32,077 bases of DNA from a virus, in IMG/VR virus record IMGVR_UViG_3300025849_000134, positions 1 to 32,077 of that record; one strand, given 5' to 3'. Both the position numbers and the translations under genes were made by a program. Below, piece after piece: positions 1 through 32,077 of this stretch. Within the stretch, counting starts at the first letter, position 1. Every line of letters begins with the position of its first letter. The notes under the pieces were generated by a model, which saw nothing but the letters and a program-made list of their open reading frames with translations, did not search any database and had not been told where the DNA came from.

Positions 1-28
1 AAGCGTTCTAGCCCTATTATAAATACTT

Positions 29-60
29 GGGAACTTATTTAATTTATAAGCGTATAAGCA
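29..60 (+). promoter_or_regulatory. Promoter-like repeat, copy A
   Basis: GGGAACTTA (29-37), a 12-nt AT-rich spacer, then GCGTATAAGCA (50-60). The same two blocks with exactly the same spacing recur at 109 and 567. This copy lies 80 bp upstream of copy B with no gene between, so it may be a tandem promoter or a regulatory site. The GGAACTT block resembles the -35 element of ECF-type sigma factors; this is a resemblance only. Confidence 0.5.
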
Positions 61-71
61 AACTTTTACTA

Positions 72-94
72 TGTTAATAACTTGTGGATAACTT
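72..94 (+). repeat. 23-nt direct repeat with perfect DnaA-box core, copy 1
   Basis: A 23-nt element that recurs at 1253-1275 with one mismatch. Positions 83-91 read TGTGGATAA, the reverse complement of the classical DnaA box TTATCCACA. It lies in AT-rich non-coding DNA between promoter-like repeats A and B. It may mark a replication origin or a protein-binding site shared by two upstream regions. Confidence 0.5.
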
Positions 95-108
95 TATTTT
101 ATAAAAGT

Positions 109-140
109 GGGAACTTAATATATTTGATTGCGTGTAAGTA
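109..140 (+). promoter_or_regulatory. Promoter-like repeat, copy B, upstream of the first gene
   Basis: GGGAACTTA (109-117), 12 nt, GCGTGTAAGTA (130-140). It ends 27 nt before the ATG at 168, and an AGGAG ribosome binding site follows. This placement fits a promoter giving a short leader. Its recognition by a host or phage polymerase is inferred. Confidence 0.5.
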
Positions 141-167
141 GTAGAAATAAAAACAACAGGAGAACAA

Positions 168-413
168 ATGAACACAGCCGAAAGAATAAAAGATTTACTA
201 GAAACATTACAATCAGATACTGCTACAGATTTAAAACATTTAGAAATGTTAGAAAATGATAATATGTTTGATAGTCAATTTTTATATAGTAGAAATGATA
301 GTATATTAAAGGAGATAAAAGCAACTATACAAAGTGCTTTAAATATATTAGAAGAATTGGAAGAAGAAGAAACGCAAAATAAAACTATTCATAAATACCT
401 TATTAAAGAATAA
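168..413 (+). CDS. Small acidic protein of unknown function (81 aa)
   Basis: I do not recognise this protein. It is 81 aa, rich in Glu/Asp and Leu, and predicted almost wholly helical, with a run of Glu residues near residues 64-69. The start is well supported by AGGAG followed by AACAA before the ATG. It stands alone behind promoter-like repeat B and is followed by a hairpin at 428-452, so it may be a single-gene transcript. Position at the edge of the late region and small size fit an early or regulatory phage protein, but nothing in the sequence shows its function. Confidence 0.7.
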   Translation: MNTAERIKDLLETLQSDTATDLKHLEMLENDNMFDSQFLYSRNDSILKEIKATIQSALNILEELEEEETQNKTIHKYLIKE

Positions 414-427
414 GAGGCTATAATATT

Positions 428-452
428 TTAGGGTGTATAAGATATGCCCTAA
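428..452 (+). terminator. Hairpin downstream of the first small gene
   Basis: TTAGGG (428-433) pairs with CCCTAA (447-452). The stem continues inward to about 11 pairs including two G-U pairs around a three-base loop. It begins 15 nt after the stop codon at 413. There is no clear T-tract, so it may be a weak terminator, an RNA-protecting hairpin or a protein site. Confidence 0.4.
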
Positions 453-566
453 GGTATTATAATTGATTGTAGCCCTATTTTAATGCGTTTTAAGGGCATA
501 GTAATATAACTATTGTGTGTAGCTTGTGTATAGATATAGGAACTATATAAAGTATTTGATATATAT

Positions 567-598
567 GGGAACTTATTCCAGTCTATAGCGTGTAACTA
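567..598 (+). promoter_or_regulatory. Promoter-like repeat, copy C, upstream of the second gene
   Basis: GGGAACTTA (567-575), a 12-nt spacer unrelated to those of copies A and B, and GCGTGTAACTA (588-598). It ends 34 nt before the ATG at 633. Conservation of the two blocks and their spacing, with a variable spacer, is what a promoter would show. Confidence 0.5.
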
Positions 599-632
599 AT
601 ATAAGATAAATTAATAAATAGGAATTAATATA

Positions 633-875
633 ATGAAATTTAAAAAGAAATATAAATATAATATGTTATTACAAAATGATATCACTAGTAAAGATTACTT
701 TTGGTTATCTAATACAAGAGATGATAAACAAGCGATAGAGTATTTTATTAGATGTTCAAAGAGCAATACCTTTAAATGTTATGGTGCTGTAATTACTTGT
801 AATGATGAACAGTTATTTTTTGTTAGTACATCACAATTAATAAAAGAACCTTTAAAGCAAAGTCTACATAATTAA
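633..875 (+). CDS. Small protein of unknown function (80 aa)
   Basis: Not recognised. It is 80 aa with a very basic N-terminus (MKFKKKYKYN), then a mixed alpha/beta-looking body with three Cys residues (about 41, 49 and 56) and no zinc-site spacing that I can identify. The start follows an AGGAA-type ribosome binding site nine bases upstream. Promoter-like repeat C precedes it and a strong terminator-like hairpin (884-914) begins within 10 nt of its stop, so it looks like a self-contained single-gene unit. Function unknown. Confidence 0.65.
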   Translation: MKFKKKYKYNMLLQNDITSKDYFWLSNTRDDKQAIEYFIRCSKSNTFKCYGAVITCNDEQLFFVSTSQLIKEPLKQSLHN

Positions 876-883
876 AACAGTTG

Positions 884-914
884 GATTGGGGAACCTCAAC
901 AGGGTTTCCCAATC
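884..914 (+). terminator. Strong terminator-like hairpin
   Basis: GATTGGGGAACC (884-895) pairs with GGGTTTCCCAATC (902-914), about 12 pairs with one G-U pair, around a short loop. It starts 9 nt after the stop of the preceding gene. The following sequence has only a short T-run (918-922), so it may work with the second palindrome TTGGAATTTCCAA at 933-945. A terminator is the best reading. Confidence 0.65.
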
Positions 915-1039
915 TCAACTTTTCAACCTAATTTGGAATTTCCAACCTGCTTTCGGACGGGGGGTATTAATAACTGAAACAAGCTGACACATAATCCCCT
1001 AATATTTTTCTAATATTTTTTTTAAGGTAACCTTACTTC

Positions 1040-1121
1040 GGGTTCCCTAATATGTAGTGGGGGTAGGGTTCCTTACATAAGGTTACCCTAATACGAGTAC
1101 CCTAATAGGGTTACCCTAATA
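1040..1121 (+). repeat. Cluster of short CCCTAATA / TAGGGTTACCCTA repeats
   Basis: Four units end in CCCTAATA: at 1040-1052 (GGGTTCCCTAATA), 1079-1093 (AAGGTTACCCTAATA), 1097-1107 (GTACCCTAATA) and 1106-1121 (TAGGGTTACCCTAATA). A related TAGGGTTCCTTA lies at 1064-1075. Several form hairpins; 1064-1090 gives a stem of about 10 pairs with a small internal loop. The 13-mer TAGGGTTACCCTA (1106-1118) recurs identically at 21094-21106 in front of the lysis genes. Confidence 0.6.
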
Positions 1122-1252
1122 AGCTAGCCCTCAAAACTCTTGTTTAAAGATAAGGTATTATAGGGCCTTTGTCAAGGATTATTCTTTCCTTCTCTCTATA
1201 AAGTAATCTTTTAAAGTAAAAACGCAAAAAGTTCTTGGAACTACAAAGGTAA

Positions 1253-1275
1253 TGTTAATAACTTGTGGGTAACTT
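1253..1275 (+). repeat. 23-nt direct repeat with DnaA-box-like core, copy 2
   Basis: Matches 72-94 at 22 of 23 positions. The single difference changes the DnaA-like core from TGTGGATAA to TGTGGGTAA (1264-1272). It ends 20 nt before the ATG at 1296, so it overlaps where a promoter or leader would sit. Confidence 0.5.
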
Positions 1276-1295
1276 AATTACACACAGGAGAAGTA

Positions 1296-1544
1296 ATGTC
1301 TGATAAAGAACAAGCAGTAAAGATAATGCACAACGAAAAAGAATATGAATTCCTACTTTCAGAGCTCTCTGAAGAAGGACAAGCACAGTTTCAACGAGCT
1401 ACGCAGCTTTCAACAAGTTGTATGCGTATGGAACAAGACTTAACAGAGCGTAGATTTTTAGTGAACAACTACATTAAGTTTGTTGTTGACGAAGTAAATA
1501 GTAAAGAAGAAGAAGACGCAAGTCACGATAAGCCAGAAAAATAA
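1296..1544 (+). CDS. DUF6447-like small protein (82 aa)
   Basis: An 82-aa acidic protein with the layout of the DUF6447 group of small phage and cyanobacterial proteins: an N-terminal strand pair around a KEYEFLLSEL-type segment, then a long helix carrying LxxRRFLVNNYI. The family assignment is from memory of its pattern. No biochemical role is known to me. The start is set by ACAGGAG six nt upstream. It is the first gene of the long late operon, and its stop overlaps the next start (TAATG at 1544). The tail after about residue 70 is charged and probably disordered. Confidence 0.7.
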   Translation: MSDKEQAVKIMHNEKEYEFLLSELSEEGQAQFQRATQLSTSCMRMEQDLTERRFLVNNYIKFVVDEVNSKEEEDASHDKPEK

Positions 1545-1744
1545 TGGAACTTTCTGAAGCACTACACCGCCTTAAGCATATCGTCTTAAAACTAAAAGAC
1601 GCAGAGATTATGGCACCAAACCCAGTAGTTCTAGAATATATAATTGAATTATTCGACATTATAAAGAACATAGAAGAACCTGAAATGATTGACGAAGATA
1701 AATTTAAGGAGATTTTTCATGGCACAAGCAAAGCAGAAGCTTAA
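1544..1744 (+). CDS. Small helical protein of unknown function (66 aa)
   Basis: Not recognised. A 66-aa, mostly helical, acidic protein starting at the TAATG junction with the upstream gene, so translation is probably coupled. Its last 26 nt overlap the metallophosphoesterase gene in another frame, and that gene's ribosome binding site (AAGGAG) lies within this coding sequence. The tight overlap on both sides supports it as a real gene. It may be a partner of one of its neighbours; nothing in the sequence shows which. Confidence 0.6.
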   Translation: MELSEALHRLKHIVLKLKDAEIMAPNPVVLEYIIELFDIIKNIEEPEMIDEDKFKEIFHGTSKAEA

Positions 1745-2495
1745 ACGAGCAATAGTATTCCCCGATATACACTTTCCTTTACATGACGAGAAAGCGTTAT
1801 CGTGTGCACTACAAGCAATCGGAATAGTAAAACCAGATATTTATATCAACATTGGAGACGTTGGAGAGTGGCATAACTTCTCAGCGTGGAAGTATAAAGG
1901 GAAGAAACTACCTTCATTGGAGTTTCAACTACCTTATTGCGACCAAGACATTGATGATGTGAACGAAGGATTAGATAGAATAGATGCTGAATTAGATAAG
2001 CATAACGTTGAAAAAAGATATATGCTACAAGGCAACCACGAGATATGGATGGATAACTTTGTAGAGAAGTATCCTTATATGAAAGACTATACGTTTCCTA
2101 AAGCGTGTAGAATAAAAGAGCGTGGCTATAAATACTACGAATACAATGTTCCTTTAAAAATTGGAAAGATTAACTTTCTTCATGGTGCTTATGCAACTAC
2201 GTACCATGCTAAAAAACATCTCGAGACATATGGAGCCAATATTATGTACGGCCATACACATGACGTACAGAGACATACATTAACAAAACTTGATGCAGGA
2301 ACAATTGGAGCGTGGGGAATTGGATGTCTTAAAGATATGTCTCGAGAAAAAAACAAGTGGCTACGTGGCAGACTACACAACTGGAATCACGCATTTAGCA
2401 TTATTACTTGGTTTCCTAATGGAAACTTTCAAGTAGAAGTCATTGAAATTGTAAATGGCAGATGCACTGTGTGGGGTAATGTTGTTGAAGCCTAA
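1719..2495 (+). CDS. Calcineurin-like metallophosphoesterase (258 aa)
   Basis: A metal-dependent phosphoesterase of the calcineurin-like fold. Motifs with residue numbers from the chosen start: D16-x-H18, GDVGEW (46-51), GNHE (105-108), H155 in LHGAY, and GHTH (178-181). Together these supply the two-metal site, although the second motif has Glu where the family usually has Asp (GDxxD). I chose the ATG at 1719 because AAGGAG lies seven nt upstream; a TTG at 1689 is in frame but has no such site. Phage members of this fold include nucleic-acid and protein phosphatases, and the substrate cannot be told here. It sits just before the terminase genes, so a role at packaging or in DNA processing is possible but only inferred. 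Confidence 0.85.
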   Translation: MAQAKQKLKRAIVFPDIHFPLHDEKALSCALQAIGIVKPDIYINIGDVGEWHNFSAWKYKGKKLPSLEFQLPYCDQDIDDVNEGLDRIDAELDKHNVEKRYMLQGNHEIWMDNFVEKYPYMKDYTFPKACRIKERGYKYYEYNVPLKIGKINFLHGAYATTYHAKKHLETYGANIMYGHTHDVQRHTLTKLDAGTIGAWGIGCLKDMSREKNKWLRGRLHNWNHAFSIITWFPNGNFQVEVIEIVNGRCTVWGNVVEA

Positions 2496-3229
2496 TGCAT
2501 AAACGAATTGTTAAAGGCGTACCTCGTTATGTATTTAAAGACGAAAAAGAATTTCGTTCTACCTTTCCGAATGAAGTCTTAGTTGAAGACTGGAGAAAAG
2601 GAGAAGAAAACGATTGGGTCCTTACTGACGATAAGAAGGTTACTCAAATACTTAAACGTAAGAAAATGAAGAATACTCATATCAGAGCATATGATGACTA
2701 CTTCATAACATTACTTGGTCCATCGTTTGGTTCTGGTAAGATGGAAGGTGAGCCTAAAAAAGATTATCACTCTTTTATGAAAAGAACAAACGTAGAAGAG
2801 AAACCATTAACGTGGAGAGAGATACGATTTGTTAAGATGATTGCTCATGGAGAGCAACCTATGCAAGCATACCTAGACTGTTTTGAAACTAATAATGAAA
2901 AAACAGCAAAGATTAAATCGTCTGTACTCCTAAAACAAACAAGGATAAAACAAGAAGTGGAAAAAGAAATAGAAGAACTGCTAAGTGATATTGGTATTGA
3001 TAAACGATGGACACTAGAGCAAGCAAAGAATATTGTTGAGAACGATGAAACGTCTGATGCAGTTAAACTACGTGCATTAGAAAACTTTATGAAGATACAA
3101 AGTATGTATCCTAAAGAAAAGAAAAGCGAATCATTATTATTGGGACAAGCTTTTACTGGATTTAGTAAAGAAGAAATACTTGAAATGAGCACTATGAAAC
3201 TAATTAAAGATGGAAAAGAAGAGGATTAA
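2495..3229 (+). CDS. Putative terminase small subunit (244 aa)
   Basis: The small terminase subunit recognises phage DNA and feeds it to the large subunit. Residues from about 109 onward show the usual small-terminase layout: LTWREIRFVKMI, then a helix-turn-helix-like stretch with AYLDCF, then KIKSSVLLKQTRIKQEVEKE, matching the family pattern of a recognition helix followed by a coiled, oligomerising helix. The first 100 residues are an extra domain that I do not recognise, making it longer than typical small terminases. Identity also rests on position: its 3' end overlaps the large terminase gene by 20 nt. Start at the TAATG junction at 2495. Confidence 0.7.
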   Translation: MHKRIVKGVPRYVFKDEKEFRSTFPNEVLVEDWRKGEENDWVLTDDKKVTQILKRKKMKNTHIRAYDDYFITLLGPSFGSGKMEGEPKKDYHSFMKRTNVEEKPLTWREIRFVKMIAHGEQPMQAYLDCFETNNEKTAKIKSSVLLKQTRIKQEVEKEIEELLSDIGIDKRWTLEQAKNIVENDETSDAVKLRALENFMKIQSMYPKEKKSESLLLGQAFTGFSKEEILEMSTMKLIKDGKEED

Positions 3230-4808
3230 CATTATACCTCCTCCGTCTGTAATGGCGGAGCGTGATGAAGTATTAGCAAAAGCATACAAAGACTTAATAT
3301 TTTTTGGCCGTGTATTTTTGCCACAAGACTTTCTACATAAAAGTGAAAGTCCTCAGTTCCACTATGACTTATCTAAAAAGTTAATAGCACATCAACCTGG
3401 AGCACGTATTTGTAATATCATTCCTCGTGGTATGGGTAAGAGTATTTTATCTAAGGCTGCTATTATGCATAAATTTTTGTTTGCTGAAACAGATAAACAA
3501 AACTTTGTAGCATGGGTATCAGAAGAACAAGGACAATCTGTTGACCATTTAAAATATATACGACACCACTTTGAAGAAAACGAAATGATTCGTTACTACT
3601 TTGGTAATATGGATGGTGGTAGTGTAGGTAAGAGATGGACAGAAAAAGATATTGTTACACCTAAAGGTGATAGAATTATTGCTAAAGGTTCTGCTCAGAG
3701 ATTGCGTGGTCGTGCAGAAGTAGGTGTGCGTTACACTGGAATTATTCTTGATGACTTTGAATCAGAGCTAAATACAAAAACTCCTGAAAGAAGAGCAGAG
3801 TTAAAGAAGTGGATTGTATCTACTGTATATCCTTCACTAGAAGAAACACCAGGTAATGAAGGTTGGATATGGTTGACTGGAACTATTGTACACTTTGATT
3901 CTTTCTTACAAAACATATATGATGGAGTAAGAGATGCAGATAAAAATAATCGTAGCTACCCTTGGAATGTAACATTTCATAGAGCTGTAGAGGATGGAGT
4001 TCCTTTGTGGCCAGAACAATTTTCTTTAAAGAAACTAGAAAACAAAAGAAAAGAATTTATTGAAGCAGGACTAGTTAATAAGTTTGCTCAAGAATATATG
4101 AATGATGCTCGTGATTCTTCATCGGCTGCTTTTAAAATAGATAAAATACAAAACTATAATCATAAATTTGAAGTTAGAAACAACTATACTTATTTGGTAA
4201 ATGACCAAGAAGCTATTCCAATCAATGTTTATATAGGAGTTGACTTAGCTGCTACTGCAACAAAAACTTCCGACTATCAAGTAATTATGGTTATGGGTAT
4301 AGATGCAAATAAAAATAGATATATTCTTGATTATTTTAGAGACAAGATACCTGCATTTGATATGGCAGAACAAATTATTAAAATGGCAAGAGAGTATTCT
4401 CCAGTAAGAAGAGTGAGTATAGAAACTGTTGCAGCTCAAGAAATGGTAAGAGATATGACAACAAGAATGTCTCATCAAGATAGAAGATTAATGCCAGGAA
4501 TATTTAAAGGAGTTAAACCTCCGTATGGAATTAAAAAAGAAGACAGGCTTGAAACAGCACTTGGTCCTATTGTTAATTCTAAAAAATTATATATAAAGAA
4601 ACATATGACTGAAATAGTAGATGAGTTGTTTGAACACCCTAAACCAAAGAACGATGACTTGATGGATGCCTTGTATTATGCAGATTATTTTGCTAAAGCT
4701 CCTAGTAGCACGGCTATAGATGCACAAAACTTTGCACAAAACTTAGAAAAGAAAGCAAATATTAAGGCAAATAAGCTATATAACTGGATGACTGGGTCTA
4801 TTGACTAG
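3210..4808 (+). CDS. terL: Terminase large subunit (532 aa)
   Basis: The packaging motor ATPase and nuclease that drives DNA into the capsid through the portal. Seen in the protein: Walker A PRGMGKS (72-78), Walker B IILDDFE (178-184) with the catalytic acidic pair, the coupling motif TGT (223-225), and a C-terminal RNase H-like nuclease with D345 in YIGVDLA and a late acidic cluster in DDLMDALYYADY. The length is normal for the family. The start at 3210 overlaps the small-terminase gene by 20 nt and has only a weak AAAG upstream, so translation is probably coupled. An internal ATG at 3252 has no ribosome binding site and is less likely. Confidence 0.95.
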   Translation: MEKKRINIIPPPSVMAERDEVLAKAYKDLIFFGRVFLPQDFLHKSESPQFHYDLSKKLIAHQPGARICNIIPRGMGKSILSKAAIMHKFLFAETDKQNFVAWVSEEQGQSVDHLKYIRHHFEENEMIRYYFGNMDGGSVGKRWTEKDIVTPKGDRIIAKGSAQRLRGRAEVGVRYTGIILDDFESELNTKTPERRAELKKWIVSTVYPSLEETPGNEGWIWLTGTIVHFDSFLQNIYDGVRDADKNNRSYPWNVTFHRAVEDGVPLWPEQFSLKKLENKRKEFIEAGLVNKFAQEYMNDARDSSSAAFKIDKIQNYNHKFEVRNNYTYLVNDQEAIPINVYIGVDLAATATKTSDYQVIMVMGIDANKNRYILDYFRDKIPAFDMAEQIIKMAREYSPVRRVSIETVAAQEMVRDMTTRMSHQDRRLMPGIFKGVKPPYGIKKEDRLETALGPIVNSKKLYIKKHMTEIVDELFEHPKPKNDDLMDALYYADYFAKAPSSTAIDAQNFAQNLEKKANIKANKLYNWMTGSID

Positions 4809-4822
4809 AAACTTCTTGCCTA

Positions 4823-4860
4823 ACCAATTATAAAATTGGTAAATTTCAGCGTATAATTAC
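4823..4860 (+). promoter_or_regulatory. Hairpin followed by a -10-like element before the portal gene
   Basis: ACCAATT-ATAA-AATTGGT (4823-4840) is a perfect 7-bp hairpin after the large terminase gene. It is followed by AGCGTATAATTAC (4848-4860), which contains TATAAT and matches the GCGTRTAA block of the left-end repeats. The partner block GGGAACTTA is absent at the expected distance. It lies 19 nt from the portal start and may be a promoter that restarts transcription for the head genes. Confidence 0.4.
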
Positions 4861-4878
4861 ATCCCTTTACAAAAAAAT

Positions 4879-6921
4879 ATGGAATACGACAAAAGAGCAT
4901 CAGCAAACCGAGAACTTTTTGATAGGTACAAAAACGATAGACAAGCTTGGGAGCTAGATGCTAGACAAGACCTTGACTTTTATCTTGGTAATCACTTTAC
5001 TGAGTTTGAATCTCAAGAACTACAACAAAGAAATCAAGCTGATGTCCCTATGGATAGGATTTCTCCTGCAGTAGAACGCTTAAAAAGTATGCTGACTTCT
5101 AGACCTCCTGTGTTTACAGTAGTTCCTAGAGAAGATTCAGATGCTTCTTTAGCTTATTTATGGAGAGAAATTATGGGATTTGCGTGGCAAAACTCAGAAG
5201 GTGATGCACAAGTAAAACAAGCTATACATGATTACTGTGTTGTAGGACTGGGATTTTTATATACTTATATAGATTATGATTCTGATTTTGGTAAAGGAGA
5301 TGTTAAGTTTTCTTACTTAGACCCTTTTAGAGTTTATGTTCCAGCGTCTTCAAGAGATAGATTTTTTTCAGATGCAGATAATATTATATTGTCTACCATA
5401 TTATCAGAAGACCAAGTATTAAATTTATACCCAGAGCTAGGAGTTAGTGTTGACCCAGAAACTGGAGAAGCAATAGATAGACTTGTAGATAGTATAACAA
5501 CATATTCTTATGACCAAGATTATCCTGACGCTGTTAATAAAACGTCTATGAACACTTATACGCCAGATACTGTTAGAGGATATACAGATACTAACTATAA
5601 GCGTTTTCAAATTTTAGAAAGATTTACAAAAGTAAAAGTTCCTTTTTATAGATTAGTTGATAATAATACTGGACAAGAGTTTATTGTAGACGAAGCAGAC
5701 TTTAGAGTTTTTATAGAAAAAAATAAAAAGATGTTAGAAATGGGACAGGTTGACATTGTACAGGTTTACCAAAATAGAATTAAAGTTACAGCAAGTATTG
5801 GTGAGGTAGTGTTATATGAGACTGTGTTAAATACGGATGTTTACCCTATTGTACCTATAGCAAACGTTTGGACCCAAACTCCCTATCCTCGTTCTGATGT
5901 TTCTAGGGCGAGACCAATGCAACGATTGCTTAATAAGTTATGGTCTTTGGCACTATCTCACGCTCAAGCGTCAGCTGGTTTAAAACTTATGGTTCCATTA
6001 GGAAGTGTAGAAAATGTAGCTCAGTTAGAAAAAGATTGGGCAAATCCAAATGCGGTAATAGAAGTAGACTCTACACAAGGAGAGCCTCACTATCCAGCAC
6101 CGCAACCTTTAACTGGAGAGTTTTATAGATTGATACAGCAATGTGAATTTTATATAAACTTTATTTTTGGTATTCCAGAAATAATGCAAGGTGTTGGTGA
6201 ACAGCCACAAACAGCTAGAGGAACAGAAAGATTGATTGCTCTTGGTAGTGAAAGACCTAAGTCAAAGCTAAGAGATATAGAATTTAGTATTAAAAGATTA
6301 GGTAAAGTAATGTATAACTATGCTAAAACACATTACGATGTACCAAAATTATTAAGATTGGCTCAACCCAATAATGATATAACAGAAACAATGGCTCAAG
6401 TATATAGTGATAAATCAAAAATTGTATTTGATTTAAAAAAAGAACAACACAACTTAGAGCAACATGATGTTGGTATTGAGTCTGGCTCAACACTTCCAAC
6501 AAGTAAGTATTCTGAGCTTGCAGTATATATGGAAGCATATCAAATGGGTATTGTAGACCAAGTAGAAGTATTAAAGAAAAATCCAGATATATTTGATAAA
6601 GATGGAATTTTAAAACGAATGAACCAAAGACAACAAATGCAACAACAAATTCAGTCTATGGATGAAACAATAAAGAATTTACAGGGAGACCTGCAAACGG
6701 CAACAAGAGAATCTATCTCAGATAGAAAGAGAACAGAGGTTGAGAAATTTAAATCTCGTCTCAATGAGGTAGAGTCTAACGCCAGTGCCGATAGGCGTAT
6801 AAACAAAAACAAGTTAAACGACAAGGTGTTGCTTGAACTAGAGAAATTACGTGGAGAAATCAAAGTGATGGAATCCGAAATGCGTAGTTCTTCTCAACAA
6901 GACAAGACATCGAAGGAGTAA
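4879..6921 (+). CDS. Portal protein, P22-like (680 aa)
   Basis: The portal forms the dodecameric ring at one capsid vertex through which DNA is packaged and ejected. The order of features fits long P22-type portals: an N-terminal helical stretch with LDFYLGNHF and PMDRISPAVERLKSML (roughly residues 30-75), a wing/crown body, a stem region with FGIPEIMQGVGEQPQTARGTERL (about 433-455), and a long Gln-rich coiled coil from about 580 to the end like the P22 barrel. It follows the large terminase and precedes the scaffold. It has no AGGAG-type site before the ATG, only an A-rich leader (CAAAAAAAT), unlike most genes here. Confidence 0.9.
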   Translation: MEYDKRASANRELFDRYKNDRQAWELDARQDLDFYLGNHFTEFESQELQQRNQADVPMDRISPAVERLKSMLTSRPPVFTVVPREDSDASLAYLWREIMGFAWQNSEGDAQVKQAIHDYCVVGLGFLYTYIDYDSDFGKGDVKFSYLDPFRVYVPASSRDRFFSDADNIILSTILSEDQVLNLYPELGVSVDPETGEAIDRLVDSITTYSYDQDYPDAVNKTSMNTYTPDTVRGYTDTNYKRFQILERFTKVKVPFYRLVDNNTGQEFIVDEADFRVFIEKNKKMLEMGQVDIVQVYQNRIKVTASIGEVVLYETVLNTDVYPIVPIANVWTQTPYPRSDVSRARPMQRLLNKLWSLALSHAQASAGLKLMVPLGSVENVAQLEKDWANPNAVIEVDSTQGEPHYPAPQPLTGEFYRLIQQCEFYINFIFGIPEIMQGVGEQPQTARGTERLIALGSERPKSKLRDIEFSIKRLGKVMYNYAKTHYDVPKLLRLAQPNNDITETMAQVYSDKSKIVFDLKKEQHNLEQHDVGIESGSTLPTSKYSELAVYMEAYQMGIVDQVEVLKKNPDIFDKDGILKRMNQRQQMQQQIQSMDETIKNLQGDLQTATRESISDRKRTEVEKFKSRLNEVESNASADRRINKNKLNDKVLLELEKLRGEIKVMESEMRSSSQQDKTSKE

Positions 6922-6923
6922 TA

Positions 6924-7664
6924 ATGAATAATGAAACATCAACAACCGATACTCAAGCTGTAGAATCCATGGATGGGGTTCAAGCAGAGGGACAACAAGA
7001 AGGTACTTTAGAAGGAAATGAAAGTATGAATTGGGAAAAAGAAGCTAAAAAGTTTCAGTCTATGTATGATAGAGCTGAATCTGATAAAAAGCACCTTACT
7101 CAGTACAAGCCATTAATTGACTTACTAGAGCAACGACCAGACTTAGTAGAAACTCTAAGAGATAACATTGTCGGAAATAATGGTGATAAAAAACAAGCTG
7201 AAGCACAACAGCTAAACGAAGACGAGTTCAATCCGTGGGATGCGTATAATAAACCTGGTTCTTCATCATACGAATATCGTGTGGGACAAGAAGAAAACAG
7301 AATAAACAGTGCAGTGCAAAATGCTATGAAAGGCCAAGAGCAAAGACAGTTTTTAAATAATACTGTTAACAAGTTAAAGAATGAGTTTGGAATGCAAGAA
7401 AATGAAGTCCAAGAATTTATGGAATTTACTTCTGCACCAAAAGACTCTGTTCCTCTAGACAATCTGGTTAAGTTATTTAAAATGAATAAAGGTGAATATA
7501 AAGAACCTGTTATTCAAAAACCAGATACATCTAACCAAGCAAGAACCGCAGGGGTATTGCAAGGTGGAGCGGCTCCTACTAAATCTGAACAAGATGGAAT
7601 GTGGGACCAGATTCTTAATGCAGCTCAGACTGGTAGCATTAGCAAAGGAATAAAACGTAAATAA
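6924..7664 (+). CDS. Putative scaffold protein (246 aa)
   Basis: Scaffolding proteins fill the procapsid during assembly and leave before DNA enters. This protein lies exactly between portal and major capsid genes, is acidic and Gln/Glu-rich, has a disordered N-terminus, a coiled-coil-prone middle (about 35-75 and 130-160), and a short basic C-terminal tail ending GIKRK. A basic C-terminal segment is the usual capsid-binding part of scaffolds. The sequence itself is not strongly diagnostic, so the call rests on position and composition. The start follows GAAGGAG and lies 2 nt after the portal stop. Confidence 0.75.
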   Translation: MNNETSTTDTQAVESMDGVQAEGQQEGTLEGNESMNWEKEAKKFQSMYDRAESDKKHLTQYKPLIDLLEQRPDLVETLRDNIVGNNGDKKQAEAQQLNEDEFNPWDAYNKPGSSSYEYRVGQEENRINSAVQNAMKGQEQRQFLNNTVNKLKNEFGMQENEVQEFMEFTSAPKDSVPLDNLVKLFKMNKGEYKEPVIQKPDTSNQARTAGVLQGGAAPTKSEQDGMWDQILNAAQTGSISKGIKRK

Positions 7665-7677
7665 ATAGGAGAATACA

Positions 7678-9045
7678 ATGGCAATAAGCGGACAAATTAA
7701 GTCAACAAACTTGACTGCTGCTACTACTGCTGCTGATTATGGAGTTGCTCCAGATAGAAGAAGATTATATAACTTTTCTGATAGGATTGCTGAACTAGCA
7801 CCTGAAGAAAGTCCTTTCTTCGTATACCTGAGTAAAACCGCAAAACTTCCTACGGATGATTCTTTGTTTCGTTATCTAGAAGATAGAACAAAGATTAATT
7901 ATACAAGTAGAGAGTTTTTATTAAAAGGCAACCACGATAGTAGTGCAGTACAAGTAGCTGGAGATATAGTAGCTTTTACTGTAGATACAGCTGACGGAGC
8001 TGCAGTAGACTTCCTTGTTAAAGGGATGGTCTTTGCAGTTAGAACACTTGGAGGTTCAGAAGGGGATGCAACTTACGCTAACATTATAGTTAGAGTAGAA
8101 GATGCACCTGTTCAAAATTCTGCTGATACAACTTTCACTGGTAAAGTGATTTCTGTATCATCAACAGCAACTAATGCAAATAAACTTTTAGATAATAAAA
8201 AAGGACAAATCATTGGTACAGCTTACGCAGAAGGTTCTGGGTCACCAGATGTTTTCTCAGACAGTTTAGAAGATAATTATGGGTATACCCAGATTTTCAA
8301 AACAGCTGCTGAGATTTCAAACACAGCATATGCAACACAACTACGTGGAGTATCTAACGAGTTTGAAAGAGTGTTAGCTCAAAAAATGAGAGAACACAAA
8401 ATCGATATGGAAAGAGCATTTCTTTTCAATCAAAAAGCAAAAGTAGGCGGAGTACAATACTCAGAAGGTCTAGTAGGTCACATCATTAAAAACAGTACAG
8501 TAGTAGCTGGAACTAACAACTTATCTTATGAGTCAGGTAAAGCATACTTCAGAACTGCACAAGCTTCAGAGCTTACTTACGATAGACTTTTATCAGACTT
8601 TGAAGTATTGTTTGACCCAGCTAGAGGCGGAAGTAACGAAAGATTAGCATTAGCTTCTCTTCCTGTTATCTCTTTCTTTAACAAAATGGGTAACGGCTCA
8701 TTTTCTGATATATCAACTGCTAGCACACAATACCAAATAAATATGGATGAACTATCAGGACAGTATGGTCACCAGTTAATGGAGATTAATACAGTTCACG
8801 GTTCAGTATTCCTAGTGAAAGAACCTCTATTTAGAGGACATTCATCTGGTATGATGGCTATGGCTGATATGAGTAAACTATACTACAGACCATTAGTAGG
8901 TAACGGAATCAATCGTGATACTCAAGTCATGACGAATGTACAAAGTGCAGACGAAGACTTAAGAAAAGATATGATTCTTACTGAAGCTGGACTAGAAGTA
9001 TGTCTACCAGAATCACATTACTTAATTAATTTAGAAGGAGTGTAA
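7678..9045 (+). CDS. Major capsid protein (455 aa)
   Basis: The shell protein of the head. It follows the scaffold gene, has a strong AGGAG site, and contains the N-terminal pattern DRIAELAPEESPFFVYLSK (about residues 36-54), close to the LxPxExPF motif of SU10-type HK97-fold capsid proteins (DUF5309 group). Later segments include a helix with AAEISNTAYATQLRG and ERVLAQKMREHKIDMERAFL (about 212-260), probably the spine helix, and a beta-rich C-terminal half. An HK97 fold is inferred. There is no sign of a cleaved N-terminal scaffold domain, consistent with the separate scaffold gene. Confidence 0.85.
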   Translation: MAISGQIKSTNLTAATTAADYGVAPDRRRLYNFSDRIAELAPEESPFFVYLSKTAKLPTDDSLFRYLEDRTKINYTSREFLLKGNHDSSAVQVAGDIVAFTVDTADGAAVDFLVKGMVFAVRTLGGSEGDATYANIIVRVEDAPVQNSADTTFTGKVISVSSTATNANKLLDNKKGQIIGTAYAEGSGSPDVFSDSLEDNYGYTQIFKTAAEISNTAYATQLRGVSNEFERVLAQKMREHKIDMERAFLFNQKAKVGGVQYSEGLVGHIIKNSTVVAGTNNLSYESGKAYFRTAQASELTYDRLLSDFEVLFDPARGGSNERLALASLPVISFFNKMGNGSFSDISTASTQYQINMDELSGQYGHQLMEINTVHGSVFLVKEPLFRGHSSGMMAMADMSKLYYRPLVGNGINRDTQVMTNVQSADEDLRKDMILTEAGLEVCLPESHYLINLEGV

Positions 9046-9046
9046 G

Positions 9047-9517
9047 ATGGCTAGAAGTAACGTACTTAATAGTAGTAGTGGACAATATGGTAAACAGTAT
9101 AAAGAGTGGATTGTAGAAGCAGTAACTGCTGATAAGACATTAGATGCAGACGATTCAGGAAAACTATTCGTAGTTAATCCTGCTGCAGAAACTACTTTAA
9201 CACTTCCATCTGTTTCATTTAAAGGATGGAATTGTACTGTCGTACTAACTGAAGGAATTGCAGCAACTGATGGTTCTATGAACAACGTTGTTAACATTGC
9301 TTTAGGTCAAGGCGATAACATTGGACAAGCACACGAAGTAGATGGTGCAGCTGGTAACTTTGCAGTTACTGGTGACGATTTCTTTGTGTTTACTGCTGCA
9401 GCTACCCCAGGAGATAGAGTTGAACTTATCTCTGATGGTACTCAGTGGATTATCCAAGCGTTTGTTAAAGACCTTAGTGATGCTGATTTCTCAGCTAACG
9501 CTACAACTATAGCATAA
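9047..9517 (+). CDS. Putative capsid decoration or head-associated protein (156 aa)
   Basis: A 156-aa beta-rich protein, Ala/Thr/Val/Asp-rich with one Cys. It starts one base after the capsid gene stop behind an AAGGAG site inside that gene's end. The body reads like a jelly-roll or beta-sandwich: alternating hydrophobic segments such as KLFVVNPAAETTLTLPSV and a final WIIQAFV strand. It resembles small domains seen in phage head fibres and decoration proteins. It is the last gene before a large hairpin (9540-9590), so it probably shares the capsid transcript. The precise role is not proven. Confidence 0.55.
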   Translation: MARSNVLNSSSGQYGKQYKEWIVEAVTADKTLDADDSGKLFVVNPAAETTLTLPSVSFKGWNCTVVLTEGIAATDGSMNNVVNIALGQGDNIGQAHEVDGAAGNFAVTGDDFFVFTAAATPGDRVELISDGTQWIIQAFVKDLSDADFSANATTIA

Positions 9518-9539
9518 ACCAATCCGTGAGGATTAACAG

Positions 9540-9590
9540 TTTGGGTACTGTGGGGTTATACGTAAAAAGGTGTAACCCCAAACACCCAAA
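9540..9590 (+). terminator. Two-tier hairpin closing the capsid transcript
   Basis: Inner stem TGGGGTTATAC (9551-9561) with GTGTAACCCCA (9570-9580), 11 pairs including one G-U, loop of eight. Outer stem TTTGGGT (9540-9546) with ACCCAAA (9584-9590), 7 pairs, separated by a small internal loop. AGAATTTTAAAAC follows, giving a short T-tract. A terminator or attenuator after the highly expressed capsid genes is the likely role. A small hairpin AATCC-GTGA-GGATT lies just upstream (9520-9533). Confidence 0.75.
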
Positions 9591-9618
9591 AGAATTTTAA
9601 AACTAATAGGAGAATAAA

Positions 9619-9816
9619 ATGGCAGATTATAATACAATTACAAAAGTAATTATTAATGATATCAGTCCAGCAGCAAGTGATGTAGCAGGTTCTTTAGCTA
9701 AAGAAATAAATGACTACATTCAAACTTTAGACAGCACTGACAATGCTATTGTAGATATACAATCAGTAAAGTTAGATGCAACTAGAATTGCATATATTGT
9801 TGTATCTACTGGATAG
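9619..9816 (+). CDS. Small protein of unknown function (65 aa)
   Basis: Not recognised. A 65-aa neutral-to-acidic protein with an amphipathic middle helix (EINDYIQTLDSTDNA) and a C-terminal strand-like stretch RIAYIVVSTG. A strong TAGGAG site precedes it, and it is the first gene after the capsid terminator. It ends with TAG immediately followed by TAA and then the next gene's ATG in the same frame. In position it resembles small head or neck accessory proteins, but that is only context. Confidence 0.65.
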   Translation: MADYNTITKVIINDISPAASDVAGSLAKEINDYIQTLDSTDNAIVDIQSVKLDATRIAYIVVSTG

Positions 9817-9819
9817 TAA

Positions 9820-10077
9820 ATGAAAGAGTGTCAACATTGTAATGAGCCTAATCATGGGGGACATTTTAATTGTCCTTCTTGCGGGTTGAGAGCACATCCT
9901 GCAAAATGGAGTACTCAGTTTGTTTTAAGAGATTCTCCAATGGCAACTGCTATTAGAAAAGACCAAATAGATTTTGGAACTATGAGTATGGATAAACATA
10001 TAGAAAGAACCAATAAAAAGAATAAACAAGAACGTGCTAAAAAAGTAGATAGCATGATATTTGGAAAGGATAAATAA
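9820..10077 (+). CDS. Zinc-ribbon protein (85 aa)
   Basis: An 85-aa protein whose first 25 residues form a CxxC...CxxC zinc ribbon: C4, C7, C18 and C21. The remainder is basic and helical, ending in a Lys/Arg-rich tail. Zinc ribbons of this kind bind nucleic acid or act as small structural knobs. Two stops (TAGTAA) separate it from the gene before, in the same frame. No clear AGGAG precedes it, so coupled translation is likely. Two basic genes sit together here (this one and the 36-aa peptide), suggesting nucleic-acid contact in the head, by inference. Confidence 0.65.
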   Translation: MKECQHCNEPNHGGHFNCPSCGLRAHPAKWSTQFVLRDSPMATAIRKDQIDFGTMSMDKHIERTNKKNKQERAKKVDSMIFGKDK

Positions 10078-10187
10078 TGTACGGAACAATCAAAAGCTCA
10101 AAGCTTAATGGAAAAAGAAGAAAAAATGCTATGAGTAAAAAAAAGAAAAAGAAAGTAGTAAGAAAAAAGAAAGCTTATAAAAAATGA
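10077..10187 (+). CDS. Very basic 36-aa peptide
   Basis: A 36-codon gene in the gap between the zinc-ribbon gene and the transglycosylase-like gene. It starts at a TAATG overlap and ends in an ATGA overlap with the next gene, so both ends show translational coupling. Composition is extreme: 15 Lys and 3 Arg in 36 residues and no Asp or Glu. This suits binding to DNA or to an acidic partner, for example packaged DNA. Alternatively it could act only as a coupling leader. No family is recognised. Confidence 0.6.
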   Translation: MYGTIKSSKLNGKRRKNAMSKKKKKKVVRKKKAYKK

Positions 10188-11005
10188 ATGAAGAATTACT
10201 AAAGCAAATAAGAGAAGCACTTCAGTCTATGGGAGAAAAGGTAGAAAATATGGAGCCTCAAGACCTTTTAGATATGTACCAAGATACAGTTTTACCGTAT
10301 AAAGAAGGTTCTGGATTAGAAATGTTTAATAAGTTTTTTACTTTAGATAATAAAGAAGCTAATGGTGCTGTAAATACAGAACAATCAATAAGTATGAGGC
10401 TTGTAAATAAAACATTAGATAGACTTAAAATGAAAGACAACCCAGAAACTAAAATAAATGAAATGGATATTTTTAGAGAAAATATTGATAAATTTATGAA
10501 AAGTACTCTTTTATCAGAAAGTAGTGGAAATTATAAAGCAGAGTCTGAATCTTCCACAGCTAGCGGCGGTTTTCAATTTCTTAAAGGTCCAGATGAATAT
10601 GTTCAAGGAAAAAATCCTGCAAGTATTACTGCAATTAATAGACTAGAAAATTATCTTGGGGAAGAAGTTCCATTTGGAGAAGATTTTAGAGAGTCAAGAC
10701 AAGCTAGCTTATTACAACCTTCAGACCAAGATGCTTTATTTTTAGGAAATTTTCTTGCAGCTCCAGGAAGTGATAAATATTTACAAGGAATATTTGAAGG
10801 AGACATGGAAACCGCTATAAATGCGTATTTAGATATACACCATACAAATCCAGCAAATGATGCAGGAGCAAGTAAACAACAAGTGCTAGATAATGCACGT
10901 AGAGCTTTTTCCTCAATTTACTTTCCACCACTTAAATCAACAGATAGTATTATGAATAATGATATGAGTACATTAGAAGATATGTATAAAAAAAGGAATA
11001 ACTAA
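10184..11005 (+). CDS. Lytic transglycosylase-like virion protein (273 aa)
   Basis: Probably a murein-cutting enzyme of the lysozyme-like/SLT fold used to pierce peptidoglycan at infection. Seen: E112 within SESSGNY (111-117), followed by SSTASGGFQF (123-132). These correspond to the family's catalytic ESxG and GxxQF motifs, and later helices include AINAYLDIHH. The first 100 residues are a helical, acidic extension without a signal peptide. Location among head-tail genes, not the lysis genes, suggests a virion-bound enzyme. The start at 10184 overlaps the previous stop (ATGA); a second ATG at 10188 is out of frame. An alternative is a degenerate lysozyme fold with only a structural role. Confidence 0.6.
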   Translation: MNEELLKQIREALQSMGEKVENMEPQDLLDMYQDTVLPYKEGSGLEMFNKFFTLDNKEANGAVNTEQSISMRLVNKTLDRLKMKDNPETKINEMDIFRENIDKFMKSTLLSESSGNYKAESESSTASGGFQFLKGPDEYVQGKNPASITAINRLENYLGEEVPFGEDFRESRQASLLQPSDQDALFLGNFLAAPGSDKYLQGIFEGDMETAINAYLDIHHTNPANDAGASKQQVLDNARRAFSSIYFPPLKSTDSIMNNDMSTLEDMYKKRNN

Positions 11006-13584
11006 TGGCAGAAACATTTAAAAACCAAGTAGATGCTTTAACAGGTTTTGCTAGCACAGAAGACGATGCGTTATCTGATTGGTTAACTGCAGGTGCTCGT
11101 TCTATTATGAGCATATTGCCTGGTAGCACTCTTCAAAGAGTTGCTTCTACTGATGGCTTTACAAATACGATTGACGTAGAAGGTAAAAAAATAGTATCAG
11201 TTACAAGAAAAGATAATAACAATAGTAGTTATCATATGCCTTGTAGACAATTATTACCAAGCCAAAGAGGTAGAGTTGTAGATTCATCTTATATGGAATT
11301 TGCTTCTACTAGTGACCCTGCTTATGTAATTGAAGGAGATGTATTACAAACATATCCTGCTAGTGCAGCATCAACTGACAGCTCACTAACTTATATAAAT
11401 ATGGCAATTACTGTAGCACATGGAGATAGTGCAATAGCTAACTTTCCAGATGAAGGAGAAAGTGCGGTAGTATTATATGCAGCAAGAAATAGCATTCAAA
11501 GATTAATGAATAATATACAAACTAACTCAGACATTACTACTGCTTTAACTGCAGTAAATACAGAGTTAGATGAAACTCAAGCTATATGCGACTTAATTAA
11601 TACGCAGGTAGACACTGCAGTAACAGAGCTAGCAGAGACAGCAGTTAATGTAGACTCAAACGTAGATACAGCTTTAGCTGCAATGACCACTGCTGCAGGA
11701 AGAATTAATACAGCGGTAGGTTTAGCAAATGCAGAATTTGATAAAAGCGATGCATTATTAGATTTAGGAGAGGCTGACACAGAAGGAGATGTTAATACTG
11801 CCTTAACAGCAATTAATACAGAATTAGATGAATTACAATCTATAGCAGATAATATTCATACTGAAGTAGCATTAATAAATGCTCAGTCAGATTCTGCTCT
11901 TACTGAAATAGGATTAGCTAATGCTGAAGTAGACAAGATGGCAGCAGAGACTGCTTTAGATAATGCAGAATTAGACTTAGCTAAAGTAGAATTAGCAGAA
12001 GCAGCGGTCTTAGTTGATTCTGGTATAGATACAGCTAGTGCAGCTATTAACACTGCGGCAGATAAAATGGATGCTGCAGTAGAGTTGGCTAATGGTCAGT
12101 TTGACCAAGCTGTTTTAGAATCTGCTCAAGCAGAGTTAGAAGCAGATGATAGTGCAGTAGCAACAGCTTTAACAGCTATAAACACTCAAGTAGATGCAGC
12201 GGTAGCTTTAATAACTGCAGACCCTGGAGTAACAGATAGATTAGCAGCTGGAGAAGCTGCAGTAGATTTAGCAGCAGCTGAAATAGTATTAGCAAAAGCA
12301 GAAGCTGCAGAGATAGCAACTCAAACAGATAATAGTGGAGACTTTGAAACAGCGTTAGATGCTATAAATACTGCTGTAGATAAATTTCAAGCAGCAAGTG
12401 GTGACCCTGCATTATTTGGAGATGAAGATGTTTATACAACTGGTGTAGGATTTACTAAGGTAAAGGATGCATTAGATAACGCACAAAATATTGTAGATGA
12501 TGGTGCTAACTCTCCAACTGGTAATGCAGCAGGCGATGCAGCAACTTATTTATTTACAGAAGAAGATGTAGAATTAATGAATGGTGCTTTGTCTATTGCA
12601 CAAACAGAACAAAATAGAGCACAGATACATATACAAGAATTTCAAGCTAAAGTTTCAGGACTGTCTGCAGAAATAAATGGATTTGCTACTGAGGTATCTT
12701 CAAGAGCAACATTTACTGGAGCAAAAGGACAAGCAGTTCAAGCACATATCGCTACTGCACAAAATCGTTTATCAGAAGCACAGGCTGAAATAGCCTTAGC
12801 TAATGGATACAATGGTGCAATAGGAGCTTACATTAGTGCTGCACAAGGATACGGCTCTGAAGTGCAAGCATACTTAGCTACAACTCAAATGTTTATTAAT
12901 ACAACAGGAAATAGAATTAATGCTGGTAATGCATTTTTAGCAGAAGCTAATGCAAGAGCAGGAGAAGCTCAAACCTATATGGGTGAAGTAAGTGCTAAAG
13001 CATCTCAAGTGCAAGCACAGATTAGTGTTGCACAAGGGTATATACAAAATGGAGCTGGATTTTCTAGAGTTGCTGATAGTTTTGCAAAAGCAGCACAAGG
13101 ATATTTAGGAACAGCTGGAACATTTTTATCTGCAGGGCAAGGGTTTGCATCTACAGCACAGGGATATGCTAATGAAATTCAATCTAAATTAGGAATAGCA
13201 TCAGGATATGGTAATGAAATAAGTGCTAGATTAGCACAGGCTCAAGCTAAAAGAGAAGAGTCTAATTCTAGATTACAGACTGGTAATGCTTATTTATCAG
13301 AAGCACAGATGGCAGTAAACGAAGTAAACTCTTATGGAGCAGAAGTTACACAAAGACTACAACAAGTAGGTGTTCAAGGTAATGTTGCTATTTCTTATAT
13401 ATCTGCAGCTCAAGGGTATTCTAATGAGATACAAACTAAGATTGGAATTGCTTCAGGATATTTACAAGAAATGCAAGGAAGAGTTGCTGTGGATAATGCA
13501 AAATATACTTGGTATACACAGCAGTATCAAATGTTAGACGCTCAATATAAAGAACAAATTCAAACACTACAGGCATCTGCATAA
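11005..13584 (+). CDS. Ala-rich helical fibre-like structural protein (859 aa)
   Basis: A long structural protein in three parts. Residues 1-165 are a mixed globular domain, probably the virion anchor. Residues about 175-465 are Ala/Asp/Thr-rich helices with several variants of a TALTAINTELDE unit (near 179, 265, 387 and 449). Residues about 546-833 are an unbroken train of heptads in which every seventh residue is bulky (Tyr, Phe, Arg or Lys) and most others are Ala, Gly, Ser, Gln or Asn. The length and phasing predict a long rod, most likely a trimeric coiled-coil fibre or whisker. A tape-measure role is less likely because no long-tail genes are present. Start at a TAATG junction. The gene is exceptionally rich in GCA/GCT. 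Confidence 0.65.
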   Translation: MAETFKNQVDALTGFASTEDDALSDWLTAGARSIMSILPGSTLQRVASTDGFTNTIDVEGKKIVSVTRKDNNNSSYHMPCRQLLPSQRGRVVDSSYMEFASTSDPAYVIEGDVLQTYPASAASTDSSLTYINMAITVAHGDSAIANFPDEGESAVVLYAARNSIQRLMNNIQTNSDITTALTAVNTELDETQAICDLINTQVDTAVTELAETAVNVDSNVDTALAAMTTAAGRINTAVGLANAEFDKSDALLDLGEADTEGDVNTALTAINTELDELQSIADNIHTEVALINAQSDSALTEIGLANAEVDKMAAETALDNAELDLAKVELAEAAVLVDSGIDTASAAINTAADKMDAAVELANGQFDQAVLESAQAELEADDSAVATALTAINTQVDAAVALITADPGVTDRLAAGEAAVDLAAAEIVLAKAEAAEIATQTDNSGDFETALDAINTAVDKFQAASGDPALFGDEDVYTTGVGFTKVKDALDNAQNIVDDGANSPTGNAAGDAATYLFTEEDVELMNGALSIAQTEQNRAQIHIQEFQAKVSGLSAEINGFATEVSSRATFTGAKGQAVQAHIATAQNRLSEAQAEIALANGYNGAIGAYISAAQGYGSEVQAYLATTQMFINTTGNRINAGNAFLAEANARAGEAQTYMGEVSAKASQVQAQISVAQGYIQNGAGFSRVADSFAKAAQGYLGTAGTFLSAGQGFASTAQGYANEIQSKLGIASGYGNEISARLAQAQAKREESNSRLQTGNAYLSEAQMAVNEVNSYGAEVTQRLQQVGVQGNVAISYISAAQGYSNEIQTKIGIASGYLQEMQGRVAVDNAKYTWYTQQYQMLDAQYKEQIQTLQASA
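12640..13503 (+). repeat. Strict heptad repeat within the 859-aa protein
   Basis: Codons for residues 546-833. Reading every seventh residue from 602 to 833 gives 20 aromatics and 11 Lys/Arg in 34 positions, without one insertion or deletion. The preceding seven positions back to 546 are F, L, F, R, K, H and R with one E. The two likely core positions in each heptad (the next residue and the fourth after the bulky one) are Ile, Leu, Val, Ala or Gly. Confidence 0.75.
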
Positions 13585-13763
13585 TGGCTAATCTTGGAAC
13601 AGACTGGACAAAAGTAACAAGCATGGAAGATTCTACTTCCTGGTCAAAAGAATTAAGTTCTGCAATATCTACAACGTGGTCAAGAGTATTAGTGTTCTTT
13701 AGCTTGTGGCAAAATGCAGATGAAGAGTGGGAAAATGTAACATCAATGTATGAGGAAATGTAA
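13584..13763 (+). CDS. Small Trp-rich protein (59 aa)
   Basis: A 59-codon gene fitting exactly between the 859-aa protein and the adaptor gene, with TAATG overlaps at both ends. It has five Trp (8, 20, 32, 42 and 49), spaced about every 7-12 residues, and a short hydrophobic stretch RVLVFFSLW (34-42). No family is recognised. Small Trp-rich proteins of this kind are common in marine phage structural operons and may be minor virion parts, but I cannot assign a role. Confidence 0.65.
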   Translation: MANLGTDWTKVTSMEDSTSWSKELSSAISTTWSRVLVFFSLWQNADEEWENVTSMYEEM

Positions 13764-14068
13764 TGGCAGCAATAGAATTTAACGCTAAAGAAATATATAG
13801 TAGAGTGCTTCAAGCAGTTCCTGGAGTATCAGAAAACTATGTTATAAATTTAATTAACGAAGCTTTAGTTGATATGGGTAAGTATTCTGTTCAAATAGAA
13901 TGGGCAAAAACAAACTTAGTTCACAACCAACTATGGTATGGATTAGATGACAACAGAGATATAACTGTAAACAAAGTTTTTAAGTGTAGTATTTTAAACT
14001 CTGATGGAGAGTATATAAGAATACCACGACTAGTAAATCAAGATATTAAAATAACAGATACGGAATAA
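13763..14068 (+). CDS. Head-tail adaptor, N-terminal half (101 aa)
   Basis: A 101-aa protein with a helical start (FNAKEIYSRVLQAVPGVSENYVINLINEALVDMG) and a beta-rich end (about 65-95). This is the start expected of podoviral adaptor/tail-tube proteins that attach beneath the portal. It stops at a single TAA at 14066-14068. The next reading frame continues in the same phase after one AAA codon with ATG. The missing second half of an adaptor (a WxxxGDKLAI strand and helical C-terminus) is precisely what the next frame encodes. Either the gene was split into two coupled subunits, or the TAA is read through, or it is a sequence error. Confidence 0.6.
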   Translation: MAAIEFNAKEIYSRVLQAVPGVSENYVINLINEALVDMGKYSVQIEWAKTNLVHNQLWYGLDDNRDITVNKVFKCSILNSDGEYIRIPRLVNQDIKITDTE

Positions 14069-14071
14069 AAA

Positions 14072-14524
14072 ATGGCAGCAATAAGCAGTGATTACAAAGA
14101 CCCTTCAGACTCATTTGTATGGTGGGTTGAAGGCGATAAGCTAGCAATAGCTACAACTAAAGATGATGGTGGGACTACAGAAACAGCAGAAGGTCAATAC
14201 AAAGCTGTGCACATTGGCTCTAGTGGAGATGTAATTACAAATGGGTTATTAATTTCTTATGATGCAGAGCCTGATAAGTTAAGCTCAATTACAGATACTA
14301 TAGATGTAGACAATGCTTTACAACCTGCGTTAATAGACTATGTAAAAGCTAAAGCTTTAATGGATGCGGCTGCAAGAACAAATGACCCAAACATAGCACA
14401 AATAAGAATGGCTTCTGGGCAACAATGTTTAGCAAACTATAAAGAAAGTATACAAAAATTTGGTGCAAAGAAAAGAGATAAAACAGGTGGAACACGAGCT
14501 GTTGTTCCAGCAAACTTTAGGTAA
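14072..14524 (+). CDS. Head-tail adaptor, C-terminal half (150 aa)
   Basis: A 150-aa protein with SFVWWVEGDKLAIATT (about 13-28), a strand-turn region containing LLISYDAEPDKL (about 64-75), and a helical domain with LQPALIDYVKAKALMDAA (about 88-105). The last two segments match the C-terminal half of phage adaptor/connector proteins, in which a bundle of helices packs against the portal. It is in the same frame as the preceding 101-aa frame, separated only by TAA-AAA. No AGGAG site precedes its ATG, so it depends on coupling or readthrough. The tail is basic (KKRDKTGGTR). Confidence 0.6.
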   Translation: MAAISSDYKDPSDSFVWWVEGDKLAIATTKDDGGTTETAEGQYKAVHIGSSGDVITNGLLISYDAEPDKLSSITDTIDVDNALQPALIDYVKAKALMDAAARTNDPNIAQIRMASGQQCLANYKESIQKFGAKKRDKTGGTRAVVPANFR

Positions 14525-14527
14525 AAT

Positions 14528-17500
14528 ATGGCAACATTAACAGGACAAAGAATAAAAGATAGCTATAAGGACTTATTACAAGTATCTAATAGTAATTCAG
14601 GAATCGACTCAACATTAAGGGTAATATCAGATGGAGAAGCTACAGATAGTGTATTACAACTTAGCACCACTGCTGTTAATATATCATCAGCAGGTGCGTT
14701 ACAGTATGCTGGCGTTGCTATTACTTCTACAGCTGCTGAACTAAACATATTAGATGGAGCTACAGTAACAGTAGCAGAACTAAATATTCTTGATGGTGTT
14801 ACAGCTAGTGCAACAGACATAAATCTTATAGATGGAATAACAAACGGAACAGTTATAGCAAGCAAAGCTATTATAACAGATTCTAACAAAGATATTACTG
14901 GTGGTAGAAATATTACTATTAGCGGTGAGCTAGATGCTGCTACATTAGATATTAGTGGAGATGCAGACATTGATGGAACTCTTGAAACAGATGCTTTAAC
15001 TATTGGTGGAGTAACATCTGTTCCTTTTGAAGCAGCAGACCATAGCAAACTAGACGGAATAGAAGCAAGTGCAGATGTAACCGATACAGCTAATGTAACA
15101 AGTTCTGGTGCGTTAATGGATAGTGAACTTGCAAGTATTGCAGATATAAAAGCATTAGACCAATCAGTAGTAAGTGGAGCAACACCTACATTTACAACTA
15201 CTAATTTTACCGATGCTTCTAATAAAAGATTAATGACTGATGCTCAAGAAACAAAACTTGACTCAGTTGAAAGTAATGCGACTGCCGACCAAACCGATGA
15301 AGAAATACAAGATGTCGTAGGAGCAATGTTTAGTAGTAATACCGAAACTGGAATTACTGCTACTTATCAAGATGGAGATGGAACAATAGATTTAGTTGTT
15401 GGTACACTTAACCAGGATACAACAGGAACTGCATCAAAAGCTACAGTAACAGATAGCACAGCAAACACAAACTTTCCAGTTGTGTTTCACGATGAAGGAA
15501 CAGGAAATGTTTTATTAGACGATACAGGTGCTTTACGATACAATCCAAGCACAGGAGAATTATTAGTTCCTAAGCTAACTGTAGCAGGAACAACTACTAC
15601 AGTAGATACAGTAACAATGGAAGCTGCAAATGCTATTAAGTTTGAAGGAGCAACAGCAGACGCAAACGAAACTATATTATCTATTGTTGACCCTACCAAT
15701 GATGACAACACACAATATTTATTAAACGCAAGTGGATATATTCCACTATTAAACGCAGTTTCTACAACTGTAATTACAGCAACTCCAACTGAACTAAACT
15801 ATGTAGATGGAGTAACCTCCAATATTCAAACGCAGTTAGACGCAACACTTGACACAGCAGGAACAGGTATAGACATATCAAGCACTACTATAAGTGTAGA
15901 TGTATCAGACTTTATGTCTAACGGAGCAGATAACAGAGTATTAACTGCTACTGGAACAGACGCTATGAACGCAGAAGCTAATCTTACTTTTGATGGAAAT
16001 TATTTAAGATTGTCTGACAATAAATTATTAATTATGGGTGCAGGAGATGCTTTCCAAATTGGACATAAAGCCACTTATTCAAATATTGCTACCTATGAAG
16101 GACATTTATATATAGACAATAATGCAGATGACCAAGATATTATATTTAGATGTGACGATGGTTCAGGTGGTATTGCTACTTATATAACATTAGATGGAAG
16201 TATATCTAAGACTACTTTATCGAAAGATTTAAGAGCAGTAGATAATGTTAAGATTACTGCTGGTAATGCAGATGATTTACAATTATATCACGATGGCACT
16301 AATTCAACATTACAAAACAATACTGGTACTTTGTCTATAATACAAAACACAGACAATGGAAATATGGTATTTAAAAATGATAATGGCTCTGGTGGTACTG
16401 CTTCATATTTCTACCTTGATGGAACTAATGAAAGAACTCAATTTGATAAAGGTGCTAAGTTTGTTGATAATGCAAAGATACAAGTTGGAACTGGTGTTGA
16501 TTTAGAAATTTATCACAATGGAACTAACAGTTTTATAGATAATAATACTGGATATTTACAGATTGCTCAAAAAGTTTCAGATGCAGATATATTTATTGAA
16601 GTCAATGATGGTGGGGGTGCAATCAATGCAATAGTAATTGATTCAAGTGAAGTAGGTAGAGTAAAATTACCTAATGATAATCAGTATCTTTCTATTGGTG
16701 CATCAGGAGATTTATATTTTTTCCACGATGGAACTAATTCTGTTATTAGAAATGCTACTGGGGATTTAGTTTTAAGAAATGATGAAGCAGACCAAGATAT
16801 TATTTTACAAACAGATGATGGTTCAGGTGGTATTGCTACTTACATAACATTAGATGGTAGTGCTACTTCCATAGAGATTGGAAAGAAAATGCAGTTTCCA
16901 GCAAGTCATAGTGCAGATAAGATTGTTATGTATAGTGGTGGTAATGAAAAGATTGGTACAGAAGCTAATACATTATTATTTACTGCAGACAATTATAAAT
17001 TTAAAGACACCAATGGTGATGTTAATTTATTTATGAATAATTCAGGGCAGGTCGGTATAGGAACTAACTCACCAAATATGAAGTTAAACATTTCTCATGG
17101 TGACCAAGATGGATTAAGGTTTAACTGCACATCAACTACTGGAGAAGCATTTATAGACTTTGGAGATAGTGGAGATAATGATGCAGGTAGTTTAAGATAT
17201 GACCACAATGACAATTCAATGAAATTTAGAGTCAATGCTTCTGAAAGAATGAGAATTACAAGTGCAGGTAATGTCGGTATAGGAGATAATAATCCACCAA
17301 ATAAGCTAAGTGTTAAAGGTTCATCAACTGATTTACTATATCTTGAAGGAGATGGAATAACAAGTAATAGTATTATACAATCAGCAACTGGTGGTTCAAC
17401 AAGAATTAGAAGTGCTGGTGGTAAAATAGAGTTTTATACTGATGGTAGTGCTAATAGTTCAAGTGCAAGTGGTGCTGATTTTGCTATGGTGGTAGATGCA

Positions 17501-18160
17501 AGTCAAAATGTCGGTATAGGAACTGGCTCACCTGCAGTAGATTTACACATATTAGATACAGGTGGACACTCACAATTAAGAATTGAAACCGATAATGCTG
17601 GTAGTGGTGCTTATCTTGAATTAGAAGATACAACTAATAAATATGTAATAGGTAATGTTGGTGGAGATTTAGTAATAGATGAAAGTGGTGTAGCAGAAAG
17701 ATTTAGAATTAAAGATAGCACAGGTAGAATTGGTATAGGACTTTCTTCACCAGCTCACATTTTAGATGTTGTTGGAACTGCAGGACTAAGCACAGGAACA
17801 GCTTGGACTAACACTTCTGATAAAAGAATTAAAACTAATGTAGAGAATATAGAAAATGGTTTAGATAAAATACTGAAACTAAGACCAGTTTCCTTTAATT
17901 ATACAGAAGATTATTTAAAAGCAAACCCAGAACTTTCTGGCTCACAAAGATATAACTCTTTTATTGCTCAAGAGTATGAAGAAGTTTTTCCAGATGCAGT
18001 AACATCTGAAAAAGAATTAGTTGTAGATGATAAAGTTATCTACGATGACTTAAAACAATTTACACCTCACGACTTGAATATGTATTTAGTAAAAGCAATT
18101 CAAGAAATGAAGTGTGAAATAGATGAACTCAAACTCAAACTAGGAGAGAAAAATGGCTAA
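14528..18160 (+). CDS. Tail fibre/spike with S74 intramolecular chaperone domain (1210 aa)
   Basis: The host-recognition fibre. N-terminal part: tandem AELNILDG units at 70-77 and 83-90, then TDINLIDG at 96-103, a common repeat of marine phage fibres. Middle: beta-helix-like repeats containing LYHDGTNS and DDGSGGIATYITLDGS. Then four V/I-GIG units at about 842, 916, 995 and 1068. C-terminus (1096-1210): SDKRIKTNVENI, LRPVSFNY and FIAQEYEEVFPDAV, which identify a Peptidase_S74 chaperone. That domain trimerises the fibre and then cuts itself off, normally just before the Ser of the SDxR motif (S1097 here). The start is weakly supported, 3 nt after the adaptor stop. Confidence 0.9.
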   Translation: MATLTGQRIKDSYKDLLQVSNSNSGIDSTLRVISDGEATDSVLQLSTTAVNISSAGALQYAGVAITSTAAELNILDGATVTVAELNILDGVTASATDINLIDGITNGTVIASKAIITDSNKDITGGRNITISGELDAATLDISGDADIDGTLETDALTIGGVTSVPFEAADHSKLDGIEASADVTDTANVTSSGALMDSELASIADIKALDQSVVSGATPTFTTTNFTDASNKRLMTDAQETKLDSVESNATADQTDEEIQDVVGAMFSSNTETGITATYQDGDGTIDLVVGTLNQDTTGTASKATVTDSTANTNFPVVFHDEGTGNVLLDDTGALRYNPSTGELLVPKLTVAGTTTTVDTVTMEAANAIKFEGATADANETILSIVDPTNDDNTQYLLNASGYIPLLNAVSTTVITATPTELNYVDGVTSNIQTQLDATLDTAGTGIDISSTTISVDVSDFMSNGADNRVLTATGTDAMNAEANLTFDGNYLRLSDNKLLIMGAGDAFQIGHKATYSNIATYEGHLYIDNNADDQDIIFRCDDGSGGIATYITLDGSISKTTLSKDLRAVDNVKITAGNADDLQLYHDGTNSTLQNNTGTLSIIQNTDNGNMVFKNDNGSGGTASYFYLDGTNERTQFDKGAKFVDNAKIQVGTGVDLEIYHNGTNSFIDNNTGYLQIAQKVSDADIFIEVNDGGGAINAIVIDSSEVGRVKLPNDNQYLSIGASGDLYFFHDGTNSVIRNATGDLVLRNDEADQDIILQTDDGSGGIATYITLDGSATSIEIGKKMQFPASHSADKIVMYSGGNEKIGTEANTLLFTADNYKFKDTNGDVNLFMNNSGQVGIGTNSPNMKLNISHGDQDGLRFNCTSTTGEAFIDFGDSGDNDAGSLRYDHNDNSMKFRVNASERMRITSAGNVGIGDNNPPNKLSVKGSSTDLLYLEGDGITSNSIIQSATGGSTRIRSAGGKIEFYTDGSANSSSASGADFAMVVDASQNVGIGTGSPAVDLHILDTGGHSQLRIETDNAGSGAYLELEDTTNKYVIGNVGGDLVIDESGVAERFRIKDSTGRIGIGLSSPAHILDVVGTAGLSTGTAWTNTSDKRIKTNVENIENGLDKILKLRPVSFNYTEDYLKANPELSGSQRYNSFIAQEYEEVFPDAVTSEKELVVDDKVIYDDLKQFTPHDLNMYLVKAIQEMKCEIDELKLKLGEKNG
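16157..16197 (+). repeat. Internal fibre repeat, copy 1
   Basis: A 41-nt segment encoding DGSGGIATYITLDG that is nearly identical (one base different) to 16817-16857, exactly 660 bases downstream. Similarity extends about 25 nt upstream around GACCAAGATATTAT. Such in-frame repeats allow recombination that changes fibre length. Confidence 0.75.
16817..16857 (+). repeat. Internal fibre repeat, copy 2
   Basis: Partner of 16157-16197; same reading frame, one mismatch, spacing of 220 codons. Confidence 0.75.
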
Positions 18161-18392
18161 GAAAATAGCAGAAAAAGCAGTAGAAGCTGGAGTATCAGTT
18201 AAACAAGTTGAAATCAAACATCTTAGAACTATGAAAGATGAAGCAGGTAAAGATGTTTCAGTAGTAGATTGGACTGATGTAAGACCAGTAGATGATATGA
18301 TTACACAAGCAGAAGCAGACTTAGTAAATGCTGAAGCAAGAGTAACTGAATTAAAAGCAGACATTGTTGAATACAAGAAAATCAAAGGTTAA
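18153..18392 (+). CDS. Small fibre-associated coiled-coil protein (79 aa)
   Basis: A 79-aa protein starting 8 nt inside the end of the fibre gene behind a TAGGAG site. It has a short strand-rich middle (VDWTDVRPVDDMI) and a C-terminal helix with coiled-coil character (TQAEADLVNAEARVTELKADIVEYKKI). Small genes overlapping fibre genes are often fibre assembly helpers or accessory proteins; that role is inferred only from position. No family is recognised with certainty. Confidence 0.6.
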   Translation: MAKKIAEKAVEAGVSVKQVEIKHLRTMKDEAGKDVSVVDWTDVRPVDDMITQAEADLVNAEARVTELKADIVEYKKIKG

Positions 18393-18398
18393 TAAAGA

Positions 18399-18539
18399 AT
18401 GTTTAGGGGTCCCAACGGAGTAGGAAAAGGAGATAAACCTAGGAATATAGGTATATCTCAAAAAGAATATGCGAAGCGTTGGGACATAATATTTAATAAA
18501 AAAAAGAAAGAAGGAAAAAAAAGTGGCAGAACTGAGTAA
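18399..18539 (+). CDS. Small basic protein (46 aa)
   Basis: A 46-codon gene starting 6 nt after the preceding stop. The N-terminus MFRGPNGVGKGDKPR is Gly/Lys-rich, then comes a helical KEYAKRWDIIF segment and a Lys-rich tail. Its last 17 nt overlap the GTG start of the next gene, whose ribosome binding site (AAGGA) lies inside it. The overlap and the clearly non-random protein support it as a gene. I recall similar short proteins in marine phage genomes but no function. Confidence 0.55.
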   Translation: MFRGPNGVGKGDKPRNIGISQKEYAKRWDIIFNKKKKEGKKSGRTE

Positions 18540-18813
18540 AGACAGTAAATTTACATTAAGTTTAGAAACATTAATATCATTAGCAACTACTTTAGTGTTA
18601 GTAGTAGGTATGTGGTTTACATTACAAGCAGATATTAAAGAAGCAAAAGAATTACCTGAACCTCCAATAGGTAGAACTGAGTACGACTTAAAGGACCAAA
18701 TGATTAGAAACACAATCATTGAAACTGAAAAAGATGTACAGGAAATTAAAGAAGAACAAAAAGAAATGCGTACAGATGTGAAGAACATTGAACGTATGTT
18801 GATGCAAAAGTGA
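18523..18813 (+). CDS. Membrane-anchored coiled-coil protein (96 aa)
   Basis: A single hydrophobic segment (about residues 15-32, LISLATTLVLVVGMWFTL) near the N-terminus is followed by a charged, coiled-coil C-terminal helix (about 57-95) with regular Glu/Lys/Ile spacing. This is the layout of a single-pass membrane protein with a trimeric or dimeric coiled coil on one side, reminiscent of XhlA-type haemolysin accessory proteins with the order reversed. It starts with GTG (18523) behind AAGGA; no good ATG is available. It may be lysis-related or an inner-membrane partner of the two exported proteins that follow. Confidence 0.65.
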   Translation: MAELSKDSKFTLSLETLISLATTLVLVVGMWFTLQADIKEAKELPEPPIGRTEYDLKDQMIRNTIIETEKDVQEIKEEQKEMRTDVKNIERMLMQK

Positions 18814-18822
18814 GGTACAGAG

Positions 18823-19224
18823 ATGAATTGGTTATATGGTATTACATATTTGGTTGGTATTTGTTTATCGGTATCGCCCTTATATGCTCAAAGTAGTTTA
18901 AAAGATTTACAACAGATTCAATTATTGAGTCAAGAAGAATGTATTATAGTTCAAGTAAATGCAGATTGGAATTTTAAAGCATCGTTAGATTTAAATGGTT
19001 TAAATAATTGCGTATGGTTTAATGCAAGTATAGATGATAAAGAATATGGTGCGATTATCGTAAATGAATGGAAGATAGTTTCAGTTCCTACTATAATTAT
19101 GTTCGAGTATGGAAAAGAAGTAAAAAGATTTGAAGCTGGATTAAGTTTCAATTTAGATAAAGATAAAATCATCAAGGAAATCAAAGATGAAATTGATGAA
19201 ATACAACTAAGGAAGTTTCAATGA
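18823..19224 (+). CDS. Exported thioredoxin-like protein lacking the CxxC (133 aa)
   Basis: A signal peptide is clear: MNWLYGITYLVGICLSVSPLYAQ, probably cut near residue 23. The mature part has a thioredoxin layout: strand IIVQVNADW (41-49), a helix, a second strand around CVWFNASI (63-70), then IVSVPTIIMFEYGKEVKRFEAG (85-106), whose SVPT carries the fold's cis-proline (P89). The catalytic CxxC that should follow W49 is replaced by N50-F51-K52-A53, so disulfide exchange by the usual route is ruled out. C40 and C63 might pair with each other. It overlaps the next gene by ATGA. Probably a periplasmic binding or chaperone-like protein; a host target is plausible but unproven. Confidence 0.7.
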   Translation: MNWLYGITYLVGICLSVSPLYAQSSLKDLQQIQLLSQEECIIVQVNADWNFKASLDLNGLNNCVWFNASIDDKEYGAIIVNEWKIVSVPTIIMFEYGKEVKRFEAGLSFNLDKDKIIKEIKDEIDEIQLRKFQ

Positions 19225-20312
19225 TATATTTAGCAAGATGGTTTAAACAATTATTTGGTTGCGTGTTATTTATGGGAGCATTAACAGCACAAGACTTTTT
19301 TAAGTTTAGCACTATATATGGTGCATATAGCTTTAGTAGTCCTGTAACTAAAGAATTACAATATCAAGTGTCTGGTGGGCAATTACAAGAGTTACAAGAA
19401 GAACTAGATGACCACACTATTATGACATTTGGTATTAGAAAACTAGCAAGGTTTGGCTATGAGAATAAACCAGAAGTTTGGTACACAGGAGATGAAGCAC
19501 CTATTAATGAAAGTGTTGCTATTGGTAATGTACCTACTGGCTGGGAGTATGTAATACAATACTCTGACCACAAAGAGTTTGAAGAAGAGTTTGTAAACGA
19601 ACAATATATGTTACGATATATGGGAAAGAATTTTTTAGTAAAAGCTAACTATGATTCCAGAGGATTAGAAGATGTAGAGTTTGCAGCATTAGATATGCGT
19701 TACAAAAAGGATGTAGGTAATCTAGCACTATCATTAGGCGTAGCTGGTAGAATGCATCCAGCATACTTAGACTTTAGACCTATTGATTTATGGTGGGCTG
19801 AACAAGATATTAACACAGATGAGTTTACACCCTTTTGGGACTTTGCATATTTCTATGGCTATTCAGATGAGTTTGTAGAACAATTCACACAATATGGATA
19901 TAGTTACTTTGATTTTAAATGGTATGATGCAGAAGGAAACCTTGTTGCTAATACAGATGAACAATTCTATAAACAAGTTTATGGAGAGATTGTTAAACAA
20001 TATAATGAAGAATATGCAAAAGAATTAGGATACCAGAACGAACTAAGTTTATCAGTAGGTGCAGACTATTATAAGTACACACCTAAGAACTGGTTGCATA
20101 TGTGGGTTACAGCTTACCCAGTAACTAAAGGTATGTCTGACTATGCCTTTAACTATGAAGTAGCCGAGAATGGCATGGATTACGACTTAGGAATGGTCTA
20201 TGGTTGGAAGCTTACTAATAAGTTTGGAGTATTTTTAGAAGGTAGATTTTTGTCAATGTACGATGTACAATCTTATGAGTCTAAGGTTGGACTGAACTGG
20301 TTGATATACTAA
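19221..20312 (+). CDS. Exported beta-barrel-like protein (363 aa)
   Basis: The N-terminus is a signal peptide: basic start, hydrophobic core LFGCVLFMGA, and a likely cut near LTAQ (21-24). The mature protein is rich in Tyr, Trp and Phe and shows many short amphipathic strands (for example FLVKANYDS and LALSLGVAGRM). The last residues, ESKVGLNWLIY, alternate hydrophobic residues and end in an aromatic, the usual outer-membrane barrel signal. The middle (about 175-285) is acidic and more helical. I do not recognise a family. It overlaps the thioredoxin-like gene by 4 nt, so the two are co-translated. Possible roles include altering the host surface, blocking superinfection or lysis; each is inferred. 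Confidence 0.6.
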   Translation: MIYLARWFKQLFGCVLFMGALTAQDFFKFSTIYGAYSFSSPVTKELQYQVSGGQLQELQEELDDHTIMTFGIRKLARFGYENKPEVWYTGDEAPINESVAIGNVPTGWEYVIQYSDHKEFEEEFVNEQYMLRYMGKNFLVKANYDSRGLEDVEFAALDMRYKKDVGNLALSLGVAGRMHPAYLDFRPIDLWWAEQDINTDEFTPFWDFAYFYGYSDEFVEQFTQYGYSYFDFKWYDAEGNLVANTDEQFYKQVYGEIVKQYNEEYAKELGYQNELSLSVGADYYKYTPKNWLHMWVTAYPVTKGMSDYAFNYEVAENGMDYDLGMVYGWKLTNKFGVFLEGRFLSMYDVQSYESKVGLNWLIY

Positions 20313-20473
20313 TGGCTAAGAAAAAGAAACGCAAAGGTAGTCCTACTCCTAAAAATAAAGCTTTATACTCTAGGGTTAAGTCAGCAGCAAAGAGTAAGTT
20401 TGATGTATATCCTTCTGCATATGCAAATGCTTGGTTAGTGAGAGAATATAAAAAACGTGGTGGTAAGTATTAA
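20312..20473 (+). CDS. Small basic protein with YPSAYANA motif (53 aa)
   Basis: A 53-codon gene with TAATG overlaps at both ends. Lys/Arg-rich N-terminus (MAKKKKRKG), then LYSRVKSAAKSKFDVYPSAYANAWLVREYKKRGGKY. The VYPSAYANAWLVxxYKxRGGxY pattern belongs to a group of small proteins found widely in marine phages and large DNA viruses, usually beside DUF5872-like proteins as here. Function is unknown to me. The strong positive charge (13 Lys, 4 Arg, two acidic residues) suggests a nucleic-acid-binding virion component. Confidence 0.7.
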   Translation: MAKKKKRKGSPTPKNKALYSRVKSAAKSKFDVYPSAYANAWLVREYKKRGGKY

Positions 20474-20754
20474 TGGATTACCAAGGCGGTCTTAAGAAGT
20501 GGTTTAGTGAGAACTGGGTAGATATAGGTTCAAAGAAAAAAGGTGGTGGACATGAGAAATGTGGTCGTTCATCAACAAAGGGTAGTAAAAGAAAATATCC
20601 TAAATGCGTACCTTCTTCTAAAGCAGCAACTATGTCAGCATCACAAAAGAAAAGTGCTGTACAAAGAAAAAGAGCAAAAAAACAAGGCGTAGGCGGTAAG
20701 CCAACAAATGTAAGAACATTTGCTATGAAACAAAACAATAAGAAAAGAGCATAA
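20473..20754 (+). CDS. DUF5872-like basic protein (93 aa)
   Basis: A 93-aa very basic protein. The N-terminus GGLKKWFSENWVDIGSKKKGGGHEKCGR and later YPKCVPSSKAATMS and AVQRKRAKKQGVGGKPTNV are the pattern I associate with DUF5872, seen in phages, large DNA viruses and some bacteria. Two Cys (C30 and C45) and a His (H28) could bind a metal, but the spacing is not a standard zinc finger. TAATG at both ends links it to two other basic proteins. The role is unknown; DNA binding or condensation in the virion is a reasonable inference from charge. Confidence 0.7.
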   Translation: MDYQGGLKKWFSENWVDIGSKKKGGGHEKCGRSSTKGSKRKYPKCVPSSKAATMSASQKKSAVQRKRAKKQGVGGKPTNVRTFAMKQNNKKRA

Positions 20755-21026
20755 TGGCTATAAGAAAAACTACTACAGGTAAAAGTCCTAACTATAGAAA
20801 GACTAAAGATGGTGCAGGGATGACTAAAAAAGGTGTAGCTGCTTATAGAAAAGCAAACCCTGGAAGTAAGTTACAAACTGCTGTTACTGGTAAGGTAAAG
20901 CCAGGTAGTAAGAAAGCTAAAAGAAGAAGGTCTTATTGTGCAAGGTCTTTAGGGCAACTAAAAAGAAGTTCTGCTGCAACTAATTCAAGAATTAGACAGG
21001 CACGTAGACGTTGGAAGTGTAGATAA
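20754..21026 (+). CDS. Basic DUF6321-like protein (90 aa)
   Basis: A 90-aa strongly basic protein. Its middle, KDGAGMTKKGVAAYRKANPGSKLQTAV, then GSKKAKRRRSYCARSLGQLK, matches the small-protein pattern I associate with DUF6321, usually found beside DUF5872-like proteins. C62 and C89 are the only cysteines. It is the last of three basic genes joined by TAATG overlaps and the last before a non-coding gap with a promoter. The unusually high Arg/Lys content suggests nucleic-acid contact. No activity is known to me. Confidence 0.65.
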   Translation: MAIRKTTTGKSPNYRKTKDGAGMTKKGVAAYRKANPGSKLQTAVTGKVKPGSKKAKRRRSYCARSLGQLKRSSAATNSRIRQARRRWKCR

Positions 21027-21038
21027 ATTAAAAAAACA

Positions 21039-21067
21039 TTGACAAAAAGGTCATAACCAGTTATCTT
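21039..21067 (+). promoter_or_regulatory. Sigma-70-type promoter before the lysis cluster
   Basis: TTGACA (21039-21044), 17-nt spacer, TATCTT (21062-21067). The -35 is a perfect consensus at the ideal spacing and the -10 matches four of six. It lies about 65 nt upstream of the holin start and would give lysis genes a host-polymerase promoter within the late operon. Confidence 0.65.
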
Positions 21068-21093
21068 TGAAGACTACTTCAAGGGACTGGTAT

Positions 21094-21119
21094 TAGGGTT
21101 ACCCTATTAGGGTTCCCTA
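21094..21119 (+). repeat. TAGGGTTACCCTA / TAGGGTTCCCTA palindromic repeats
   Basis: TAGGGTTACCCTA (21094-21106) and TAGGGTTCCCTA (21108-21119) follow each other just downstream of the promoter. Each folds on itself as TAGGG/CCCTA. The first is identical to 1106-1118 in the left-end repeat cluster. The position between promoter and holin start suggests an operator or a leader-RNA element. Confidence 0.6.
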
Positions 21120-21132
21120 GGAAGAAAAGATT

Positions 21133-21504
21133 ATGAGTAGATTAAAAGTTATAACCAATGTAATGGATAAGGTTGCTGGAAGAGTAGATGATTTTACTTT
21201 AGACCAAACAGAAAAAGCAGAGCTATTAAGAGAGATGAATGCTGCCCAAATGAAAATAAATGAAGTGGAAGCAGGCTCTGATAATGTATTTAAAAGTGGA
21301 TGGAGACCTTTTCTAGGGTGGGTTCTATGTGCTGCATTTGGTTATCATTATATATTACAACCCTTTTTATTGTTTATTATGGCTAGTAGAGGTGTAGAAA
21401 TCCAACTGCCAAACTTTGATATGAATACAATGACCACTTTATTATATGGTCTTCTTGGTATGTCAGGAATGCGTAGCTGGGAAAAAGTAAAAGGTAGAGC
21501 ATGA
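21133..21504 (+). CDS. Holin, 3-TM family (123 aa)
   Basis: A holin makes the inner-membrane hole that triggers lysis. This 123-aa protein carries the signature of the 3-TM holin family (GTA-type, PF11351): an N-terminal amphipathic region with DQTEKAEL, then SGWRPFLGWVLCAAFGYHYILQPFLLFIMA (about 55-84) with two close hydrophobic segments, and a third around TTLLYGLLGMSGM, ending SWEKVKG. An AGGAAG site precedes the ATG. A sigma-70-like promoter and palindromic repeats lie immediately upstream. It overlaps the next small gene by ATGA. Confidence 0.85.
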   Translation: MSRLKVITNVMDKVAGRVDDFTLDQTEKAELLREMNAAQMKINEVEAGSDNVFKSGWRPFLGWVLCAAFGYHYILQPFLLFIMASRGVEIQLPNFDMNTMTTLLYGLLGMSGMRSWEKVKGRA

Positions 21505-21638
21505 GAAAAGGCTTCGTATCTCAAACAAGAAGAAGCAACGGACCAAAGAAAACAAGGCAAGGGAATAGCAAAAATACTAAAAGAGGTTCTAAAATTGGGT
21601 CGTATTACAAAAAGAAATACAGGGGTCAAGGAAAGTAA
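21501..21638 (+). CDS. Very basic 45-aa peptide
   Basis: A 45-codon gene starting at an ATGA overlap with the holin stop. It has 10 Lys and 6 Arg and no Asp or Glu, with Gly/Ser/Asn between, and a YYKKKY patch near 35-40. It is unrelated in sequence to the other basic peptides (10077 and 20312) but alike in composition. Function unknown. It could bind nucleic acid or membrane phospholipid in the lysis cluster. Confidence 0.55.
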   Translation: MRKGFVSQTRRSNGPKKTRQGNSKNTKRGSKIGSYYKKKYRGQGK

Positions 21639-21687
21639 GATATACTTAGAATTGGTCAAGATAAACAAACGAAGAAGGGATAAGAAA

Positions 21688-21843
21688 ATGGGTAAAACAA
21701 TAGCAAGCTTATTAAAAAAAGTAGTAAGCGAAGAAACTTTAATTTCTATATTACTAGTAGTAGGAGACTATTTAGTCGAACTATCATCTAATAAACTAGA
21801 TAATAAAGTTTGGGAAAAAGTTAAAAAATCATTACAGAAATAG
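21688..21843 (+). CDS. Small amphipathic protein, possible holin-like accessory (51 aa)
   Basis: I placed the start at ATG 21688, preceded by GAAGG at a suitable distance, because the longer frame from a TTG at 21595 would overlap the 45-aa peptide gene and has no ribosome binding site. The protein has a basic N-terminal helix (IASLLKKVV), a hydrophobic stretch LISILLVVGDYLVEL (about 18-32), and a Lys-rich helix with KLDNKVWEKVKKSL. The last part resembles the C-terminal helices of small phage holin-type proteins. Membrane activity is inferred. Confidence 0.5.
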   Translation: MGKTIASLLKKVVSEETLISILLVVGDYLVELSSNKLDNKVWEKVKKSLQK

Positions 21844-21852
21844 GAGAACTAT

Positions 21853-21885
21853 ATGAATTGTGAATGTGGATGCGGTTGCGGTTAA
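21853..21885 (+). CDS. Ten-residue Cys/Gly peptide
   Basis: An 11-codon frame encoding MNCECGCGCG. It has one of the best ribosome binding sites in the window: AGGAG (21842-21846), six nt before the ATG. Its TAA overlaps the ATG of the next gene (TAATG at 21885), the same junction used by about 14 gene pairs here. Four Cys in eight residues could bind a metal. It may be a functional micropeptide or an upstream leader that couples translation of the membrane protein. Confidence 0.5.
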   Translation: MNCECGCGCG

Positions 21886-22148
21886 TGCAAACATTAAGTA
21901 AGTTGGCCAAAGATTTAGAATCTGTTTTTAACAGTCTTGACCAAAAGGTGCAATCTAAAACATCTAAAAGCTTACAGCAATGGGTTGTGGAGTGTGTATC
22001 GGCTTTAGCCTACACGCTCACACTTGCTGTTTCATTCTTTCTTATGGTGTTAGCAGTAGGAATAGTATTACTGTTTTTAATCACAAGTTATATGGTAGAA
22101 CTATCTGTAAAAGGATGTAAAGAATTATACGAATATGCCAAACGATAA
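21885..22148 (+). CDS. Small membrane protein of the lysis cluster (87 aa)
   Basis: A helical, charged N-terminus (about 1-35) and a long hydrophobic region (about 43-72, ALAYTLTLAVSFFLMVLAVGIVLLFLITSY) that could form one long or two short membrane helices, then a short basic tail. An upstream in-frame ATG at 21864 would add seven residues, but it has no ribosome binding site of its own, while the ATG at 21885 is at a TAATG overlap with the 10-codon frame. It may act as a second holin or antiholin; the family is not recognised. Confidence 0.6.
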   Translation: MQTLSKLAKDLESVFNSLDQKVQSKTSKSLQQWVVECVSALAYTLTLAVSFFLMVLAVGIVLLFLITSYMVELSVKGCKELYEYAKR

Positions 22149-22169
22149 AAAAATAATAGGAATAAACTA

Positions 22170-24365
22170 ATGGCAAAACAAGCATTTAATATTGCAAGGT
22201 TTGACGGAGGGCTTAATAATAAAAACTCTGCTAAAGACTTACAACAAGGCTTCTTAGCAGAAGCTACTAATGTAAATGTAGGGCACTTAGGTAAGATAAT
22301 TACCACTGGAAAGCTTGCCAACCTTAGTAGTTCATTTACCTTAACAGATGATGGTGACGCTGCAATACAACCAGGATATGGATTGTTTAAGTTTAGTAGT
22401 GACATCACACCAGGCGGTGGAGCCGCAGCTGCAGAATATCTAGCTTATACATCTCCAAAGGGAGAGGTGTTTTTAAGCACTAGTGCTACATTTGGTAGTG
22501 GTGGTGATGGACTAGCAGTAGTATTTGATTCTGCTACTTTAATAGGTACAGGTAGTGCAACAGACGCACAACCAGTATATTATTATGCTGATGGTGGATT
22601 ACGCATAGCAGATTCAGACTTTGGTAATACAGGAAACAAACAGATAGTATTAGCTAGGATTGAAAGAACTAATGATGACCACCCAGATGTTTATGCGGCA
22701 GCAGTAACAGACCAAATGAAATTTTATACTGGAGGGTTGATAGCACCAGCTGCTGCAGACTTTACCTTAAACTCTGGAGCATTTCATGCACCAGTAGACC
22801 CTGCTTCTAATGTAGAAGATGGGGTAGACCCTGCTTCTGGGGATGATTTTAGAATTGAAATGAGCTCTAGTAGTTCTAAAACAGATGGACTATGGCCAGA
22901 AGGAAACTATGCTATTGGAGTTAGCTATGTATATTTTGGTGGACAAGAATCATTGTTAACTAATATAGCAGACCCTATTTCTATTGCAGATGCTCAATAC
23001 TTTATAGCTAGTATGTCTATTAAAGATGATAGTTTAAATTCTTTTTTACAAGGAATGAGAATATATGCAAAGAATTTTAATAATCCAGATGATGAATATA
23101 GATTGTTACTTGATGTTAACTTTGAGAAAGGTTCTAGATTGTCCTTAGCGGATGAATATGATGCCTTCATCGATGAAGGAGACTATGTAGTAACCAATGA
23201 CACCAATAACAGTGCTACCGACTCTAGAGCCTATGCTATCAAATCACCTGGATTAGATACCTATTCTACTATTAACGGATTTTCACCAGAAGAAAAGGCA
23301 ATTACATTCAATGGAGCTGAAGCATTTTCATATAAGACAGCTACTGTTGCTAATCAAAGAGCATTTGTAGGTAATGTATTGTATGTGAATGACGAAGGCG
23401 TAACAAAAGAAATGGGAGATAGAATACAATATACTCCTGTTAGAAAGTATGATACGTTTCCACAGACATATTACTTAGATGTAGGAACAAACGATGGTGA
23501 CGCTATTGTTAAAATTATAGAGTTTTCAGATAGATTATTTGTATACAAAAAGAATAAACTATTTATTATTAATATTGCATCTGGTTCTGATGCTGGTTGG
23601 TATGTAGAAGGAGAGTTTGAAAACAGAGGTATTAGTAATCCTGCAGCTGTATGTAAATCAGATTTAGGATTAGTATGGGTAAATGAAAATGGAATGTTTA
23701 GCTTTTCAGATACCATATCTACGTTAAGTGGAGCTATAGATGAAGATACATGGGCAACAAATATTGTTGGAACGAACTGTTCTGTTGGATTTATTCCTAA
23801 GAAAAATCAAATACTAGTTATAGGAGACTCTAGTTCTACTGACAGTAAAGGATATATATATGACATTGCAACAAAGTCTTTTGTTAATATAAATGATACT
23901 AACACTTTAGTAAGTAAGAAGACAACTAACTTAGTTACTTACAACCAAGAGCTAGTATGTATGGAATTAACCACAGGAACAACTGCTGGAGCAGGTAGTA
24001 ATGACGTGTATACCGTTAAAAGATTTGACACATCTCCGCAAGCACAAACAATAGATATACAAACTGGAGAGATTGACTTAGGAGAACCTTCAGTAGATAA
24101 AAAGTTTTATTCAGTTTATGTAACACATAAGAATGCAGATGATTTAGTTATTACTGGTGGGTTTGAAGGTGCTGCACCAACAACAAATATCTTTGATTCT
24201 AATACATTTTCAACAAGTAGTTCAATGGTGACTACAAAGTTTCAAGTAGCCAGTGGCTCTAGGGTTAAAAAGAAGTCATTGCAAATAAAGATAGCAGGAA
24301 ATGCACAAGCTGATTTTGAAATACAAGATATAGCAATAGTCTATAGGTCTAGGGGGGTAAGATAA
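22170..24365 (+). CDS. Putative tail nozzle/hub protein (731 aa)
   Basis: A 731-aa beta-rich protein. The N-terminus, FDGGLNNKNSAKDLQQGFLAEATNVNV, then GKIITTGKL, is the opening seen in a widespread set of podoviral tail proteins (tail-tip, DNA-stabilising or nozzle proteins comparable in place to T7 gp12 or P22 gp10). The rest shows repeated beta blades, for example DRLFVYKKNKLFIINIAS and LGLVWVNENGMFSF, consistent with a beta-propeller. The C-terminus KSLQIKIAGNAQADFEIQDIAIVYRSRG resembles the last strands of such hubs. TAGGA precedes the ATG and the end overlaps the next gene by TAATG. Confidence 0.65.
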   Translation: MAKQAFNIARFDGGLNNKNSAKDLQQGFLAEATNVNVGHLGKIITTGKLANLSSSFTLTDDGDAAIQPGYGLFKFSSDITPGGGAAAAEYLAYTSPKGEVFLSTSATFGSGGDGLAVVFDSATLIGTGSATDAQPVYYYADGGLRIADSDFGNTGNKQIVLARIERTNDDHPDVYAAAVTDQMKFYTGGLIAPAAADFTLNSGAFHAPVDPASNVEDGVDPASGDDFRIEMSSSSSKTDGLWPEGNYAIGVSYVYFGGQESLLTNIADPISIADAQYFIASMSIKDDSLNSFLQGMRIYAKNFNNPDDEYRLLLDVNFEKGSRLSLADEYDAFIDEGDYVVTNDTNNSATDSRAYAIKSPGLDTYSTINGFSPEEKAITFNGAEAFSYKTATVANQRAFVGNVLYVNDEGVTKEMGDRIQYTPVRKYDTFPQTYYLDVGTNDGDAIVKIIEFSDRLFVYKKNKLFIINIASGSDAGWYVEGEFENRGISNPAAVCKSDLGLVWVNENGMFSFSDTISTLSGAIDEDTWATNIVGTNCSVGFIPKKNQILVIGDSSSTDSKGYIYDIATKSFVNINDTNTLVSKKTTNLVTYNQELVCMELTTGTTAGAGSNDVYTVKRFDTSPQAQTIDIQTGEIDLGEPSVDKKFYSVYVTHKNADDLVITGGFEGAAPTTNIFDSNTFSTSSSMVTTKFQVASGSRVKKKSLQIKIAGNAQADFEIQDIAIVYRSRGVR

Positions 24366-24739
24366 TGACACTAGTTAAAGGAAGAGCAGTATCTGGAACA
24401 AGCAAACAAGTTAAACGTGGACCTGTATCTGTTAATCAAATGAAAAATGGTGAAGAGATATTACAATACCACAAAGGAAGACTAAAAGTAATACGAAAAG
24501 AATTTGGTAAAATATTTGAACTAGAGTATAGTAGTCCAGAAATACAAGAATTAAAAACATTTGCAAAGTTCTCTGATATAAAGAAACCAGCAAGAGATGC
24601 TATTAAAATATTTTCTGGTGGAGTTAGAGCTGGTACTGGTAAAAAGTTCTATGGTTCTGTACCTGCTGCTGGAGATTCAAATGTAGTAGTGGGAGAATTT
24701 GAAGTTGCTCCAGATGGAGAAAGCTTAATTTTAAAATAA
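24365..24739 (+). CDS. Basic protein of unknown function (124 aa)
   Basis: Not recognised. A 124-aa, Lys-rich, mixed alpha/beta protein directly coupled (TAATG) to the nozzle-like gene. It has a central KGRLKVIRKEFGKIFELEYSS strand pair (about 38-58), then a helical KKPARDAIKIFSGGVRAGTGKKF region. Its end is followed by a spacer bearing a 36-codon frame and hairpin. It may be a tail accessory or internal protein; only the position suggests this. Confidence 0.65.
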   Translation: MTLVKGRAVSGTSKQVKRGPVSVNQMKNGEEILQYHKGRLKVIRKEFGKIFELEYSSPEIQELKTFAKFSDIKKPARDAIKIFSGGVRAGTGKKFYGSVPAAGDSNVVVGEFEVAPDGESLILK

Positions 24740-24740
24740 T

Positions 24741-24851
24741 ATGAATAATAATACACACACTAATAGGGTATTTACTGTCGTAGTTCTTGACTTGACTGAC
24801 GACAAATTTGTAAATTTAACCCAAACACCTAGGGAATACATTTATGTATAA
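24741..24851 (+). CDS. Small protein of unknown function (36 aa)
   Basis: A 36-codon frame filling the gap between the 124-aa and 259-aa genes. It starts one base after the preceding stop and overlaps the next start by 8 nt. Its protein, with VFTVVVLDLTDDKFVNL, reads like a natural strand-turn-strand rather than random translation. The ribosome binding site is poor, so coupling is likely. The DNA also forms a hairpin (24776-24804), so an alternative is a non-coding regulatory spacer. Confidence 0.4.
   Translation: MNNNTHTNRVFTVVVLDLTDDKFVNLTQTPREYIYV
24776..24804 (+). promoter_or_regulatory. Hairpin in the 24.74-24.84 kb spacer
   Basis: TGTCGT (24776-24781) pairs with ACGACA (24799-24804), and AGT/ACT extends the stem past a bulged G. 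TTGACT lies in the loop. It precedes the run of large putative ejection-protein genes and might modulate their transcription or translation. Confidence 0.35.
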
Positions 24852-25623
24852 TGCACGAGGAACATATCAAAATCAAACTAAATTTAGTACAGCTAAAGAA
24901 AATAATCTTTTACAACTTTTAAAACTAAGAACTGAAGATACCATTATGATAGAAAAAATGGTACAAAACAAACTTAATAAATTAAAAAATACTAGAAGCC
25001 AAGGTTTTGTAAGAAAAGCTGCTAAGTTTATAACAGGACTTACTCCTAATAAATTCGATGATTTAATTTTTGATGCTACTGCAGCTTTAGTAGACGATAA
25101 AAAAAGAAGCACCTTGCTTTCATCTCCAGGAATTAATACATCAAAGCTAAAGTATCTTAAAACAAAAGGAGATGAAATTAGCAGGCGAGTAAAAGACGCT
25201 CTAAGAGAATCAACCGAAGATATGAAAGCTAGTAACAGTCTTAAAAGTATGGGACTAGATATAATAATTGGTGAAGTAATGAAGAGTGATGAGTTTAAAG
25301 ATGCTACTGAAAAATATACAGATAAGTTTGACTCTTTTAAAGAAAAGTTTAATCCACTAAATGTATTTAAAGGAGGAGAAAATTTTCCTATGTTTGAAGA
25401 TGTAGAAGGATTTGATGTATTTAGTGATGAGTATTTACAAAATCCAGAAGGTTTTAAAAGTGACAGTTTATTCAAATCATTTATGGGAGAAGCTGGAGAT
25501 TATTTATCAGACCCAACTTCTTATATTGATAAAACAACTCAACAAAATATGCCAGAAGATGCTACTGCAGCTTTAGTACGTTTCTTGCAACAAAATCAAT
25601 TAGACTTGAAAGGTAGAGAATAA
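24844..25623 (+). CDS. Putative internal virion protein (259 aa)
   Basis: Not recognised by sequence. A 259-aa, Lys- and Asp-rich, largely helical protein with long amphipathic helices in the first 150 residues and a Phe/Asp/Gly-rich last third. No signal peptide or membrane segment. The start follows TAGGGA. It opens a block of four consecutive coupled genes of growing size (259, 389, 505 and more than 1256 aa), a layout typical of podoviral internal core/ejection proteins. That role is inferred from context. Confidence 0.55.
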   Translation: MYNARGTYQNQTKFSTAKENNLLQLLKLRTEDTIMIEKMVQNKLNKLKNTRSQGFVRKAAKFITGLTPNKFDDLIFDATAALVDDKKRSTLLSSPGINTSKLKYLKTKGDEISRRVKDALRESTEDMKASNSLKSMGLDIIIGEVMKSDEFKDATEKYTDKFDSFKEKFNPLNVFKGGENFPMFEDVEGFDVFSDEYLQNPEGFKSDSLFKSFMGEAGDYLSDPTSYIDKTTQQNMPEDATAALVRFLQQNQLDLKGRE

Positions 25624-26792
25624 TGGCAATAAATTTAAAAAGCTTATTAGGTGTTGCTCCTCTTGAAAAGTTAAAAGAAAGAAATAAAAAAATGAATTTA
25701 AATCCTATGGAAGGGATGAAACCTTTCGGTGGTATGCAATCTTTTAATACAGACTTAGACAATCAAATAGGACAAACCTCAGAGGTTGCAATGCAAGGAT
25801 TCCAACAACCTTTATCTTCAATGAATCAATCAGGGCCAGTACAAGCTGGTGCTCCTAGTTTTTATCAAAATCAAATGCAAAATCAAGGGTTACAAAACTC
25901 ATCTGAAATGTTTGGATTTGGAAATAATTTTTCTACTGACCCAGACCAAACAGGAGGGCAACAAACATCTGATACTTCAGGTGGTATGATGGGAACCTTG
26001 CCTGGTGGAGCACCAGATAGTAGTTCATTCTTTACACCGACATCAGATTTATTTTCTTCGTTTCTTTCTGGGTTAAGTCCTAATGAAGCAGACCAATATA
26101 AAACCTTTTTATCTGACTTTAAGTTAGATGTAGACGAAATAGGAGCCTTAATGGGTTTTAACATCTCAGATGTAAAAACTAATAAAGATGGATTACGTGA
26201 CACCTTATTAGAGATGGGAGTCGTAGAACAATTTGGAGATTACTTTCAGGGAACTGGAGAAAAACTAAGAAACCTTCAAGAGGGAAGAAGTATGATGCTT
26301 GGGGATGTAGCAACTGGAGCATCAAACGAAGCAAGAACTTTATTAGATATGAATGCACAATCTAGCACTTCTGGATTAATGGGTGGTAGACAAGGTGTTA
26401 GACAGCAACAAGCAAGAGAAACATTAGAAGATGTATTACAAGGTCAACTAATGGGAGCTGAAGGACAATATGTATCATCGTTAGATAGTTTATTATCAGG
26501 AACAATAGATACTCTTAAATCTGGTTTATCATCTGCTAGAAATGATTTACTTGATGCTAATGTAGACTTAGGACAATACTTAAAAGGTGGAACAGGTGGT
26601 GCAAACGAAGTTATAACTGCTCCAAACTATTCACAACAATATGAAAACTTCAATTTAAATGATTCACAAATTGCAGATGTACAAAATTATATTAATGAAT
26701 ACTATGGAACTAATACTGCATATCCCTCTCAACAACAAGTGACTGACTTTATTACATCTATATTAGAAAACCAGCAAGGAGGGAACTACTAA
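25623..26792 (+). CDS. Putative internal virion protein, Gln/Met/Gly-rich (389 aa)
   Basis: A 389-aa protein starting at a TAATG overlap. Residues about 20-150 are low-complexity, rich in Gln, Met, Gly, Asn and Ser, and predicted disordered. The rest is helical, with a Gln/Arg-rich stretch GRQGVRQQQARETLEDVL (about 258-275), and the end is again Gln/Asn-rich. Disordered, Gln-rich proteins adjacent to a giant partner are often ejected with the DNA in short-tailed phages. No enzymatic motif is seen. Confidence 0.55.
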   Translation: MAINLKSLLGVAPLEKLKERNKKMNLNPMEGMKPFGGMQSFNTDLDNQIGQTSEVAMQGFQQPLSSMNQSGPVQAGAPSFYQNQMQNQGLQNSSEMFGFGNNFSTDPDQTGGQQTSDTSGGMMGTLPGGAPDSSSFFTPTSDLFSSFLSGLSPNEADQYKTFLSDFKLDVDEIGALMGFNISDVKTNKDGLRDTLLEMGVVEQFGDYFQGTGEKLRNLQEGRSMMLGDVATGASNEARTLLDMNAQSSTSGLMGGRQGVRQQQARETLEDVLQGQLMGAEGQYVSSLDSLLSGTIDTLKSGLSSARNDLLDANVDLGQYLKGGTGGANEVITAPNYSQQYENFNLNDSQIADVQNYINEYYGTNTAYPSQQQVTDFITSILENQQGGNY

Positions 26793-28309
26793 TGGCTAAC
26801 GGAAAAGGATTAACTAGAGATATAAATGTTAGTTATAAAGAGCCAAGCACTAATATCGTTGACTCTATATTTGGCACTACAAGAGATAGATTAGAGCGTG
26901 CACAGATAGAAGCACAAGAAAGAATTGCTGAAAAACAATTAGAAGAAAAAGCTAAACGTGATAACTATAACTTGTTTTTAAAGTTTGAAAAGCAATTTCC
27001 TGACATTTCTAAAAAAAGAGAGATGGCTGAATCTATGAATCTTACTGAAGTTGTAACATTATTTGATAATACATATGATTTTCCAGACTTAAAAATACAA
27101 GAAAATTCTATTAAAGATTTTGATAAAGCTGAAACAGCTGATGAACTTGTAGCTTTGTATAAAACAATAGACCCAGATGGTCCATATGTTGATAGAGCAC
27201 GACAATCAGCAGAAGCTAAAATGACAAAAAGTTTTTCTAAAATTATTAGCAGTATAGATAGAACTCAATATTCACAAGATACAAACAGATATGGCAGTTT
27301 GACTACTGAGATAGCTGGATTGAGACAACAAGAAGTTAACTTTAGAGGAGTTTTTCCACAAACAGAATTAGAATCAGATGCTGAATATCAATCTAGATTA
27401 GAATCAATAGATTTAAATACTGCAAGACAAATTCAAGGTGGAAGTATAATTATTGGTACAGGAGACAATCAACAAGAATTAACATATGCACAGCTTAATG
27501 AAAGGATTTCCAACCTTGACAAGGAATATCTACAATTAGACAAAAGTATACAAGACTTTAATTATTTTAGGGATAACAAATTAGACTATGCTATTGCACA
27601 ATACGATAAAAAAAATAATATAGACTCACAAGGTGATGGTAGTACATCCTCAGTAAATGAAGATGAAACAGAAGAGGTTATATCTAAGGTACCTATTGCA
27701 GAATTTGAAGATTTATCTCCAGATGCTATAGAAACTCTTACAAGCCTAGACATTACAGAGTTTGAAGAAAATGCATTTGATGCAAACCCAGAAGAAGTTT
27801 TAGACCCTATTTCATCTACTTTAGAAAATATATCTGGATTATTGACTGATGATACTCCTGACTATATGAGTGGTCGTATGTATACAGAAAAAGAATTAGC
27901 TGCATTTCCTTTATCAGTAGATAAACTTATTTCTGAAATAGACAATATAGGTGGGAATATTTCTACAAGTGAAGCATTAGAACTTTTAGATAGTTTAGAA
28001 TTAAGAGGAACTAGTGCGATAACAGACGCACTCCCAGAAAAAATACTTGGTAAACCAGTTAAAAAGAAAGAGTTTGACCGAAGAGCGACTCTTTTTTCTG
28101 ATGGTAAACGTGTAGATGACACCAGAGGGCCAGACTTAGAAAAACTTAGAGACTTACAAAAAAGATATACAAGAGTTGAAAATGGTGTATTAAAACCAAG
28201 TCTTAAAAATAAAAGACTAAACTTAATTCAAAGTAAGATAGACGTAATTGAAGAAAGATTAAGTCGTAATGTTTACTTAGATGAAATACTAGAATTATTA
28301 GGGCAGTAA
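26792..28309 (+). CDS. Putative internal virion protein (505 aa)
   Basis: A 505-aa acidic, mainly helical protein with a strong ribosome binding site (AAGGAGGG) inside the end of the previous gene and a TAATG overlap. The first 100 residues contain a coiled-coil-prone, charged helix (RLERAQIEAQERIAEKQLEEKAKR), the middle is Glu/Asp-rich, and the last 60 residues form basic helices. No enzyme motif, signal peptide or membrane segment is visible. Position between the Gln-rich protein and the giant protein suggests a middle component of an internal core, by inference. Confidence 0.55.
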   Translation: MANGKGLTRDINVSYKEPSTNIVDSIFGTTRDRLERAQIEAQERIAEKQLEEKAKRDNYNLFLKFEKQFPDISKKREMAESMNLTEVVTLFDNTYDFPDLKIQENSIKDFDKAETADELVALYKTIDPDGPYVDRARQSAEAKMTKSFSKIISSIDRTQYSQDTNRYGSLTTEIAGLRQQEVNFRGVFPQTELESDAEYQSRLESIDLNTARQIQGGSIIIGTGDNQQELTYAQLNERISNLDKEYLQLDKSIQDFNYFRDNKLDYAIAQYDKKNNIDSQGDGSTSSVNEDETEEVISKVPIAEFEDLSPDAIETLTSLDITEFEENAFDANPEEVLDPISSTLENISGLLTDDTPDYMSGRMYTEKELAAFPLSVDKLISEIDNIGGNISTSEALELLDSLELRGTSAITDALPEKILGKPVKKKEFDRRATLFSDGKRVDDTRGPDLEKLRDLQKRYTRVENGVLKPSLKNKRLNLIQSKIDVIEERLSRNVYLDEILELLGQ

Positions 28310-31300
28310 TGCCTGAAGGTCAAAGAACTTATAATAATTCTTTTACTCCTAGCTTAGGCGTTGGAAGACCAGCACCAATTAAGTTGGCTTTTCCTGGACA
28401 CGTCAATAACTTTCTAAAAGAATCATATAATAAAAGCACAATCGGTTTGGCTGACCAGCTAATTAATGGTGCGGAAAGACATGATTTATCTCAATATGAA
28501 TATGGAACCCTCTTTGATGTAGGGACTACCGTATTATCTTTTATTGGAGACATACCTGCATACCTAACTGGTGCAGGATTCGCATCGGTTGCTTTAAAAG
28601 GAGCAGGAAAACAAACAGTAAAAAGAGTTGCTTCAAGCAGTGCTAGAAATAAAATGAAACAAAACATTGGACAAGCTAGTAAAATTTTAGCAGACAATGG
28701 AGCAAACCCTACCTACATTAATCAAGTCCAAAAACAATTAACTAAAACTTTTGTAGATAATGGTGATAGATTATTAAAAGATTCATCTGGTTTTTCAGTG
28801 ATTAGTGGTACACACGAAATGCTTAGACAAGGTGTAAACGATGAAGATTATGACTGGCTAAAAGGAATTAATAAAGCTATAGTTGGTGCGGTTGTTTTAC
28901 CTGCTGGTAAAGTTGGTGGTATTGCAGCCACTAATATTGTTGGAAAAAAATCTCCAATACTAAAAGGAGCTTTAGGATTAGCTGGTGAATCAGCTGGGTT
29001 TGTTGCACCTTACTCTTGGTCAGAAGGAAATCTTATGCCAAATCCTCAAGACTTAGGACATACCATTGGTTTGTTAGGTGGTATTAATTTACTGACTAGA
29101 GGTAGACTAAGTAGCATTCAAAGTAGAAAAGGTATAATAGAAGAAACTAACGCAGCGTTTGGAAATAAGAATGCTATTAAGTTTAAAGATAGGCCTGAGA
29201 ATATAAAGATTAAAGCTGGAGAAGCTTTAGAAAGAGATATAGCAGCAAAGAAAGCTTCAGATGTTATAAGGGGTGGAGAGCAGTTTTGGTCTAAAGATGG
29301 TTCTTTAGTTAGTGTTGTAGAAAAAGGTCTTGATACAATTACTTATAAATCCGCAGGATTAACTAAGCCTAAGACAGTACCATCGTCTGAGTTTTATAAA
29401 GAATTTAATATAGTACAGAGTAAAAAAGCTCCAAGATTTGAACTAGTAAGAAGTATTGGAAGAGAACTTGACACTTTAGGTATAAACGATACAAACCAAA
29501 TAAGAAAAATAGTTTTTGGATTAAGAAATGGAAACGTTCCTAAAGGATTAAAGCCTTCAGACAGAGGATTAGGTTCATTAACAGAAAGAGAATTATATCA
29601 ATTAAATAAAAAACTATCTCAAAAATCTCAACTAGAAAAGTTTGCTCAAGAACTAGCTGCAGTAGAGGTAGAATATTCTAGGCAATATTTACCTGGAGTA
29701 TTTGGAGGAATATCAAGAGCCTTTGATAAACTAACATTAGATGGATTTACTATTCCAGTATTAGGTAAAAGAATTGAAAGTCAAAACTATTTATCTGGAA
29801 TTAGAAGTGTAGAAGCAAAACTAAGTAAGCCAGGGGTTGCTTTAGAAGCAAAACATTTAATGTATCAAGTTAGCCATCACGCAGATTATTCATCACAAAT
29901 AGCTGCAGCTGTTTTGGGAAGACTAAACAAAATACCTGGTGCTAATATGAAAAATATGACTGATAAAAAACTTATGAAATTAGTTACTGAAGAGCTTGAA
30001 ACGAATGTAGGTATCACCTCTAATATGAGTAATATAGCTAAAGAAATGAGAAGTATATACGATGACCTTTATAAGGCTGGAGTAAAAGAAGGTCTAGATA
30101 TGAAAGCATACCAAGGTAATTATGCAGGAAGATTTTTACAAGAAGACTTAGCTGATTTGTTAAGAAACTTTAGAGCAGATATAAATAGAAAAGAACCAAG
30201 AGTGTATGCTGGGGTAGACAAAATAGCTAACGACCCAGAAGTTGTAAGTTTTTTACAAAATAAATTATCAAACATATTAAAAGATAATGCGGGAAACAAA
30301 CCTCTTCAAACTTATTTTAAATCATTAAAGCAACAATATGGAAATGATGTTGTTAAAATTTTTACTGACATGGACAGGCATTTAATACAAAAAAAGTCTA
30401 GACCTTTTAGTAATATAGATAAGTCAAGAACTGGTAATGTTAGTTGGGTTCCTGGAAAAGGATATAACATACCTATATTTGAAGAGAATGCTTATGCCAA
30501 CATACTAAACTATACAAACCAAATGGCTAATCAGTTAGCTACCAAGAAATTTTTTGGGACTAATTATCAAAATGCAATACAATTAATTGATGATGTATCA
30601 ACAGGTAAGGTTGGTAAAACAGCAGACAGAGCTACTGCAGATACAATGAAAGAGCTTATGCTTAGAGTAACTGGTGCTATAGAATTAGACCCATCTAGAA
30701 ATCTATCTCCTAAAAATAAAGAGTTTGTAAGACAGATGGTTAATTTTGAAATTGGTACTAAAATTGGTGGTGGTCTTGCAACGATTGTTAATATAACACA
30801 ACCTCTTATTTCATCTTTATTTCTAGGTAATTATAGAGTTGGAATACCAGGTTATATGAAACGATTTGTTTCTGGAGACAGAAAAGCATTATTAAAAGAA
30901 ATGGGATTGTATGGGGATAGTCAATTTTTAAACACAATGGAAGTTCTTACTGGTACATCAAAACGTGGGAACACATTGAGTGATAGGATTGTAGGTAGGC
31001 TTACAAAGTTAACTGGTTTTACAGGAATGAACAGGTTAAATCTTGAAACGTCTGCTTCTGTAGGTATTGATATGATGCGTTACTTAAATCGTGTAGCTAA
31101 TGGGGAGAATGTGTTATTAAAAAATGTTCCTCTTTCAGCTAGTGCAAAGAAAAGAATTATTAATGATACCTTAGCTGGTCAAAGTAGAACGGCGTGGGCC
31201 AAACGTAAACTCTCAAGAGATTATGGAGTTACTTGGACTGGTAAAAAAGAAATAGGTATGACAGAGCTTACGCAAGGTGCAATTAGATTTGCTAAAGATA

Positions 31301-32077
31301 CTCAGCTACAAAGAAACTTATTAAAAGAACCTTTGTTTTTAACAGAGCCAATGTTTAGACCTTTATTAGTTCTGAAAACGTTTGGTATTAAACAATCACA
31401 ATTAATATCTAAAGGACTTGGAAGAGAAGTTCGTGAAGGAAATGTATTACCTGTTGCTAGATTAGCAATCGGTGCTGGTATTGGCGGTAAATTTATTATT
31501 AACTCTTATGAGTTTATGCAAAATCTACTATCTGGTAAAGATGAGTATGATTGGAGAAGAGCAAAACAAAGTTTTTCAGAAATGAAACCAGGATTTATTT
31601 CAGGAGAAGAGAACTATAAAAGAGCAGATTACTGGACAGAACTTCTTACACCTACTATGGAAGAGCTTGCAGCGGTAGGAACAATGGGAGTTGTAACAGA
31701 CTTTATGTCTGCTGATAATAAAATGGGTAATCTAGGATATATACTTGAACCTGTTATATGGGATGACGTTACAACGGTTTGGAACGGCCTAACAAGTATC
31801 TTTGAAGATGTAGATGATTATGGAGTCAGTGGAGCAATGAAGCGTTCACCACAAAACTTTAGTAAATTACTTGGTTCTAATATAAAAAATTTAACAAGAC
31901 GATTAGAAACTGATAGGCAGTCTGAAGGAAGAATAGAGTCTCAAAGAAGAAGAGTTCACAGAGAGATAGTTAAAGATGTTTACCAAGGAAAAAATGCAGA
32001 AGCTAAAAGAAAAATTATATCTTGGAACACAGCTCACCCAGACCAACCTTTGCTACAACCAAATGCAGAAGAAGTAT
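28309..32077 (+). CDS. Very large putative ejection/internal protein, 3'-truncated by window (>1256 aa)
   Basis: An open frame from the TAATG overlap at 28309 to the window edge, over 1256 codons without a stop. N-terminal third: hydrophobic, Gly/Ala-rich segments at about residues 72-100 and 188-240 that could insert in membrane, as expected for ejection proteins. Middle: long charged helices. Late part: ATIVNITQPLISSLF (about 824-838) and surrounding helices recall regions of large polyvalent phage proteins. No transglycosylase, polymerase or protease motif is seen in the visible part; one could lie beyond the edge. It may act like T7 gp16. Confident as a gene, moderate for role. Confidence 0.7.
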   Translation, partial: MPEGQRTYNNSFTPSLGVGRPAPIKLAFPGHVNNFLKESYNKSTIGLADQLINGAERHDLSQYEYGTLFDVGTTVLSFIGDIPAYLTGAGFASVALKGAGKQTVKRVASSSARNKMKQNIGQASKILADNGANPTYINQVQKQLTKTFVDNGDRLLKDSSGFSVISGTHEMLRQGVNDEDYDWLKGINKAIVGAVVLPAGKVGGIAATNIVGKKSPILKGALGLAGESAGFVAPYSWSEGNLMPNPQDLGHTIGLLGGINLLTRGRLSSIQSRKGIIEETNAAFGNKNAIKFKDRPENIKIKAGEALERDIAAKKASDVIRGGEQFWSKDGSLVSVVEKGLDTITYKSAGLTKPKTVPSSEFYKEFNIVQSKKAPRFELVRSIGRELDTLGINDTNQIRKIVFGLRNGNVPKGLKPSDRGLGSLTERELYQLNKKLSQKSQLEKFAQELAAVEVEYSRQYLPGVFGGISRAFDKLTLDGFTIPVLGKRIESQNYLSGIRSVEAKLSKPGVALEAKHLMYQVSHHADYSSQIAAAVLGRLNKIPGANMKNMTDKKLMKLVTEELETNVGITSNMSNIAKEMRSIYDDLYKAGVKEGLDMKAYQGNYAGRFLQEDLADLLRNFRADINRKEPRVYAGVDKIANDPEVVSFLQNKLSNILKDNAGNKPLQTYFKSLKQQYGNDVVKIFTDMDRHLIQKKSRPFSNIDKSRTGNVSWVPGKGYNIPIFEENAYANILNYTNQMANQLATKKFFGTNYQNAIQLIDDVSTGKVGKTADRATADTMKELMLRVTGAIELDPSRNLSPKNKEFVRQMVNFEIGTKIGGGLATIVNITQPLISSLFLGNYRVGIPGYMKRFVSGDRKALLKEMGLYGDSQFLNTMEVLTGTSKRGNTLSDRIVGRLTKLTGFTGMNRLNLETSASVGIDMMRYLNRVANGENVLLKNVPLSASAKKRIINDTLAGQSRTAWAKRKLSRDYGVTWTGKKEIGMTELTQGAIRFAKDTQLQRNLLKEPLFLTEPMFRPLLVLKTFGIKQSQLISKGLGREVREGNVLPVARLAIGAGIGGKFIINSYEFMQNLLSGKDEYDWRRAKQSFSEMKPGFISGEENYKRADYWTELLTPTMEELAAVGTMGVVTDFMSADNKMGNLGYILEPVIWDDVTTVWNGLTSIFEDVDDYGVSGAMKRSPQNFSKLLGSNIKNLTRRLETDRQSEGRIESQRRRVHREIVKDVYQGKNAEAKRKIISWNTAHPDQPLLQPNAEEV

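Follow-up and report, generated by a model that had tools for sequence, protein, structure and literature searches.

A Two-Box Element with ECF-Like Promoter Features Recurs before Non-structural Genes in a Phage Family Known from Environmental Contigs

At the left end of the virus record IMGVR_UViG_3300025849_000134, copies of a two-block DNA element stand in front of small genes, which raises the question of what kind of signal they form and what reads it. The window analyzed here (32,077 bases) is the whole IMG/VR virus record, yet it is a fragment of a phage genome. It is of the tailed-phage type, with PHROG matches for TerL, portal, and major head proteins.

Three Exact Copies at the Left End of the Window

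A pattern scan of the window found three mismatch-free copies of GGGAACTTA-N12-GCGTRTAA, all on the + strand, and these were still the only matches when up to three mismatches were allowed. At that tolerance, shuffled versions of the window gave a mean of 0.12 matches, and 0 of 100 shuffles reached three. The two blocks are kept exactly 12 nt apart at 29, 109, and 567, as originally noted; the spacers of the copies, also as claimed, are unrelated to one another, while blocks and spacing are fixed. The features of the region are:

29-57, + strand: copy A, GGGAAC(TTATTTAATTTATAAGC)GTATAA; exact match, upstream member of a tandem pair 80 bp apart
109-137, + strand: copy B, GGGAAC-N17-GTGTAA; exact match, orthologous copies in relatives, ends 30 nt before the ATG at 168
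168-413, + strand: small gene (81 aa, from the ORF list) behind copies A and B; RBS CAGGAGAACAA ATG
538-566, + strand: possible additional copy, weak, AGGAAC-N17-ATATAT, immediately upstream of copy C; near-same sequence in the relative G001; low confidence
567-595, + strand: copy C, GGGAAC-N17-GTGTAA; exact match, ortholog at 4545-4573 in G001, ends 37 nt before the ATG at 633
633-875, + strand: small gene (80 aa, from the ORF list) behind copy C
879-925, + strand: strong hairpin followed by TTTT (RNA fold of 876-1010)

Copy B follows copy A at a step of exactly 80 bp, the interval contains no gene, and this step is kept in G001, G002, G003, and G005. Copies B and C do precede gene starts, as had been noted, at 30 and 37 nt instead of the 27 and 34 nt first given. 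Neither the 81-aa nor the 80-aa protein has a PHROG match or a Pfam match above cut-off. Judged by its predicted fold, the 879-925 hairpin is a probable intrinsic terminator that would end the short copy-C unit ahead of the packaging operon.

A half-copy, AGCGTATAAT, had also been proposed before the portal gene (GCGTATAA at 4849). There, TTATAA stands where GGGAAC would be expected at spacing 17, and the corresponding sequence is TCAATAAAAT in G003 and GACGATAAAT in G005. The half-copy is not conserved and was dropped.

Related Phages and the Arm Missing from the Window

No near-identical phage record to the window was found, and the best matches of its TerL and capsid proteins to named phages are below 30% identity. 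Hundreds of IMG/VR contigs carry a related TerL; the best 80 were retrieved (70-100% identity). The family is uncultured, is probably marine, and comprises hundreds of environmental contigs without a close isolate. One relative, G001 (44,434 bp), has the same 87 bp at both ends and is therefore apparently a complete genome. Comparison with G001 showed that a leftward-transcribed non-structural arm of ~10 kb, located left of base 1, is absent from the window, and it is in this arm of the relatives that most copies of the element sit. In G002, the non-structural arm also encodes a GroES-like co-chaperonin (17871-18140; Cpn10, E 1e-20; gene assigned by sequence start).

A Family-wide Motif with One Spacing

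Across the family the element takes the form TGGGAAC-N17-GTRTAA, often continued by G, or equivalently GGAAC-N16-[AC]GTR. Block 1's TTA and block 2's GC are common in window-side copies without being universal. When up to one mismatch is tolerated, G001 has 12 copies of GGGAAC-N17-GTRTAA, G002 has 10, and G003, G005, and G006 have 6 each; there are about ten near-identical copies per genome in the closest relatives. Most of the more distant relatives have 1-4, and 3 of the 14 records have none. The element first noted in one contig thus recurs in relatives, up to 12 times per genome, while a reversed control pattern gave 0 matches in all 14. Further contigs retrieved by DNA pattern carry it too, several with 4-7 copies.

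The spacing is strict: 29 distinct sites were found at N17 and none at N13-16 or N18-20. Among 93 GGGAAC words in six relatives and the window, 37 are followed at spacing 17 by a word matching at least five of the six positions of GTRTAA, other spacings giving 0-6 each. Positions that played no part in selection are conserved as well, namely a T before GGGAAC (40/42), an A five bases before (38/42), an A or C before GTR (38/42), and a T at position 16 (32/42). GGGAAC itself was the selected seed, and GGAAC is retained in most one-mismatch copies. The base before GTR is C in 17 and A in 21 of the 42 copies, R and then TAA follow, and GT is a selected position; spacer positions between the boxes are only weakly conserved. 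TATAAN words end mostly in G or A, and GTGTAA is tolerated.

Chance, or copied repeats with no regulatory meaning, would be an extremely improbable source of such sites. Markov shuffles predict 0.01-0.035 matches per genome against the 1-11 seen, the spacers are unrelated while boxes and spacing stay fixed, and no point in favor of this explanation was found.

At G001 3486-3514, and at the equivalent positions in G002, G022, and G025, GGGAAC...GTTCCC is arranged as an inverted repeat around the spacer; this copy could be an operator. A repressor operator as the sole function of the element was rejected, since it leaves the fixed spacing unexplained.

Copies Precede Non-structural Genes on the Coding Strand

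Copies are nearly always intergenic and on the coding strand; in six relatives, 28 of 29 strict sites lie outside same-strand ORFs. In the mechanically called ORF set, many strict sites stand 19-158 nt before a start, and some have no called start within 200 nt. The genes behind them comprise small unknowns and operons with an ERF recombinase, a Cas4-like nuclease, an HTH_39 winged-helix protein, and a probable resolvase. The first genes on either side of the divergent region bear the motif. Just behind the HTH_39 gene stands a copy whose conservation, apart from small changes, extends as far as a relative with 70% TerL identity. No strict site was found in the structural and packaging half of G001 or of the window.

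At three sites (G001 43968-43996, G011 38844-38872, and G025 22063-22091), the -10 box overlaps an AAGGAG RBS-like word just before the ATG, an arrangement that suggests leaderless transcripts or overlapping signals.

Likeness to Known Promoters

Recognition by sigma regions 4 and 2 characteristically shows as two short boxes at one spacing with a free spacer between them, and this form suggests a sigma factor as the reader. T7-type promoters, which are likewise repeated before phage genes, consist of a single uninterrupted conserved block recognized by a single-subunit polymerase, whereas the phage element is two boxes flanking an unrelated spacer. The element also differs from sigma-70 TTGACA-N17-TATAAT in its -35 box (GGGAAC), its tolerance of GTGTAA, and its G or A at the end of TATAAN.

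ECF promoters provide a closer match. Their -35 boxes include GGAACTT of RpoE and ATTGAAACCTTT of SigW (PMC8103513), and Streptomyces sigmaE targets often start with GGGAAC (PMC6767563). Promoters of EcfG, which governs the general stress response of Alphaproteobacteria, read GGAAC-N16-CGTT with an invariant AAC in the -35 (PMC7083833). The phage element shares the GGAAC -35 with its AAC and the 16 nt to an NGT -10 core. It departs from EcfG promoters in the T and G that precede GGAAC and in the -10, which continues as GTRTAA with a conserved TAA and not as CGTT, a difference that counts against an ECF reading; it also belongs to a phage regulon. Bacillus SigW promoters, TGAAAC-N16,17-CGTA (PMC2375139), have the same AAC core, a spacing of 16, and a CGTAT-like -10, but the phage -35 is GGGAAC and not TGAAAC, A is as frequent as C before GTR, and the context is a phage genome.

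The element combines AAC in a GGAAC context, a fixed N16 to [AC]GTR, and a position upstream of genes on the coding strand. By sequence, then, it resembles the ECF-like promoter class that had been proposed: recurrent, nearly always intergenic, on the coding strand, and with an ECF-like -35 core and a candidate ECF-like -10 core at ECF spacing.

Search for a Phage-Encoded Reader

A phage sigma factor or single-subunit polymerase, encoded outside the window, had been suggested as a possible reader, and the searches returned neither. Profiles of sigma regions 2 and 4 (PF04542 and PF08281) gave no match in 14 relatives, including the apparently complete G001; as a positive control, the PF04542 region-2 search does detect gp47, the divergent sigma of phage 7-11. 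The single-subunit RNA polymerase profile (PF00940) had no match in nine relatives, and control genomes gave no match either. When 112 non-structural proteins of four relatives were compared with Pfam, 23 families were matched, none of them a sigma or a polymerase. The larger non-structural proteins of G001 include the ERF protein, a Cas4-like PDDEXK nuclease, the HTH_39 winged-helix protein, and a probable resolvase, and no sigma.

Two further candidates were rejected. The giant virion protein (28309-32076), considered as a packaged polymerase, has no DxDxD motif kept among its homologues and no family match. A conserved 137-aa early protein, considered as a hidden sigma, yielded only an unusably weak structure model (pLDDT 55).

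The same promoter class could be read by a specificity factor of the phage itself, one diverged beyond recognition; in that case the elements would be a sign of middle genes and not of immediate-early ones. Phage 7-11 sets a precedent: its late promoters, GTAAtg-16-aCTA, are read by gp47, which is only 15% identical to phi32_gp36, the phiEco32 sigma (PMC8948821). They too form a family of two-box phage promoters at a fixed spacing, but 7-11 encodes its sigma and uses it for late genes, whereas here no sigma was found and the non-structural arm is served. The strict motif is almost confined to this phage family and was enriched in no sampled bacterial group, which favors such a factor. Against it stand the empty sigma searches, of which the region-2 search does detect gp47, the list of larger G001 proteins, and the presence of the motif before the first genes to either side of the divergent region, because of which something must read the motif at once. 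We consider a divergent factor unlikely.

The -10 box invites another reading, in which GGGAAC is bound by a phage or host activator at -35 while GTRTAA serves as a degenerate -10 for sigma-70. T4 MotA is an example of an activator at -35 combined with a sigma-70 -10. Besides the TATAA-like -10, the HTH_39 protein conserved in the non-structural arm, the conserved copy directly behind its gene, and the copy with inverted GGGAAC...GTTCCC would suit such an arrangement. It is nevertheless quite improbable, as the -10 does not end in the T of TATAAT and tolerates G inside (GTGTAA), both boxes fit an ECF core at ECF spacing, and a phage-made activator would come too late for the genes transcribed first.

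Search for the Host

TerL relatives were absent from the bacterial genome collection and, in a search without positive control, from 398 Pseudomonadota genomes. Across the collection of bacterial and archaeal genomes, a 16-base version of the motif had 38 scattered matches, of which many fell within genes; in IMG/VR it matched 19 stretches, most of them of this phage family by protein comparison. Motif enrichment was seen in none of 13 of the genomes with matches, nor in 299 Pseudomonadota, 120 Marinimicrobia, and 147 Pelagibacterales, these three groups showing background only, and no sampled genome has more than three sites. Host assignment through known phages was abandoned, as TerL, capsid, portal, and ERF matches fell below 45% identity and had mixed hosts; a search for tRNA genes as a host clue found none.

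Because no sampled bacterial group is enriched, the case for a host sigma is weakened and room is left for an undetected phage factor. Pelagibacterales are the obvious abundant marine host, yet they show a background motif level, which counts against a host sigma. So does the near restriction of the strict pattern (16-17 bases) to this phage family in IMG/VR, as a common host sigma might serve other phages too. The host-sigma reading is still tenable because an ECF regulon may comprise few sites and copies in the host may be weaker.

These counts bear also on a host primary sigma with an unusual consensus that would read GGGAAC-N17-GTRTAA. In its favor, phages usually rely on the primary sigma for their early genes. 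We regard it as very unlikely, as many host sites would be expected and no sampled genome exceeds three.

A Host ECF-Type Sigma as the Favored Reader

Since no sigma was detected in the phages, host core RNA polymerase with a host ECF-type sigma is the most likely reader, and we give an about even chance to the elements being a promoter regulon of the non-structural program read in this way. A host ECF-type sigma, already present when the phage DNA enters, would recognize GGGAAC as the -35 box and GTRTAA as the -10 box, exactly 17 nt apart. Transcription would start at the element, early in infection, and would cover the leftward non-structural genes (recombination, nuclease, HTH, and small unknowns) together with the two small rightward genes of the window; the structural operons would use another signal.

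Phages usually begin with the host housekeeping sigma or bring their own specificity factor. More tentatively, with somewhat less than an even chance, the whole non-structural program may be under host ECF (stress/envelope) sigma promoters in a phage family without its own sigma, so that infection depends on or senses the ECF state of the host. If so, about ten strict ECF-type promoters and no recognizable phage sigma would tie the start of the phage program to a host alternative sigma. A search of open-access literature, far from complete, found no such case described. The motif also offers a handle for finding the host of this family.

Other Structures near the Elements

Behind the first small gene of the window, a hairpin at 419-461 has a 20-bp stem (-21 kcal/mol, z -4.7) with no T-run after it; its counterpart in G001 differs in sequence, the stem apparently being kept. 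The intergenic stretch at 1020-1140, before the packaging genes, contains repeated GGTTACCCTAAT / GGTAACC words and is nearly unchanged in G001, whereas the small genes that precede it differ.

Pairs of the form TGTTAATAA-CT-TGTGGATAA, two DnaA-box-like words 11 bp apart, occur in the window at 72-91 and 1253-1272 and in G001 at 4061-4080, 5313-5332, and 8873-8892 (- strand). They lie between copies A and B, ahead of the packaging operon, and in the TerL-portal gap of G001 and G002, and contig L016 has a cluster of TGTGGATAA boxes. From their sequence, these pairs may represent a DnaA-dependent origin or sites for a regulator at operon boundaries.
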